A stretch of DNA of 64,000 nt from Candidatus Pelagibacter communis (GTDB lineage Bacteria; Pseudomonadota; Alphaproteobacteria; Pelagibacterales; Pelagibacteraceae), in the NCBI RefSeq assembly GCF_012932795.1, contig NZ_LANA01000001.1, forward strand, positions 262,642 to 326,641. Reading direction: 5' to 3'. How positions within the stretch are numbered: the stretch's first letter is position 1; each line of letters opens with the position of its first letter. Below are positions 1 to 64,000 of this stretch, piece by piece. The position numbers were made by a program, and so were the translations under genes. The notes beneath the pieces are model-generated. The model had not been told where the DNA came from, ran no database searches, and saw only the letters and a list, made by a program, of their open reading frames with translations.

Positions 1-1229
1 TTTTTCTCTCCATCTCTTGATGATCTGTCGGATCTTCCATAGCTAGATTTTTTCTCATCTCTGAATTTTCTTTTTTTGTTGTATGGAGGTTTTCCTTTTT
101 TTCCACCTCTTGAATTTCCTCTTACTCCACGTGGTACGGGTTTAAAGTTTGGATCAATTAATTTACTAATTTCATTCCACATCGATCTATCATCTGGTGT
201 AAGAAAAGTTAAAGCAGAACCTTCTGTTCCAGCTCTAGCAGTTCTTCCAATTCTGTGAACATAATCTTCTGGCACTTGTGGAAGGTCATAATTTATTACA
301 TGTTGAATTAATGGAATATCTAATCCTCTTGCAGCAACATCTGTTGCAATTAATATTCTCTTAAGTCCTTTTCTAAATGAAGTAATTACACGATCTCTTT
401 TACTCTGACGTAGATCTCCATGAATAGCATCAGCTGAATGTCCTTCTTCTTTTAAACGCTTGACCATTTTGTCAGCACCTCTTTTAGTTTTAACAAAAAC
501 TAAAATTGACCCTTTTCTAGCTATAAATTGATTTACTAATTCATCATATTTTTTTTCTTTAAACACTTGAAGTGTTTCTTGTTTAATTTTTGCGATAGGA
601 ACTGATGTTGATCCTGTTGATATTCTTTCAGGCTTATTTAAATATCTTTCAGAAATTCTAACTATATTTTGAGGTAAAGTTGCTGAAAATAATAAAGTTT
701 GATGATCTTTTGGAACAAATTTTAAAATCATCTCTATTTGTGGAGTAAACCCCATGTCCAACATTCTATCAGTTTCATCTAATACTAAATATTTAGTAGC
801 TGACAAATTTAAGCTTTTTCTTTTTAAATGGTCATTAATTCTTCCTGGTGTTCCAACAATTATTCTGGATCTATTGCCTAGCTGTCTAAGTTGTTTTTGC
901 ATTGCCTCTCCACCAATAAGCAAAGCAGTTTTGATATTAATTTTATCACTTATAATACTTTTAATCGCAGCCATTACTTGAGTTGCAAGTTCCCTTGTTG
1001 GACACATAACTAACGCAAATGCATGTTTGTCTAATATTAATTTATTAATTAAAGGGATGCTGAATGCTAAGGTTTTTCCAGTTCCTGTTTGAGCTGTTCC
1101 CAAAACATCTTTTCCTTCTAAAGCAACTGGTATTGCCATGCTTTGAATTGGGGTTGGCTTGGTAAACTTCTTTTTTTCCAGTGAATTTTTTAACGAATCT
1201 TCTATTTTTAATAATTTAAAGTTTTCCAT
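1..1229 (-). CDS. DEAD-box RNA helicase, RhlE-like (3' end cut by window edge)
   Basis: ATP-dependent RNA helicase, expected in the cytoplasm in ribosome assembly or RNA decay. About 409 codons are visible from the ATG at 1227-1229; the C-terminus runs off the left edge. Motifs in order: AQTGTGKT (Walker A, about residue 45-52), PTRELATQ, motif II at residues 151-154, SATLPQ, and HRIGRTARAG near the end of the helicase core. The visible tail is rich in Lys, Arg and Gly, as in RhlE-type helicases. Motif II reads D-E-T-D rather than D-E-A-D. It is divergent from typA. The family is certain; the RhlE subgroup is inferred from the tail and the RMLDMGF-like context. Confidence 0.93.
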   Translation of the reverse strand, partial: MENFKLLKIEDSLKNSLEKKKFTKPTPIQSMAIPVALEGKDVLGTAQTGTGKTLAFSIPLINKLILDKHAFALVMCPTRELATQVMAAIKSIISDKINIKTALLIGGEAMQKQLRQLGNRSRIIVGTPGRINDHLKRKSLNLSATKYLVLDETDRMLDMGFTPQIEMILKFVPKDHQTLLFSATLPQNIVRISERYLNKPERISTGSTSVPIAKIKQETLQVFKEKKYDELVNQFIARKGSILVFVKTKRGADKMVKRLKEEGHSADAIHGDLRQSKRDRVITSFRKGLKRILIATDVAARGLDIPLIQHVINYDLPQVPEDYVHRIGRTARAGTEGSALTFLTPDDRSMWNEISKLIDPNFKPVPRGVRGNSRGGKKGKPPYNKKRKFRDEKKSSYGRSDRSSRDGEK

Positions 1230-1402
1230 TTAGGTATTTAGATTTTTTAAAACTTAAGGAGATATGCTCTTAATCCTTTAATACATCTAATATATATTGG
1301 GATATCTATAGGTTTTTGAACTAATCACAAGAATTGTTTTTTTTAAAGAATAGCTTTTTTAAGTTTTCAAATAAGACATTTAATGTATAAGAACCTCAAA
1401 TT

Positions 1403-3229
1403 ATGGCTAATAATATTAGAAACATCACTATTATCGCTCATGTCGACCATGGTAAAACAACCATGATTGATAACCTGATGAAGCAAAGTGGATCATTTAG
1501 AGAAAATGAAGTTGTTGATGAAAGGCTAATGGACTCTGGTGAGCTAGAAAAAGAAAGAGGAATTACCATTTTGGCTAAACCTGCCTCAATTGATTGGCAA
1601 GGTTCCAGAGTTAATATTATAGATACACCTGGACACAGAGACTTTGCAGCCGAAGTTGAGCGTGTTTTAAGTATGGCTGATGGAGCGTTACTTCTTATTG
1701 ATTCTGCAGAAGGTGTAATGCCACAAACAAAATTTGTATTAGCTAAAGCTTTAAAGCAGGGATTAAAACCAATTGTTGTAATTAATAAACTAGATAAAGC
1801 AGATCAAAGAGCTAATGAAGTTTTAGATGAAACTTTTGATTTATTTGTGAGTTTGGATGCAAACGAAGGACAATTAGATTTTCCTGTTTTATACGCAAGT
1901 GGAAGATCGGGATGGGCAAGTAAAGAAGTTGATGGCCCAAGAGAAAACCTACATCCTTTGTTAGATTTAATTATGGAGCATGTAAAGCCTGCTGAACTTG
2001 ATAAAAAAAAACCTTTCGCAATGTTATCAACATTGCTTTACGCAGATAGTTTTTTAGGAAGAAGTTTAGTTGGAAGAATTTCACAAGGTACTGCAAAAGC
2101 GAATCAACCTATTAAGGCAATAAACCTTAAAGGTGAAAAAGTTGACGAAGGTAAGTTAACAAAAATATTTAGATACGAAGGAACAAAAAAAGTGCCGATA
2201 GAAATTGGTGAAGCTGGAGATATAGTTGTAATTGCTGGACTAGAAAAAGCTAATGTTGCGGATACTATTTGTGACCATGAGGTAAATGAACCTATTGCTG
2301 CAACACCAATAGATCCACCTACAATGTCTATCACTGTAAGTGTTAACAGTTCTCCTCTTGCAGGAACAGAAGGGAAAAAATTAACAAGTACTCAAATTAG
2401 AGATAGATTGGTTTTAGAGGCACAAAATAATGTTGGAATTACTTTTTCTCAAAATGCTAACGTTGATTCATTTGTAATCAGTGGACGAGGAGAATTAATG
2501 CTCGAAATTTTACTTACACAAATGAGGCGTGAAGGTTTTGAAATGACAGTTAGTCCTCCAAAAGTTTTATACCAGCAAGATGAAAATGGAAATCAGATGG
2601 AACCAATTGAAGAAATTACAGTTGATCTAGATGAAGAATTTTCATCAAAAATAATTGATTCCATGAATAGAAGAAAAGGTAAATTACTCGATCTTAAAGA
2701 TACTGGAAAAGAAAAAAAACGATTAATTTTTCATGCTCCAACAAGAGGTCTGATGGGTTACACAAGTAGATTCTTAACTTTAACAAAAGGAACTGGTGTA
2801 ATTAATAGAATTTTTCATGGTTATGGAAAATTTGAAGGTGAAATGGATGGAAGAAAAAATGGTGCTTTAATTTCAATGGCCACAGGAAAAGCTGTAGCCT
2901 TTGCAATATTTAACCTCCAAGCTAGAGGTGAGATGTTTGTAACTCACAATGACCCAGTTTATGAAGGAATGATTGTCGGATTAGCACCAAAACCTGGTGA
3001 TATGATTATTAATGTTATGAAGGGAAAACAATTAACAAATATGAGAACACAGGGAACTGATGAAAACGTTGTACTTACCCCAGTGAGACAAATGTCAATT
3101 GCAGAACAGCTTAGTATGCTAAACACTGATGAAGCATTAGAAATTACCCCTAAATCTCTTAGATTAAGAAAGGCAATTCTTAATCCTAATGATAGAAAAA
3201 AGAACGAAAAATCTGGAACACCTCTTTAA
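1403..3229 (+). CDS. typA: GTPase TypA/BipA
   Basis: Ribosome-associated translational GTPase of the EF-G/LepA group, linked in other bacteria to stress, cold growth and 50S assembly. The 608 residues match the usual family length. G1 is AHVDHGKTT (12-20), the switch I element RGIT (52-55), G3 DTPGH (74-78) and G4 NKLD (128-131). The middle and C-terminal parts follow the BipA pattern, including GRGELMLEIL and the THNDPVYEGMIVG region. The ATG at 1403 gives the canonical N-terminus just before G1. The gene is alone on its strand; its stop overlaps the convergent YczE-like gene by 4 bases, leaving no room for a dedicated terminator hairpin. Confidence 0.97.
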   Translation: MANNIRNITIIAHVDHGKTTMIDNLMKQSGSFRENEVVDERLMDSGELEKERGITILAKPASIDWQGSRVNIIDTPGHRDFAAEVERVLSMADGALLLIDSAEGVMPQTKFVLAKALKQGLKPIVVINKLDKADQRANEVLDETFDLFVSLDANEGQLDFPVLYASGRSGWASKEVDGPRENLHPLLDLIMEHVKPAELDKKKPFAMLSTLLYADSFLGRSLVGRISQGTAKANQPIKAINLKGEKVDEGKLTKIFRYEGTKKVPIEIGEAGDIVVIAGLEKANVADTICDHEVNEPIAATPIDPPTMSITVSVNSSPLAGTEGKKLTSTQIRDRLVLEAQNNVGITFSQNANVDSFVISGRGELMLEILLTQMRREGFEMTVSPPKVLYQQDENGNQMEPIEEITVDLDEEFSSKIIDSMNRRKGKLLDLKDTGKEKKRLIFHAPTRGLMGYTSRFLTLTKGTGVINRIFHGYGKFEGEMDGRKNGALISMATGKAVAFAIFNLQARGEMFVTHNDPVYEGMIVGLAPKPGDMIINVMKGKQLTNMRTQGTDENVVLTPVRQMSIAEQLSMLNTDEALEITPKSLRLRKAILNPNDRKKNEKSGTPL

Positions 3230-3873
3230 TTAAAAGATTTGCCAACTATAAATAACCCTAAGGCAACAGCTGGTCCAATTCCAAATGCAAATAGTAGAGT
3301 TCCAACCCCAACTGTTCCTCCTAAATACCAACCAATTGACATTACTGTAATTTCAAGAGACCCTCTAACAGCTGCAATTGGCAAATTTGTTTTTTTCTGC
3401 AAACCTACCATCAAACCATCTCTTGGACCAGCTCCCAAGTTTGCTACTAAATATATACCTCCACCAAACCCTACTATAAGAACTGCTACAGTAGCCAAGA
3501 GTATTTGATAAATATAATTTTCAGGTGTTGGAACATACTTAATGCAAATATCAATCATTAAACCAATAATTATTGCATTTAAAATTGTTCCAATTCCAGG
3601 TTTTTGATTCAATGGTATCCAAAAAATTAAAACAGCAATACTTATTAAGATAGTTATTATCCCAATAGAAAGATTAACATTCAATGAAATACCTTGTGCA
3701 AGAACAGACCAGGGTGAAGCCCCAGCAAAAGAGACTATTAACAAACCTTCACCTAAACCAAACAAAGTCAATCCAAAGCACAAAAAAAAGAAAGTTGAAA
3801 ATTTTGGTTTAAGATTTAGGGGTTTTCTTGAACTCCATGAAACATTGGGTATATTCTTTATTGATAAAAACAT
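3226..3873 (-). CDS. YczE/YyaS/YitT-family integral membrane protein
   Basis: Polytopic inner-membrane protein of 215 residues with about six hydrophobic segments and the glycine-rich segments typical of the YczE/YitT family (GEGLLIVSFAGASPW near 45-60, LVANLGAGPRDGLMVGL near 142-158). The substrate or function of this family is not firmly known. The N-terminal 25 residues are basic and precede the first membrane helix. The start at 3873 is the only good ATG before the first helix. It is convergent with typA (4-base overlap) and divergent from the GT-C glycosyltransferase across 91 bases that contain an inverted repeat. Confidence 0.8.
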   Translation of the reverse strand: MFLSIKNIPNVSWSSRKPLNLKPKFSTFFFLCFGLTLFGLGEGLLIVSFAGASPWSVLAQGISLNVNLSIGIITILISIAVLIFWIPLNQKPGIGTILNAIIIGLMIDICIKYVPTPENYIYQILLATVAVLIVGFGGGIYLVANLGAGPRDGLMVGLQKKTNLPIAAVRGSLEITVMSIGWYLGGTVGVGTLLFAFGIGPAVALGLFIVGKSFN

Positions 3874-3902
3874 ATTACAGATAGGTATTTATCAGATAAA
3901 CA

Positions 3903-3924
3903 TTATTAGTAAATAAACTAATAA
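3903..3924. repeat. Inverted repeat, 8-base arms, in divergent spacer
   Basis: TTATTAGT, six bases, then the exact reverse complement ACTAATAA. It lies in the 91-base spacer between the divergent YczE-like gene (start 3873) and the GT-C glycosyltransferase (start 3965). It could be an operator serving one or both promoters. No T-run follows on either strand, so it is not a classic terminator. The arms are AT-rich, so chance is possible. Confidence 0.4.
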
Positions 3925-3964
3925 AAATAACTTTCAGTAACGAAAAAATTCATTTATTCTAATT

Positions 3965-5404
3965 TTGATGATAAAAAAATTAAATAACAAAAATCTAATT
4001 ATTTATTTTTCTTTTTTCTTTATTTTGGTGGGTGTTTTTCTTAGATTCTATAATCTTAATTATGAAAATTTATGGTTTGATGAAATAGTTAGTTATTGGA
4101 TAGCAGATCCAAAAATATCTTTTTTTGAAAGTTATCAAAGAAATAATATTGGTGAAGGTACTCCATTTTTATTTAATTTTTTAATCAAAATTTTACATAT
4201 TATTTTTGGTTATTCACCAAATGTAGGTAGATATCTATCATGTACTGTTAGTGCATTAAGCATTATTTCAATAGTTTTTTTGATGAAAACTATAAAAAAT
4301 AACAGTTCAACACTATTAATTATTTTTTTAGTTAGCTTTAATATTTTTTTAATAAAATACTCTCAGGAATTAAGAGTTTACTCTCTAGTATTATTTTTAT
4401 CTTCTATGTTACTTTTATTTTACTTTAGAATGCAAAAAGAGAATATTGATGAAAAGTATATATCAATAAATTCTCTTTATTTTATAGTTTTCCAAATTTT
4501 ATCAATTTTAGCTCACCCGTTCACTATTATCATTTTTGGTTCAATTATACTGTATGCAATTGTTATTTTTTTTTTAAAAAAAAAATTGAACAAACTATTA
4601 AATACATCAATCATAATTATCTCAATTTTTATCATTTTTTATTTGCCCTTTTATTTGATAAATACAGAGCCTTATCCAAGTTGGATTTCTCAACCTAGTC
4701 TAAAGTTTTATACTAATTTTTATTTTTCTAAGTTTTTTGGTTCTAGAATACTAGGTATAGTTCATTTTATTATACTATGTTTTCTTATCTTTAAATTTAG
4801 AAAAAAGTTTCTAAAAGACTTGGAACCATCAATTATATTAATATTTTTAATATTTTTTTCTTATTTTATTCCTATAATATTTGGATATTTATATGAGCCA
4901 ATATTGGCCCCAAGATATATAATTTTTATCTTAATACCCATTTTAATTTTGATTTCTTATTTAACTTTTGAGCTTAAAGAAAAAAAAATAAGATATTTTA
5001 TCATTTTTTTAATAATTATTTTAACATTAGGAAATCTATGGTCAGAGACAACTATTAAACAATTTTTAGAAGCAAGACCTAATCACAAACCACAATATTC
5101 TATTGCCTTAAAAAATATTAATGAATCTAAATATAACAAACTTGCTATAAACATGAGCTTTGCAGAAAAAAAGGATGTTCATTTTAATATAGCAATTAAT
5201 AATTATTTTAAACAAATTATAACAAAAGAAAAACTGGATATAAAACTTATTAAAATTAATAATGATGAAAATTATTTTTGGCTTCTCTGCCTCACTGATC
5301 TTAATAGATCCTTATGTAACACTTTTGATAAAAGCAGATTTAAAGTTTTAGATGAAAAAAACTATAATAGTATAAATCTTAAATTAATTAAATTTTTGAA
5401 TTAA
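3965..5404 (+). CDS. GT-C type membrane glycosyltransferase (PMT/ArnT-like)
   Basis: Probable polyprenyl-phosphate-sugar-dependent glycosyltransferase of the inner membrane, active on the periplasmic side. The 479 residues start with a membrane helix (11-27), followed by the first-loop motif LWFDEIVSYW (36-45), whose acidic pair D39-E40 matches the catalytic D/E of the GT39/GT83 clan. About ten further helices end near residue 360, followed by a soluble tail of about 120 residues. There are two adjacent ATGs (3965, 3968); either would serve. The donor could come from the DPM1-like enzyme at 14.8-15.5 kb (inference). The acceptor is unknown. It meets the methyltransferase tail to tail across 21 bases. 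Confidence 0.8.
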   Translation: MMIKKLNNKNLIIYFSFFFILVGVFLRFYNLNYENLWFDEIVSYWIADPKISFFESYQRNNIGEGTPFLFNFLIKILHIIFGYSPNVGRYLSCTVSALSIISIVFLMKTIKNNSSTLLIIFLVSFNIFLIKYSQELRVYSLVLFLSSMLLLFYFRMQKENIDEKYISINSLYFIVFQILSILAHPFTIIIFGSIILYAIVIFFLKKKLNKLLNTSIIIISIFIIFYLPFYLINTEPYPSWISQPSLKFYTNFYFSKFFGSRILGIVHFIILCFLIFKFRKKFLKDLEPSIILIFLIFFSYFIPIIFGYLYEPILAPRYIIFILIPILILISYLTFELKEKKIRYFIIFLIIILTLGNLWSETTIKQFLEARPNHKPQYSIALKNINESKYNKLAINMSFAEKKDVHFNIAINNYFKQIITKEKLDIKLIKINNDENYFWLLCLTDLNRSLCNTFDKSRFKVLDEKNYNSINLKLIKFLN

Positions 5405-5425
5405 TATCTGCTCTCAGTAATAATG

Positions 5426-6301
5426 CTATTTTTTTCTTACAACATATAAATCTAAATCACCTAAATTTATTTTAAAATAAATTTTATTTAAAAAATTAAT
5501 ATTAGTTAATGGGCCTAAAATAAAATTTAAGAAAGGTAAAATAGTTTTTATTTTTGTTAAGAAATACATAACGCTTGTAGTATGTGTATCTGTAATTGTT
5601 TCAACTAATTCAAGTCCATTGTTTTCCATGAAGTTTTGTAAAAATGACTTTGTAAAATAAAACTTATGCATTGGCATTATCCAATGATAATGTTTACCCA
5701 ACAATTTTGCTATAAAAGAATCCATATTATAAGTTGAGAAAATAAAAATACTTTTATCATTCATTTTATCTCTAATTTTCCTGAGATCTTCAAAAGGACG
5801 ATCTAAATGTTCAATTACATGACTCATAATTATTACATCTAACTTTTCAATATCATCTAAGTGTTGATCAATAGATTTACTTTCAACATCCAAAGAGTAA
5901 TTCTTTTTTGCAAATTCTACTGCATGACTTGATAATTCAATTCCTTTATATTTGTTTACCTCAGGACGAATAATTGAGCCAAATACTCCGTAGTAAGAAC
6001 CAATTTCTAAAACTTCACTTGCTTTGTTTACATGTTTTAAAATTTTTTTAAAAGTATTTTGAAAATATCGTTTTTTGAATTCAATTGATTTAATATATTG
6101 TTCATCTATTACATCTCCATATAGTTTTTCAAATTTAATATTTAATAATTCTGAAAAAATTAAATTGCACTCAATGCATTTTATTAAATTTGGTTTTTGA
6201 TATTGAAGACTTGTGCATCTCAAATCATAATCATCTGCTATAAATTCTTGATATTTATAGAGGTATTTTTTGTTTATATTATTACAATTTGGACATTTCA
6301 T
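5426..6301 (-). CDS. Class I SAM methyltransferase with N-terminal zinc ribbon
   Basis: Small-molecule or sugar methyltransferase of the type often found beside glycan genes. The 291 residues begin with a probable zinc ribbon: C3-x2-C6 and C42-x2-C45. The Rossmann core starts near residue 97, with motif I LEIGSYYG (98-105) and the post-motif MSHVIEHLDRP (159-169), as in UbiG/methyltransf_23 proteins. The substrate is not evident. The start at 6301 places the first CxxC at the very N-terminus, as expected. It lies downstream of hisG on the same strand with a 38-base gap, so it may be read through from the his operon. Confidence 0.82.
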   Translation of the reverse strand: MKCPNCNNINKKYLYKYQEFIADDYDLRCTSLQYQKPNLIKCIECNLIFSELLNIKFEKLYGDVIDEQYIKSIEFKKRYFQNTFKKILKHVNKASEVLEIGSYYGVFGSIIRPEVNKYKGIELSSHAVEFAKKNYSLDVESKSIDQHLDDIEKLDVIIMSHVIEHLDRPFEDLRKIRDKMNDKSIFIFSTYNMDSFIAKLLGKHYHWIMPMHKFYFTKSFLQNFMENNGLELVETITDTHTTSVMYFLTKIKTILPFLNFILGPLTNINFLNKIYFKINLGDLDLYVVRKK

Positions 6302-6339
6302 AAAGTTTGATTATATAACTTAAATCAAAAAAATTACTA

Positions 6340-7020
6340 TTATTCCTTTGGAAATAATTTAATAAATTTTTTAATATTTTTTTTTTTAACAGATTTTTTT
6401 GCTACTATCATACAAGCTTGAGAACTAATAATTTTACCATCAATTAAAATTCTTAAATTATTAGCTCTTAATGTCTCTCCTGTTGATGTTATATCTGATA
6501 TTATTTCTGATGAACCTGATAAAGGATATGCTTCTGTTGCGCCCAAACTATAGACTAACTTAAATTGTGTAACACCTTTTGAATATAAAAACTCTTTAGT
6601 CAAATTAGGATATTTTGTAGCAACTCTTATTCTTTGATTTTTTTTTTCTTTTAAAATAAATGCAATTTCTTCTAAATCTGCCACTGTTTGCACATCTATC
6701 CATTGACTTGGTATTGCCAAAACTAAATCAGCTAATCCAAAATTGTATTTTTTTATTACATTAATTTTTTTTTGAATATTGACATTACTTTCCTTAAGTA
6801 GATCGTAGCCTGAAAATCCTATATCTAATGAACCATCTGCTAATCTTTCAATAATTTCACGGGCATGTAGATAAATAATTCTAATATCTTTATATTTTTT
6901 GACAAAAGCAAATAAATCTCTTTTTCCTCTTTCAGAAAATAAATGAAGTTTATTTTGACTAAAAACTTTTATGATATCTTTTTTTAATCTTCCTTTACTT
7001 GGTATTCCAATATTAATCAT
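6340..7020 (-). CDS. hisG: ATP phosphoribosyltransferase, short form (HisG)
   Basis: First enzyme of histidine synthesis; joins ATP and PRPP to give phosphoribosyl-ATP. About 226 residues is the short HisG form, which lacks the C-terminal regulatory domain and needs HisZ, encoded two genes upstream. Seen motifs: IPSKGRL at the N-terminus, LDIGFSGYDLL, and the PRPP loop near DITSTGETLRANNL. I chose the ATG at 7018-7020 because homologues begin with a few residues before the IPSKGRL motif; the ATG nine bases upstream (7029) is also possible. The gene overlaps the sulfotransferase stop by 8 bases (17 with the longer start), implying translational coupling. Confidence 0.95.
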   Translation of the reverse strand: MINIGIPSKGRLKKDIIKVFSQNKLHLFSERGKRDLFAFVKKYKDIRIIYLHAREIIERLADGSLDIGFSGYDLLKESNVNIQKKINVIKKYNFGLADLVLAIPSQWIDVQTVADLEEIAFILKEKKNQRIRVATKYPNLTKEFLYSKGVTQFKLVYSLGATEAYPLSGSSEIISDITSTGETLRANNLRILIDGKIISSQACMIVAKKSVKKKNIKKFIKLFPKE

Positions 7021-7867
7021 TAATTTCATATCCCCATTTAATTAAATCTTCTCTAAAAATATCATTCATTTCTTTTTTAATGTCTTTTGGTAAAATTTTT
7101 TTCCAATCGTTATCTCTCCCCAAGTTAAAAAAAGTTAATTTTTTTCCAGTTTTTTGTCCTATTGGTGACTCTTTGAAGCCCTCTTTTTTTTCTTTTTCTT
7201 TTAAGATTTCAAATTTACATGTTTCGATACATTTTTTTGCTTTTTCTTTATTAAATGTAGTATTTAAGTTTCCTATTTTTATTAAAAAATTTATCACTTC
7301 CTCAAAAATTTTTAGTGGTTTTTCGTCAATATCTTCATATCTTACTGACAATACTGGAAACAACTTTGTATCAACCCAGGATTTATAGTGATTTTTCCAT
7401 GAACTTAAAAATTGAAAATTTTTGAATTGATCATCTTCTTTCTCAAATAATAATCCTTTATCATCTAACATCCATTTAAGTGCTTCATGATAATTATGCT
7501 CATAATGATTCATTACAGATGTAATAACATTTCTTGGATCTCTGACTATGTATATGCAACCATTAGTATTTTTTAAGTTAGTAAATTTGTTTTTATTTAC
7601 ATTTAAAAAAGCGTTATGTGTTTTGAACAGTTTAAAACTTTTGTCTTCATTAATCTTATTCTGTGCATCGATCCAAAATTTAGATGAATCATCTAATTTA
7701 AAAAATTTATTTGGATAGTTCTTAAAAAAAATTTTTGCAGGAAATTGATATATCCTATTAATTATTTGAAAATTAAAAACTCCATCTGGACTATAAAAGT
7801 AAGCTGTCAATAAAGCCCTCAACCATGTATTTCCACTTTTTGGATATGATGCTAGCCATGTAATCAT
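7013..7867 (-). CDS. PAPS-dependent sulfotransferase family protein inside the his operon
   Basis: Transfers sulfate from PAPS to an unknown acceptor (family knowledge). The 284 residues show the 5'-phosphosulfate loop YPKSGNTWLR (8-17), a K-T-H segment at 82-84 and the 3'-phosphate site YIVRDPRNVITS (106-117). No signal peptide is visible, so it is probably cytoplasmic or at the membrane face. It overlaps hisZ by 4 bases (ATGA) and hisG by 8, so it is embedded in the histidine operon between two subunits of one enzyme. Nothing in histidine synthesis needs a sulfotransferase; insertion into a strong operon is the simplest reading. Nearby glycosyltransferase and methyltransferase genes suggest a glycan or lipid acceptor. 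Confidence 0.88.
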   Translation of the reverse strand: MITWLASYPKSGNTWLRALLTAYFYSPDGVFNFQIINRIYQFPAKIFFKNYPNKFFKLDDSSKFWIDAQNKINEDKSFKLFKTHNAFLNVNKNKFTNLKNTNGCIYIVRDPRNVITSVMNHYEHNYHEALKWMLDDKGLLFEKEDDQFKNFQFLSSWKNHYKSWVDTKLFPVLSVRYEDIDEKPLKIFEEVINFLIKIGNLNTTFNKEKAKKCIETCKFEILKEKEKKEGFKESPIGQKTGKKLTFFNLGRDNDWKKILPKDIKKEMNDIFREDLIKWGYEIND

Positions 7868-8919
7868 TTGTAATTTATATTTATTGCTGCTCCAACTGCT
7901 GGTACTTTTTTTTTTGAACCAAGGTTTGAAATTAGTTTATCGTATCTTCCTCCATTTATAATATTAATATTCTTAAATTTAGATTTAATATCAATTTTAA
8001 ATACCATACCCGTGTAATATTCTAAATGACGCCCAAAAGACGTTGAAAATTCTACATTTAATTTTTGAATTTTATTTAATGAAGTTGGAAAATAATTTTG
8101 CTCTACAATTAAACTAATTCTATTTTTTTTAAAAAAAATATTGAGCTGTGAAGCAGCTTGATCTATTGGACAATTAATTTTAAGAAACTCTTTAATAATT
8201 TTTGATACGTTTTTGCCCCTACTTGCTTTTCTTGGATCTTTTATTTTATTATCAAACCTCTTTAAAATTTCTTGAATTGAACGTCCCGCAATTATGGTCT
8301 GTTGCTTTTCACTCAACATTTTTGAATATCTTTTTTTATCAACTTCAACAATTGTTGGATCAACATCGGAGTTTGTCTCTAATCTTTTTAAAAGATCATT
8401 AAAATACTCTTCTCTCCAAAAGTGCCTCAAAAGTCTTAGTTTCCATCGTTTTGGAATATCTAATTTTGAAATCAATAAATTGAAAATCTCTACATTACCA
8501 ATTTTAAGGGTTCCCTTTAAATAGCTTAAATTTGATAAAGCCTTTAAAGCAGTATCGATAATTTCTTTGTCATCATTTTTTTCATCTTTAGATCCAATTA
8601 TTTCAAAGCCTACTTGATCTCTAATAATAGAGTCTTTTTTATTATTAGACTTTCTATAAGCCTGACCACTATAAAATATTTTTTCCTTACTATTTAAATT
8701 TTTTTCTAAATACCTCAAACTCGATGCTATTGTTAAATCAGGTCTTAAACAGAGCTCACTACCATTTTGATCAACAAATGAAAAAATAAACTCTCTAAAA
8801 CTCTCGCCCGATCTTTGGACGATATGATTTGCTTCTATTACTGAAGGTAAATTAATGTATTTAAACCCTTTAGATTTTATTGATCTAAGGATTTTTTCAG
8901 ATAAATTTTTTGATTTCAT
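7864..8919 (-). CDS. hisZ: ATP phosphoribosyltransferase regulatory subunit (HisZ)
   Basis: HisRS-like paralogue that binds short HisG and gives it activity and histidine feedback control. The 351 residues keep the class II fold: the LRPDLTIASSLRYL segment corresponds to the HisRS ATP/His region, and GGRYDKL and a VGAAI end segment are present. It does not carry a complete HisRS motif 2, the long insertion domain or the anticodon-binding domain of hisS. Its first 23 bases overlap the end of hisS and its end overlaps the sulfotransferase start by 4 bases. The place between hisS and hisG supports HisZ rather than a second synthetase. Confidence 0.93.
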   Translation of the reverse strand: MKSKNLSEKILRSIKSKGFKYINLPSVIEANHIVQRSGESFREFIFSFVDQNGSELCLRPDLTIASSLRYLEKNLNSKEKIFYSGQAYRKSNNKKDSIIRDQVGFEIIGSKDEKNDDKEIIDTALKALSNLSYLKGTLKIGNVEIFNLLISKLDIPKRWKLRLLRHFWREEYFNDLLKRLETNSDVDPTIVEVDKKRYSKMLSEKQQTIIAGRSIQEILKRFDNKIKDPRKASRGKNVSKIIKEFLKINCPIDQAASQLNIFFKKNRISLIVEQNYFPTSLNKIQKLNVEFSTSFGRHLEYYTGMVFKIDIKSKFKNINIINGGRYDKLISNLGSKKKVPAVGAAININYK

Positions 8920-10294
8920 TAATTAAGTTTTCTTTTGGAAATGTAATTTGATTATTTTCACCCTTAACTCCTAAAAGGTTTTTTATAGTAATAGTATTAT
9001 CTTTAAATTCATTCTCTCCACATATAACTGCGACTGGGCACTGTTTTTTATTTGCATAAGTTAATTGTTTACCAAGATTTTTTTTACTATCTAAAAATAT
9101 TTCAGAGTTAATGTCTTTGTCTCTCAAAACTTTTAAAATTTCATAATAATTTATTAAATATTTTTCATCCATTACACAAATAATAACTGGTTTTTTTTCA
9201 TTAACTTCGATTTGATCAAGCTGCATCATTGCAAATAGTAATCGGTCAACTCCAATACTCACTCCAGTTCCAGGAATGTCAACTCCCTTAAATCTTGAAA
9301 TTAATTTATTATATTGTCCACCTGAACAAATACTTCCTATATCAACTTGCTTACCTTTGTTGTTTGTTGTCTTGAAATTTAAATTTGTTTCAACACAAAA
9401 CCCGTCATAATAAGCTAGCCCTCTAACAATTGTGAAGTTTGTCTTTATTTGATCTAAATAATCTCCGTAACTTACAATTTCCATCAAGTCTTCTAATTCT
9501 TCAATTCCTTCTTGAGATAAAGGATTTTTTAAATTTTCTTTTAATTCTCTTAAATCTTTTACTTTTAAAAAATTAATTATTTGTGAAGCTTGATCTTCAG
9601 TCAAGTCCGCACCCTTTGTAATTGCCCCACTTACATCTGCTCTTTCTTTTTTTAGTAAATCTTCAACTCCTTTTAAACCAAAGCCAGGCTTATCTAACTT
9701 ATCTATTGCTCTCATGACTTTTATTTTTTTGTCATCAGGTATTTTGAGTTCTTCAATTAAACCTTGAATAATTTTTCTATTGCTAATGTTGACTACAAAC
9801 TGATCTTTCTTTAATCCACATTCAATAAGTGTGCTTGTAATTAAATTACATAATTCTGCGTTTGCCTGTGCTGGATTAACATTACCTACAATATCACAAT
9901 CCGCTTGAGTGAACTCACGATACCTTGCATTACCTGCTTTTTCATTTCTAAATACATTTTGAATAGCATATCTTTTATATGGTAATGGTAATTCTTGATT
10001 ATTTTGTGCGACGAATCTGGCTAATGGACTTGATAAATCATATCGTAGAGTAATATTTTTTTCACCATCTTTAAATGAGAATACATCGGACATAAGATTA
10101 CTGTCATCATCTGCCAGAAATGATCCAATATTTTCGCTAATTTCAAATGATGGAGTTTCAAGTGGTTCAAAACCAAACTTTACAAAATTATTCTCAATAA
10201 TATTAATTAACTTTTTCTTGAGAATTAATTTCTTATTCCATTTATCTTCAAACCCTAGGGGTAACCCAGGAATTAATTTATTTTCTTTATTCAT
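8897..10294 (-). CDS. hisS: Histidyl-tRNA synthetase, alphaproteobacterial type
   Basis: Charges tRNA-His with histidine. The 465 residues hold class II motif 2 at 115-137 (FRNEKAGNARYREF...DCDIVG), the histidine-binding RGLAYYDG (291-298) and motif 3 GTGVSIGVDRLL (342-353), then an anticodon-binding domain. Motif 2 (RNEK...RYREF..D.D) resembles the divergent HisRS of a clade of alphaproteobacteria and eukaryotic HisRS more than the E. coli form. That type is known to go with tRNA-His lacking G-1, which is exactly what lies 5 bases upstream. The usual GLDYY or GLEYY here is GLAYY. The 23-base overlap with hisZ suggests coupled translation. Confidence 0.96.
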   Translation of the reverse strand: MNKENKLIPGLPLGFEDKWNKKLILKKKLINIIENNFVKFGFEPLETPSFEISENIGSFLADDDSNLMSDVFSFKDGEKNITLRYDLSSPLARFVAQNNQELPLPYKRYAIQNVFRNEKAGNARYREFTQADCDIVGNVNPAQANAELCNLITSTLIECGLKKDQFVVNISNRKIIQGLIEELKIPDDKKIKVMRAIDKLDKPGFGLKGVEDLLKKERADVSGAITKGADLTEDQASQIINFLKVKDLRELKENLKNPLSQEGIEELEDLMEIVSYGDYLDQIKTNFTIVRGLAYYDGFCVETNLNFKTTNNKGKQVDIGSICSGGQYNKLISRFKGVDIPGTGVSIGVDRLLFAMMQLDQIEVNEKKPVIICVMDEKYLINYYEILKVLRDKDINSEIFLDSKKNLGKQLTYANKKQCPVAVICGENEFKDNTITIKNLLGVKGENNQITFPKENLINEIKKFI

Positions 10295-10299
10295 TTTTT

Positions 10300-10374
10300 T
10301 GGTACCCGCGCTTGGAATCGAACCAAATCCTATAGTTCCACAAACTATCGTACTAACCGTTATACTACGCAGGC
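10300..10374 (-). tRNA. tRNA-His (GTG), lacks encoded G-1, A73, CCA encoded
   Basis: A cloverleaf can be drawn by eye: acceptor GCCTGCG/CGCGGGT with G1-U72 and U4-G69 wobble pairs, D arm with GTAT/GTAC, anticodon stem ATAGT/ACTAT with GTG in the loop, and T arm with loop TTCGATT. The discriminator (10303) is A and the encoded base at -1 (10375) is U, not the near-universal G-1:C73 pair of bacterial tRNA-His. CCA is encoded at 10300-10302. It sits 5 bases before the hisS start and is probably in one transcript with it. Confidence 0.96.
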
Positions 10375-10426
10375 ATTCCTTGTTTTTATATTATTTTTGT
10401 GTGGATTAAAATTATATTATAAATAA

Positions 10427-10442
10427 ATAGCCAACAGGCTAT
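10427..10442. repeat. Short hairpin between tRNA-Phe and tRNA-His
   Basis: ATAGCC, four bases, then GGCTAT: a perfect 6-base stem with tetraloop. On the minus strand it is followed by a T/A-rich run, so it could be a weak terminator or processing hairpin about 110 bases after tRNA-Phe and about 50 before tRNA-His. The T-run is interrupted by A, so termination is uncertain. Confidence 0.4.
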
Positions 10443-10553
10443 GGAAACAAACTCTATGAGTACTTTTTAAGGTCTGTCTATATGTGATATTTATAATCAT
10501 GAGAAGTCTTTTAAACAATTCTAAATATTATTCAATACATAAATATAAGGTCG

Positions 10554-10629
10554 TGGTGGCCCCAACTGGACTCGAACCAGTGACACACGGATTTTCAATC
10601 CGATGCTCTACCAACTGAGCTACAGGGCC
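10554..10629 (-). tRNA. tRNA-Phe (GAA), CCA encoded
   Basis: A 76-base cloverleaf drawn by eye: acceptor GGCCCTG with its G/U-rich partner, D arm GCTC/GAGC with the GTTGGTA loop, anticodon loop TTGAAAA with GAA, and T arm CTGG/CCAG with loop TTCGAGT. The discriminator is A (10557) and CCA is at 10554-10556. The top pair of the anticodon stem appears to be U27-U43, a mismatch. The gene begins only 5 bases after the infA stop and is probably cotranscribed with hisD-infA. Confidence 0.97.
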
Positions 10630-10634
10630 CCTTA

Positions 10635-10850
10635 TTAACCTCTAAAAGTGATACGACCTTTGGTTAAATCGTAAGGTGTCATTTCTACTTGAACCTTATC
10701 ACCTTGAAGTACTCTAATTCTATTCTTGCGTAATTTGCCTGCAGCATGAGCTGTAACAATATGGCCGTTTTCTAATTTAACTCTGAACATTGCGTTTGGA
10801 AGTAAATCCTCAACAATTCCTGAGAACGACAGCATTTCCTGTTTTGACAA
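10635..10850 (-). CDS. infA: Translation initiation factor IF-1
   Basis: Binds the 30S A site with IF-2 and IF-3 during initiation. The 71 residues form the single S1/OB domain with the family-typical [21 protein letters not shown] start, [22 protein letters not shown] middle and KGRITFRG end. The length is essentially that of E. coli IF-1 (72). It lies 2 bases after hisD and 5 bases before tRNA-Phe on the same strand. Confidence 0.98.
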
Positions 10851-10852
10851 AT

Positions 10853-12139
10853 TTATTTTCTCCTAATTCTTTTTTCTACCGACTTAGCGTGTCCCGCTAA
10901 ACCCTCGTAGTTTGCAAGTGTTATAACTGATGGACCAAGGGTTTCAATCCCTTTTTTTGATAGGTTTATATATGAAATTCTTTTATAAAATTCATTAACA
11001 CTAACTCCACTTGAATATCTTGCTGAGGAATTGGTTGGTAATACATGGTTAGAGCCAACATTGTAATCTGTCATTGCCATTACAGCATATTTTCCTAAAC
11101 AGATAGATCCTGCATTTTTGATCTTACCCACTACTTTTTTACAATTCTTAGTATTAAATTCTAAGTGTTCAGGGGCAATTTTATTTACTGTGTTAATAAT
11201 TTTTTGGTCCGATTGCATATGAATTAAAATTCCATTATTGAATAAACTATTTTTTGCAATTGTGGCTCTAGGTAGTTCTTTTAGTTGGTGAATAATTTGA
11301 TCATTAACTTTTTTAATAATTGATTTATCTTTTGAAATTAAAATACATTGGGCAAGATTATCGTGTTCTGCTTGACCTATTAGATCGCTTGCTATCCATT
11401 CAGGGTTTGAAAATTTGTCACAAACAATTGTTACTTCAGAAGGGCCTGCAATCATTCCTTCAATTCCAACATCTCCAAATACTTCTTTTTTTGCTGCAGC
11501 TACATACGAATTTCCAGGGCCAACAATTTTATCAACTTTTTTAATTTTCTTAGTTCCATATGCAACAGCTGCAATAGCAGATGGTCCTCCAATTGAATAA
11601 ATCTCTTTAATCTTACATTTTTTAGCAGCATATAATACAGCAGGATTTTGTTTACCTTTTTGACCTGGATTAACCATAACTAGTCTTTTCACTCCAGCAA
11701 CAATTGCAGGTACTGCATTCATTAAAACGCTAGAAGGGTATGAGGCTGTTGAACCAGGCACATAAATTGCAACCGATTCAATAGGTACGTATTTATACTC
11801 TAATTTGTTTTTTAATTTATCCGTATAAGAAATGTTTTTAAATTTTTGTAATGAATGGAATTTATAAATTCTATCATAAGCAAGATCAATTGCTTTTTTA
11901 ACCTTTGGATCTAAAGACTGAATAGTTCTATTTATTTGTTTTATGCTTGGGGCAATAACACTATTTTTATTAAATCTCTTTTCATACTTTAAAATGGCTT
12001 TATCTCCATTTTTCTTAACATCTTTAATAATTTTAATAACTGAAACTGAACTAAGTTGGACTTTATCTTTTCGTTTAGACAGTAATATATCTAAAGTTTT
12101 GTCAAAGTTTTTATTTTTACTATCTAATATCTTAATCAT
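10853..12139 (-). CDS. hisD: Histidinol dehydrogenase
   Basis: Last two steps of histidine synthesis, oxidising L-histidinol to L-histidine with two NAD and a catalytic zinc. The 428 residues are normal length. Seen: [12 protein letters not shown] (207-218), [11 protein letters not shown] (231-241), the zinc/substrate motif QAEHD (256-260) and HVLPT near the C-terminus. It follows the DUF2948 gene with a 1-base stop/start overlap and precedes infA by 2 bases. The murA-DUF2948-hisD order is common in alphaproteobacteria. Confidence 0.98.
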
Positions 12140-12534
12140 TAATCAGCTTTATTTTGGTCATCTAAGGTTACTTCAATTATTTCTGTTGATAATGTAATAT
12201 ATGCGTTGTTTGTAAACATTAAGTTTATCTCATAATTGTCAATATTTTTTAAATAATCCATCCCAATTAACTCTAATTTTTCTTCTGGATCATTTTGTTT
12301 AATATTTTTAGATTTAACTCTATCCACAAATTCGAATTTACAAATACTAGTAACTTTTTTATATTTCTCATCCGTTTCTACTTTAGATCTATTTAATGAT
12401 AATAAAAAAACCTTATTTTTCTGAAGATATTTAATTTGATCAACTTTAACTTCAGCTCCAGAACAGCAAGCTGAGATTACTTGTAATCCCTCATTGTCTG
12501 TAGCTATAATCTTTGATAAATATTTTTTATGCAT
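12139..12534 (-). CDS. DUF2948 family protein
   Basis: Protein of 131 residues matching the DUF2948 pattern: a short N-terminal DNEGLQVISACCSGAEV segment, then a region rich in basic and hydrophobic residues with a FLLSLNRSK motif, ending in an LSTEIIEVTLDD-like tail. The family is largely restricted to alphaproteobacteria and its biochemical role is unknown. The place exactly between murA and hisD, touching both by one base, is the classic location, so the assignment rests on both sequence and synteny. No signal peptide or membrane helix. Confidence 0.82.
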   Translation of the reverse strand: MHKKYLSKIIATDNEGLQVISACCSGAEVKVDQIKYLQKNKVFLLSLNRSKVETDEKYKKVTSICKFEFVDRVKSKNIKQNDPEEKLELIGMDYLKNIDNYEINLMFTNNAYITLSTEIIEVTLDDQNKAD

Positions 12535-13793
12535 TAGTTAATTCTCTTAATTTTAGCCCCTACTTTTCTTAATTTCTTTTCTAAATCTTCATAGCCTCTA
12601 TCAAGGTGATAAATTCTACTAATTGTCGTTTTTCCTTTAGCACATAGAGCTGCCAAAACTAATGAGGCAGAAGCTCTTAAGTCAGTTGCCATAACCTGGG
12701 CTCCTTTGAATATTGTATTTCCCTCAATTATTGCCTTATTACCTTTAATTTCAATTTTTGCATTCATTCTTTTTAGCTCTGGAACACTTTGAAAACGATT
12801 TTCAAAAATATCTTCTTTAATCGTGGATCTCTTGTTTGCCTTACACAATAATACCATCAATTGAGCTTGAATATCTGTTGCCACTCCAGGGAATGGTGAT
12901 GTTTTAATGTTTATATTTTTAATTTTTTTATTACCCTTAATAGTGATCTCATTTTTTTTTTTATTAATTTTTGCACCAACTTTTTTTAAAAGATCAATTT
13001 CTGTTTTAAGAATGCTAGACTCTATACCTGTTATTTTTAAATTTCCTTGGTTAATTGCACCTGCTATAAGCATGGTGCCAGCTTCGATTCTATCAAACAT
13101 TATTTTATAGTTTGACTGTTTAAAAGTTTTTACACCTAAAATTTTAACCTGTCTTCTTCCGGTCCAAACAATCTTTGCACCAATACTACAAAGAAAATTT
13201 GATAAATCTTTAATTTCTGGTTCTATCGCACAATTAGACAGAACAGTTTGACCTTTTGCTAAACAAGCAGCAATCATTAAATTTTCAGTAGCACCAACAG
13301 AAATTTTTGGAAATTTAATTTTTGCTCCTACCAATCCATTTTTAGCATTTGCATTTATGTATCCATCAATTATTTTATATTTTACACCCATTTTTTTTAA
13401 TGCTTCTAAATGAATATCAATAGGTCTAAATCCAATATTGCATCCGCCAGGGTTTGATACTATAGCTTTTCCAAATCGTGCTAGTAATGGACCTAACACG
13501 ATAATTCCTGCCCTCATTGTTGACATTAAATTATAACTAGCTTTTGTCTTTATTTTTTTATCATTTACAATTACTAAAGAGTTTTTATTTTTTGATACTT
13601 TCACTTTTGAGCCCATCGACTCTAAAAGTTTAATCATTGTCTCAACATCTTTAACTCTTGGAAGGTTTGCTAAAGATATTTTTTTATTTGATAGTAATGT
13701 TGCAGCTAGAATAGGAAGAGATGCATTTTTAGAACCTGAAATTCTAATGTGTCCCTTGAGCTTTGGTGCTCCAAAGACTTCCAATTTTTTCAT
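12534..13793 (-). CDS. murA: UDP-N-acetylglucosamine 1-carboxyvinyltransferase
   Basis: First committed step of peptidoglycan synthesis, moving enolpyruvate from PEP to UDP-GlcNAc; target of fosfomycin. The 419 residues show K22-N23 of the ISGSKNA motif, the catalytic loop NPGGCNIG with C118 in place of E. coli Cys115, and ATDLRASASLVLAAL near the end. The presence of Cys at 118 predicts fosfomycin binding at the target. It lies 2 bases after dcd on the same strand. Confidence 0.98.
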   Translation of the reverse strand: MKKLEVFGAPKLKGHIRISGSKNASLPILAATLLSNKKISLANLPRVKDVETMIKLLESMGSKVKVSKNKNSLVIVNDKKIKTKASYNLMSTMRAGIIVLGPLLARFGKAIVSNPGGCNIGFRPIDIHLEALKKMGVKYKIIDGYINANAKNGLVGAKIKFPKISVGATENLMIAACLAKGQTVLSNCAIEPEIKDLSNFLCSIGAKIVWTGRRQVKILGVKTFKQSNYKIMFDRIEAGTMLIAGAINQGNLKITGIESSILKTEIDLLKKVGAKINKKKNEITIKGNKKIKNINIKTSPFPGVATDIQAQLMVLLCKANKRSTIKEDIFENRFQSVPELKRMNAKIEIKGNKAIIEGNTIFKGAQVMATDLRASASLVLAALCAKGKTTISRIYHLDRGYEDLEKKLRKVGAKIKRIN

Positions 13794-13795
13794 GA

Positions 13796-14353
13796 TTATA
13801 CTTTTGGTAAAGTTACTCCTGTTTGACCCATATATTTACCTTTACGGTCAGCATATGAAGTTTCTGGAGCTTGATCACCTTTTAAAAATAAGAATTGAGC
13901 AACTCCCTCATTTGCATAAATTTTTGCTGGAAGGGGTGTTGTGTTTGAAAATTCAAGAGTAACAGTTCCAAAAAATTCAGATTCAATCGGTGTTACATTA
14001 ACTATAATTCCAGTCCTTGCATATGTGCTTTTGCCAACAACAATACACATGATATCTCTTGGGATTTTAAAAACCTCTACTGTAGTTCCTAATGCAAAAG
14101 AATTTGGGGGGATAATAATATATTCAGAACTTTTCTTAGTAACAAAATTATCTGAAGTAAATTTTTTTGGATCAACAATAGAAGAGTTAACATTATGAAA
14201 AATTTTAAATTCATCTGCTACTCTTGCATCATAACCAAATGAACTTAGTCCATAAGAGATTTTACCATTTCTTACCTGCTTATCTACAAAAGGAGAAATC
14301 ATAAGCTCTTCTATTGCAAGTTTTCTTATAGATTTATCGGAAAGTACTGACAT
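13796..14353 (-). CDS. dcd: dCTP deaminase
   Basis: Converts dCTP to dUTP, feeding dTTP synthesis. The 185 residues match the trimeric dCTP deaminase/dUTPase fold: [15 protein letters not shown] near the N-terminus, [18 protein letters not shown] at the subunit interface with the catalytic Glu, and a VAQFLFLKG segment. The C-terminal [14 protein letters not shown] follows the family. Its start codon shares one base with the stop of a 33-residue lysine-rich ORF, so its translation is likely coupled to that microprotein. Confidence 0.97.
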
Positions 14354-14454
14354 TATTTAGTTTTCTTCTTGTTTTTTTTTTGAAAAATTTTTCTTTTTTT
14401 AAGATTTTTTTTAAGAGCCAAACTCAATCTTTCATTTTTTTCTTTATCACTCAT
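14353..14454 (-). CDS. Lysine-rich 33-residue microprotein upstream of dcd
   Basis: ORF of 33 residues beginning [20 protein letters not shown], with about half of the residues basic and the last ten nearly all Lys/Asn. Stop and start overlaps of one base on each side (TAATG with the 65-residue ORF before it and with dcd after it) argue that it is translated. The N-terminal half could form an amphipathic helix. I do not recognise a named family. Nucleic-acid or ribosome binding is an inference from charge only. Confidence 0.65.
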
Positions 14455-14651
14455 TATTTATCTGGATTTGTTAAAAAATCTAAAGTGATAGGTTTTGATG
14501 CATCTAAAGTTTTTTTTGGTTCCTCTTGTATTTTTGGTCCTTCTTTGGCTTCACGTTTAGCTTTTTTTTCTGCAAGCTTCTTTTCTCTTTTAGCTTGCTT
14601 CTCCATTAGCTTATTACCTTTTGTAGATTTATAATCGTAATGAATTCCCAT
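14454..14651 (-). CDS. Charged 65-residue protein, function unknown
   Basis: ORF of 65 residues, not recognised. It begins MGIHYDYKSTKGNK, has a central run of alternating Lys, Arg, Glu and Ala (about 17-38) that should be a long charged helix, and ends with a hydrophobic SKPITLDFLTNPDK tail. No membrane helix or signal. It starts the dcd-murA-DUF2948-hisD series and overlaps the following 33-residue ORF by one base. The upstream minus strand has a TATAAT hexamer (14679-14684) about 30 bases before the ATG that could be its -10 element. Confidence 0.65.
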   Translation of the reverse strand: MGIHYDYKSTKGNKLMEKQAKREKKLAEKKAKREAKEGPKIQEEPKKTLDASKPITLDFLTNPDK

Positions 14652-14753
14652 AATTTTTATTTAAATACATATTAAATCATTATAATTGAAAAAATAAGGC
14701 AATATTTTGAAAAAATGATTTATTGTATAAATACTTTAGAATTTGACCAAAAT

Positions 14754-14824
14754 GCCGCTATAGTTAAATGGTATAGATAGTTCATAGTATAGATAAATTT
14801 TAAGTTCAATTCTTAATATAGACA
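14754..14824 (+). pseudogene. Degenerate tRNA-like sequence (tRNA-Gly-like remnant)
   Basis: About 71 bases with tRNA layout. The 5' part resembles a tRNA-Gly start (GCCGCTATAGTTAAATGGTA) and there is a perfect 5-base T stem TTAAG/CTTAA around the canonical loop TTCAATT. The acceptor strands pair at only about 4 of 7 positions, the D stem is broken, and no 5-base anticodon stem can be drawn, so no anticodon can be assigned. No CCA follows. Best read as a decayed tRNA gene; an unusual functional small RNA is the alternative. Confidence 0.55.
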
Positions 14825-14835
14825 TTATTTTTTGT

Positions 14836-15546
14836 TTATTTTCTGCTTTGCAAAGAAAGAATTATAAGATTTTTTAATGTTCGTATAATTTCAAATTTAG
14901 GTATTTTGGAATACCCCTTTAATCTATCCTTAAAAATAATAGGAATTTCCTTAATTTCAAAATTCATTCTACTTATTTCAGCAATTGTCCCCATAAAAAA
15001 ACTATATCCCTTAGTTTTAATTTTATTAAGGTGGAAGTTTTTTAATTTTTTTATATTAAAACCTCTGTATGACGTTGTATATTCATTACAATCTATTCCT
15101 AACAAAAATTTCATTAGTAAATTTCCATACTTACTCATAATGAGCCTTCTACCTCTCATCAAACATTGACCATTTTCAATATATCTAGACCCTATAACAA
15201 ATGGATAATTTTCTAAATTACTTAGAATATTTTTTATTTCAATTGGGTCATGTGAATTGTCAGCATCCATTGTGATCAAATAATCATAGTTATTTTTTAA
15301 GGCAAATTCATAAGCATGTTTGTGTGCAGTATCCAAACCAAGTTTACCTTCTCTTGTTATTAAATTAATATTTTTATTTAAGGAAAAAAAATTTTGAATA
15401 ATTTGAGAGGTATTATCAGGTGAATTATCATCAATAACTAAAATATGAGAGTTGGGCGTATTAAGTATTATTGAATTTATCAAATGCTCAATATTTTCGG
15501 CCTCATTATAAGTTGCTGTAAAAATTAATACTTTTTTATTATTCAT
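14836..15546 (-). CDS. GT2 polyprenyl-phosphate mannosyltransferase (DPM1-like)
   Basis: Predicted to move a hexose (mannose in the best-known members) from a nucleotide sugar to polyprenyl phosphate on the cytoplasmic face. The 236 residues are one GT-A domain: ATYNEAENI (about 10-18), LVIDDNSPDNT, the metal-binding ITMDADNSHDP, then the YTTSYRGF segment and KTKGYSFFMG. There is no C-terminal membrane domain, like the catalytic DPM1 subunit. Its product could serve the GT-C enzyme at 4-5.4 kb (inference). It stands alone on the minus strand between the tRNA-like remnant and the TVP38 gene. Confidence 0.85.
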   Translation of the reverse strand: MNNKKVLIFTATYNEAENIEHLINSIILNTPNSHILVIDDNSPDNTSQIIQNFFSLNKNINLITREGKLGLDTAHKHAYEFALKNNYDYLITMDADNSHDPIEIKNILSNLENYPFVIGSRYIENGQCLMRGRRLIMSKYGNLLMKFLLGIDCNEYTTSYRGFNIKKLKNFHLNKIKTKGYSFFMGTIAEISRMNFEIKEIPIIFKDRLKGYSKIPKFEIIRTLKNLIILSLQSRK

Positions 15547-15637
15547 TGCAACCTAGATATACACATCAATTAATAACTTGCAATAATAGTTACTTCAAAT
15601 TAATGAATTTATTAACTATTTTAAGAAATATTATTAA

Positions 15638-16366
15638 TCAATTAATTTTATTTCTATAAAAGAATTTTCTTAAAAAAATTGAAATTACTACTAATAAAAA
15701 AAATGCAATAGTTGGCTTATAAATTTCTGGTGAAAATATTAAATCTTTAAAGTTTGGGGTTTCAAGGTTTTGCTGAATAACATTTTCTAAACCATCTCCT
15801 ATTGATGTAATTAAAAAAATCTGAGGCATTATTCCTAATAATGTTGCCCAAAAAAAATACAATATTTTTACATTAAAAATACAAGGTAATATATTTGAAA
15901 AAGCAAATGGAATGCCTCCGATGAAACGATACACTAAGAGATATAAAAATTCTGATTTTTTAAATTTTATTTCTAAATTTTTAAATTTAGGTAAAAATTT
16001 TTCACTTACCAAATCTTTAAAAAAATAGTTAGCCATAATATATAAAATTGTGGCCCCAAAACTCATGCCTAAAATTACAATAAGAAGACCCAACCATTTA
16101 CCAAAAATAAAACCACCTAGCAAAGCAACAGGAGAACCAAAACCACCCATTAATACCCAAAAAATAGTAGAAATTAAAAATGCTACTGAAAGAGAAAATA
16201 AATCATTTTTTTTTAGACTTAAAAAATAATCTCTATTATTTTTAATAAATTCATAACTTGTCAATTCTTCAAGTGTAAATTTTGATAAAAAAAAGTACAA
16301 AAAGGATGCAACAACTATTAGATAAAACAAACCTAAAGTTATTTTAACTTTTTTAGTTTTATTCAT
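15638..16366 (-). CDS. TVP38/TMEM64 (VTT domain) membrane protein
   Basis: Inner-membrane protein of 242 residues with about six hydrophobic segments and the VTT/SNARE-associated signature: GGFGSPVALLGGFIFGKW (74-91) followed by a GATILYIMANYFF helix, and FRFIGGIPFAFSN-like (RFIGGIPFAFSN) text in the middle. Related DedA/VTT proteins act in lipid movement and membrane homeostasis; the specific substrate here is unknown. It is divergent from rpmH across 92 bases. The start at 16366 puts a basic stretch before the first helix. Confidence 0.85.
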   Translation of the reverse strand: MNKTKKVKITLGLFYLIVVASFLYFFLSKFTLEELTSYEFIKNNRDYFLSLKKNDLFSLSVAFLISTIFWVLMGGFGSPVALLGGFIFGKWLGLLIVILGMSFGATILYIMANYFFKDLVSEKFLPKFKNLEIKFKKSEFLYLLVYRFIGGIPFAFSNILPCIFNVKILYFFWATLLGIMPQIFLITSIGDGLENVIQQNLETPNFKDLIFSPEIYKPTIAFFLLVVISIFLRKFFYRNKIN

Positions 16367-16372
16367 AATTTA

Positions 16373-16417
16373 TTGACAATATTATAAAATCTTCTATTTG
16401 CTATTTATACATATAAT
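16373..16417 (+). promoter_or_regulatory. Candidate promoter region for rpmH-rnpA operon
   Basis: A consensus TTGACA lies at 16373-16378 and a TATAAT at 16412-16417, both in the 92-base divergent spacer before rpmH. Their spacing (33 bases) is too wide to be one sigma-70 promoter. A weaker TATTTG (16395-16400) sits 16 bases after TTGACA. The exact pairing is not settled from sequence alone. Confidence 0.35.
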
Positions 16418-16458
16418 TACTATAAAGAGCCAAATTTAATAATAATTTAACTAAGCAT

Positions 16459-16599
16459 ATGAAAAGAACTTATCAGCCATCTAACATTAAAAGAGCTAGA
16501 AAGCATGGCTTTAGGTCTAAGATGAAGACTAAAGGCGGTATCAAGCTGCTAGCAAGAAGACGAGCTAAAGGAAGAAAATCTTTAACAGTATCTGTCTAA
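16459..16599 (+). CDS. rpmH: 50S ribosomal protein L34
   Basis: Forty-six residues, the full family length, beginning [18 protein letters not shown] and ending [10 protein letters not shown]. The highly basic pattern [21 protein letters not shown] is diagnostic for L34. It is followed by rnpA after 4 bases, the near-universal rpmH-rnpA pairing. Start ATG at 16459-16461, stop TAA at 16597-16599. Confidence 0.99.
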
Positions 16600-16603
16600 T
16601 TAA

Positions 16604-16948
16604 ATGAGAAGCAAAATTGTTGCTCTTTCTAAAAACGAGGATTTCAAAAACTTACTTAAAAAAAAGAAAATCTCGAACAATTATATTACTCTTTTTTTTG
16701 GCACTCTTAAGAACAAAAATAATAAAAAGTTAAATATTAGTTTTATAACCAAAAAAAAACTGATTCGTAGTGCTGTAAAAAGAAATAAAGTTAAAAGAAG
16801 ATTGAGAAATATCATGAACGAAGCTGTAAAAAAAATACCAATAAATTTTAACTATTCTTACCTTGTGATCGCGAAAATAACTATGCTAAACAATCAATAT
16901 GCGATAATAAAGGATACTTTATTTCAAGATATAGAAAAAATTAAGTAA
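16604..16948 (+). CDS. rnpA: Ribonuclease P protein component
   Basis: Protein subunit of RNase P, which removes the 5' leader of tRNA precursors together with the rnpB RNA. The 114 residues contain the signature basic helix RSAVKRNKVKRRLRN (about 57-71). The first third is very lysine-rich (KNLLKKKKISNNY). It follows rpmH by 4 bases and shares its stop/start base with yidD. Since this genome encodes a tRNA-His without G-1, its RNase P cleavage site at that tRNA is of interest. Confidence 0.96.
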   Translation: MRSKIVALSKNEDFKNLLKKKKISNNYITLFFGTLKNKNNKKLNISFITKKKLIRSAVKRNKVKRRLRNIMNEAVKKIPINFNYSYLVIAKITMLNNQYAIIKDTLFQDIEKIK

Positions 16949-17196
16949 TGAAAATTATATCAAACATTTTAATTAACCTGATTAAACTCTATAGAATGAT
17001 TATAAGCCCTTACTTGACTCCCTCATGTAGATATCTTCCAACTTGTTCAGAATATGCAATTGAATGTTTAAGAACATATGGACTTATAAAAGGAATCTTA
17101 AAAAGCACTAAGAGGATTTTTTCATGTCACCCTATTAAAATTTTGGGTGGTGGTGAAGGATTTGATCCAGTAAAAAAAGTATCGGTTAAAAAGTAA
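16948..17196 (+). CDS. yidD: Membrane protein insertion efficiency factor YidD
   Basis: Small membrane-associated protein thought to help YidC-dependent insertion. The 82 residues carry the family signature: an amphipathic N-terminal helix (LIKLYRMIISPYL), then TPSCRYLPTCSEYAIECLRTYG with the conserved cysteines, and the FSCHPIKILGGGEGFDPV end. It overlaps both rnpA and yidC by a single base, so the three are coupled. Confidence 0.97.
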   Translation: MKIISNILINLIKLYRMIISPYLTPSCRYLPTCSEYAIECLRTYGLIKGILKSTKRIFSCHPIKILGGGEGFDPVKKVSVKK

Positions 17197-18872
17197 TGGA
17201 CACTAGAAATGTAATAGCAGCAGTATCACTATCGGCAGCAGTAATTATTTTATACTCTCTTTTTTTTCAACCAGATCCAACAACTATAAAACAAAATTTA
17301 GTAGACCAAAAAAAAATTGAAAATAATTCAGATACACCAAGTTTAGATAAAGCTATAAATTCCACGAAACTTTCAAGAGCAGATGCATTAAAAGAAAATG
17401 ATAGAATTAATTTTGAAAATGATAGTATTATTGGGTCTATTTCTTTAAAAGGTGCAGCGATAGATGATCTAACTTTCAAAGAATATAGCATTAAACTTAA
17501 TGGAAGTGATAAAATAACTTTATTAAGTCCAAGAAATGTAGACGATGGTTACTTAATTGAAAGTGGTTTTGTAACATCTAATAAAAATATAGATGCGCCT
17601 GATGCTTCTACAGTCTGGGAAGTTTCTGGTAATAAAAAGTTAACTAATAATAGTCCCATAAAATTAACATGGAGTAATTCTCAAGGTATCACATTTGAAA
17701 AAAATATAAGTTTAGATGATCAATTCTTATTTACTGTAAGAGAAAAGATAATTAATAGATCAGATAAATCTTACAGCTTTTATTCATACGGACAAATTAT
17801 TAGGAATAAATTACCAGAAATATCTGGTTTTTATATTTTACATGAAGGATTTCTATCTGTTCTTGATGATGAATTAATCGAGGAAGATTACGATGATATT
17901 CAAGAAAAAAAGTTCACCCAAACTGCACAAGAAGGATTTGTTGCTATTTCAGATAAGTTTTGGGTTACATCAGTTATACCCCCAAAGGGTAAAGAATTTA
18001 AAACAACTTTTGACTATAGAAATAAGTTTAGAGCCAATTACATATCCACTCAAGGTACAGAGGTTGGACCAAACAGCTCTATAGAGGAAAAAATTCAAAT
18101 TATAGCTGCTGCGAAAAGAGTTAATGTCATTGATGGTTATGCTGAAAATTTGAATATAAATAAATTTGATTTAGCAATTGATTGGGGCTTTATGTATTTC
18201 ATCACAAAACCTTTATTTTTTTTATTGGACTACTTCTTTAAATTACTTGGTAATTATGGTTTAGCAATTATTGCTGTTACAGTTTGTATTAGATTAGCTT
18301 TCTTTCCTCTGGCCAACTTTAGTTTTAAGAGCATGGGAAAGATGAAGCTTCTAGCACCTGAAATGGCTAGACTAAAAGAGATTCATAAAGATGATAAAAT
18401 GAAATTACAACAAGCAATGATGGCTCTTTATAAAAAAGAAAAAGTAAACCCTATGTCTGGTTGTTTGCCTATCCTGGTTCAAATTCCAGTTTTCTTCGCA
18501 TTATATAAAGTATTATTTGTAACTATTGAAATGAGACATATGCCATTTTATGGATGGATACACGACTTAAGTGATAGAGATCCAACATCTATATTTAATG
18601 TTTTTGGTTTAATTCCTTGGGATCCACCTTCTTTCTTATTAATAGGTGCATGGCCAATCATTATGGGTATTACAATGTTTATACAGCAAAAACTTAACCC
18701 TACTCCACCAGATCCCATACAAGCTAAAATTTTCATGTTCTTTCCAGTATTCCTGACTGTAATTCTTGCACCGTTTCCTGCTGGTCTTGTTATCTACTGG
18801 AGCTTCAACAATATCTTCACAATGATTCAGCAATATATAGTTCAAAGAAAAATGACTGTTAAAACAACTTAA
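17196..18872 (+). CDS. yidC: Membrane protein insertase YidC
   Basis: Inserts and folds inner-membrane proteins, alone or with SecYEG. The 558 residues have the Gram-negative layout: one N-terminal helix (about 6-25), a large periplasmic beta domain (about 60-330), then the conserved Oxa1 core with helices near 335-355, 358-380, 425-445, 485-500 and 515-540. FKSMGKMKLLAPEMARLKEIH is the cytoplasmic hairpin. The argB ATG follows its stop with no gap; the GTPase gene engB often found here in alphaproteobacteria is absent. Confidence 0.97.
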   Translation: MDTRNVIAAVSLSAAVIILYSLFFQPDPTTIKQNLVDQKKIENNSDTPSLDKAINSTKLSRADALKENDRINFENDSIIGSISLKGAAIDDLTFKEYSIKLNGSDKITLLSPRNVDDGYLIESGFVTSNKNIDAPDASTVWEVSGNKKLTNNSPIKLTWSNSQGITFEKNISLDDQFLFTVREKIINRSDKSYSFYSYGQIIRNKLPEISGFYILHEGFLSVLDDELIEEDYDDIQEKKFTQTAQEGFVAISDKFWVTSVIPPKGKEFKTTFDYRNKFRANYISTQGTEVGPNSSIEEKIQIIAAAKRVNVIDGYAENLNINKFDLAIDWGFMYFITKPLFFLLDYFFKLLGNYGLAIIAVTVCIRLAFFPLANFSFKSMGKMKLLAPEMARLKEIHKDDKMKLQQAMMALYKKEKVNPMSGCLPILVQIPVFFALYKVLFVTIEMRHMPFYGWIHDLSDRDPTSIFNVFGLIPWDPPSFLLIGAWPIIMGITMFIQQKLNPTPPDPIQAKIFMFFPVFLTVILAPFPAGLVIYWSFNNIFTMIQQYIVQRKMTVKTT

Positions 18873-19739
18873 ATGTCATTGCTTAAAGAAGATGAATTAA
18901 TAAATATTTTACCTAAAGACGGTCCAACAGTTGAAGAAGTAAAAAAATATCTAAAAAAATACAATAATGAATTTATTGTCATTAAGTGTGGTGGCAGTGT
19001 TTTAGTTGATCCAGAATTATTTAAAATTTTTATTGAAGATGTTGCTGTTTTAAACAAACTTGGATTTAATCCCATAGTTATCCACGGTGGTGGAAAAAGG
19101 ATAAATAACAAACTAGATGAGCTTAATATTAAAAGTGATTTTATTAATGGACTAAGAGTTACAGATAAAAATATTATTAACGTAGTTGAAGATGTATTGA
19201 TTGAATTTAATAAGGAAATTGTCGATGCCTTAAAGGATCAGTCTTGTGAAACAAGAAGAATTACCTCAAAAGAATATAATATAATAACTGTAAAACCTGA
19301 AAGTGATAAGTTAGGTTTTGTAGGTACCCCCACTTACATTAAAACTGATGTTTTAAAAAAAATTATTAAACATAATAAAGTACCTGTTATTGCACCACTA
19401 GGGTTAGGTGAAAACGATCAAACTTTCAATATCAATGCAGATACAGTTGCTGGTTCAGTGGCTAAAGAATTAAAAGCTAGAAGATTAATGATTATCAGCG
19501 ATGTAGAGGGTGTACTAGATAATAAAAAAAAACTAATACCCGAAATTAACTCAAAAAAAGCTAATGAACTAATCAATCAAGATATTATATCTGGTGGAAT
19601 GATACCTAAAATCAAAAATTGTTTAGATGTTGCAAGTAATGGAGTTAGAGGAGTGGTTATAATTGATGGTAGAAAAAATCACTCACTTCTATTTGAACTA
19701 TTATCTGATAAAGGTTCTGGGACTTTGATTAGAGAATGA
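18873..19739 (+). CDS. argB: Acetylglutamate kinase
   Basis: Second step of arginine synthesis, phosphorylating N-acetylglutamate with ATP. The 288 residues show VIKCGGSVL (about 33-41), VIHGGGKRINN (69-79), the DTVAGSVAKELKA nucleotide/substrate segment and an IDGRKNHSLLFELLSDKGSGTLI end typical of the family. It touches yidC and overlaps the HAD gene by 4 bases (ATGA). An N-terminal helix of about 25 residues before the kinase core suggests the hexameric, arginine-sensitive form (inference). Confidence 0.97.
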   Translation: MSLLKEDELINILPKDGPTVEEVKKYLKKYNNEFIVIKCGGSVLVDPELFKIFIEDVAVLNKLGFNPIVIHGGGKRINNKLDELNIKSDFINGLRVTDKNIINVVEDVLIEFNKEIVDALKDQSCETRRITSKEYNIITVKPESDKLGFVGTPTYIKTDVLKKIIKHNKVPVIAPLGLGENDQTFNINADTVAGSVAKELKARRLMIISDVEGVLDNKKKLIPEINSKKANELINQDIISGGMIPKIKNCLDVASNGVRGVVIIDGRKNHSLLFELLSDKGSGTLIRE

Positions 19740-20413
19740 AAAATTTAATTGCTATAAAATACTGGATTTTTGATCTTGATAACACTCTTTACAGTGGTCA
19801 AACAAAAGTTTTTTCAGAAGTTGATAAAAAAATGTCTTCTTTTATTTCAAAGAAATTTAATATAGATTTAGTTAAAGCAAAAGAAATTCAAAAAAAATAC
19901 TTCTATGAGTATGGAACAACATTATCAGGGTTGATGAATCATGATAAAATTGATCCACATGAGTTTCTTGAATTTGTTCATGATATAGATATTAGCTGGC
20001 TTCCAAAAGATAAAATATTGAGAGAAGAGCTGATTAAAATTAAAGAAAAAAAATATATTTTCACGAACGGCTCTCATGCTCATGTTAAAAATGTGACTAA
20101 ACAACTTGGTATAGATGATTTATTTGATGGAGCATTTGACATTGTTGACTCTAATTTTATACCTAAACCAAAAATTGATCCTTATAAAAAAATCATCGAA
20201 AAATTTGATTTAGAACCAGCAAAATCAATATTAATTGAGGATATTGCTCATAATTTAGAGCAAGCTAAAAACCTGGGAATGAAAACTTGTTGGCTTGAGA
20301 ATAATGAAACATTTGCAAAAAAAGATGCTGATAAACCTTATATTGATTATAAAATTAAGAGCTTGCCTTCTTTTCTTCAAGAAATTAATATATTAAAAGC
20401 TCAACAAAATTAA
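19736..20413 (+). CDS. HAD-superfamily hydrolase, pyrimidine 5'-nucleotidase type
   Basis: Cytoplasmic phosphatase of the SDT1/pyrimidine 5'-nucleotidase group. The 225 residues have motif I FDLDNTLYSG (12-21, nucleophile D13 and acid D15), motif II FTNGS (about 104-108), motif III lysine in FIPKPKIDPYKKI and motif IV IEDIAHNLEQAK. A C1 helical cap lies between motifs I and II. It overlaps argB by 4 bases and precedes dapD by 22; the argB-HAD-dapD order is conserved in many alphaproteobacteria. The physiological substrate is not known. Confidence 0.88.
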   Translation: MKNLIAIKYWIFDLDNTLYSGQTKVFSEVDKKMSSFISKKFNIDLVKAKEIQKKYFYEYGTTLSGLMNHDKIDPHEFLEFVHDIDISWLPKDKILREELIKIKEKKYIFTNGSHAHVKNVTKQLGIDDLFDGAFDIVDSNFIPKPKIDPYKKIIEKFDLEPAKSILIEDIAHNLEQAKNLGMKTCWLENNETFAKKDADKPYIDYKIKSLPSFLQEINILKAQQN

Positions 20414-20435
20414 CCTACAATAAATAAGTTAAACT

Positions 20436-21263
20436 ATGAAAGAATTTGAAAATATTATCAACAAAGCTTGGGATAATAAAGACTCAATCAATGGACAATC
20501 TGATAAATCTATATTGGATGCAATTAACCAAACGATTGAACTTGTTGATAAAGGTGAACTAAGAGTCGCTGAAAAAAATAAAAACGATTGGATAGTTAAT
20601 CAATGGGTTAAAAAAGCAATAGTGTTAAGCTTTAGAACTCATGAGATGGACTCATTGGGTGGCCCTTATAGTAGTTGGTATGATAAATCTCATTTACTTA
20701 AAGGTAAAACTTCAGGCTGGACTAAGGAAGATCATATAAAAGCTGGCTTTAGAATGGTTCCAAATTCTCCAGTTAGAAAAGGGTCTTTCATTGGAAAGAA
20801 TGTGGTACTAATGCCTTGCTTTGTAAATATTGGCGCTTATGTGGATGAAGGAACTATGGTGGACACTTGGGCTTCAGTTGGATCATGCGCACAAATTGGA
20901 AAGAACTGTCACATATCAGGAGGTGCTGGAATTGGAGGTGTATTGGAGCCAATGCAAGCTAACCCTACAATCATTGAAGATAACTGTTTTATTGGAGCTC
21001 GTTCAGAAATAGTTGAGGGAGTAATTGTTGGAGAAGGATCTGTATTATCTATGGGTGTGTTTATTGGTCAATCTACAAAAATTGTTTACAGAGAAACTGG
21101 TGAAGTACTTCATGGAAAAATTCCACCATACTCAGTAATAGTTCCGGGTAGCCTTCCAAGTAAAGATGGCAAAGGTCCAGCTTTATATTGTGCAGTAATT
21201 ATTAAACAAGTTGATGAAAAAACTAGATCTAAAACTTCTATTAACGATCTATTGAGAGCCTAA
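20436..21263 (+). CDS. dapD: Tetrahydrodipicolinate N-succinyltransferase
   Basis: Succinyl-CoA-dependent step of the succinylase branch to meso-DAP and lysine. The 275 residues include an N-terminal helical domain and the left-handed beta-helix of hexapeptide repeats from about 105 to 215, with [36 protein letters not shown] and [10 protein letters not shown]. The C-terminal [18 protein letters not shown] matches the family. dapE starts directly after its stop. Confidence 0.98.
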
Positions 21264-22421
21264 ATGCCAATTTACAATGAAATCACATTAGCTAAAGAGC
21301 TAATAAGATTTCCAAGCATCACACCAATTGATGCTGGAGTAATGAAGTTCTTAGCTAAAAAATTAACTGCTATTGGATTTAAATGTAAGATTTTAGAGTT
21401 TAAAGATAAAAATTCTAAACCAGTTAAAAACCTATATGCAAGATTAGGTAATGCTCAACCAAACTTTATGTTTGCTGGCCACTTAGATGTGGTATCTCCA
21501 GGAAACATAAAAGATTGGACCATTAAGCCTTTTAGTCCTGCTATTAAAAAAAATCACCTAATTGGCAGAGGTGCCAATGATATGAAAAGTGCAATAGCAA
21601 GCTGGGTGGTTGCCGTAAATAATTTTGTGTCAAAAAACAAAAAAGTTAAAGGTTCTATTAGCTTGTTAATTACTGGTGATGAAGAAGGTGTCGCAATCAA
21701 TGGTACTAAAAAAGTAGTTGATTACTTAAAAAAGAAAAAAGAAAAAATAGATTTTTGTTTAGTTGGTGAGCCAACAAATCCCAGTAAACTTGGTGAAATG
21801 ATTAAAATTGGTAGAAGAGGAAGCATGAATGCCGAACTAACTATAATTGGAACTCAAGGACATGTCGCATATCCTCATCGTGCCAAAAATCCATCTACTA
21901 CATTAATAAAAATACTAAATGAAATAAAACAAATAAAATTTGATAAAGGAACAAAAGATTTTCAACCAACAAATTTAGAAGTAACTAAAATTAATATTGA
22001 TAATATAGCTGATAATATTATTCCAGGACTTGCAAAAGCTAAATTTAATATAAGATTTAACAATAAACACAAGTCTTCAAACTTAAAGAGTAGATTAAAT
22101 AAAGTTTTTAAAAAAATAACCAAAAAAGATAAATCTAATTTTAAAGTAGAATTTCGTGTATCAGGCGAAGCTTTTTTAACTAAGCCTAATAACACAACTT
22201 ATATGATTCAAAATGTAATAAAAAAAATTACAAAAATTAAACCAAAATTATCCACAACAGGTGGTACTTCGGATGCAAGATTTATTAGAAAGATTGCTCC
22301 GTGTTTAGAATTTGGTCTAGTAGGTAAAACAATGCACAAGATTGATGAAGCAGTATCTGTTTCCGATCTAAAAAAAATAACTAAAATATATTATAGTATT
22401 TTAGAAAATTATTTTAAATGA
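21264..22421 (+). CDS. dapE: Succinyl-diaminopimelate desuccinylase
   Basis: Zinc peptidase-family M20 enzyme that releases LL-DAP from N-succinyl-LL-DAP. The 385 residues show metal-site motifs AGHLDVV (71-77, H73 and D75), GRGANDMKS with the bridging Asp, TGDEEG with the catalytic Glu, and LVGEPT. The dimer lid domain (about 180-300) is Lys-rich. GGTSDARF near the end is conserved. Its last 4 bases overlap the start of the deacetylase gene (ATGA), a direct translational link. Confidence 0.96.
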   Translation: MPIYNEITLAKELIRFPSITPIDAGVMKFLAKKLTAIGFKCKILEFKDKNSKPVKNLYARLGNAQPNFMFAGHLDVVSPGNIKDWTIKPFSPAIKKNHLIGRGANDMKSAIASWVVAVNNFVSKNKKVKGSISLLITGDEEGVAINGTKKVVDYLKKKKEKIDFCLVGEPTNPSKLGEMIKIGRRGSMNAELTIIGTQGHVAYPHRAKNPSTTLIKILNEIKQIKFDKGTKDFQPTNLEVTKINIDNIADNIIPGLAKAKFNIRFNNKHKSSNLKSRLNKVFKKITKKDKSNFKVEFRVSGEAFLTKPNNTTYMIQNVIKKITKIKPKLSTTGGTSDARFIRKIAPCLEFGLVGKTMHKIDEAVSVSDLKKITKIYYSILENYFK

Positions 22422-23347
22422 AAACTGGTTTAATAACCTCTGATACTTATCAAAATCATAATACAGGTGATGGTCATCCAGAAAAAATTGATAGAGTTAA
22501 AGTAGTTATCGATAATTTTAAAAAGTTAGGTAGTAAAGATTTAGTTTGGAAAAAGCCCTCAAAATTTGATCGATCAGTTTTGGAGTTAACTCACAATTCT
22601 GATTATATAAATTTTGTTGAAAAATCTTTTCCAAAGAAGGGATTGTCTTTTTTAGACGGTGATACAGTTGTTTCTCCAGGAAGTAAGGAAGCTACATCAG
22701 ATGCTGTAGGATCAATCATTACTGCTATTGATGGTGTTCAAAATAATGAATTCAAAAATGCCTTTTGTGCAGTTAGACCTCCAGGGCATCATGCTGAAAA
22801 AAATAAGGCTATGGGTTTTTGTATTTATAATAATGTTGCCGTTGGAGCTAATTATTTAATAAATAAATATAAACTTAGTAAAATTGCTATTATTGATTTT
22901 GATGTTCACCACGGAAATGGGACACAAGATATTTTTAATGACAATGAAAAAGTTTTATACATTTCAACTCATCAATTCCCTTTTTACCCAGGCTCTGGCA
23001 CAGAACAAGAAAAAGGTAAATATAACAATATATTTAATATCCCATTACCAGCTGGCACAACCTCTGAAGAGTATTTAAATGCTTATACATTTGTACTTAA
23101 AAAAATAGAGGAGTTTAAACCTGAATTTATATTACTATCAGCGGGTTTTGATGCTCATAAAAATGATCCCCTGGCTCAATTTCAACTTGAAAGCAAAGAT
23201 TTTTATAAAATCACAAAAAGAACTTTAGAAATATCTAAATTATATTGTAACGGTAAAGTTGTTTCAATTTTGGAAGGTGGTTACGACCTCAATGCACTTA
23301 AAGAGAGTACAACGATGCATGTCAAAGCTTTGCTAGAATTTAATTGA
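22418..23347 (+). CDS. Histone-deacetylase-family zinc deacetylase
   Basis: Arginase-fold amide hydrolase of the HDAC/AcuC/acetylpolyamine amidohydrolase superfamily. The 309 residues keep the whole active site: RPPGHHAE (120-127) with the His pair H124-H125, zinc ligands D162 and H164 in DFDVHHGNGTQ, zinc ligand D245 in SAGFDAHKNDPLA, and EGGY with catalytic Y289. It resembles class II HDACs. The substrate could be acetyl-lysine, acetylpolyamines or another amide; nothing in the sequence decides. It is coupled to dapE by a 4-base overlap and followed after 31 bases by the SET gene. Confidence 0.92.
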   Translation: MKTGLITSDTYQNHNTGDGHPEKIDRVKVVIDNFKKLGSKDLVWKKPSKFDRSVLELTHNSDYINFVEKSFPKKGLSFLDGDTVVSPGSKEATSDAVGSIITAIDGVQNNEFKNAFCAVRPPGHHAEKNKAMGFCIYNNVAVGANYLINKYKLSKIAIIDFDVHHGNGTQDIFNDNEKVLYISTHQFPFYPGSGTEQEKGKYNNIFNIPLPAGTTSEEYLNAYTFVLKKIEEFKPEFILLSAGFDAHKNDPLAQFQLESKDFYKITKRTLEISKLYCNGKVVSILEGGYDLNALKESTTMHVKALLEFN

Positions 23348-23378
23348 TAATTTTTTAATAGGTATTAAATAAACTATT

Positions 23379-23858
23379 ATGAAACCTTACAGAATTAATA
23401 AATCGAATATTGATAAAAAAGGTCGTGGTCTTTACGCGACTAGAGATATTAAAGATGGAGAAAGAATTATTGACTATATTGGAAAAATTATTACTAAAAA
23501 ACAGACTGAAGATTCTAAAAAATTTGATAATGCAAAACCAATTTATTTATTTAACTTAAATAAAAAATATGATCTTGATGGTGATGTATCATGGAATACT
23601 GCTCGTTTGATTAATCATTCTTGTTCTAATAACTGTGATTATAACGGCATAGGACTAAAATTATGGGTAATTGCAAAACAAGATATTAAAAAAGGTGAAG
23701 AGCTTACTTGTGATTATGGTTTTGGTTTTGATGAAGATTATAAACAATTTCCGTGTAAGTGTCGTTCTAAAAACTGTTGTGGCTATATTGTACGTGCTGA
23801 GTCAAGATGGCGTATTAATAAAAAATTTAGTATCAGCCGACAGCAACCTAATAAATAA
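23379..23858 (+). CDS. SET-domain protein-lysine methyltransferase
   Basis: Single SET domain of 159 residues with all diagnostic elements: GRGLYA (15-20), RLINHSCSNNC (76-86) forming the pseudoknot and SAM site, EELTCDYGF (107-115), and a compact post-SET zinc motif C126-x-C128-x4-C133. These are the elements of an active SAM-dependent lysine methyltransferase. No signal peptide or other domain. Bacteria have no histones, so a ribosomal or DNA-binding protein is a likely target (inference). It shares 11 bases with the convergent truA gene. Confidence 0.92.
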   Translation: MKPYRINKSNIDKKGRGLYATRDIKDGERIIDYIGKIITKKQTEDSKKFDNAKPIYLFNLNKKYDLDGDVSWNTARLINHSCSNNCDYNGIGLKLWVIAKQDIKKGEELTCDYGFGFDEDYKQFPCKCRSKNCCGYIVRAESRWRINKKFSISRQQPNK

Positions 23859-24588
23859 CTTTTTCTAAAAATAATCCTTCTGCAGGCGCAGGTGGTGCAC
23901 AAAGTGTTCTTTTCTTTGATTTAAAAACAAAATCAAACTTTTTTATATTCCATTTTTTTTCAGCTAAATATTTTAAACAACCAACCATTGATCTCACTTG
24001 TTGCTGCAAAAATGACTGGGATTTAAATTGTATTTCAATTCTTCCTCTAATTGATCTTATTTTTACTGATTTCATAGTTCGAATTGGACTTTTGGCATTA
24101 CAACTTGAAGATCTAAATGTTGAAAAGTCTTTAGTACCTAAAAATTTTTTTGCCCCTTTTTTCATTAATAAGATATCTAGTTTTTTAATTATGTGCCATC
24201 CTCTTCCTTTTTCTAAAGAAGGCCTGCTCAACCTATTAAAAATTACATACTTATAAATTCTTTGTTTTGCAGAAAACCTAGCATGAAAATTTAAATTTCT
24301 TTTTTTTATCTTTGATATTGAAACATTCATATTGTTTAGAAAGTGATTTATTGATTTTAAAAATTTATCTAGATTTTGAATTTTATTTTTACATTCAAAA
24401 TGAGCTGATTGTTCCACAGCATGAACACCCGCATCTGTTCTACCCGATCCAACTAATATTATTTTTTCTTTTAAAAGTTTAGATAATTTTTTTTGAATTA
24501 ATTTTTGAACAGATTTTCCTTTAGATTGAATTTGCCATCCTACAAAATTTGTTCCAACATACTCAATTAGAATTTGATATCTATGCAT
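23848..24588 (-). CDS. truA: tRNA pseudouridine synthase A (positions 38-40)
   Basis: Makes pseudouridine at 38-40 in the anticodon arm. The 246 residues contain the catalytic GSGRTDAGVHA (48-57, D52) and RSFLQQQVRSM-like text near the end (SFLQQQVRSMVG). The start ATG overlaps the fmt end by 8 bases. Order def-fmt-truA is common in alphaproteobacteria. The 3' end overlaps the SET gene by 11 bases on the other strand. Confidence 0.97.
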   Translation of the reverse strand: MHRYQILIEYVGTNFVGWQIQSKGKSVQKLIQKKLSKLLKEKIILVGSGRTDAGVHAVEQSAHFECKNKIQNLDKFLKSINHFLNNMNVSISKIKKRNLNFHARFSAKQRIYKYVIFNRLSRPSLEKGRGWHIIKKLDILLMKKGAKKFLGTKDFSTFRSSSCNAKSPIRTMKSVKIRSIRGRIEIQFKSQSFLQQQVRSMVGCLKYLAEKKWNIKKFDFVFKSKKRTLCAPPAPAEGLFLEKVIY

Positions 24589-25513
24589 TATTCAAATTTG
24601 AACCTTTTTTAATCTGTGATCCAAGCATAAATTCACTTATATTTTGTGTTCTTTTACCTTGTCTTTGGATTTCAAGAATCCTAATTGATTTTTCATTACC
24701 ACAGCTAACTTCTAAATAGTTGTCTAATACCTCTCCAATTTTACCGCTACTTTCAGTTAAGCTTGCCCTTAAAATTTTATATCTTTCACCATTATAAATA
24801 AAAAAAGCACCAGGATTTGGATATAACCCATTTATTTTACCAATAATACTCTCTGCATTTTTGGTCCAATCTATTTGACCTTCTTTTTTTTCAATTTTAG
24901 TCGCATAAGTTGCTTCATTATGATTTTGCTCTTTAAATTCTATTTTATCTTCTAAAATCTCATCAATATTATCTAATATCTTTTCTGCTGCTAATGTGGA
25001 AAGTTTTTCTGTCATTGTTTCTGAATTATCATCAGCTTCAATATTTATTTTATAAGAATTACAAACTGGTCCTGTATCTAACTTTTCTCGTATTTTCATA
25101 ATACTAACACCTGTTTTTTTTTCTAAATTCATAATTGACCTTTGTATAGGCGCTGCTCCTCTCCATTTTGGTAGTAGCGAGGCGTGTATGTTAATAAAAC
25201 CTTTTTTAACTAAACTTAGATATTCTTTAGGAATAATTTGTCCATAAGCTACCACAATTGCTATATCTGCATTCAACTCTCTTAAATATTCATACTCTAC
25301 TTTATTATTTTTTAATGAAGATGGTGTTCTGTGTTCTATCTTTAGCGTTTCAGAAATTCCCTGAATGGGTGATTTATTAATCTTTTGCCCTCTTTGTGAT
25401 TTTTGTGGAGGCTGTGTATACACAACTGATACTGGATACCCATTTTGATATAATGATTTTAAAATTGGCACTGCAAAAAATGGTGTGCCCATAAAGATAA
25501 TTTTTTTTAACAT
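24581..25513 (-). CDS. fmt: Methionyl-tRNA formyltransferase
   Basis: Formylates initiator Met-tRNA with 10-formyl-THF. The 310 residues show the N-terminal FMGTPFFAVPIL (7-18), the catalytic region INIHASLLPKWRGAAPIQ with Asn, His and the conserved SLLPxWRGAAP loop, and the C-terminal OB domain with the NGLYPNPGAFF linker. It follows def by 3 bases and overlaps truA by 8. Confidence 0.98.
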   Translation of the reverse strand: MLKKIIFMGTPFFAVPILKSLYQNGYPVSVVYTQPPQKSQRGQKINKSPIQGISETLKIEHRTPSSLKNNKVEYEYLRELNADIAIVVAYGQIIPKEYLSLVKKGFINIHASLLPKWRGAAPIQRSIMNLEKKTGVSIMKIREKLDTGPVCNSYKINIEADDNSETMTEKLSTLAAEKILDNIDEILEDKIEFKEQNHNEATYATKIEKKEGQIDWTKNAESIIGKINGLYPNPGAFFIYNGERYKILRASLTESSGKIGEVLDNYLEVSCGNEKSIRILEIQRQGKRTQNISEFMLGSQIKKGSNLNNA

Positions 25514-25516
25514 CTT

Positions 25517-26035
25517 TTAAAGAATTTCTCTTTTAATCTTAATTTTAGAAAGTTTTTTTATAATCATTGATTTTTTTAATTTTGATAAATAATCAATAAA
25601 TAAAATTCCTTCTAAGTGATCCATTTCATGTTGTATGCATGTTGCTAATAATCCATCTGCTTTTAATAATTTTATTTTTCCATCATAATTTAAATATTCA
25701 ACCTCACATGAATTGGGTCTTTCTATCTCTGCAAATTGATCTGGCACAGATAAACACCCTTCTTCATATTTTGCTTTTTCTTCATTTTTATTTTTAATTA
25801 CAGGATTGACAAAATACATTGGATTTTTTTTATATTCATCTCTACTAATATCCATAACTATAATTCTTTTTGGCACACCAACTTGGATTGCTGCAAGGCC
25901 AATTCCAGAAGCATCGTACATAGTATCCAGCATATCATCCATTATTGCTCGCTCTTCATCACCTACTTTATCAACACTCTGTGATACTTGACGTAATAAT
26001 TTGTTTGGTTCTGTTAAAATTTTTCTAACTGTCAT
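25517..26035 (-). CDS. def: Peptide deformylase
   Basis: Removes the N-formyl group from new proteins; a metal enzyme. The 172 residues have all three motifs: GIGLAAIQVG (44-53), EGCLSVP (92-98, metal ligand C94) and QHEMDHLEG (135-143, ligands H136 and H140, catalytic E137). It lies between the exported unknown protein and fmt; the same-strand gap to the former is 26 bases. Confidence 0.98.
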   Translation of the reverse strand: MTVRKILTEPNKLLRQVSQSVDKVGDEERAIMDDMLDTMYDASGIGLAAIQVGVPKRIIVMDISRDEYKKNPMYFVNPVIKNKNEEKAKYEEGCLSVPDQFAEIERPNSCEVEYLNYDGKIKLLKADGLLATCIQHEMDHLEGILFIDYLSKLKKSMIIKKLSKIKIKREIL

Positions 26036-26061
26036 AATTATTGATTATTTTATTATAAATT

Positions 26062-27822
26062 CTAAACTTTTAAAGGAAGAACTTTAAGAAGAATTCTATT
26101 TCTAAGTTGGTCAGTATTTAGTTGATTAAGCGTGCTAATTATAAAATATAAAGTGTCTACGTCAATATTCTTTAAATCATCTTGCCCAATTACCTCGACA
26201 ATACGGAGCATAGCATTACCCATGTCACCATTATCAATTAATATTTGTATATCAGATGGCATTTCTGCATCACTTATTTCATATAAATTTTTAAATTTTT
26301 CTGAAACCTTAATTCCATCTGATTTAAATGCTTCAACTAAAATAATATCTTTTTTTGAAAAGAAGTATTTTTTATTTTTCTTTATTTTTTTTAGTAAATT
26401 ATTTAAATCTTTAGTTATATCTTTTGAAGATCCATCTTCTTTGAAATAATTGATCATTTTTGATTGATGTAGGATCTTATTGTTTATTTTAATGTTAGTT
26501 AATTTAGTTTCATCCTCATCAATATAATAGTTATAAAATGATGTATATTCTGAGGGAATTTCATCTTTATCAATTTTTTTTAAAAATTTTTTTAATTCTA
26601 CATCAAACGCTTTTTCAAGGCCTTCATTTTTAAATGAGTTCTTTAAAGCATTTATTAATAATAATTTATTTTCAATTTCATTAGTAATTAATATTCCTTG
26701 GTAAATTAAAGCTCGTGACTCAATAGATGATAATACTTTTGTAGACTCTTTAATATTTAGTAATTGATTGATATTAAACTGAAACCTTTTATATAGTTCA
26801 AATAGTTCTTTTTCACTATAATGCTTTTCATGAGTAGCTTTTTCAATTCTATTAATTTTATCTAAGTCTGTAAGTTCAATATCTTTGATGCTACCTAACA
26901 AATTTGATGTTGATAAATATTTCCAAATTTTTTTTGAAGTGGAATTATTAGGCTCAAATTTAAATTCAGGATTTGTTCTGTGTGATAAATGAAAATCTAA
27001 AATTGTATCATCAGATATTTCTAAATCTGGTGTATTAGTAAATCCCATCAGAAAATTTATTTTATTTTCATAAAATTTATTTTTGAAACCTTGCTCTTTT
27101 TTTAAATCTAACATTAATTGGGCTTCTTCTTTTTTATTATCGTTAATCAAACAATAAATATTAAATTTTGATAAGTAATCATCTTGAATTGAGTTTTTAA
27201 TATTAGAAAAAACTTTGCATGCCTTATTTATTTCAGATCTAGAAAGATAATCATCTACCAGCAGCTTGGCCAGTTTTGGTTGCTCATTAGCTATTTGGTT
27301 TTTGATCAAATAGCTTTCAATTAACTGAAAGTTAGAATTTTTAGTAAGCCAATTTGATTTTAATTCTAAAAATTGATCTTTAGAAATATTAATTGTAGGA
27401 TAATGAGCGTTGGTTAAAAGTAAAATATTTAAAATTTCTGACGCGTCCTTTGAAAGACTCATTTTATTAATTCGTTTGAGTATTTTTAAAATTTGATCAC
27501 CGTTAGATTTTGACCACATATTGATGTCTAATCCATTTTCTGCGGGATCATATAAGCCTACAATTTTAATTTCTTTTGATATTAATTCTTGATCCTCTTC
27601 AATATTTGGCTCATCATTTTTTTGAGATTGCATTTTATAAATACTATTTTGTTTAGTATTTTCTTCTTTATTTTTTTGATTGATATCAAAATTCTCTGAT
27701 GTTTTTTTTTCTTCTATGCTCCATATATCTACAGGTTCTTGTGAGTTAACAGCAAGCCCAAAAAACAAATAAAATAAAATGGCTGTTAAATATTTTTTAT
27801 TTAACAATTTTAAGTTTGGCAT
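26062..27822 (-). CDS. Large exported protein of unknown function, alpha-helical
   Basis: Not recognised. With the ATG at 27820-27822 it has 586 residues and begins MPNLKLLNKKYLTAILFYLF, a typical Sec signal (basic, then a hydrophobic core, then SQEPV), so it is probably periplasmic or lipid-side. An ATG 15 codons upstream (27867) would put a basic extension before the signal and overlap the upstream gene by 71 bases, so I prefer the shorter start. After a charged, Asn/Lys/Glu-rich linker (about 20-75) the rest is predicted helical with repeated Leu/Asn/Lys pairs, suggesting a helical-repeat scaffold. There is no catalytic motif I can name. It precedes def-fmt-truA. Confidence 0.75.
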   Translation of the reverse strand: MPNLKLLNKKYLTAILFYLFFGLAVNSQEPVDIWSIEEKKTSENFDINQKNKEENTKQNSIYKMQSQKNDEPNIEEDQELISKEIKIVGLYDPAENGLDINMWSKSNGDQILKILKRINKMSLSKDASEILNILLLTNAHYPTINISKDQFLELKSNWLTKNSNFQLIESYLIKNQIANEQPKLAKLLVDDYLSRSEINKACKVFSNIKNSIQDDYLSKFNIYCLINDNKKEEAQLMLDLKKEQGFKNKFYENKINFLMGFTNTPDLEISDDTILDFHLSHRTNPEFKFEPNNSTSKKIWKYLSTSNLLGSIKDIELTDLDKINRIEKATHEKHYSEKELFELYKRFQFNINQLLNIKESTKVLSSIESRALIYQGILITNEIENKLLLINALKNSFKNEGLEKAFDVELKKFLKKIDKDEIPSEYTSFYNYYIDEDETKLTNIKINNKILHQSKMINYFKEDGSSKDITKDLNNLLKKIKKNKKYFFSKKDIILVEAFKSDGIKVSEKFKNLYEISDAEMPSDIQILIDNGDMGNAMLRIVEVIGQDDLKNIDVDTLYFIISTLNQLNTDQLRNRILLKVLPLKV

Positions 27823-27973
27823 TTGGAATAGTTTTTTCAATTTCTTTATTAGGGGATGGAAATTCAATTTTACCTAAAAATATCACTGCAACAATAATAA
27901 TAGATAAAACTAATGTCACCTTTATTAAAAGTCTTTTACCTGTTCCTGAGCTTGTATTTTTTGATAATTGCAT
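27797..27973 (-). CDS. Small single-pass membrane protein (58 residues)
   Basis: ORF of 58 residues starting MQLSKNTSSGTGKRLLIK, with a clear membrane helix at about 15-34 (VTLVLSIIIVAVIFLG) and a basic C-terminal end IPNAKLKIVK. It overlaps the start of the exported 586-residue protein by 26 bases (frame shifted), an arrangement that suggests the two are made together. Only 58 bases separate it from the divergent aroK start. Not recognised; a membrane anchor or partner for the exported protein is an inference from position. Confidence 0.65.
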   Translation of the reverse strand: MQLSKNTSSGTGKRLLIKVTLVLSIIIVAVIFLGKIEFPSPNKEIEKTIPNAKLKIVK

Positions 27974-28031
27974 ATATTATTTAATAATTTCAAATTAAGA
28001 CATATTTGTGTTTTTTCAATAAAGAAAGTTT

Positions 28032-28544
28032 ATGCATTTAAATAAAAACCTCGTTTTTTTAGGCATGATGGGGTCTGGAAAATCTTCTATTGGCAATCTA
28101 ATTTCTAAGAAATTAAATATTCCTTTTATTGATATAGATAACTTAATTGTAGAAAATGCAGGAATGAGCATTTCTGAAATATTTGAAAAAAAAGGTGAAG
28201 ACTACTTTAGAAATTTAGAGGAAAAAATAACTCTCAAAAATTTAAAAAAGATTAAAAATGTTGTTTCTCTAGGTGGTGGTGGTTTTATCAATGCTAAAAT
28301 TAGAAAAGAGGTTATTTCTAATCATTTTTCATTTTGGCTAAATTGGGATGAGTCAACTTTAATTAAAAGAATTAAAAATAGTAAAAAAAGGCCACTTGCA
28401 TTTAAATTGTCTGATCAAGAAATCAGAGCACTAATTAAAGATAGATCAAAAATATACTCAGAAGCCGAGTTTAAAATAAACTGTAATAAACTTACAAAAA
28501 CTGAGATAGTAAGAAAAATTATAAAAATTTATGAGTGTAATTAA
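28032..28544 (+). CDS. aroK: Shikimate kinase
   Basis: Fifth step of the shikimate pathway, phosphorylating shikimate with ATP. The 170 residues show Walker A GMMGSGKSS (11-19), IDIDNLI (the shikimate-binding Asp), the GEDYFRNLE segment with the conserved Arg, and GGGGF. It overlaps aroB by 14 bases. The aroK-aroB order is typical of proteobacteria. Confidence 0.97.
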   Translation: MHLNKNLVFLGMMGSGKSSIGNLISKKLNIPFIDIDNLIVENAGMSISEIFEKKGEDYFRNLEEKITLKNLKKIKNVVSLGGGGFINAKIRKEVISNHFSFWLNWDESTLIKRIKNSKKRPLAFKLSDQEIRALIKDRSKIYSEAEFKINCNKLTKTEIVRKIIKIYECN

Positions 28545-29637
28545 ACTTCAAATAAAAACTGGAAATCAAAAATATCCAATTTACATAGGGAATGATATTT
28601 TAGATAAACTTAATAAATTTTTAAAAGAAAACTTAATTAATTTTAATCAATGCCTTGTTATTGTTGATAAAAATGTGCCAAAAATACTTGTAAGTAAAGT
28701 CCTGAATACTTTACATAAAAAAAAAATATCTCTTTATTATTTCCATTCTAGTGAAAAAAATAAAAATCAAAAGATTGTTAATAGTATTTTAGATACCCTA
28801 CTGAGTAAAAATTTTAATAGAAATGATTGCGTGATTTCTATTGGTGGTGGCATAACTGGGGATGTGTCTGGATTTGCAGCCAGTATTTTTAAGAGAGGGT
28901 TAAAATTTATTAATATACCTACCACTTTACTATCCCAAGTGGACTCATCAATTGGAGGAAAAACAGGAATAAATAGCAAATATGGAAAAAATTTAATTGG
29001 TTCTTTTTATCAACCTAGTTTAGTTATTTCTGACATTGTATTTTTGAAATCTCTTCCAAAAAGAGAGGTTATATGTGGTTATGGTGAAATTTTTAAACAT
29101 GCAATAATTTTAGACAAAAAGTTTTTTTCATTTTTAAATAAAAATGGGTCTCAAATTTTGAATCTTAAAAGTCCATTAATAGAAAATGCAATTTTTAAAA
29201 GTTGTTCAATTAAAAAAAAAGTAGTTGAAGCTGATGAAAAAGAAATAAGTTTAAGAAAAATCTTAAATTTTGGACATACGTTTGCTCATGCTTATGAAGC
29301 AGCTTTAGGATTTTCAAAAAAACTTAATCATGGTGAGGCGGTTATACTAGGCATTAAAACAGCTGCAAAATTTAGTTTGTCAATTAATATTTTAAATATC
29401 AAAGAATATCATTTGATTGAAAGTCATTTAAATAAATTGAAGCTTCCAAAAAATATCAATAAATTTTTTACTATAAGAGATTTAAATAAAATTTTGTCTT
29501 TTATGAAAAAAGATAAAAAAAACAATACAAACAAAATTAATTTGGTGCTACTTAAAAAGATTGGATCTCCAGTATACAAATTGGAATTTAATGAAAAAAA
29601 AATTTATCTCTTTCTTAAAAAAGAATTAATTAAGTAA
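28531..29637 (+). CDS. aroB: 3-dehydroquinate synthase
   Basis: Second shikimate-pathway step, turning DAHP into 3-dehydroquinate with NAD and zinc. The 368 residues contain IGGGITGDVSGFAAS (NAD site), the PTTLLSQVDSSIGGKTG segment with catalytic residues, GEIFKHA with a zinc-ligand Glu, and FGHTFAHA and LNHGEAV with the zinc-ligand His residues. It overlaps aroK by 14 bases at the start and the convergent bolA by 12 at the end. Confidence 0.98.
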   Translation: MSVIKLQIKTGNQKYPIYIGNDILDKLNKFLKENLINFNQCLVIVDKNVPKILVSKVLNTLHKKKISLYYFHSSEKNKNQKIVNSILDTLLSKNFNRNDCVISIGGGITGDVSGFAASIFKRGLKFINIPTTLLSQVDSSIGGKTGINSKYGKNLIGSFYQPSLVISDIVFLKSLPKREVICGYGEIFKHAIILDKKFFSFLNKNGSQILNLKSPLIENAIFKSCSIKKKVVEADEKEISLRKILNFGHTFAHAYEAALGFSKKLNHGEAVILGIKTAAKFSLSINILNIKEYHLIESHLNKLKLPKNINKFFTIRDLNKILSFMKKDKKNNTNKINLVLLKKIGSPVYKLEFNEKKIYLFLKKELIK

Positions 29638-29886
29638 TATTTGAATTGAATGAATGTATTCTTTTAATTCAAAATCTAAAACGTTATAAATTCGTTTAGT
29701 TGAAACTATCTTACTTGTTTTAGCCAGTTCTTCTGAGTTTATTGTCAGCTTTAGATGAAACTTTCCTTCTTGATGGCTTTTATGTTTTTTATGTAAGAAA
29801 CTTTTATCTTCAATTTTTATATTCTGAATTACTATTTCAGCTTGAAGCTTATTTTTAACAATTGCAATTAATTCATTTATATTCAT
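29626..29886 (-). CDS. BolA-family protein
   Basis: Small BolA-like protein of 86 residues. BolA proteins pair with monothiol glutaredoxins in iron-sulfur handling or act on DNA in morphology control. The family pattern is visible: an N-terminal helix (LIAIVKNKLQAEI), the FHLKLTINSEELAKTSKIVSTKRIYNVL core with the loop-helix corresponding to the signature, and the hydrophobic C-terminal IHSIQILL. It is convergent with aroB (12-base overlap) and divergent by 25 bases from the J-domain gene. Confidence 0.82.
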   Translation of the reverse strand: MNINELIAIVKNKLQAEIVIQNIKIEDKSFLHKKHKSHQEGKFHLKLTINSEELAKTSKIVSTKRIYNVLDFELKEYIHSIQILLN

Positions 29887-29911
29887 AAGTGTTATTTAAT
29901 TACTATACAAC

Positions 29912-30439
29912 ATGAAAAATATTTGTGACTGGAATAATTGCTTTGAAATTGGTGAATATAAAGCTCCTATTGAAAAAGATAATAGCAAAAGCTATCGACT
30001 ACTTTGTTTAGCTCACGTTAAGGAGTTTAATAAAAATTGGAACTATTTTAAAGGAATGGATGATGAACAAGTATTTAATTTTTTAAAGTCAGATATGACA
30101 TGGCACAAACCCACTCAAAGTTTTGGCTCTTCAGATAATTTTTTCAAAATTCTTTGGAATAACACTTTAAAAGATGAGTTCGATAAAACCAAACTTAGAG
30201 GCCAGTATAATCACATGAATCAATTTAAATTTGACGCTAATGATATTAAGGCTTTTAGTATTTTGGGTGTTTCAGTCGGTATAAAATGGGAGAAAATACA
30301 AGATAAATTCAAAACTCTTGTCAAAAAATTTCACCCTGATATTAATTTAGGTAATAAAGACTACGAAGAAAAACTTAAACTAATAACTTTAGCTTACACA
30401 CAGCTAAAAAATACTTATAGGAAAAAAATTGACGCCTAA
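29912..30439 (+). CDS. J-domain protein with C-terminal DnaJ domain and Cys/His N-terminus
   Basis: Co-chaperone-like protein of 175 residues. The J domain is at the C-terminus (about 114-170), with HPD at 141-143 in KKFHPDINLGNKDYEEKL, so it should stimulate DnaK. The N-terminal half has C5, C10, C32 and H35, a possible zinc site. It directly precedes cobS, overlapping it by 11 bases, which makes a chaperone role for the CobS/CobT AAA+ complex plausible (inference). Members of this family are known upstream of cobS-cobT in alphaproteobacteria. Confidence 0.85.
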   Translation: MKNICDWNNCFEIGEYKAPIEKDNSKSYRLLCLAHVKEFNKNWNYFKGMDDEQVFNFLKSDMTWHKPTQSFGSSDNFFKILWNNTLKDEFDKTKLRGQYNHMNQFKFDANDIKAFSILGVSVGIKWEKIQDKFKTLVKKFHPDINLGNKDYEEKLKLITLAYTQLKNTYRKKIDA

Positions 30440-31403
30440 TTTAAATATACAGCCAGATATCAAAATATCTTTAAAACAAAGTTTTGGAATAGACTCAGAC
30501 ATGGAGGTTAATGCCTTCTCAAAAAAAAGTGAATATGTACCTCAAATTGATAAAAATTATAAATTTGATAGAGACACTACACTTGCAATTATATCCGGGT
30601 TTGCTTTTAACAAGAGAGTTTTAGTTCAGGGGTATCATGGAACTGGCAAATCAACACACATTGAACAAATAGCTGCAAGGTTAAACTGGCCGTGTATTAG
30701 AGTAAACCTTGATAGCCATGTAAGTAGGATTGATCTTATTGGTAAAGATGCAATTGTTGTAAAAGATGGAAAGCAAGTTACAGAGTTTAAAGAAGGTATT
30801 TTGCCATGGTCTATTCAAAATCCAGTTGCTCTTGTATTTGATGAATATGATGCTGGAAGACCAGATGTAATGTTTGTTATTCAAAGGGTGTTGGAAGCTG
30901 AAGGTAATTTTACTCTGTTAGATAAAAATAAAGTAATAAAGCAAAATAAGTTTTTTAGATTATTTGCAACTTCTAATACAGTTGGACTAGGTGATACAAC
31001 GGGATTATATCATGGCACACAACAAATAAATCAGGGGCAAATGGATAGATGGAATATTGTTACGTCTTTAAACTACTTAAGCCTTGATAGAGAAATGGAG
31101 ATTATTTTAGGAAAAAATAAAAATTTGAATAATCCCAAAGGTAAAGAAAAGGTTTCCAATATGATTAAGGTAGCCTCTTTAACTAGAAAAGGCTTCATAG
31201 CTGGAGATATTTCAACAGTTATGAGCCCTCGAACTGTACTTCATTGGGCTGATAACGCTGAAATCTTTAAAGACACTGGCTATGCATTTAGAGTTACATT
31301 TTTAAACAAGTGTGATGATATAGAAAAAAATATTATAGCTGAATATTATCAAAGATGTTTTGGTGAAGAGTTACCAGAGTCGATGGTAAATATTCAGATT
31401 TAA
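30429..31403 (+). CDS. cobS: CobS-like AAA+ ATPase
   Basis: AAA+ ATPase of the cobaltochelatase CobS family, with Walker A GYHGTGKST (68-76), Walker B LVFDEYD (135-141), a sensor-I-like FATSNT segment and arginine-rich C-terminal part; 324 residues. The start is TTG at 30429; this start is chosen because the sequence that follows matches the N-terminus of CobS (PDIKISLKQSFGIDSDMEV), while the first ATG would remove it. The TTG lies 11 bases inside the J-domain gene, favouring coupled translation. No cobN or other B12 gene is in view, so cobalt insertion is not supported here. Confidence 0.92.
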   Translation: MTPNLNIQPDIKISLKQSFGIDSDMEVNAFSKKSEYVPQIDKNYKFDRDTTLAIISGFAFNKRVLVQGYHGTGKSTHIEQIAARLNWPCIRVNLDSHVSRIDLIGKDAIVVKDGKQVTEFKEGILPWSIQNPVALVFDEYDAGRPDVMFVIQRVLEAEGNFTLLDKNKVIKQNKFFRLFATSNTVGLGDTTGLYHGTQQINQGQMDRWNIVTSLNYLSLDREMEIILGKNKNLNNPKGKEKVSNMIKVASLTRKGFIAGDISTVMSPRTVLHWADNAEIFKDTGYAFRVTFLNKCDDIEKNIIAEYYQRCFGEELPESMVNIQI

Positions 31404-33212
31404 ATGAGCAATAAAGAAGATAATATTAAAGAACAATTTAAACAAGCATTAGTTTCTACTGCTAAAGTAATCTCAGATGATTACAAGATAGATATCAAAA
31501 AGATTGATAAAGATCTAAAATCAAAAAAAATAGATTTTTTTGACATGACAAATTTATCTAATAAAAATGATTTTATTAGATTAAGAGCAGAAACAGATTC
31601 AGCTGCTCTTAAAAAAAAATTTTCAAATAAAGAAACATTTACAAAAAACTTACCTAATAACCCTTCTTGTAAATCGCTCTACAATATTGCAGAAAAAGTT
31701 AGATATGAAATTTTAGGTGGAAAAATGCTAAAAGGAGTTAAAAAAAATTTGAATGAAAATTATAATCAAAAAATAGCCTCAGTTCGTAAAGATCAATTAA
31801 AAAACAAAGAAGATGTTTCTGTGACAGAAGCTTTTGAGTTTTATATGCTAAAAAAATTCTTAAACTTAGAGCTTAATGCTGTATCTACTAAAATGTTAAG
31901 TTTTTGGGAGAAAGATTTTACTTCTTCTATTGATAAACATTTAGATTTTTTAAAAAAAAATTTAGAAGATCAAAATAATTATGGTTTAAAATTTTCAGAA
32001 ATTCTTGAAAATATGGATTTTTTTAATTCAAATAATGATGAGGACAAAGAAAAAGATGATGAGAAAGATGATCAGCAAGACAATAAATCTGAGAATAATG
32101 ATGATAATCAATCTGATGGCAAAGAAAATGAAAATAACCAAGATGAAACTCAAACAAGTTTAGATGCAGGCTTTGATCTTAGTGCTCAACAAATGGACGA
32201 AAAGCTTGAAGATTCCACATCTCTCAAAGAGAGTGAAGAAAATGTAATGCAAAAAGCTAATTCTAAAAATATAGATCAAGAATATAAAATTTTTACAACA
32301 GAATTTGATGAAATTGCCAAAGCAGAAATTTTAGAAGATGTAAAAGAAACTAGAAAATTAAGAAAAAATTTAGATCAACAGCTTATTGGTTTTCAAGACT
32401 TAATCACAAAACTTGCAAATAAATTACAAAGACAATTACTTGCAAAACAAAATAGGGCTTGGGAATTTGACTTAGAAGAAGGTTTACTTGATAGTTCTAA
32501 ATTAACTAGAATTATAATGGACCCATATAATTCATTATCCTTTATGAGGGAAAAAGATCTTGATTTTAAAGATACAATTGTGACTTTATTAATTGATAAT
32601 TCAGGTTCAATGCGTGGACGTCCCATAACAATTGCAGCGCTTTGTGCTGATATATTGTCTAGAACTTTAGAAAGATGTTCAGTGAAAGTAGAGGTATTAG
32701 GTTTTACTACTAAAAACTGGAAAGGTGGAAAAAGCAGAGAAGCTTGGAATAAAACTGATAAACCAAAAAATCCAGGAAGGCTTAATGACTTGAGACATAT
32801 AGTTTATAAAGGAGCAGATACTCAGTGGAGACAGGCTAAAAACAATATTGGTTTAATGCTTAAAGAAGGACTTCTCAAAGAAAATATTGATGGAGAAGCT
32901 ATTACTTGGGCCTATAATAGAATTAAAAAAAGAAGAGAAGAAAGAAAAATTCTAATGGTAATTTCAGATGGTGCACCAGTTGATGACTCAACTTTATCTG
33001 TTAATTCTGGAGATTTTTTAGAAAAACATCTAAAAAAAATTGTTAAATTTATAGAAGCTAAAAATGATGTTGAAATTTTAGCGATTGGTATTGGTCATGA
33101 CGTTTCAAGATACTACAATAAAGCTATTAAAATAACAGATGTGCATGAACTTGGAGATGTAATGATTTCTCAACTAAGTGGATTATTTCAAAATAAAAAA
33201 AAATTACACTAA
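31404..33212 (+). CDS. cobT: CobT-like protein with VWA domain
   Basis: Partner of CobS, 602 residues, in the known MoxR-AAA/VWA type of two-part machine. The N-terminal 200 residues are helical; 209-250 is a strongly acidic Asp/Glu/Asn/Gln linker; the C-terminal CobT/VWA domain has the metal-binding DNSGS (398-402) with further conserved VISDGAP near 510-516. It starts directly after the cobS stop and overlaps the convergent regB-like gene by 4 bases. With the J-domain gene it forms one operon. Function beyond family is not clear. Confidence 0.9.
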
Positions 33213-34489
33213 ATCTTTAAGAGATCTTTATTTTTCCATTTTATATTCACTTCTGCACCACTTCTTATTTTTGAATTTCTACATAAAATATTAGCATAAT
33301 TTTTTTCGAGCAAAGTTTTACCTATAAAAATACCAAGACCAAGTCCTGATTTGGATTTTATAGAAGATTTAAATGATTTAACGTAAGGCTCACCAATTTT
33401 TCTTAGAACATCATTCGGGTATCCCTCACCATCATCTTCAATTATAATTTCTGTAATGTTATCATCACTTTTTATATCTATAAAAACTTTATTTTTTGAA
33501 AATTTATTTGCATTACCAATAAAGTTTCTTAATCCATAAACAATCTCAATAGATTTAGTAATATTAAGAGAATTGGAATACTGATTGAAATTTAAAATGA
33601 ATTCTTTTTTACTTGTTTCTCTAAAAGACTTTATAATTTCGTTCACATAGTCAATTATTGTCAGATCTCTATCAATAAAATCATCTTCAATAGTAGGATT
33701 TAATGTTAATTTTTTCAATATTTCACTGCATCTTTCAATTTCACTTACTAAAAGATCAATATCTTTTCTAATTTGGGGTTTATCTTTAAATTGTTTCAAT
33801 AAATCTGATGATATAATTTTCATCGTTGAAAAAGGTGTACCTAAAGAATGAGCGGCAGCTGCAGCTTGACCACCAAGTGATAATAATTCATGTTCTTTAG
33901 ACATAATTTCTTCCATTTTATTTAAAGCTTCTTTTCTAATTCTAGACTCCTTGCCAAAAGTTAAAGCAAAATAATTTAAAAAAATTAAGGCAACAATTAA
34001 AGAGATAGGAATCGAATAATAATAATAATTATCAACATGGAAATGTTCACTTACTGGAAATGGTAGTGGTTGATTAAAAAAAGTAAGAAAAACAATTAGT
34101 AAAATGGTGATAGTAACTAATAACAAATTACTTTTAAAGCCCAAATATGATGATGAAAAAATAGTTGGTATTATTAAAAAAATTGAAAAAGGATTAGAAA
34201 TTCCACCAGATAAATAAAGCAAACAACTTAATTGTGAAATATCAATTAATAAGAAAAAAAAAGCTGTTTTGTCTAGCAGTTGTGTGTTTTTATCGCCATA
34301 AAGTAAATACAGATTGCTTAATATTCCAGCCAAAATTATTAAGTTTCCTAAAACTAAATTAAATTTTAAACCGAAAATAAAATAAATCAGATTTATAGTA
34401 ATTAATTGGCCAATAATAGCTATTGATCTTAAGTTTATATAAGTAGATTTTTTTAATGAAAAGTATTTTGAAGTTTCGAAAAACTCCAT
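33209..34489 (-). CDS. RegB/PrrB/ActS-type redox sensor histidine kinase
   Basis: Membrane sensor kinase of 426 residues. Six hydrophobic segments fill the first 175 residues, with the quinone-site motif GGISNPF (95-101) of RegB. The H-box is [13 protein letters not shown] (208-220) with the phospho-acceptor at H214; most RegB proteins have HELGTP, so Ser replaces Glu. C254 stands 40 residues after the His, the same distance as redox-active Cys265 from His225 in Rhodobacter RegB. The ATP domain has the N box ([10 protein letters not shown]), EDDGEGYP and GLGLGIFIG. It lies 2 bases downstream of gyrB; no RegA partner is in view. Confidence 0.9.
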
Positions 34490-34491
34490 TA

Positions 34492-36567
<2,076 letters not shown>

Positions 36568-36610
36568 TTATATATAACATTTTTTATTATAAATTGATTG
36601 GAATTTTTTA

Positions 36611-36627
36611 ATCAAATATTATTTGAT
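36611..36627. repeat. AT-rich palindrome upstream of gyrB
   Basis: ATCAAAT, three bases, ATTTGAT: perfect 7-base arms about 60 bases before the gyrB start, between tRNA-Ser and gyrB. It may be an operator in the gyrB promoter region or a tRNA-processing hairpin. No T-run follows on the minus strand. Confidence 0.35.
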
Positions 36628-36663
36628 AAGTTAAATTAGTACCTAAAAATAAAGCTTATTTAC

Positions 36664-36753
36664 TGGCGGAGAGAGTGGGATTCGAACCCACGGTACCTTT
36701 GACAGTACACACACTTTCCAAGCGTGCGCCTTAAACCGCTCGGCCATCTCTCC
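36664..36753 (-). tRNA. tRNA-Ser (GGA), long variable arm, CCA encoded
   Basis: A 90-base class II tRNA read by eye: acceptor GGAGAGA pairing with TCTCTCC, D-loop text GAGCGGTTTAAGGC, anticodon loop CTTGGAAA with GGA, a long variable arm (TACTGTCAAAGGTA) and T arm with TTCGAAT loop. Discriminator G (36667) fits serine. CCA is encoded at 36664-36666. It marks the border to the glycan island. Confidence 0.96.
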
Positions 36754-36796
36754 TGTAATATTTATTTGAATTAAAGTATACTGTTATAATAATTAA

Positions 36797-38647
36797 ATGA
36801 TGTTTAAAAGTTTATTCAATAAGATTTCTATAATAATTCCTTTAATAGTTTCTATAATTTTGGTGTCTTCGCTCTGGAAACTAATTCAATTTCAATACCA
36901 TAATCCAACTGAAATAATTGGTTATTATAGCATATTTCAACATAGTCACTGGAACGACAATATTAGGTATATTATTTTTATTACCATTCCATTGGCTACT
37001 TTTTTCATAACGCTCCTATTAAAAAAAAAATTAAATTTTCAAGAAATAAAAGATAGCTTTATTCTTAACAAAAAAATTAGAAATAATGACAATATATCCC
37101 TTTTTTATTTATTCTTATTATTATCCTTGTTAATCATTTTCTTTCTATCGGCAGAATTTAACACAAATAAGCTTGATTTATTTCACGAAGGACAAGCTTT
37201 AATGGGTGGATTAAATTATGAATTAAAAAATCAACTTTGGTCAGGTTCTTTTTTAGTGACAAGTTTATTTGTTGATGTCTTAAGTGCTAAAATATCTTGG
37301 TCATTTTTTGATTTTCAGACTATAGGCTCTTACAGGGTATACATCTCATTTATCACTCAAGTGAGTGCTTTTATAATATTTATTTTTTTATTTTATTTTT
37401 GCAGTCGATTTCATTTAAACAAAAATTCTAAAACTTTAATATTTTTATTCTTATCTATTTTTTGTTTTTATTTAGTAAAAAACTACACTTTGGGGTACAG
37501 AGAAATACCTATATTTATTTATTTAATATTTTTAATGAAAATATTAGACACAAAAAAAATTTCAATCTTAGATACAATTGTTTTAGGTACATTACCATTA
37601 TTTGCTATTCTTTGGAGTTTAGACAGGGGTATTTTCTTAATTGCTTCTTACCTACCACTATTTATTCTATTGGCTATTAATGATCATCTCAAAAAAATAT
37701 TGAGTATACTTTTTATTATAATATCTACATTCATAATATTTTTTTTTATAATTGGATCTACTGAGTTTAACAATTTTATTATAAACTCTATAAATATACT
37801 AACATCATCAGATTTATTGAATGGTATAATACATCCAACACCATTTTCTAATGAACAAGGTTCGTCTAGAGCTACAAAAAGTTTATTAATAATTATTTTA
37901 AATGGCTTTATTACAATCAATATTTTTTTTAACAAAAAAATTAATTTTGATAAAAACCATAAATTATTTATAATACTTTTTTATATATTCAGCCTAATAT
38001 ATTATAAAGTGGGTCTTACTCGTTCTGATGGTGGTCATATAAAGCAGGGTTCTAGCTTCAACTTAATACTTTTAATTTATTTTTTTTCTTTTTATTTTTT
38101 TAATTTTCTAGAAAAAAAATTTTTTTATAATAAAATAAAAAATATTTATTTTGTTATAACTTATTTTTTAATATTCATAATATTTACTTTTAAAAATATT
38201 CCTAATAATTTTTTTAATAATATTTACGAATTTAATGAACGCCTTAATAAGTATATTGCTGAGAGTGATTATAAATATTTGCAAGATGAAGAAATTGAAT
38301 TAATTAACTTACTTAAAATTCTCACTAAAGATGAAGATTGTTTTCAAGTATTTTCATATGAAACAGCAATTCAATATTTCCTGAAAAAAAAAACTTGCAC
38401 TAAATTTTTTCATATAATGAACTTAGGCAATAAAAGTAATCAATTAAATTTTATTGATCAATTGAATATAACTCAGCCTAAATATTTATTATCTGGAGGA
38501 ACATACCAAAATATTGGAAATATGAAGGGTCATGATAATTTTGAATTAACTCCAAAAGATAGATTTCCTTATATAAATCAATATATTTTTCATAATTACA
38601 GTATTTATAACGAAATAGGAGCCTGGAAAATCTTAATTATCAAATAA
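36797..38647 (+). CDS. Polytopic membrane protein, possible GT-C glycosyltransferase
   Basis: Protein of 616 residues with about twelve hydrophobic segments over the first 490 and a soluble C-terminal part of about 120. No family is recognised with certainty. After the third or fourth helix it has LDLFHEGQALMGG, an acidic outside loop that resembles the catalytic loop of GT-C enzymes; a similar layout of helices plus soluble tail supports a membrane sugar transferase or polymerase. It is the first gene after tRNA-Ser and lies on the opposite strand from most of its neighbours. Confidence 0.6.
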   Translation: MMFKSLFNKISIIIPLIVSIILVSSLWKLIQFQYHNPTEIIGYYSIFQHSHWNDNIRYIIFITIPLATFFITLLLKKKLNFQEIKDSFILNKKIRNNDNISLFYLFLLLSLLIIFFLSAEFNTNKLDLFHEGQALMGGLNYELKNQLWSGSFLVTSLFVDVLSAKISWSFFDFQTIGSYRVYISFITQVSAFIIFIFLFYFCSRFHLNKNSKTLIFLFLSIFCFYLVKNYTLGYREIPIFIYLIFLMKILDTKKISILDTIVLGTLPLFAILWSLDRGIFLIASYLPLFILLAINDHLKKILSILFIIISTFIIFFFIIGSTEFNNFIINSINILTSSDLLNGIIHPTPFSNEQGSSRATKSLLIIILNGFITINIFFNKKINFDKNHKLFIILFYIFSLIYYKVGLTRSDGGHIKQGSSFNLILLIYFFSFYFFNFLEKKFFYNKIKNIYFVITYFLIFIIFTFKNIPNNFFNNIYEFNERLNKYIAESDYKYLQDEEIELINLLKILTKDEDCFQVFSYETAIQYFLKKKTCTKFFHIMNLGNKSNQLNFIDQLNITQPKYLLSGGTYQNIGNMKGHDNFELTPKDRFPYINQYIFHNYSIYNEIGAWKILIIK

Positions 38648-38652
38648 TTAAA

Positions 38653-39525
38653 TTATTTTTTAAACAAACCCATAAATTTGTTTTTTCTTCTACTAAAATT
38701 TTTCTTTTGTCTGTCCCAAAATCTTTTAACAATATTCCTCTGTTTGTCTCTTTTTGCAATTATGGGAAAAAATTCTAAATGATCATATGTCCTATTTCCT
38801 TGATTATCTATTGCCCACTCTGACTCGTATGCAGATAGTAATTTTGATTCAGCTTTTTTTACTATTATAGACAAAACACTCTGTGAATGACGATGTTGGA
38901 TAAACTCAGGTATGGATTTATGTAAGAATTTTTCCTCATCATCATCAATTAAATCAAATCTATTTTTAGTAATTTCATAATGTTCGTTCATTATTTCCAG
39001 TGATCTTTTACATTTTTTGACAAAAAATGATCCACCCCACACCTGTGGGCTTCTTATTATTGGGTCGTCATTTTTTAACCCAAAAAATTTTATTAGATCT
39101 GATTTTGTATATTCGTATTCCATATAGTTCGGGTAGCTAAAATTATTATTTTCCTCAAGATTCTTGTATTGAAATCCCAAGAAACCAGTTGGCTCTTCTT
39201 TTAACATTTCTATATATTCTAATAATCTTTTTTTTCCATTAAGATTAAAATGACACCCAACATCACACCAATGATATATATCTCCATCATTTAGTTGTGC
39301 CAAAACTTTTTTATGAAAATAAGTTTGCCAAACCCAATACCCATAACCTTTTATTTTTCCTATTTCTAATAATGATTTAACATATTTTTTAAAATCATCG
39401 TTTAAATCACTTTGTTCAAAAAGAAAAATTTTGTCATAAATTTTCATATTTTCAGCTTGTTCTTTAAATCTTTTTGCAGATCTTTTTAAATCAGAACTAT
39501 AAAATGTGGATAAATAAATCTTCAT
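38653..39525 (-). CDS. Predicted GT-A-like glycosyltransferase (unnamed family)
   Basis: Soluble protein of 290 residues. The segment GYGYWVWQTYFHKKVL followed by NDGDIYHWCDVGCHFN (about 62-95) is typical of a group of cell-surface glycan proteins with a GT-A fold, where the Asp-x-Gly takes the metal-binding place. There is a basic C-terminal tail (WDRQKKNFSRRKNKF) that may dock to the membrane. No acceptor can be named. Only 5 bases separate it from the convergent polytopic protein; it follows the acyltransferase gene by 13 bases. Confidence 0.62.
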   Translation of the reverse strand: MKIYLSTFYSSDLKRSAKRFKEQAENMKIYDKIFLFEQSDLNDDFKKYVKSLLEIGKIKGYGYWVWQTYFHKKVLAQLNDGDIYHWCDVGCHFNLNGKKRLLEYIEMLKEEPTGFLGFQYKNLEENNNFSYPNYMEYEYTKSDLIKFFGLKNDDPIIRSPQVWGGSFFVKKCKRSLEIMNEHYEITKNRFDLIDDDEEKFLHKSIPEFIQHRHSQSVLSIIVKKAESKLLSAYESEWAIDNQGNRTYDHLEFFPIIAKRDKQRNIVKRFWDRQKKNFSRRKNKFMGLFKK

Positions 39526-39538
39526 TAGAAATTAGGCT

Positions 39539-40225
39539 TTATTTAAATATTTTTAAATCAACTTTATGAACAATTTTTTTTAAAAACTTTGCTGGATTTC
39601 CTGCTACAACTTCATTTTTTTTAACATCCTTTGTAACTACGGCTCCGGCTCCTATATAGGCCCCTTCTTCAATTTTTATCTTTGGCATTACGGTTGCATT
39701 CATTCCAATAGTTACAAAATCTGAAATATAGGTATTTCCACCTATTACTGCTCCTGGCATTATATGTACCCCGTTACCAACTTCACAATGATGTTCTAGT
39801 ATTGAGCCTGTATTTAAAATTGAATAATCTCCCACAGTTGATCCTGTTTGAACAACTGAATTTGGGAAAAGTTGTATTCCTTTTCCTAATAATTTTTTAT
39901 TATCAAAATAGGCATTTTTACTAATTATATCTAATGGTTTAATTTTTTTTTTTTCTAATTCTTTAGATATAAAGTATCTAGCCATTCCAAGCTCATTACC
40001 AATGCATACAACAAAATGATAAGAGTTTTTAAAAAAAAATTTTAAATCAATTTTTTTATTTGAAAATTTAGCATTTGATTTAAATTGAGTTTTCAACAAA
40101 TTTGGATCGAACACATATTTAACCACAAGTGAAGTGGTGTCAGCTAAAATCTTATCTTTTTCAATAAGATCATGTATAATTCCAGCTTTAAATTTACCAC
40201 CCCAAAAAAGAATATTTTTACTCAT
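39539..40225 (-). CDS. PglD/NeuD-type sugar N/O-acyltransferase
   Basis: Acetyl-CoA-dependent acyltransferase acting on UDP-amino sugars or sialic acids. The 228 residues have an N-terminal Rossmann-like sugar-binding domain (ILFWGGKFKAGIIHDL start, VCIGNELG) and a left-handed beta-helix from about 110 with hexapeptide repeats; LEHHCEVGNGVHIMPGA holds the catalytic His. The end GAVVTKDVKKNEVVAGNPAKFL is classic. With the divergent epimerase and DegT aminotransferase it would complete a dehydration/amination/acetylation route to an N-acetylated amino sugar (inference). Confidence 0.87.
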   Translation of the reverse strand: MSKNILFWGGKFKAGIIHDLIEKDKILADTTSLVVKYVFDPNLLKTQFKSNAKFSNKKIDLKFFFKNSYHFVVCIGNELGMARYFISKELEKKKIKPLDIISKNAYFDNKKLLGKGIQLFPNSVVQTGSTVGDYSILNTGSILEHHCEVGNGVHIMPGAVIGGNTYISDFVTIGMNATVMPKIKIEEGAYIGAGAVVTKDVKKNEVVAGNPAKFLKKIVHKVDLKIFK

Positions 40226-40245
40226 TTCATATAATTATAAAGATA

Positions 40246-40262
40246 ATTTGATTATATCAAAT
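40246..40262. repeat. Palindrome in divergent spacer of the amino-sugar genes
   Basis: ATTTGA, five bases, TCAAAT, in the 66-base spacer between the divergent acyltransferase (start 40225) and epimerase (start 40292). A shared operator is possible. The core hexamer is the same as in the palindrome before gyrB. A long TATATA run follows. Confidence 0.35.
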
Positions 40263-40291
40263 ATATATATATTTATTAATCTATTTATTTT

Positions 40292-41269
40292 ATGAAAAAT
40301 ATTTTGGTTTTAGGCTCTGAGGGTTTTCTTGGCTCCGTTCTGGTGCCCTATCTGTTAAAAACTGGTAACAATATCATTGGAGTAGATAAATGTTTTTTTG
40401 GAAAAAATAATACTAAATCAAATAAATTTAAGCTGCATCAAATAGATTATAAAAACATGTCCAAAGAATTTTTTTTTGGTTTTGACGTTATTATTGATTT
40501 AATAAATATTTCAAACGATCCTGCATCTGAACTTAATAGAAAATTTACAAATATTACTAATTATTCAAATAAAATTAATCTCTATAACAAAATTAAATCA
40601 AGTAAAAAACTTCAACGATACATCTATATGTCTTCTTGTTCTGTCTATGGTAATAATCAAAACTTAATTACAGAAAAATCTAAACCGAAACCGATATCTT
40701 TATATTCAAAACTTTGTTTAAAGTATGAAAAATTTTTAAAATTAAAAAAAAAAATACCTTTCACAATTTTAAGACTGGGTACTTTGTACGGATGGTCAGA
40801 AAGAATGCGATATGACATAGCTATTAATAAGATTATAAGAGATATGTTGTTTTTAAAAAAGATAGAAATTCTTGGTGGCACACAGGTTAGATTTTTTTGT
40901 CACAATGAATTTGCTTGTACTGCAATTAATAAAATCATTGCTGAAAATAAAAAAAAAACTCTTAACAAAGTTTTTAATATAGGAAATTTTAATACAAATA
41001 TTATTTTATTAACTAAAAAAATATTAAAAATTACTAAGTATAAAGATGTAAATGTTTACCATGAAAAAAATACTATAGATAAAAGATCTTACAAAGTTTC
41101 AATAAATTCATCTAAACAGTTTTTAAAAAGAAATTCAAATTTCGATAAATTAACTAATAAATCAATTCTTGATACTTTTAATAAAATCAAAAAAGATAAA
41201 AAACCATTTGCTAAAAAAAAAATTACTTTAACAGTATATAAAGAATTTTTAAAAAAAAATAGAATATGA
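40292..41269 (+). CDS. NAD-dependent epimerase/dehydratase (SDR), catalytic Lys replaced
   Basis: Nucleotide-sugar-modifying enzyme of the extended SDR family, 325 residues. The NAD site is GSEGFLG (8-14) and the catalytic Ser lies in SSCSVYG (114-120). The Tyr is Y138 but the usual YxxxK reads Y-S-K-L-C, so the Lys position (142) is Cys; a Lys sits two residues after Tyr. It may thus be inactive as a classic SDR or use a changed proton relay. It overlaps the aminotransferase gene by 4 bases, so both act in one pathway. Confidence 0.88.
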   Translation: MKNILVLGSEGFLGSVLVPYLLKTGNNIIGVDKCFFGKNNTKSNKFKLHQIDYKNMSKEFFFGFDVIIDLINISNDPASELNRKFTNITNYSNKINLYNKIKSSKKLQRYIYMSSCSVYGNNQNLITEKSKPKPISLYSKLCLKYEKFLKLKKKIPFTILRLGTLYGWSERMRYDIAINKIIRDMLFLKKIEILGGTQVRFFCHNEFACTAINKIIAENKKKTLNKVFNIGNFNTNIILLTKKILKITKYKDVNVYHEKNTIDKRSYKVSINSSKQFLKRNSNFDKLTNKSILDTFNKIKKDKKPFAKKKITLTVYKEFLKKNRI

Positions 41270-42384
41270 TTCCATTCTATAAACACAACCTAAATAATAA
41301 AAAAAATTATCTCAAGCAAACTCTAAACAGCTCATATTTAACTTCAGGACCTGTATGTGAAAGAGTAGAGAAGCTTCTTTGTAAAAAATTTAATAAAAAA
41401 TTTTCTTTTTTAACAAATTCATGGACCAATGGTCTAATAAGCATTTTATTATCTGTTAAATTAAAACCAACAGATGAAGTAATAATACCTGCCTGCACAT
41501 TTGTTGCTTGTGCAAATGTTGTGGAAATGGTCGGAGCTAAAGTGATACTAGCGGATATTGATGAAAAAACAAAATTGTTAGATGTTAAAGATTGTTTAAA
41601 AAAGATAACTAAGAATACTAAAGTAATAATGCCTGTACATTTATATGGTAACTTATTTGATACTAAAAATTTAAAAAATAAAATTAGAAAAAATATTATA
41701 ATAATAGAGGATTGTGCTCATTCTTTTTGTGGTGAATATAATAATAAAGTAATGGGTACATTTGCAGATTTTGCAGTTTTTTCATTCTATGCAACAAAAA
41801 GCATTACTTGTGGGGAAGGTGGAGCAATAATTACAAACCATAAAAAATATGCTGACATTATAAGATCTGTGTCCAATAATGGAATGACAAAACCTGCATT
41901 TAAAAGGTTTGTGAATAACAAGTATATTCCATGGGATGTATATAATTTTGGATTTAAAGCAAATTTAAGCGATATCAATGCTAGTATTTTAGAAGACCAA
42001 GTATCAAGTTACTCAAAGATTGCTATCCTAAAAAAAAAATTATTTAAAAAATATAGATACAATTTGAATAATATTAAAGAAGTTTCTTTACCAAGTGAAA
42101 ATAAAAATAAAAATAGAGATTATTACTTATTCCCTATAGGTGTTGACAAAAAATATAGAAACAAACTTATTGAGCATCTATTAAAAAATAAAATTTTTGT
42201 CACAGTTAACTTTAGATCAATCAGTGAATTACATTATTACAAAAAAAAATATAAAAACACTAAGTGTCCTAGAAGTGAAAAATGGGGTAAGGAAACAATT
42301 AGTCTTCCCTTTCATGTAAAAATAACTGAAAAAGAAATTAAAAAAGTCTGTGAACAAATAAAAAGTTTTTTTCTGAAGAACTAA
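41266..42384 (+). CDS. DegT/DnrJ/EryC1/StrS aminotransferase
   Basis: PLP enzyme that aminates a keto-sugar nucleotide. The 372 residues show the PLP lysine K178 in FSFYATKSITCGEGG, the cofactor Asp in IEDCAHSFCG (148-157), and PACTFVACANVV earlier. The C-terminus has the usual SLPFHVKITEKEI motif. It follows the epimerase with a 4-base overlap. Together with the NeuD/PglD acyltransferase it suggests an acetamido-dideoxy sugar for a surface glycan. The precise sugar is not deducible here. Confidence 0.93.
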   Translation: MIPFYKHNLNNKKNYLKQTLNSSYLTSGPVCERVEKLLCKKFNKKFSFLTNSWTNGLISILLSVKLKPTDEVIIPACTFVACANVVEMVGAKVILADIDEKTKLLDVKDCLKKITKNTKVIMPVHLYGNLFDTKNLKNKIRKNIIIIEDCAHSFCGEYNNKVMGTFADFAVFSFYATKSITCGEGGAIITNHKKYADIIRSVSNNGMTKPAFKRFVNNKYIPWDVYNFGFKANLSDINASILEDQVSSYSKIAILKKKLFKKYRYNLNNIKEVSLPSENKNKNRDYYLFPIGVDKKYRNKLIEHLLKNKIFVTVNFRSISELHYYKKKYKNTKCPRSEKWGKETISLPFHVKITEKEIKKVCEQIKSFFLKN

Positions 42385-43184
42385 TTTTTAAAATCTATAA
42401 AAGTCCAAGGCCAATTGATAAAATTGGAATATTTTTTAAACCAAAACGATAGGTATCTTTCAGCTAAATAAGCATATAATCGTTGTGTATCATATCCATT
42501 TAAATTCTCGAAACCAAAAATTTTTTCACATTTAAAGAGCCATTCAAATAGATCTGTAAACCATTTATTAATTATTAATGGTTTGGCAATAAACATTATA
42601 TGTGGATTATATTCACAATTAGTATTTACATAATTTTTAAATTCATCCCTGTCATTATCATTCATAACTTCAATTGCTTTACTTAAATTTCCATAACCAT
42701 GATGCATATCAAAATGAAATTTGATCGTTTGTTTTTTGTCATTAAAAAAAATTTTAGGATTTCTAATTAATGACCTAAAGCCTCTTTTTATCATTTTTAT
42801 TTTTTTTACTTTATTTATCTTAATTGAGTCACAAATTATTGCATTATAGCCACTCCATTCATCTTGCACTTCATCAAGTAGATTTTCACTGAAATTAACT
42901 TTATCAATTTTATCTTTTAAAAAATTTTTCTTTAACCAGTACCTTCTTTTTTGACAGAAACCTATCCAATCATTACTCTCTACATTAAGTAAATTTTTCC
43001 AATACCAGTAGTGAAACGTTAATTCAGAATAATATTTTTCTTTAGAAAAAATATTATTCCTATTATTACTTAAGATATAATTTTCTGGAGGATTTTCTTT
43101 TCCTACCCATCCAATATTATATTTTGTATTATCTAAAAAATTTATAACTTTGTCAGTAACACAATAAATTTTTAAATTTGACAT
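42381..43184 (-). CDS. DUF4422-like glycosyltransferase
   Basis: Protein of 267 residues with the DUF4422 (capsular GT) pattern: LKIYCVTDK start, EKYYSELTFHYWYWKN and then NDWIGFCQKRRYW with the Y/R-R-Y/W motif, ending with an AYLAERYLSFWF segment. DUF4422 members are found in capsule and LPS clusters and are assumed to be sugar transferases. It is convergent with the aminotransferase (4-base overlap) and divergent from the FkbM gene. Confidence 0.78.
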   Translation of the reverse strand: MSNLKIYCVTDKVINFLDNTKYNIGWVGKENPPENYILSNNRNNIFSKEKYYSELTFHYWYWKNLLNVESNDWIGFCQKRRYWLKKNFLKDKIDKVNFSENLLDEVQDEWSGYNAIICDSIKINKVKKIKMIKRGFRSLIRNPKIFFNDKKQTIKFHFDMHHGYGNLSKAIEVMNDNDRDEFKNYVNTNCEYNPHIMFIAKPLIINKWFTDLFEWLFKCEKIFGFENLNGYDTQRLYAYLAERYLSFWFKKYSNFINWPWTFIDFKN

Positions 43185-43238
43185 ATAGGTTTTAATTTAA
43201 ACTATTTTTAACAATAAAATTGAATATAATAACAATAC

Positions 43239-43979
43239 TTGATGAAAAATAAATTATTAAAGAAAATCTGTGGAATTTTTGGATATCGACTATTAGATAA
43301 AAAAACATTCAAAAATAATAGAATTATAGCCCAAAACTCAAGTTTAAAAATAAAAAATTTATTAGAATTTTATTTTAGTAGAAATAAAATAAACAATATT
43401 GTTCAGGTAGGAGCTAATGATGGTTTATCTTTTGATGAACTCAATTATTTTATAAAGAAGTATAAAACTAAGAGTTTACTTGTTGAGCCTATATTGGAAA
43501 ATTTCGAAAAATTAAAAAAAAATTATATAGACAATGAATTTGTTACTTTTGAAAATTCTGCAATTTCAGTAAATAATGAAATATCATATTTATACAAAGT
43601 TGATCCAAAATATCTTCACAAATATGATAATCATATACCTGCCATACCATCATTTAATTTAAAACATTTGACAGATCATGGTGTTAAAAAAAGTCATACA
43701 ATAAAAGATGCTGTCAATTCAATTTCAATTAAGGAGCTTTTTGATAAATATGAAATTAAAAAGTTGGATCTTTTTTATTTAGATGCAGAAGGATATGATG
43801 GAAAAATTGTTTACGACTTTCTATCAAAATTTGAGATTAGGCCACTAATTATTTTTGAGTACGTGCATATAGAAAATGTTTTATTAGAAAAAATAACTGT
43901 CAAACTAACCAAAAATAAATATTTATATTTTCAAATAGAGGAAAATCTTTTTTGTTTGCCAGAAGAGAAATATTTATAA
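43239..43979 (+). CDS. FkbM-family methyltransferase
   Basis: SAM-dependent O-methyltransferase of the FkbM type, 246 residues. Motif I is IVQVGANDGLSFDEL (about 54-68), followed by LLVEPILENFEKLKKNY and the LDLFYLDAEGYDGKI segment (about 174-188), where the conserved Asp and Glu sit. Such enzymes often methylate sugars in surface polysaccharides. There are two possible ATGs at 43239 and 43242. Its end overlaps the convergent GT17 gene by 6 bases. Confidence 0.9.
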   Translation: MMKNKLLKKICGIFGYRLLDKKTFKNNRIIAQNSSLKIKNLLEFYFSRNKINNIVQVGANDGLSFDELNYFIKKYKTKSLLVEPILENFEKLKKNYIDNEFVTFENSAISVNNEISYLYKVDPKYLHKYDNHIPAIPSFNLKHLTDHGVKKSHTIKDAVNSISIKELFDKYEIKKLDLFYLDAEGYDGKIVYDFLSKFEIRPLIIFEYVHIENVLLEKITVKLTKNKYLYFQIEENLFCLPEEKYL

Positions 43980-44780
43980 AATAAATTTTTTAAATTTCAT
44001 TTGGTTATCTTTTATATATTTAGGAAAACTTTTATCTAAAGTAATTTTTTCATATTTATGATTTCTCCCAAAAAGATCTATACGACTATCTATCTTTTCT
44101 CTAATATTTTTTATAGATGTATATTCATCTTTGTTGAATTCTGTATGTGCAAATGATTTTAATTTTAATGAGATTTGTTCTGGTTCCATCACATTATTGA
44201 AGTGCCAACCTCCATCATTAAAAATTTTAATGCTTTTTTCTTTATCTATTCTAAAAAAATAATATGTTAAGTTTTTTTTTTTTATTTTTTGTCTCATGAA
44301 ATCTATTGACTTTAAATATTTCTTTTTTGTCACTCTTGTACCTTCCCAGGGACTTTCAAAAGAATTGAATAAATTAAATTTATAATTAAAGCACTTTTGT
44401 AAAAATATTCCGTATTTTTTTTTTAAATCAAAATCTTTTAATAAATTTGGATTTGGAATTTCATCTGGATCAGAAAAAAATATATAATCATCATTATTAG
44501 CAAAACCTAAATTTTTTAATAAAAATTCTCTTTGTAATGCTTGATTTTGCCACGGACTATTATTTTCAGGAAATGGCTCGTCCATTACTAGATAAATTAT
44601 CTTATTTTTTATAAAACTTTTTTCTTGTTTAAAATTTAATTTTTTTTGTCTTCCTTTGTGATCATATCTGGACTCGCAGATCACAAAATAATCCACATAT
44701 TCATTTAGAATATTATACCTTAAATTAAAAATAAAATTTTCCTCAAAAAAAGTAATACAATCTATTATTTTATTTTTCAT
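43974..44780 (-). CDS. GT17-family glycosyltransferase (N-acetylglucosaminyltransferase-like)
   Basis: Resembles CAZy GT17, known from beta-1,4-mannosyl-glycoprotein GlcNAc transferase and many bacterial relatives. The start region IIDCITFFEENFIFNLRYNIL, the VDYFVICES motif, DPDE (107-110 counted from the upstream ATG) with the metal site in FFSDPDEIPN, and GWHFNNVM are all family features. I prefer the start at 44780 (MKNKIID); an ATG three codons upstream (44789) is possible. It overlaps the Gfo/Idh gene end by a few bases, so the two are coupled. Confidence 0.87.
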   Translation of the reverse strand: MKNKIIDCITFFEENFIFNLRYNILNEYVDYFVICESRYDHKGRQKKLNFKQEKSFIKNKIIYLVMDEPFPENNSPWQNQALQREFLLKNLGFANNDDYIFFSDPDEIPNPNLLKDFDLKKKYGIFLQKCFNYKFNLFNSFESPWEGTRVTKKKYLKSIDFMRQKIKKKNLTYYFFRIDKEKSIKIFNDGGWHFNNVMEPEQISLKLKSFAHTEFNKDEYTSIKNIREKIDSRIDLFGRNHKYEKITLDKSFPKYIKDNQMKFKKFIL

Positions 44781-45796
44781 TTTAACCAATCATCTAATAT
44801 TTTCGTATTCCGAAATGTATCATTTATACTTAAACCCGGAAAATCTGGCTTATTTTTGTTTTTTATAATTGAATTTGATACGGCTTCTATTTCACAAGTG
44901 TAAATATTATTTATCGATTTAATCTTAATTTTTTCGCTTTTTTCAGACTTTATTATAACGATTGCTTCTTCAGGTGTCCATGTATGTGGGATAATGATAT
45001 TTCCTTCACTGCCTATAATTTCAGTTATCTGTCCTAAGTCTTCCTCAAAAGATGCTTTCATTTTTGCTACGAATCCACTTTCAAAGTGAAGATCAGCTGA
45101 AGAGTGAATATCTACTCCCGAACTTATAAATTTTTTTTTTATATTTTTGATTTTTGTCTTTGCTAGATTATTTTTAATTTCTAATGATCCAATTAATAAG
45201 CTAAATGATATTAAATAACATCCTAAATCTAGTATCACACCACCACCTAATTGTTTATTAAACAATCTATTATCTTGTTTAATTTTTTTTTTTCTTTTAA
45301 AACCAAACAAATTTTTTTTACTCATTATGTTAATTCCAAAATTGGTGTTCATTGATAAAGGTTTTCCTATTCTTCCTTCTTTGATCATTTCTATAACCTT
45401 TAATGTTTGTGGATGATAAACATACATAAATGCTTCTGAAAAAAATGTATTAATAATTTTTTTTTTAATACTTTCAATTTCAAAAAAATTTAGTACAGCT
45501 GGTTTTTCTACTAAAATATTTTTTTTATACTCTATACACTTAAGTATCCATTTAAAATGTAAAGAGTTAGGTAATGAGATATAAACAATATCGATATCTT
45601 CAGATTTAATTAGGTCTTCATAACTGTTAAAACAAAAATGATTTTCTATATCAAATTTATCTTTAAAATGTTGAACTTTATTCTTATCACTACTTGCAAT
45701 TGCTACTAATTTTGCTTTTTTTGAAAACTTAAATGCATCAGCAAACTTTGAAGCCATTATTCCTAAACCAATAATTCCCCAATTAACCTGTTTCAA
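44777..45796 (-). CDS. Gfo/Idh/MocA-family oxidoreductase
   Basis: NAD(P)-dependent sugar dehydrogenase or keto-reductase, 339 residues. The Rossmann start is NWGIIGLGIMASKFADAF (5-22) and the catalytic EKP is at 97-99 in ILVEKPAVLN. The C-terminal domain has LDLGCYLISF and typical beta strands. The substrate is unknown; in glycan islands such enzymes make 3-keto sugars. It follows lepA by 3 bases on the same strand, so it may be read through from the translation-gene block. Confidence 0.9.
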   Translation of the reverse strand: MKQVNWGIIGLGIMASKFADAFKFSKKAKLVAIASSDKNKVQHFKDKFDIENHFCFNSYEDLIKSEDIDIVYISLPNSLHFKWILKCIEYKKNILVEKPAVLNFFEIESIKKKIINTFFSEAFMYVYHPQTLKVIEMIKEGRIGKPLSMNTNFGINIMSKKNLFGFKRKKKIKQDNRLFNKQLGGGVILDLGCYLISFSLLIGSLEIKNNLAKTKIKNIKKKFISSGVDIHSSADLHFESGFVAKMKASFEEDLGQITEIIGSEGNIIIPHTWTPEEAIVIIKSEKSEKIKIKSINNIYTCEIEAVSNSIIKNKNKPDFPGLSINDTFRNTKILDDWLK

Positions 45797-45799
45797 TTC

Positions 45800-47605
45800 T
45801 TATTCCTTATTAATTTTTAAAACACCAATAAATGCTTCTTGAGGAATTTCCACTTTTCCAAATTGTTTTCCTCGTGCTTTTCCTTTTTTTTGTTTATCTA
45901 ATAGTTTTCTTTTTCTATCTCTTGCACCACCACCATGAATTTTAGTCAATACATCTTTTTTAAAACCCTTGATAGTTTCTCTTGCTATAATTTTGCCACC
46001 AATCGCAGCTTGCACAGGTATCATAAAGTTGTGTCTAGGAATTAAATCTCTTAATTTTTCACATACTTCTCTTCCAACTATTTGTGCAAAATCTTTGTGT
46101 ACCATCATTGACAAAGCGTCGACTGGCTCTGCATTTACAAGTATACCTAGTTTTACTAATTCTCCCTCTCTGTGATCTATGATTTCATAATCAAAGCTTG
46201 CATAGCCACTTGTCATTGATTTTAATCTATCATTAAAATCAAACACTACCTCATTTAATGGAATTTCATAACTTAAGACCGCTCTATTTCCAGAATAACT
46301 TAGATTAGTTTGAACTCCTCTTTTATCTTGGCAAACCTTTATAATGGGTCCAAGATACTCATCTGGAGTAATGATTGTCGCTTTAATCCATGGTTCTTCA
46401 ATGTAATTAATTAATGTAGGTTCAGGTAAGCTTGAAGGGTTTTGCAATTCTATTACTTCACCTTTATTCATGTGAACCTTATAAACTACGCCTGGTGTTG
46501 TAGTTAATAGATTAATGTCAAATTCTCTCTCCAATCTTTCTGTGATGATTTCCAAATGTAGCAGACCTAAAAATCCACATCTAAAACCTAGCCCTAAAGC
46601 TGAAGAAGACTCTGCTTCATATGAAAAACTAGCATCGTTTAATTGTAATTTTCCAAGACCATCTTTTAATTTTTGATACTCAGAGCTATCAACTGGAAAT
46701 AATCCACAAAAAACCACTGGTTTACTTGGTTTAAAACCTGGCAACGCTTCTTCAGGTGGCTTACTCGCGTCACAAATGGTATCTCCAACTTTTGTTTCTG
46801 ATAATACTTTTATCCCTGTTGTTATAAAACCAATTTCTCCAGCATTTAACTCATTAATGTCATTAGCTTTAGGTGTAAATACGCCTACTTTTTCAACAAT
46901 ATACTCTTGGTTAGTAGACATCATTTTTATCTTCATATTTTTAGAAATTTTTCCATCAATAACTCTAACTAAAATAACCACCCCTAGATAAGTGTCATAC
47001 CAACTATCGACTAATAAACATCTTAAATTAGCATCTTTCTCACCTTCTGGAGATGGTAATGAAACAATAATTTGTTCCAAAATATCTTCAATGCCTTCAC
47101 CTGTTTTACCAGAGCAAGGAATGGCATTTTCTGTATCAATACCAATCACATCTTCTATTTGTTTTTTTGTTTTTTCTAAGTCTGAGGCAGGTAAATCAAC
47201 CTTATTTAATACTGGGACTATCTCATGATTAATATCCAATGCCTGGTAAACATTTGCTAATGTTTGAGCTTCAACACCTTGTGTACTATCAACTATTAAA
47301 ATTGATCCTTCACATGCATATAAAGATCTGCTAACCTCATAACTAAAATCTACATGCCCTGGGGTATCGATAATATTTAAAATGTATTTCTTTCCATCTT
47401 TAGCTTTATAATTAAGCTTTACCGTTTGGGCCTTAATTGTTATTCCTCTTTCACGCTCAATATCCATAGAATCCAAAACTTGCGCTTTCATTTCTCTTTC
47501 AGTAAGTCCACCACAGCTATGAATTATTCTATCTGCAATAGTTGATTTGCCATGATCTATGTGCGCAATAATTGCAAAGTTTCTGATGTGATCAATTTTT
47601 GACAT
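45800..47605 (-). CDS. lepA: Elongation factor 4
   Basis: Translational GTPase that back-translocates or helps ribosome assembly. The 601 residues are normal. G1 is AHIDHGKST (14-22), G3 DTPGHVDF and G4 NKVDLP; the C-terminus has the family's [19 protein letters not shown] block (about 565-583). It follows pheT by 2 bases on the same strand; this linkage is not universal, so lepA is probably just downstream in the translation block. Confidence 0.98.
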
Positions 47606-47607
47606 GA

Positions 47608-50016
47608 CTATGATCTAATCTTTGCGTCTGTTTTTGATTCTACAGTTGAAATAATAAGCTGATTTATTTTATTTAAATCTTCTTCATTTAATGTTTTTTC
47701 TAAAGATTGAATTGTAACATTTAATGCAATTGATTTTTTACTATTATCAATATTCTCACCCTCATAAACATCAAAAACTTTAACAGACTTTATTAATTCT
47801 TTATCTACATTCCTAATTATCTCTATCAATTCTTGAGCTTTAAAATTTTTATCTAAAACAAAAGCAAAATCTCTCTCTGATTTTTGGAAGTCAGAATATT
47901 TATATTGAGTTTTCTGATTTTTTAATGATTTTTTTTGCTGTTTTATATTGTCTAAAAATATTTCAAACCCTACTAACGCTTCAACTTTAATATCTAATTT
48001 TTTTAATATAGTTGGATGGATATCACCGAAAAAAGCTACTACTTTTTCTTTACTTTTGTTTAGAAATATTCTTCCAGATTTACCAGGATGATAATAATTT
48101 GGTGTTTCATCATCTATATATAATTTATCTTTGTTGTAACCAGCCTCAACTAAGCTTTGAATAACATCCCTTTTTACATCAAAAACATCCACTAGTCTTC
48201 CTTGCTCTACCCAACTCTGTCTTGACAGTTTTCCAGTTCTCAATCCACTTACTATTGTTTGTTGTTCACCTGGTTTAGACCCTGAAAAAGTTGGACCTAT
48301 TTCAAATATTGATAAATCTTTAAATCCTCTAAATAAATTCTTATTTATATTAATAATTAAATTTGAAAAAATAGAACTTCTCAATACATTTAAATCTGCA
48401 CTTATGGGATTAATTATCTTAATTTCTTTATTGTTTTCAATAAATAATTTATTAACCTTACTATCAGTAAAAGACCATGTAATCGCTTCCAAATATCCTT
48501 TTGATGCAATAGCCCTCTGTAAAAAATGAAATAATTTTTGGGTTTTGTTTAAGGTATCTTTGTTTCTAACTTTCTCAGGTTCGATCATCTTAATTTGGTC
48601 GTAACCTTTAATTCTCACTAGTTCTTCAACAATATCTATCTCTTGTAAGATATCAGGTCGCCACGTTGGGACTGTTAATAGTAATAATTTTTTTTGTTTT
48701 TTTATTCCAAAACCTAAATTAGTTAGTATTTTGATTATTTCTTTTTGATCAATTTGAAAACCTGTCATTTTTTCAAATAATTGTATGTCAAATTTTACAA
48801 AGCTTTTTTTTATATTTTCTATTTTTTTAATATCAAATTTGCTAATTTCCCCTCCACAAATTTTTTTAATTAATTCAGCAGCTCTCTGAAGTCCTTGTTC
48901 TATTGAAAGTGGATCTATTCCTCTTTCAAACCTAAACTTAGCATCTGTGTCTATATTTAAAATTTTAGCCGTTTTTCTAATTGATCTTGGATTAAAATAG
49001 GCTGACTCAATTAATACATTTTTTGTATCTAGTTCAGTTCCAGATCTAGTTCCTCCAATTATTCCTCCCAAGCCTAATACTCCAGAAGCATCTGCAATAA
49101 CACACATACCGTCTTCAAGATTATAATCTTTTTCGTCTAAAGCTTTAAATTTTTCACCTTTTTTAGAATTTCTAACAAGTATTCCTTTATCTATTTTATC
49201 AACATCATAAACGTGCAATGGTCTATTTAAATCAATCATTACATAATTTGTAATATCGACTATTGCAGAGATGGGTTTTTGACCTAATGACATTATCTTT
49301 TTCTTAAGCCAGTCTGGACTTTCAGTATTTTTTACTCCGGTAATTAAACAACTTCCAAAAGAATTACATCCTTGGTTTTTTTCTTTAATTATTTTTATAC
49401 TGACTTTTTGTTTATTTTTTTGAATTAACTTCTCTGTTTTTAGTTTTTTTAATGTACCAGAACCTGCTGTTGCTAAATCTCTAGCTATTCCTCTAACTCC
49501 CAAACAATCTGCTCTATTTGGTGTAATAGATATGTCAATTACGTTTACACTATTTTTAGGTAAATAATTTTCACCTATCTTTTTTTCATATTTTTTTGAA
49601 GAAAGCTCTATAATACCATTACTTTCATTTGATAATTTGAGCTCAGCCTCTGAACAAAGCATACCATACGACATTACACCTCTTATTTTGCTTGCTACTA
49701 ATTTAATTTGACTCTTAGGTACAACAGCGCCTGGAGGTGCATAAATTGTCAGTAATCCTTCTTTTGCGTTAGGTGCACCACAAACAACTTTCACAGGATT
49801 ATCTGATCCAATATCTACGTCACAAACTTTAAGCCTGTCTGCATCAGGATGCTTTTCAGCCTTTAAAATTTGAGCAATTATGAAGTTATCTAGTTCACTT
49901 GGTTGGCTGTAAACATCTTCTACTTCCAAACCAACATCTGTAAGTTTTTTAATAATTTGATTTTCATTGAGCTTGGTATCTAGATGTTCTTTTAACCAAT
50001 TTGTTGTAATCTTCAT
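47608..50016 (-). CDS. pheT: Phenylalanyl-tRNA synthetase beta chain
   Basis: Large subunit of PheRS, 802 residues. The EMAP-like tRNA-binding domain is at the N-terminus (about 38-150, with [23 protein letters not shown] split over the core), then the B3/B4 editing region, B5, and the C-terminal ferredoxin-like anticodon-binding domain ([15 protein letters not shown]). It overlaps pheS by 4 bases (ATGA). Length and domain order are standard. Confidence 0.97.
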
Positions 50017-51080
50017 CTACTCAGACCCCTATAATTTGTAGGCACATCTATAGGGTCAAAGCCAAAGTGGTTTAACCACCTGTAATCACAATCAAAAAAT
50101 GCTCTTAAATCATTTATACCATACTTGAGCATTGCTAATCTATCTATACCTATCCCAAATGCATAGCCTTGGAATTTATCAGGATTAACTTTTACATTTT
50201 TTAAAACGTTTGGATGAACCATTCCACAACCTAGAATTTCAAGCCATTTATCTCCTTCACCAATAACTATTTTTCCATCTTTAATTTCATATCCAATATC
50301 TACCTCGGCAGACGGTTCAGTGAAAGGAAAGTGGCTTGGTCTAAATCTCATTTTAATTTTATCAACCTCAAAAAACTCTTTAATAAAATAATTTAAACAG
50401 CCTTTAAGGTGACCCATGTTTATATCTTTATCAATATGTAGTCCCTCAACTTGGTGGAACATGGGAGTATGAGTTTGATCACTATCTGATCGATATGTTC
50501 TGCCTGGTGCAATGATTTTAAAAGGAGGTTTGTCATTAAGCATAGTTCTTATTTGAACTGGAGAAGTATGTGTTCTTAATAATAATTCTTTTTTTTCATC
50601 TAGATAAAATGTATCATGCATATCTCTTGCAGGATGGTTGTCAGGCGTATTTAATGCTGTAAAATTATTATATTCATTTTCGATATCGGGTCCTTCTTTA
50701 ACACTAAATCCAATTTCTGAAAAAATTGAAGAGATTTCGTCTATGACTTGAGACACTGGATGAATTTTTCCTTGAACAAAAGGTCTCTCAGGTAAAGTTA
50801 TATCTATTTTTTCTTTTTCTAATTTTTGATTAATTTCTTTTGTTTCAATATCATTAATTTTTGAAGTTATTAAATTTTGAAGCTCGTCTTTTACTGAATT
50901 TAAATCTGATGCGAATTTCTTTCTTTCTTGTTCTGCTACTTTTCCAAGTTGTTTAAATTTAGAGCTAATTACTCCATTTTTTCCAAATAGATCTGTCTTA
51001 ATTTGATTAACTTGATTTGAGTCTAAATTTTCTTTTAACTTTAAAAGAAATTCATCTTTTATTTTTTTAATATCAGACAT
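50013..51080 (-). CDS. pheS: Phenylalanyl-tRNA synthetase alpha chain
   Basis: Catalytic subunit of PheRS, class II, 355 residues. The N-terminal coiled coil (about 1-90) is followed by the catalytic core: [12 protein letters not shown], the motif 2 text [22 protein letters not shown] and motif 3 [13 protein letters not shown]. It follows rplT after 43 bases that contain hairpins. The pheST-after-rplT order is common in proteobacteria. Confidence 0.98.
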
Positions 51081-51092
51081 ATAGAGAGATTA

Positions 51093-51122
51093 TTTCTTCA
51101 CCGAAGAAAAACAATAGTGAAG
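51093..51122 (-). promoter_or_regulatory. Overlapping alternative hairpins in the rplT-pheS spacer
   Basis: Read on the minus strand, a TTTCTTC (51103-51109) pairs with GAAGAAA (51093-51099) around a 3-base loop. The segment GTGAAG (51096-51101) inside the second arm can instead pair with CTTCAC (51117-51122) just after the rplT stop, about 15 bases apart. The two folds exclude each other. There is no T-run after the first hairpin, and it ends about 12 bases before the pheS ATG, so control of translation is more likely than termination. Confidence 0.4.
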
Positions 51123-51123
51123 A

Positions 51124-51480
51124 TTAATTTAATGCTGATTGAGCTTTTTCTACGATCGTTTTAAAGGCTTCTGGGCTGTCGTATGCTATTTCAGCTAATA
51201 TTTTTCTATCTAGCTTAATTCCACACTTTGTTAAGCCATTAATAAATTTTGAGTATGTTAACCCTTCAGATCTAACACCGGCATTAATTCTCTGTATCCA
51301 TAATGATTTAAACTCTCTTTTTTTTGTTCTACGATCTCTGTAAGCATACTGCATAGCTTTTTCCATAGCTTGCTTTGCAACTCTTATCGTATTTTTTCTT
51401 CTGCCCCATTGTCCTTTGACAGCTTTTAAAACCTTTTTATGTTTAGCATGACTGGTTACACCTCTTTTTACTCTTGCCAT
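51124..51480 (-). CDS. rplT: 50S ribosomal protein L20
   Basis: Early 23S rRNA-binding protein, 118 residues. The N-terminal basic extension ([18 protein letters not shown]), then [26 protein letters not shown] and [15 protein letters not shown] are diagnostic. In other bacteria L20 represses the infC-rpmI-rplT operon in trans; I see no specific L20 site but the operon layout fits. It follows rpmI by 1 base. Confidence 0.98.
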
Positions 51481-51481
51481 T

Positions 51482-51688
51482 TTATCCTCTTAAACTGTAA
51501 GGCATGTATGATTTAACTATTTTGCCATCTTGTTTTGACATTGTAGTCGTGCCTCTTAATTTTCTGATTTGTGAATTTGTTCTTTTAATCATCCCATGTC
51601 TCTTTCCAGCTTGAGCCATCATGACTTTGCCTGTAGCTGAGATCTTGAATCTTTTTTTTGCTGAACTTTTAGTTTTTAATTTTGGCAT
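51482..51688 (-). CDS. rpmI: 50S ribosomal protein L35
   Basis: Ribosomal protein of 68 residues, typical for the family. It begins [22 protein letters not shown] and has the family's [19 protein letters not shown] motif. It lies 53 bases after infC and 1 base before rplT. Confidence 0.98.
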
Positions 51689-51741
51689 ATTTCTGCGGTC
51701 TTATACAAATATTGCGATAGATTTACAACCTCTATTAAGCC

Positions 51742-52287
51742 TTATAAAGGCTGAATAACCATAATCATTTGCTTACCATCAAACTTTGGGTGCAACTCTA
51801 CTTTACCAATATCTTGCATATCAGCTTTTATTTTATCCATTAACTCTCTACCTAAATGAGAATGCTGTAGCTCTCTACCTTTGAATCTTATTGTAAATTT
51901 TACTTTATCACCTTTTCCAATAAATTTTTTAGCATTTTTAACTTTAAAATCATAATCATGTGCTTCTGTAACTGGTCTCATTTTTATTTCTTTTAATAAA
52001 ACAATTTTTTGTTTTTTTTTTGCAACATTTGCTTTCTTTTGGGCATCATACTTAAATTTTCCCATATCAATAATTTTACATACTGGTGGTTTAGCATTTG
52101 GAGCTATCTCTATTAAATCTAGGCCTTGCTCTTTAGCCATTGATATGGCTTCATTAGTATTTATTATTCCTATATTATCACCATCACTTCCTATAACCTG
52201 AACTTCTGGTGCTGTAATCCTATTATTAGATTTGGGCCCTCTATCCTTTGTTCTTCTTTGAAAGTAATTTTGTTTAAAATCTGGCAC
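51742..52287 (-). CDS. infC: Translation initiation factor IF-3
   Basis: Prevents early 50S joining and checks the start codon. The 181 residues have the N-domain (RITAPEVQVIGSDGDNIG), the Lys-rich linker helix and the C-domain (DKVKFTIRFKGRELQHSHLGREL). The start appears to be GTG at 52285-52287, directly after the thrS stop with no gap; I see no better in-frame ATG. A rare start codon is a known feature of infC, linked to IF-3 self-control. No clear ribosome-binding site is visible. Confidence 0.96.
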   Translation of the reverse strand: MPDFKQNYFQRRTKDRGPKSNNRITAPEVQVIGSDGDNIGIINTNEAISMAKEQGLDLIEIAPNAKPPVCKIIDMGKFKYDAQKKANVAKKKQKIVLLKEIKMRPVTEAHDYDFKVKNAKKFIGKGDKVKFTIRFKGRELQHSHLGRELMDKIKADMQDIGKVELHPKFDGKQMIMVIQPL

Positions 52288-54204
52288 TTAGTTTGAGGAT
52301 GCTTTGTTTAAAGCTGAGAATTTTTTTAAAAATAATTTTAAATCCATATTTTCTTGTTTGTTAGTATCTAATCTTCTAATCGTTACTGAGTTACTGTCAA
52401 CTTCTTTTTTACCACAAATCAACAAAAGTGGTATTTTAGATATAGAATGTTCTCTAATTTTATAATTTAAATTATGGTCTTTTAAATCTACTACAGAGCT
52501 AATCCCTGCGTGATTAATTTTTTCGTTAACTTCTTTTGCATAAGTATTAAATTCCTCAGAAATAGGAATTACAACTACTTGTAAAGGAGTAATCCAAAAT
52601 GGAAATTTTCCTGCATAGTTTTCTATTAGTATTCCTATAAATCTTTCTAGTGAACCAAACAATGCTCTATGAAGCATTACAGGAATTTTTTTTGATCCAT
52701 CGTTGTCAACAAAAGATGCATCTAGCCTTCCTGGCAAATTTAGATCTACCTGTAAAGTTCCACACTGCCAATCTCTACCGATAGCATCTCTTAAAACAAA
52801 TTCAATTTTTGGACCATAGAAGGCTCCTTCACCTTTATTAATTGAATATTCAAGTTTTGATGCTTTAACAGCATCTAATAAAGCTTTTTCCGCCTTATCC
52901 CAAACGCTATCATCACCAACTCTTAGATCTGGTCTATCTGAATATTTCAATATTACATTTTCAAAACCAAGGTCTTTATAGATATCTAAAATTAAATTTG
53001 TGACAATTAAACACTCTTCAGTTATTTGGTCTTCTGTACAAAAAATATGTGCATCATCTTGGGTGAAGGCCCTAACTCTTAGTAAGCCATGTAGCGCTCC
53101 TGAAGGTTCATATCTATGAACTTTTCCAAATTCTGAAATTCTTAAAGGAAGATCTCGATAACTTTTTAAGCCTTGATTAAATACTTGGATATGACCTGGG
53201 CAGTTCATTGGTTTAATTGCAAATATTTTTTCATCTGGTGTTTCTGACGTGTACATATGTTCGCCATATTTTTCCCAATGGCCAGACTTCTCCCATAGAG
53301 CTCTATCTAAAATTTCAGGGGTATTTACTTCTTTATAGCCAGCTTTGTCTTGTCTGCCCCTCATGTAAGCTATTAACTTTTGAAATAGTTTCCAGCCTTT
53401 TTCATGCCAAAAAACAGATCCTGGACTTTCTTCTCTAAAATGAAATAAATCCATTTCTTTTCCAAGTTTTCTATGATCTCTTTTTTCAGCTTCTTCTATT
53501 TTTTTTAAATATTCATCTAAATCTTTTTGTGAAGCCCAACTTGTTCCATAAATTCTCTGCAACATTTCATTATTAGAGTTACCTCTCCAATAAGCTCCTG
53601 AAACTTTTGTTAATTTAAAATATTTTCCAACTTTTCCTGTTGATAATAGATGTGGTCCTCTGCACAAATCATGCCAATCTCCATGAAAATATATAGATAC
53701 ATCTTCCCCTTGAGGAATACTTTCAATAATTTCTGCTTTATATATTTCTCCTTTTTTTTTAAAGTGCGATATTGCTTTATTCCTACTCCAGACCTCCCTT
53801 GTAGTTGGAACATCTCGATCAACAATTTCTTTCATTTTATTTTCAATTTTATTCAAGTCTTCCTCTGTGAAAGGTTCTTTTCTTGAAAAATCATAATAAA
53901 ATCCATTTTCTATAATTGGACCGATAGTAACTTGAGTCCCTGGAAAAAGTTCTTGTACAGCCATTGCAGTTATATGTGCAGTGTCATGACGAATAGTCTC
54001 TAAGCCTTCTTTATCCTTAGAAGTGAAGATCTTAATGTAGCAATCTTTATCTATGACATAACTTAAATCTTTAAGCTCCTCATTAACACTAATAATTACA
54101 GCTTGTTTTGATAATGATTTACTAATCTTTTCTGCTACCTCTAGTCCTGTTACCTTTTTGGGAAAATCAATACTTTTTCCATCTGGTAGTGTAATTAATG
54201 GCAT
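52288..54204 (-). CDS. thrS: Threonyl-tRNA synthetase
   Basis: Class II synthetase with editing domain, 638 residues. The TGS domain is N-terminal (PLITLPDGKSIDFPKKVTG), then the N2 editing domain with HDTAHI and the DLCRGPHL metal-binding text, the catalytic core with MNCPGH (zinc-ligand Cys and His), RISEFGKVHRYEPSGALHGLLR (motif 2) and the C-terminal anticodon domain. Its start follows the GT4 stop with no gap, and infC follows its own stop with no gap. Confidence 0.98.
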   Translation of the reverse strand: MPLITLPDGKSIDFPKKVTGLEVAEKISKSLSKQAVIISVNEELKDLSYVIDKDCYIKIFTSKDKEGLETIRHDTAHITAMAVQELFPGTQVTIGPIIENGFYYDFSRKEPFTEEDLNKIENKMKEIVDRDVPTTREVWSRNKAISHFKKKGEIYKAEIIESIPQGEDVSIYFHGDWHDLCRGPHLLSTGKVGKYFKLTKVSGAYWRGNSNNEMLQRIYGTSWASQKDLDEYLKKIEEAEKRDHRKLGKEMDLFHFREESPGSVFWHEKGWKLFQKLIAYMRGRQDKAGYKEVNTPEILDRALWEKSGHWEKYGEHMYTSETPDEKIFAIKPMNCPGHIQVFNQGLKSYRDLPLRISEFGKVHRYEPSGALHGLLRVRAFTQDDAHIFCTEDQITEECLIVTNLILDIYKDLGFENVILKYSDRPDLRVGDDSVWDKAEKALLDAVKASKLEYSINKGEGAFYGPKIEFVLRDAIGRDWQCGTLQVDLNLPGRLDASFVDNDGSKKIPVMLHRALFGSLERFIGILIENYAGKFPFWITPLQVVVIPISEEFNTYAKEVNEKINHAGISSVVDLKDHNLNYKIREHSISKIPLLLICGKKEVDSNSVTIRRLDTNKQENMDLKLFLKKFSALNKASSN

Positions 54205-55359
54205 TTAATTTAATAATTTTTTATACTCTGAATATGTAGAAAAACACATTTTTTCAACATTAAATTTTTTAATTACATTTTTTCTACCTTCAATGCCAAT
54301 TAATTTCAATCTAGATTCATCTAAATTTAAAACTTCTATAATTTTTTTACTCAAAGACTGGGCATTATTTGACTCAAACAAAAAACCAGATACATTATTT
54401 CTTATTGTTTCATTAGAACCTCCAATATCGCTTGCAATTATAGGTTTTTCCATAGATTGCGCCTCGATTGCAACTCTTCCAAATGCTTCTGGTTCTATTG
54501 ATGCAGAAACAACTAAACTTGAAACTTTATATGCTAAAGGCATATTTTTACAATGTTCCACGAATTTTATCTGAGGTATTAGCCTGTATTGCTCAGCTAA
54601 TCTTTTTATCTTTTTACTATAAACATCTCTACCTTGGTCACTTCCCAAAATAACAGCATTATAAGTTTGATGCCCTAGGTTTTTATTAACAAGATTTAAG
54701 GCTTCAATAAATAATTCTTGGCCTTTCCACGCAGTTAATCGACCAGGCATTAAAATTAACTTTTTATCTCTCGTTACACCCCAATTTGAAAGAAGCTCAT
54801 TCTCTTCAGTTTCAATTGTTGTTGATGGGTCAAAATAATCAACATTAATTCCTCTAAATATTACTAAAAATTTCTTTTTTAAATTCAAATAATTAGAATA
54901 GTTATTTTTAATGTGAGAAAAAATAAAGTTTGACCCTGCTATTATTAAATTAGACCTGACCATTATAGAATTATAGAATTTTTTAATTGGGTTTTTAAAA
55001 TTATATGTTCCATGAAAAGTGGTAACAAATTTTCTTCTTGTAAATTTTGTTGCAATTAAACATGCCCAGGCAGGAGCTCGACTTCTCGCATGAACAATAG
55101 AAATATTACAAAATAATATAATAAAAATTAAAGCTATTGTATTAAAAAGTATTAAAATTAGATTCTTGCTTTGAACTGGGAGCTTAATTAATTTTACTTT
55201 TTTATGATCAACAAATTTTGTTAGTTCTCCTCCACTAGTGACAATGTAAGAGGAACAATTATTTTCTGGCAAATAATGAGCAAGATCATAGCAGCCTGTT
55301 TCTGCACCACCATAACCAAGTTTGGGAATTACCTGCATAACTTTTAATTTTGATGACAT
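54205..55359 (-). CDS. GT4-family glycosyltransferase
   Basis: GT-B fold glycosyltransferase of 384 residues. The N-terminal MQVIPKLGYGGAETGCYDLA (8-27) is typical for GT4 with the glycine-rich acceptor loop, GRLTAWKGQELFIEAL opens the donor domain and EPEAFGRVAIEAQSMEKP holds the E-x7-E donor motif. It likely adds a sugar to a lipid-linked glycan on the inner face of the membrane; acceptor unknown. The thrS ATG follows directly after its stop, so this glycan gene leads the translation block. Confidence 0.9.
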   Translation of the reverse strand: MSSKLKVMQVIPKLGYGGAETGCYDLAHYLPENNCSSYIVTSGGELTKFVDHKKVKLIKLPVQSKNLILILFNTIALIFIILFCNISIVHARSRAPAWACLIATKFTRRKFVTTFHGTYNFKNPIKKFYNSIMVRSNLIIAGSNFIFSHIKNNYSNYLNLKKKFLVIFRGINVDYFDPSTTIETEENELLSNWGVTRDKKLILMPGRLTAWKGQELFIEALNLVNKNLGHQTYNAVILGSDQGRDVYSKKIKRLAEQYRLIPQIKFVEHCKNMPLAYKVSSLVVSASIEPEAFGRVAIEAQSMEKPIIASDIGGSNETIRNNVSGFLFESNNAQSLSKKIIEVLNLDESRLKLIGIEGRKNVIKKFNVEKMCFSTYSEYKKLLN

Positions 55360-55402
55360 TTAATACAAGTTATATATTAAGAATTAAATGTAATAAACTT
55401 AT

Positions 55403-56158
55403 ATGAATAAATTTAAATACCTCAAAATCTCAAAAAATAAGCAAATAAGATATTTATGTAATAATTATAAAGAAAAAACTTACATCATCTTTTTACATGG
55501 TTTTATGTCAAATATAGAAGGTGAAAAACCTAAAGCTATTTTTAAGTACGCCAAAAAAAATAATTTTGGCTTTCTTGCTCCTGAATACTCAGGTCATGGA
55601 AAGTCTACAGGTACATTTATAAAAGGAAATATTAGCAAATGGTCTGAAGAAGTTAAAATAACAATCAAAAAAGTGGTTAAAAAAAATAAATTTATACTAG
55701 TAGGTTCAAGCATGGGGGCATGGTTATCACTTAATCAATTTAAGTATTTTAAAGAACAAATTATAGGGTTTTTAGGAATTGGTTCAGCACCTGAATTTTT
55801 AGAGAATTTGATGTGGAAAAAGTTTACAAAAAAGATGAAAAATGAAACCATTAAAAAAGGAATCTATAACTTAAAACATGGTGATTATGAGTATCCAATC
55901 ACCTACCAATTAATAAAAGATGGTAGAAAAAATAAAATCTTAAATAAAAAAATTAAATCCTGTATCAGTGTGACTTTAATTCATGGAGGCAAAGATGAGG
56001 TTGTTCCAACAAGTTATTCCAGAAAAATTCTCAGATTATTTACTAAAGCTAATAAAAAATTAATAATAATAAAAAATGGTGATCACAGTTTATCAAACAA
56101 ACACGGCTTAAAAAGAATACTCTTAGAGTTAAATAAAATTACTTCTAATATAGTTTAA
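55403..56158 (+). CDS. Alpha/beta hydrolase, ABHD10-like serine hydrolase
   Basis: Serine hydrolase of 251 residues. The oxyanion start FLHGFMS (30-36), nucleophile elbow GSSMG with S103, acid D198 in HGGKDEVVP and H228 in KNGDHSL form a complete triad. The text resembles mitochondrial ABHD10-type thioesterases, but substrates cannot be told from sequence. No signal peptide. It is divergent from the GT4 gene by 43 bases and overlaps the convergent SDR-like gene by 30 bases. Confidence 0.87.
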   Translation: MNKFKYLKISKNKQIRYLCNNYKEKTYIIFLHGFMSNIEGEKPKAIFKYAKKNNFGFLAPEYSGHGKSTGTFIKGNISKWSEEVKITIKKVVKKNKFILVGSSMGAWLSLNQFKYFKEQIIGFLGIGSAPEFLENLMWKKFTKKMKNETIKKGIYNLKHGDYEYPITYQLIKDGRKNKILNKKIKSCISVTLIHGGKDEVVPTSYSRKILRLFTKANKKLIIIKNGDHSLSNKHGLKRILLELNKITSNIV

Positions 56159-57004
56159 TCCTTCGATATAACTTGGAAATTTTAAATTGTAATTAAAATG
56201 ACTTTTCATCTTTTTGTTACTAACTTTCTTGGACTCATTATAAAAATTTTTTAGCATCTCACTTTTAATTTGATCAACTTCAATTTTTTCAATATTTTTA
56301 ATATTTAACATTTTTGCTCCAAATAAAGCAACATCTTCAGATGGAGAAGGTTTATCATCAGATAGATTGTATATTTCTCCTGATTTAAATTTTGATAAAG
56401 ATCTAAATAATATGTTTGAAATATCATCCACATGAATTCTAGAAAAATAATGATTTTTTTTATTGATCAATTTCACTTCTCCTGATTTTAATCGTATTAA
56501 AATATTTTTTTCATTAGAATAAATTCCAGATAACCTAAATATCTGAACTGGTATTTTGTTATTTTTTTCTAAAGAGACCCATGCATTTTCAGCTTTTAAT
56601 CTTGCAGTACCATTATTTGAGGTTGGGTTTGTTTTGCTATTTTCATTAACCCATTTTCCCTTATGATCGCCATAAACGCTAGTAGCAGATAAGTAGGTTA
56701 TCCATTTTACTTTGGAACTTTTTATAAATGTAGAAAAATTTTTTACAACTAAGTCTTCTTGATTTTGTGGTGGAATAGAAACTAAAATATGATCTGCTTC
56801 TTTTAACTTTATAATTAACTTTTTATCAAATTCATTACTATTAAATAAGTAGTTATTATAACTAATATTGTTAAAGTTTTTTTTTGAAGACTCACTCCTT
56901 GACGTAACTGACAAGTTAATATTATATTGTTCAATACTAAGCTTCTTTATAAAATTTTTTGCTACTTCGCCAAAACCAAAACAAAAAATATTTATTTCCT
57001 CCAT
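56129..57004 (-). CDS. SDR/NAD-dependent epimerase-like protein (YeeZ-like)
   Basis: Rossmann protein of 291 residues. The NAD(P) loop is FGFGEVAKNFIKKL (9-22), then LVSIPPQ and TYLSATSVYGDHKGKWVNE with the active-site Tyr/Ser region, as in E. coli YeeZ-like proteins and atypical epimerases. YxxxK is not obvious, as is usual in this group. The function is unknown. It follows gltB by 1 base as the last gene of the gltD-gltB transcript and overlaps the hydrolase on the other strand by 30 bases. Confidence 0.78.
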   Translation of the reverse strand: MEEINIFCFGFGEVAKNFIKKLSIEQYNINLSVTSRSESSKKNFNNISYNNYLFNSNEFDKKLIIKLKEADHILVSIPPQNQEDLVVKNFSTFIKSSKVKWITYLSATSVYGDHKGKWVNENSKTNPTSNNGTARLKAENAWVSLEKNNKIPVQIFRLSGIYSNEKNILIRLKSGEVKLINKKNHYFSRIHVDDISNILFRSLSKFKSGEIYNLSDDKPSPSEDVALFGAKMLNIKNIEKIEVDQIKSEMLKNFYNESKKVSNKKMKSHFNYNLKFPSYIEGLNYIRSNFI

Positions 57005-57005
57005 T

Positions 57006-60000
57006 TTAACTAACTTCTTTTATAATTGATTTTAAACTTATTGGGTTTTTTAGTTTATCAATCATTTCTTTTGGACAAACTTGAATAAAATTAGAAATCT
57101 CTTTATCAAAATTTTCTATTATTTTTTTAGAAAAATCTGAATTTGTCTCCTGCTGATGCTCTTGAACTAATTTTTTTAAATATGCTATCCAATAATCTGT
57201 TTGGGGTGTTTGCCATACTACAGTCTCTGGATTTACTTTTTTTTCAAATTTCTTATTTATATCATAAATAAATGCCATTCCACCTGTCATCCCGGCTCCA
57301 AAATTGTCTCCTACATCACCCAAAACTATAACTGTACCACCAGTCATATATTCACAAGCATTAGAGTCACAGCCTTCAATAACCGAAATTGATCCTGAAT
57401 TTCTTACAGCATACCTTTCTCCAGCTTGACCTGCTGCAAAAAGTTTTCCAGATGTTGCTCCATACAAAACCGTATTCCCTATTATAGTATTCTCATGTGA
57501 AACTAAATTACTTTCATCTGGAAGTTTAACTACCACTGTTGCTCCTGACAAACCTTTGCCAACATAATCGTTAGCGTCACCTTTTAGAATAAGTTTTAAA
57601 CCTTTGATTCCGAATGCTCCAAATGATTGCCCTGCTGATCCTTTGAATTTTAAAGATAAAAATCCATCTTCTAATTTTTCAGATCCATATTTTTCATAAA
57701 GATGATTAGAAATTCTTGTACCAACAGTTCTATGAGTATTTTTAATAATATATTCTTTTTTAATAATTTTTACTTTTCCAATTTGCTCTTTAATTTCAGG
57801 TAAAATTTCTTGATCTAAAGTATCTGGAACAGAATTTATTTCTGGAACTGTGCAGTACCTTGTATTTTCTCCAGCATCTGTTTGAACAAACAAAGGATTT
57901 AGATCTAGATCATCTAAATTTGGTGATGCTTTACTTACCTGCCTTAATAAATCAGTTCTACCAATTATTTCATTCAGTGATTTAAAGCCTATAAGTGCTA
58001 AAATTTCTCTTACTTCCTCAGCTATGAATCTAAACAAGTTAACTACTTTTTCTGGTGTGCCAGAAAATTTTTCTCTTAATTTTTCATCTTGAGTACAAAC
58101 TCCAACTGGACATGTATTTGAATGACACTGTCTAACCATAATGCATCCCATAGCTACTAAAGCCGTAGTTGCTACCCCATATTCTTCTGCTCCCATCATG
58201 GCTGCAATAACAACATCTCTTCCTGTCTTAATTCCACCATCTGTTCTTAGGGTAACCTTATGTCTTAAGTTATTTAAAGTTAAAACTTGATTAGCCTCAG
58301 TCAAACCCATCTCCCAAGGTATCCCAACATATTTAACACTTGTTTGTGGTGTTGCTCCTGTTCCTCCATTATGTCCAGAAATTAAAATTATATCTGCTTT
58401 AGCTTTGGCTACACCAGCAGCAATTGTGCCTATGCCAGATGATGCTACTAACTTTACTCCAACTCTAGCTTTTGGGTTTGCTTGTTTAAGGTCATAAATT
58501 AATTGTGCTAAATCCTCTATAGAATAAATATCATGATGGGGCGGAGGAGATATCAAAGTTACACCCTGTGTTGAATGTCTTAGCTTAGCAATTTCTTCTG
58601 TAACCTTAAAACCTGGTAATTGGCCTCCTTCTCCTGGTTTTGCCCCTTGTGCTATTTTAATTTCTATTTCGTTGCAGTTATTTAGATATTTAAGAGTTAC
58701 TCCAAATCTTGCTGAAGCTATTTGCTTAACTCTAGAATTGGCACTGTCTCCATTTTCCATTTTTATAAATCTTTTTTCATCTTCACCCCCTTCACCACTA
58801 CACGAAGCTCCTTTAATTCTATTCATTCCTATAGCTAAAGTTTCATGTGCTTCTTTCGATAATGCACCATGAGACATGCTTCCACTTCCAAATCTTGTTA
58901 AAATATTTTCAATTGGCTCTACCTCTAAAATATCTATAGATGGGTTTAAATTTCTATCTCTAAATCCAATCAAATCTCTAAGATGAATAGGTGGAAGATC
59001 ATAAATACCTTCTGCATATTTTTTATAAGCTTCAAAAGAATTTGATGAAACTGCACTTTGTAAAAGATGAATAAGCTTACCTTGATATTGATGTGTTTCA
59101 CCGTTTTTTCTATACCTATAAATTCCCCCAATTGGTAAAACTGTATCCACACCTTCAAATGCTTCTTTGTGAATAGTTCTTAGTTTTTTTTCTATTCCGT
59201 TTAAACCTATGCCTGAGATTTTTGATAAAATTCCTGGAAAATACTCTGATGCTACCGTTCTACTCAAACCAACTGTTTCAAAATTACATCCACCTCTATA
59301 TGAGCTTATGACTGAAATTCCCATTTTTGACATTATTTTTAGAAGCCCATGATTTACTGATTGAATATATCTTTCTATACATTCATCGTACCCAAACTTT
59401 CCAAATAATTTTTTTTCAAACCTTTGATATAAACTATCCAGTGCTAAATAAGGATTAACAGTTGTAGCCCCAACACCTATAAGTGTTGCAAATGAATGTG
59501 TGTCTAATGCTTCACCAGTTTGAACATTGATTGATGCATAACCTCTTAATTTTTTTTTAATAAGATAAGTATTTATTGCACCAACACTTAATAACATTGG
59601 AATAGGTAGTCTTTTTTCAGAAATATTTTTATCACTTAAGACTAATTGAGTAAGACCTTGTCTAACTGCAATTTCAGACTCTTTTCTAATTCTCTCAATA
59701 GATGCTTCAAGATTTTCACTTTTATCAAAAGTACAGTCAATAGTTATCGATTTTTGGCCAAAGAAATTAATAAATTTTTCTAATTGAGAATTTGATAATA
59801 TAGGGCTGTCTAAAACGTATATGTTTTCCTCTGTTAAATTAGTAAAATCTAAAATATTTCCTAGATTACCAAAACGAGTTTTTAAACTCATAACCTTGTT
59901 TTCTCTTAAAGAGTCAATTGGTGGATTTGTGACTTGACTAAAATTTTGTCTAAAAAAATGGTAAAGCGGCCTATAACGATCAGACAATACTGCAAGTGGA

Positions 60001-61511
60001 GTGTCATCACCCATAGAACCAATGGCCTCTTTTGCTTCCTCTGCCATAGGGTGAAGAATAAGCTCCAAATCCTCTAAACTATAACCAAATGTATGTTGTC
60101 TTTTTTTTAGTTCGTCCCCTGAAAAAGTAGATTTTTCATTTCTTATTGGAAATTTCTTTTCCAAATCTATTATTTGATTATTAAAATGTTTAAATTCTTT
60201 TGCTAGATAATCTTTAATTTCAACATTAGAAAATACTTTACCTTTTGCTATTCTTACTCCAAGAATTTCTCCAGGTCCCAACCTGCCTTTTTTAATAATT
60301 TGTTTCTCATCAATTTCAACCATTCCTGTTTCTGATCCTGCACACAATATTTTATCTTTTGAAATAGTGTATCTCATTGGGCGTAACCCATTTCTATCAG
60401 CAGCTACTATAGCCCATTCATTGTCAGTAGCAGCTATTGCAGCTGGCCCATCCCATGGCTCCATTGTACTATTCAAAAAATTAAATAGTTGTTGATGATC
60501 TTTTGATAATGTTTGACTTTTTTTAGACCACGCATCTGGAATTAACATTAGTTTTGCAAGAGGTGCTGATTGGCCAGAAATATTTAAAAGTTCAAAAACA
60601 CTATCTAGTGCAGCAGAGTCTGATGATCCAGGTTGTATAACTGGTTTTAAATTTTCCATATTATCAAATAAAGGGCTGTCCATTTCTTGCTCATGAACTT
60701 TCATCCAGTTTGTGTTTCCTTTATATGTATTTATTTCTCCATTATGGGCCAAAGCCCTAAAAGGTTGTGCCAAATCCCAGCTTGGTGCTGTGTTTGTTGA
60801 AAACCTTTGATGAAATATTGCAAATCTAGATATAAATCTCTCATCCTTTAAATCTAAATAAAAATCTGCAATAGACTCTGCTAAAAACATTCCTTTATAA
60901 ATAATTGACTTAGAACTTAGTGAACAAATATAAAAACCTTCTATCGCATCTTTAATAGCTTCTTTTTCAATTTTTCTTCTAGATTCATAAATTTTTCTTT
61001 CCAGTTCTTTTTCTGTTAAATCTTTATTATTGTGTTTGAATAGTACTTGAGTGATTTCTGGTCTCGTAAAATTTGCTTTTTCACCTAAAACTTTTGGATT
61101 TACTGGAACCTGTCTCCATCCATAAATACTAAAATTACTTTTTGTTAATTCACTTTCAACTAAAGTCCTTGCATTTTCTTGTGCTTGATAATTATTCCTT
61201 GGTAAAAAAATCATCCCTACACAAATCTCTGAATCATCATGGTCGTGACCTGTGAGTTCTATTTTTTCAGCAAAAAAATCTGAAGGAATTTCTAAATGTA
61301 TTCCAGCTCCATCACCTGTTTTTCCATCTGCATCAACAGCTCCTCTATGCCAAACTGCTTTTAAGGCATCAATTCCATATTCAACTACTTTTCTTGATTT
61401 TTTTCCCTCTGTAGATGCAATTAACCCAACTCCACATGCATCATGTTCCATTTCTTTTGAATAAACATGACCTTCTTCAAGAATTTTAAGATTTTTTTTA
61501 TAATTTTTCAT
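57006..61511 (-). CDS. gltB: Glutamate synthase (NADPH) large chain
   Basis: Makes two glutamates from glutamine and 2-oxoglutarate, with GltD. The 1501 residues have an N-terminal glutaminase domain with the nucleophile Cys at 26 (DACGVGLIAS) after a short propeptide to be removed, a central domain, the FMN synthase domain with EGGEDEKRFIK and GQGAKPGEGGQLPG-like text, the 3Fe-4S cysteines in RQCHSNTCPVGVCTQ, and the C-terminal beta-helix (GFGIKG, GGTVIVLGDVG). Its start overlaps the gltD stop by one base. Confidence 0.98.
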   Translation of the reverse strand: MKNYKKNLKILEEGHVYSKEMEHDACGVGLIASTEGKKSRKVVEYGIDALKAVWHRGAVDADGKTGDGAGIHLEIPSDFFAEKIELTGHDHDDSEICVGMIFLPRNNYQAQENARTLVESELTKSNFSIYGWRQVPVNPKVLGEKANFTRPEITQVLFKHNNKDLTEKELERKIYESRRKIEKEAIKDAIEGFYICSLSSKSIIYKGMFLAESIADFYLDLKDERFISRFAIFHQRFSTNTAPSWDLAQPFRALAHNGEINTYKGNTNWMKVHEQEMDSPLFDNMENLKPVIQPGSSDSAALDSVFELLNISGQSAPLAKLMLIPDAWSKKSQTLSKDHQQLFNFLNSTMEPWDGPAAIAATDNEWAIVAADRNGLRPMRYTISKDKILCAGSETGMVEIDEKQIIKKGRLGPGEILGVRIAKGKVFSNVEIKDYLAKEFKHFNNQIIDLEKKFPIRNEKSTFSGDELKKRQHTFGYSLEDLELILHPMAEEAKEAIGSMGDDTPLAVLSDRYRPLYHFFRQNFSQVTNPPIDSLRENKVMSLKTRFGNLGNILDFTNLTEENIYVLDSPILSNSQLEKFINFFGQKSITIDCTFDKSENLEASIERIRKESEIAVRQGLTQLVLSDKNISEKRLPIPMLLSVGAINTYLIKKKLRGYASINVQTGEALDTHSFATLIGVGATTVNPYLALDSLYQRFEKKLFGKFGYDECIERYIQSVNHGLLKIMSKMGISVISSYRGGCNFETVGLSRTVASEYFPGILSKISGIGLNGIEKKLRTIHKEAFEGVDTVLPIGGIYRYRKNGETHQYQGKLIHLLQSAVSSNSFEAYKKYAEGIYDLPPIHLRDLIGFRDRNLNPSIDILEVEPIENILTRFGSGSMSHGALSKEAHETLAIGMNRIKGASCSGEGGEDEKRFIKMENGDSANSRVKQIASARFGVTLKYLNNCNEIEIKIAQGAKPGEGGQLPGFKVTEEIAKLRHSTQGVTLISPPPHHDIYSIEDLAQLIYDLKQANPKARVGVKLVASSGIGTIAAGVAKAKADIILISGHNGGTGATPQTSVKYVGIPWEMGLTEANQVLTLNNLRHKVTLRTDGGIKTGRDVVIAAMMGAEEYGVATTALVAMGCIMVRQCHSNTCPVGVCTQDEKLREKFSGTPEKVVNLFRFIAEEVREILALIGFKSLNEIIGRTDLLRQVSKASPNLDDLDLNPLFVQTDAGENTRYCTVPEINSVPDTLDQEILPEIKEQIGKVKIIKKEYIIKNTHRTVGTRISNHLYEKYGSEKLEDGFLSLKFKGSAGQSFGAFGIKGLKLILKGDANDYVGKGLSGATVVVKLPDESNLVSHENTIIGNTVLYGATSGKLFAAGQAGERYAVRNSGSISVIEGCDSNACEYMTGGTVIVLGDVGDNFGAGMTGGMAFIYDINKKFEKKVNPETVVWQTPQTDYWIAYLKKLVQEHQQETNSDFSKKIIENFDKEISNFIQVCPKEMIDKLKNPISLKSIIKEVS

Positions 61512-62950
61512 TAAGCAACCTTCTCTTTACTGAGTTCTTTGATCTCTAAAAAATTTTTTATTGATGTTGCTACGTCTCTTCCATCTTTAATGGCCCAGAC
61601 AACTAAAGATGCGCCTCTAATAATGTCCCCTGCTGCAAAGACACCTGGTAAATTTGTCTCCATTGTATCAAAATTAGTTTTTAATGTTCCCCATTTGGTA
61701 ACCTGTAAATCTTCACAGCCAAATAGTTTTGGTAAATTTTCTGGATCAAAGCCAAGAGCCTTAATTACTATATCTGCTTTGATATTAAAGTTAGAATCAT
61801 TTTGAATTTCAGGTTTACGTCTACCACTATCATCAGGTTCACCAAGTTTAATTTTATCTACTATCAAACCTTCAACTTTATTTGTTCCAATAAATTTCTT
61901 AGGACTAGATAACCATACAAATTCTACTCCTTCTTCTTCTGCATTAGCTACTTCTCTAGCTGATCCAGGCATATTCTCTTTATCTCTTCTATATAGACAC
62001 TTAACTGATTTTGCTTTTTGTCTGATTGAAGTTCTAACACAATCCATTGCGGTGTCACCACCTCCAATTACAACAATATTTTTTCCTTCTGCATTTAAAG
62101 TTCCATTATCAAATAACTCTACCTTATCTCCTAATCCTTTTTTGTTTGAAGCTGTTAAAAATTCCATGGCTGGAAAAATATTTCCTAAATCTTTTCCTGG
62201 TAGATCTATTTCTCGAGCTTTATAAACCCCAGTTGCAATTAAAAGAGCATCATGTTTTTTTCTTAACTGCTCTAATGTAGCATCTTTTCCAACTTCAAAA
62301 TTTTGAACAAATTTAATTCCACCTTCTTCCAATAATTTAGTTCTTCTTTCTACGACAAATTTTTCCAACTTAAAATTTGGGATCCCATAAATCATTAGAC
62401 CACCAGCTCTATCATATCGATCGTATACTGTGATTTGATACCCTAACTTACGTAGCTGTTCGGCAGCAGCCAGACCAGCTGGACCAGCTCCTATAATCCC
62501 AATACTTTGACTTTTTTCATTTTTTACTTTTATAGGGTTTACCCAGCCTTGTTCCCAGGCATTATCAGTAATATATTTTTCAACTGAACCTATGGTTACT
62601 GTTCCATGTCCTGATTGTTCGATTACACAATTTCCTTCACACAATCTATCTTGTGGACATATTCTTCCACATACTTCTGGCATGTTGTTAGTGCTTTGGG
62701 ATAATTCATATGCTTCTTTCAATCTACCCTCTGCAGTTAATTTTAACCAATCTGGAATATTGTTACTTAAAGGACAATGTACCTGACAAAAAGGAACTCC
62801 ACATTGTGAGCATCTGCTGGATTGTTCGCTTGCTTTAATGTTAATAAACTCCTTATAAATTTCGTTAAAATCTTCTTTTCTGTTGCCAACTTCTCTTTTA
62901 GGTGGAGTTTGTTGACCTATTTTAACAAATTTAAGCATTTTTTCTGACAT
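61511..62950 (-). CDS. gltD: Glutamate synthase (NADPH) small chain
   Basis: FAD-dependent electron-input subunit of glutamate synthase, 479 residues. The N-terminal Fe-S cluster cysteines lie in SRCSQCGVPFCQVHCPLSN, and a second set in CGRICPQDRLCEGNCV. FAD and NADPH sites are GIIGAGPAGLAAAEQL and VVIGGGDTAMDC. It begins the gltD-gltB-SDR transcript and faces uppP across 184 bases that contain an inverted repeat. In SAR11 this operon is known to respond to nitrogen supply; no such signal is proven here. Confidence 0.97.
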   Translation of the reverse strand: MSEKMLKFVKIGQQTPPKREVGNRKEDFNEIYKEFINIKASEQSSRCSQCGVPFCQVHCPLSNNIPDWLKLTAEGRLKEAYELSQSTNNMPEVCGRICPQDRLCEGNCVIEQSGHGTVTIGSVEKYITDNAWEQGWVNPIKVKNEKSQSIGIIGAGPAGLAAAEQLRKLGYQITVYDRYDRAGGLMIYGIPNFKLEKFVVERRTKLLEEGGIKFVQNFEVGKDATLEQLRKKHDALLIATGVYKAREIDLPGKDLGNIFPAMEFLTASNKKGLGDKVELFDNGTLNAEGKNIVVIGGGDTAMDCVRTSIRQKAKSVKCLYRRDKENMPGSAREVANAEEEGVEFVWLSSPKKFIGTNKVEGLIVDKIKLGEPDDSGRRKPEIQNDSNFNIKADIVIKALGFDPENLPKLFGCEDLQVTKWGTLKTNFDTMETNLPGVFAAGDIIRGASLVVWAIKDGRDVATSIKNFLEIKELSKEKVA

Positions 62951-63007
62951 ATATATCCTCTAATAAACTGAGCATATAACAAGGTTTTGTGTAATAAAAG
63001 ACAAACA

Positions 63008-63028
63008 AGGTCAATATATATGACCTTA
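63008..63028. repeat. Inverted repeat upstream of gltD, possible operator
   Basis: AAGGTCA, seven A/T bases, TGACCTT: perfect 7-base arms with GC-containing ends, unusual in such AT-rich DNA, located 58 bases before the gltD start and 107 before uppP. The layout fits a dimeric regulator site in the divergent promoter region. There is no T-run, so it is not a terminator. Confidence 0.5.
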
Positions 63029-63134
63029 AATTTACAATAAATAACGTTAATTCTTTGTATTTTAATTTTTGCATATCTAATATGTTCAAATGGAATTGTT
63101 TAAATCATCGAATATTTAAGCTACGAAGCTTTAA

Positions 63135-63905
63135 ATGTTCTCAAATATTATTGAAATTATAATCCTATCAATAGTTCAGGGCATATCAGAATTTTTGCCG
63201 ATCAGTTCATCGGCTCATTTAAACATTGTTGAAATAATCTTTGAGTTTAATTCTAACTCACTAATGATTGATGTTAGTCTCCATCTTGGCTCTTTACTAG
63301 CAATAATCTTTTATTTTAGAAGAGAGCTACTAGACCTTAGAAATAATCAAACATTATTATCTTTATTAATTATTGGTTCTATACCAATTGTAATGGCTGG
63401 GTACATAATCAGCTCCATGGGTCTAGTTAGTCTATTAGAAAATAATTTAAAGATAATTGCTTGGACAACATTAATTTTTGGAATTATTTTATATCTAGCA
63501 GATAAAAGTAAATTTGATAAAAAAATATCATCCAATTTAAATTTTAAAACAATACTATATATTGGCTTGTTTCAAATACTTGCTTTAATACCCGGTGTGA
63601 GTAGGGCGGGAATTACAATAACAGCTGCAAGACTTTTTAGATTTAATAGATTTGATTCAAGTAAAATTTCTTTTTTATTAGCTATACCTGCTATAGCTGG
63701 AGCAAGTGTACTGCAGTTAAAAAATGCCATTGGACAAAGCTTTGAGTTCAGTTACCTTATTCTAATATCAATCTCTTTTTCTTTTTTATTTTCTTATTTT
63801 ACAGTTAAGTTTTTCTTAGATTATATAAATAAATTTTCTTTGAATGTTTTTGTAATTTACAGAATTATTATTTCAATAATTTTATTTATAATAATATACA
63901 ATTAA
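63135..63905 (+). CDS. uppP: Undecaprenyl-diphosphatase (BacA/UppP)
   Basis: Recycles undecaprenyl diphosphate to the monophosphate lipid carrier used in peptidoglycan and surface glycan synthesis. The 256 residues form about eight membrane helices. The two catalytic motifs are intact: QGISEFLPISSSAHL (15-29) and PGVSRAGIT in the second repeat. It is divergent from gltD and overlaps the next gene's stop by 3 bases on the other strand. Confidence 0.97.
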   Translation: MFSNIIEIIILSIVQGISEFLPISSSAHLNIVEIIFEFNSNSLMIDVSLHLGSLLAIIFYFRRELLDLRNNQTLLSLLIIGSIPIVMAGYIISSMGLVSLLENNLKIIAWTTLIFGIILYLADKSKFDKKISSNLNFKTILYIGLFQILALIPGVSRAGITITAARLFRFNRFDSSKISFLLAIPAIAGASVLQLKNAIGQSFEFSYLILISISFSFLFSYFTVKFFLDYINKFSLNVFVIYRIIISIILFIIIYN

Positions 63906-64000
63906 TCTTTTTTTAATATTGGTGCTAATTGTGAAAATAAAACACCAAATAAAATAAATAAACATCCAAACAAATTATTTATATCTAAAATTTGATCTAA
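63902..64000 (-). CDS. C-terminal end of a membrane protein, probably EamA/DMT transporter (cut by window edge)
   Basis: Only the last 32 residues are visible, ending ...LFGCLFILFGVLFSQLAPIL plus KKD and the stop at 63902-63904. A short polar start (LDQILDINN) then one strong membrane helix fits the last helix of EamA/DMT-family transporters (the ...GE, polar, LIGA(L)LILxGVL pattern). The evidence is limited to this fragment. Confidence 0.5.
   Translation of the reverse strand, partial: LDQILDINNLFGCLFILFGVLFSQLAPILKKD

Follow-up and report, generated by a model that had tools for sequence, protein, structure and literature searches.

A histone-deacetylase-like gene and a SET-domain gene behind lysine-biosynthesis genes in Pelagibacter, and hairpin-interrupted deacetylase genes in its relatives

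Introduction

Few groups of marine cells are as abundant as the SAR11 bacteria. In the window (the whole stretch of 64,000 nucleotides of Candidatus Pelagibacter communis DNA that was analysed) a histone-deacetylase-like gene lies beside a gene for a SET-domain protein, which raises the question of whether the two act as one protein-lysine modification system, as a first-pass annotation had proposed, or whether two enzymes merely share an address. We favour the second reading, with a probability of roughly 0.6: two separate lysine-acting enzymes whose genes share the 3' end of a run of lysine-biosynthesis genes (argB-HAD-dapD-dapE-deacetylase-SET) that would be co-transcribed.

Gene content of the locus

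The two open reading frames do lie side by side as annotated, on the same (+) strand with 31 bases between them, and both are confirmed as real, conserved genes. The features of the locus are as follows.

18873..19739, + strand: argB-like amino acid kinase (open reading frame, PF00696), upstream of the deacetylase
19736..20413, + strand: HAD-family hydrolase-like open reading frame, upstream of the deacetylase
20436..21263, + strand: dapD, tetrahydrodipicolinate N-succinyltransferase (open reading frame, PF14805)
21264..22421, + strand: dapE-like M20 peptidase (open reading frame, PF01546), sharing 4 bases (ATGA) with the start of the deacetylase gene
22418..23347, + strand: predicted class II HDAC-like zinc lysine deacetylase, 309 aa (open reading frame; PF00850; nearest solved structures 5ji5, 5zmp and HDAC6 by sequence and fold)
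22775..22792, + strand: codons for R120-P-P-G-H-H125, which comprise the catalytic His pair and the RPP motif known from robust deacetylases, read from the sequence and uninterrupted in the window
23379..23858, + strand: SET-domain protein with post-SET cysteines, KMT2/SET1-like, 159 aa (open reading frame; PF00856; PDB profile search)
23848..24588, - strand: truA, tRNA pseudouridine synthase (open reading frame, PF01416), convergent with the SET gene and overlapping its 3' end

We take the PF01546 reading frame to be dapE and the PF00696 reading frame to be argB, and the HAD-family label, given by recognition, is likewise presumptive. The SET gene also adjoins truA in genomes G017 and G084, in both of which the deacetylase is located elsewhere.

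Conservation of the gene pair

Within the genus the linkage expected from the annotation was upheld, as the deacetylase and SET genes were adjacent in 71 of 76 Pelagibacter-genus genomes (two of the 71 with an interrupted deacetylase) and linkage was kept in 71 of the 73 genus genomes possessing both genes. Across the order the pair was adjacent in 73 of 147 genomes, counted from the best match per genome with weak second deacetylase paralogues left out, and all 73 adjacent pairs lie on one strand with gaps of 2–39 bases. The deacetylase precedes SET in 76 of 80 named Pelagibacter loci, the other four being incomplete, and some gene absences may come from incomplete genomes. Co-conservation did not extend to SAR11 as a whole: the pair was adjacent in only 2 of 10 sister-genus genomes, the other eight, one of which was read in detail, having SET and, on another contig, only a more distant deacetylase (47–50%). 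Beyond this one lineage no linkage was found, with adjacency in none of 34 genomes of a second SAR11 family that have both genes, and in none of the 16 non-SAR11 alphaproteobacteria with a deacetylase listed among 20 with a SET match (best match per genome, only genomes listed for both genes). A tblastn search (E 1e-5) within 9–18 kb around 20 wider proteobacterial SET genes likewise returned no deacetylase match (0/20).

Each gene was instead found with other neighbours. A close deacetylase (61–68% identical) follows dapE in all seven SAR11 loci read that have no adjacent SET gene, and in the two Pelagibacter genomes with the genes apart the deacetylase lies behind dapE and SET beside truA; genome G107 is the exception to the dapE rule, with a more distant deacetylase beside an lpxB-like gene. 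Of the 82 genomes listed for both genes, 70 have xseB no more than 3 kb from the deacetylase, with both on one strand. Overall, the neighbour of the deacetylase is mostly dapE within its family, with or without SET, and xseB elsewhere.

The pair is a lineage-specific arrangement. A single system, in which the deacetylase would free lysines of an abundant nucleoid or ribosomal protein for methylation by SET, draws on the same-strand, closely spaced adjacency in the genus and in part of the sister genus, and on protein lysine being the predicted substrate of both enzymes. This proposal of the first-pass annotation was not borne out, and it is not our leading reading because linkage is absent outside one genus and part of its sister genus and because each gene has different neighbours elsewhere; each also occurs where its partner is missing or present only as a more distant form. 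Although conceivable, a joint system has no support here, and we consider it unlikely. We infer that the SET gene reached its present spot in the ancestor of Pelagibacter and the sister genus and that adjacency carries no joint function, although selection for co-expression could have kept the linkage seen in the genus and the gap range seen over the adjacent pairs of the order, which counts against our reading of two separate enzymes.

The deacetylase and its predicted targets

The deacetylase matched the whole Hist_deacetyl profile (PF00850, Pfam) with an E value of 3.5e-94, and RPPGHH (R120-H125), D162, H164, D245, D250-P251-L252 and EGGY (Y289) were invariant across 13 aligned homologues. 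The protein therefore has the double histidine (H124/H125), Asp-His-Asp zinc site (D162/H164/D245) and catalytic tyrosine (Y289) of a classical zinc deacylase, and active-site residues are intact in both proteins of the pair, as annotated. The most likely, predicted activity is acetyl removal from protein lysines, in which His124/His125 and Tyr289 would act with zinc-bound water. RPPXHH and EGGY foot-pocket motifs mark robust lysine deacetylases (Graf et al. 2024; motifs from PMC11532494), and RPPGHH and EGGY were present in all 25 non-paralogue tree rows, the window included.

The best full-length sequence and fold matches (model pLDDT 80) were 5ji5, a Burkholderia phymatum HDAC-superfamily protein with no function in its title (36% identity), and, from other organisms, the lysine deacylase 5zmp (34%) and HDAC6 (about 30%). 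In our tree, dapE-linked and xseB-linked forms joined, apart from a second SAR11 paralogue (support 100/100). The window protein can be interpreted as the SAR11 form of a single-domain class II HDAC-like protein whose gene mostly adjoins xseB in other alphaproteobacteria.

Alternatively, the substrate could be a small molecule, an acetylpolyamine or other amide, as some bacterial enzymes of the HDAC fold deacetylate polyamines or hydrolyse amides (PMC11532494) and SAR11 bacteria take up and make polyamines according to PMC8437039 and PMC9992855. Acetylpolyamine amidohydrolases and HDAC10 have the fold and the RPPGHH and EGGY motifs in common with the window deacetylase, but the latter shows weaker similarity to them and has neither the Glu gatekeeper triplet PEG of HDAC10 nor the PIS triplet of bacterial polyamine enzymes (PMC11532494). 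Its triplet is P-L-A (DPLAQF), with Leu at the gatekeeper position, and DPL occurs in 22 of 25 tree rows, the other three falling outside the search pattern. The acetylpolyamine amidohydrolase 9gkz scored lowest among the best 60 chains listed (141.5 bits versus 262 for 5ji5), and PMC8437039 describes two SAR11 strains as having no spermidine acetyltransferase. On motifs and similarity the deacetylase does not group with acetylpolyamine hydrolases, and a small-molecule substrate is distinctly improbable.

The window deacetylase was the sole PF00850 match in its genome and the SIR2 (sirtuin) profile had no match there (10 of 14 control genomes were positive), so it would be the genome's only deacetylase of known HDAC or sirtuin kind. 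PX4GK is the acetylation motif of acyl-CoA synthetases, and the genome encodes three AMP-binding_C proteins with PKTRSGK (two) or PKTSTGK (one). LdaA of Rhodopseudomonas palustris, an alphaproteobacterial zinc-dependent HDAC-family enzyme like the window deacetylase, deacetylates Acs, PrpE, FcsA and others, as a review reports (Crosby et al., via PMC6640162). By this analogy the catalytic PX4GK lysines of the three AMP-forming acyl-CoA synthetases are likely targets. The window deacetylase differs from LdaA in lying behind dapE and not beside xseB, and kinship of the two is known only via the xseB-linked alphaproteobacterial forms in the tree; the ldaA gene itself presumably has the xseB context. 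No Pat-type acetyltransferase was identified in the window genome with the ATP-grasp_5 profile, whose one match (36.6 bits, above the cut-off) lies in a 388-aa frame that we take to be another enzyme. If this assignment is right, the only HDAC/sirtuin-type lysine deacetylase found in the genome would offer a simple handle on the control of acyl-CoA synthesis in a streamlined cell.

The SET protein and its genomic settings

The SET protein covered the whole SET profile (PF00856, Pfam; E 4.4e-24) and has the core motifs and post-SET zinc cysteines of SET-domain lysine methyltransferases, with NHSC (79–82), DYG (112–114), C126, C128 and C133 invariant in 27 homologues. In a PDB profile search the best 60 of 188 matches were all histone-lysine methyltransferases, KMT2/SET1 first, one chain being named only as HRX-like cDNA. 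The predicted structure had a pLDDT of 37 (AlphaFold, 27 close homologues). The SET core, NHSC and post-SET CxCx4C are shared with KMT2/SET1 histone lysine methyltransferases, unlike which the window protein stands alone at 159 aa. These features point to a stand-alone KMT2/SET1-like protein with predicted protein-lysine methyltransferase activity, which, if right, would be a case of bacterial protein methylation for study. The 79 nearest named relatives have Cys (74) or Ala (5) before DYG and NHxCxN in place of NHSCxP, whereas SAR11 and marine rows outside their clade have Tyr before DYG and Pro in NHSCxP.

SAR11 is a DMSP-handling group, and the SET protein could be pictured as methylating a small molecule. 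BurB of Burkholderia thailandensis, a stand-alone bacterial SET enzyme of 172 aa, has been shown to methylate methionine to S-methylmethionine en route to DMSP (PMC12542666). The post-SET cysteines and the histone methyltransferases among the best matches argue against a BurB-like role, as does the absence of the BurB entries 9L4T and 9L4V from the best 60 of 188 profile matches, a partial test, and we regard it as very unlikely. Kinship with Legionella effectors was dismissed, since the only NCBIfam match (AnkI/LegAS4, 34.7 bits versus a cut-off of 550) reflects the shared SET domain only, and a viral-contig scan found no relative.

Locations of SET genes vary by lineage: some relatives lie in phosphate islands, others close to trhO. 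The SET gene lies inside pst/pho islands in four genomes (G001, G176, G403, G306) and in another (G007) adjoins what we take to be phosphonate genes. Flexible phosphate islands of HIMB59 contain a SET gene (PMC10734472); it is homologous to the window gene (47–48% in two 1.4-Mb genomes with a fitting island) and, unlike it, has pst/pho, metallophosphoesterase and glycosyltransferase neighbours with no adjoining deacetylase described there. Around the 80 named Pelagibacter loci, in flanking sequence of up to 10 kb per side, such genes had no match, and a phosphate function, suggested by the island relatives, was therefore not extended to the window SET. Of the 20 wider SET genes, 7 have PhoB/PhoR-like matches nearby, which are 22–32% identical and may belong to any two-component system.

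Interrupted deacetylase genes in related species

A by-product of this analysis is more novel than the gene pair itself. In six related Pelagibacter-genus species the deacetylase gene, which has no insert in the window, is split exactly at RPP-G-HH by an insert of 44 or 46 nt that forms a strong hairpin, and the order dapE-deacetylase-SET is kept. The insert begins with GGG and is followed by GGA, both Gly codons; in five of the six loci one sense codon separates GGG from a UAG, which the sixth lacks, and the hairpin keeps 14/14 pairs in five sequences with a similar shape in the sixth. Both gene halves are under purifying selection, with dN/dS values of 0.056–0.173 within lineages (five testable species; the first-half comparison comprises 57 codons and leaves out G772). 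In four of six loci the halves cannot be joined by any single frameshift, but G042 has an open exit frame and in G772 a late +1 shift could join them. No start codon precedes HH in five of six.

Taken together, purifying selection and, in most of the six loci, the lack of a single-frameshift join and of a start codon before HH suggest programmed translational bypassing, and the insert as a pseudogene, frameshift or split protein was considered and set aside. The ribosome would stall at Pro-Pro-Gly and the hairpin, leave the Gly codon, pass over 41–43 nt and resume at the Gly codon that follows. We put at even odds that the deacetylase of at least six Pelagibacter-genus species is translated, from a cellular chromosome, with bypassing like that of T4 gene 60, the case used here for comparison (PMC11194080, PMC5009743). 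Of the features of gene 60, a coding gap, a hairpin at the take-off side and Gly codons at both edges recur in all six relatives and the nearby UAG in five. The relatives differ in that their take-off and landing codons (GGG/GGA) are not identical and no stop directly follows take-off, one sense codon preceding UAG; they also have a 41–43-nt gap in a bacterial gene. If bypassing is confirmed, a conserved enzyme would provide one of the rare cellular cases of programmed translational bypassing, and the relatives a set of naturally diverged signals to work with.

To an E value of 1, no Rfam match was obtained for four of the six loci, and two short-pattern scans of viral contigs yielded 18 and 73 stretches, none with the element. 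One pattern match, in G828, was set aside for its single mismatch and other sequence context. The insert would have arisen at least twice at the RPP-G-HH site or been repeatedly lost, so that a mobile bypassing element specific to this site is a possible explanation.

Conservation of the deacetylase and SET gene pair

The genome containing the window (1.28 Mb, 99% complete) carries a histone-deacetylase-like gene and a SET-domain gene separated by 31 bases, exactly where the first-pass annotation had placed two such adjoining genes, and Pfam supports both reading frames over the whole profile.

Open reading frames of the pair
22418–23347, deacetylase, 309 aa; Pfam Hist_deacetyl, E = 3.5e-94, whole profile covered
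23379–23858, SET protein, 159 aa; Pfam SET, E = 4.4e-24, whole profile covered

Both genes form the tail of the gene order argB-HAD-dapD-dapE-deacetylase-SET, where the stop codon of the dapE-like gene overlaps the deacetylase start (ATGA) and the SET gene runs at its 3' end into the convergent truA. Pfam backs dapD, truA, the amino-acid kinase (argB) and the M20 peptidase (dapE); the remaining names in the argB-HAD-dapD-dapE run were assigned by recognition and are presumptive.

Our survey of 147 SAR11 genomes (here and below, genomes are designated G and loci L) showed deacetylase and SET as same-strand neighbours in 71 of 76 Pelagibacter genomes, the other five comprising two with the genes apart, one with the deacetylase only and two with no SET gene and only a weak deacetylase paralogue. 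Adjacency occurred in 2/10, 0/2, 0/2, 0/3 and 0/1 genomes of the other genera of the family and in none of 53 genomes of the second SAR11 family, 34 of which hold both genes. Overall this amounts to 73/147 genomes, or 73/119 having both genes, where single absences are soft as some genomes are incomplete. Among 80 named loci the deacetylase was followed by SET in 76, the other four being cut short. Checked across SAR11, as had been proposed, adjacency holds for Pelagibacter and part of a sister genus and fails in the second family. There, the SET gene lay near a TrhO/UPF0176 rhodanese gene in 18/18 genomes read (L078, L218–L234), and about 58–76 kb from the deacetylase in the 16 genomes with both on one contig.

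In all seven loci read without an adjacent SET gene (G017, G034, G084, G001, G007, G009 and G096) the close deacetylase remained behind dapE; G017 and G084 have their SET gene beside truA. In G107, dapE is directly followed by the SET gene, and the deacetylase, a more distant form, is located elsewhere next to an lpxB-like gene. The first-pass annotation had suggested one protein-lysine modification system removing acetyl and adding methyl groups, a reading supported no further than the gene order kept in Pelagibacter and part of a sister genus. Most economically, the pair is interpreted as two lysine-acting enzymes sharing an operon with dap genes, with which we infer that they are co-transcribed.

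Deacetylase relatives and probable substrate

The active site, previously described as intact, has all its catalytic residues, and an alignment of 13 homologues shows them to be invariant. The best solved relatives by sequence were HDAC6, 5ji5 and 5zmp, and the best fold matches were 5ji5, HDAC4, 5zmp and HDAC6 (model pLDDT 80; Foldseek). A systematic study of bacterial deacylases describes RPPXHH and EGGY as marks of robust deacetylases and PEG or PIS as marks of polyamine enzymes (PMC11532494); the window deacetylase has RPPGHH, EGGY and DPL. SAR11 bacteria are reported to handle polyamines (PMC9992855), which would allow a polyamine-acting enzyme, but this alternative is weakened because spermidine acetyltransferase is reported missing from two SAR11 strains (PMC8437039).

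The window genome contains a single PF00850 match, no match to SIR2, and three AMP-forming synthetase C-terminal domains with the motifs PKTRSGK (two) and PKTSTGK (one). Since LdaA of R. palustris deacetylates Acs, PrpE, FcsA, HcsA and others according to a review (PMC6640162), our best guess by analogy is that acyl-CoA synthetases would be the substrate.

Motifs and predicted activity of the SET protein

The SET protein has the SET core, NHSC and a post-SET CxCx4C motif, and its nearest named relatives are Candidatus Pelagibacter or SAR11 records with identity up to 91%, which bears out the earlier assignment to SAR11. When a profile built from 11 homologues of SAR11 and marine origin was searched against the PDB, histone-lysine methyltransferases made up all of the best 60 of 188 matches, with KMT2 and SET1 first. 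Among the 79 nearest named relatives, which were drawn from the best 80 of 568 matches and are therefore close kin, the residue immediately preceding DYG was Cys in 74 and Ala in five, and the NHSCxPN motif read xN in 79/79. The SET sequences aligned from outside this clade have Tyr and Pro at these positions, including those of the Pelagibacter genomes G017, G084 and G141, and G042 combines Cys with Pro. The position before DYG tunes mono- versus trimethylation in eukaryotic SET enzymes, and the replacement of Tyr by Cys or Ala together with Asn for Pro in the window protein (23379–23858) and its 79 kin suggests a putatively altered product specificity.

SET genes are known from free-living bacteria (PMC3980110). 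Protein-lysine activity is predicted for the window protein, yet not certain, because BurB, a small bacterial SET protein, methylates methionine instead (PMC12542666). A long Lys/Ala-rich, histone-H1-like N-terminal tail was observed on the alphaproteobacterial SET proteins of L086 and L087. A very lysine-rich ORF (MKKKKKK...) situated within a few kb of SET in G017 and G084 (L063:10210-10501 and L066:1-402) is conceivable as a methylation substrate.

Both genes outside Pelagibacter

Among 289 alphaproteobacteria a deacetylase match was present in 180 and a SET match in 23, three of them SAR11. Of the 82 genomes among the matches listed for both deacetylase and xseB, 70 carry the two on one strand no more than 3 kb apart, and 63 no more than 500 bases apart. 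A tree of 30 deacetylases joined the dapE-linked forms of SAR11 (99/98) to the xseB-linked ones and placed a second SAR11 paralogue, with GGGY and no RPP motif, far off. Such a second HDAC-like gene occurs in many SAR11 genomes, and the five read (L273–L277) share this motif pattern. An xseB (Exonuc_VII_S) match, found in 275/289 genomes, was lacking in G000 and G003, the two Pelagibacter genomes of the class sample.

In the 9–18 kb read around each of 20 further SET genes from proteobacteria, tblastn (E 1e-5) gave no deacetylase match. SET relatives were located inside pst-pho islands in G001, G176, G403 and G306 (L070, L215, L216 and L217). In L215–L217 the homologue adjoins a metallophosphoesterase and glycosyltransferase pair, which we take to resemble lipid-remodelling genes, and in G007 (L072) a SET relative is beside what are presumably phosphonate genes. 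A SET methyltransferase has been listed among flexible phosphate-island genes of HIMB59 (PMC10734472).

A hairpin insert in six Pelagibacter deacetylase genes

The deacetylases of G042 and G141 (2/76 genus genomes) surfaced in the order search as two pieces; at the DNA level an insert lies precisely at the junction of the RPP and GHH codons. The window gene is uninterrupted. Pattern matching across 265 genus genomes identified the same insert in G141, G720, G906 and G768, and a one-mismatch hit in G828 was unrelated. A covariance model applied to 270 genus genomes recovered these four together with a diverged copy in G772; the same hairpins on the opposite strand account for two further rows. 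Under stricter filters, with 19 candidates scored per listed genome, this model found the insert at no other site. All six species keep the order dapE, deacetylase halves, SET, and assembly error is unlikely because six assemblies share the insert at one site.

Loci carrying the insert
L067:5598-6600, G042
L279, G141
L280, G906
L282, G720
L283, G768
L379, G772

A tree of the second half placed five of the six interrupted genes together (87/45; 95/62 in another tree), beside the intact L177. A single clade of all six, a group named before that tree, was rejected (p-AU 0.002), so the insert was probably gained at least twice at one site, or once with subsequent losses.

The insert measures 46 nt in G772 and 44 nt in the other five species, starts with GGG in all, and is followed by GGA CAT CA(C/T). 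These five species share one 14-pair hairpin with 100% of 70 cells paired. Three of its pairs carry changes in both partners and another three in one partner only; with the partner shifted along, pairing fell to 39–56%. In shuffle controls the observed pairing, covariation score and doubly changed cell count were reached in 1/500, whereas the count of doubly changed pairs was reached in 178/500 and that of pair types in 500/500. Few events underlie the covariation, as the five species represent two lineages. Two inserts folded at z values of -3.6 and -4.4 versus shuffles, and the G772 insert has a different stem sequence of similar shape.

The entry frame ends at a UAG, the third codon past CCT, in five of six genes; four of these five contain an exit-frame stop within the insert as well, so that a single frameshift would not join the halves in those four species. 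The exceptions are G042, with an open exit frame, and G772, whose entry frame is open for 19 codons and where a late +1 shift could join the halves. In all but G042, the exit frame lacks any ATG, GTG or TTG from its last stop up to GHH, and hence the second half alone would not carry the catalytic His pair.

Three options remain: ribosomes skip the insert, the insert is cut out of the RNA, or the gene has died recently and repeatedly. The third is spoken against by dN/dS values of 0.058–0.173 for the first half (57 codons) and 0.056–0.167 for the second in the insert-sharing lineages (five species, without G772). Selection may be somewhat weaker on interrupted genes, as intact genes gave 0.028–0.072, at higher divergence. 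Equivalents of both His, D162, H164, D245 and Y289 are kept in all six; the conserved Gly beside the Zn site is Phe in G042 and G906, and G772 has DCHF where DVHH is expected. The nine codons from the insert to the next ATG showed 0–4 synonymous and 0–1 amino-acid changes per pair.

Pro-Pro before Gly is a stalling context, and we regard the insert as a candidate programmed translational bypassing element. A full-text literature search returned, among the matches listed, no paper joining bypassing with SAR11 or Pelagibacter, although two of those listed mention both gene 60 and SAR11 without the term translational bypassing; the element is likely, though not certainly, new in print. Bypassing in T4 gene 60 involves a GGA take-off codon, UAG, a hairpin, a 50-nt gap and a GGA landing codon; it is also described in yeast mitochondria, and a review mentions likely cases in Streptomyces phages and a report from Prevotella left without follow-up (PMC11194080, PMC5009743). 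The insert resembles T4 gene 60 in having Gly codons on either edge, a nearby stop and a take-off hairpin, whereas its edge codons are GGG/GGA and one extra codon precedes the UAG.
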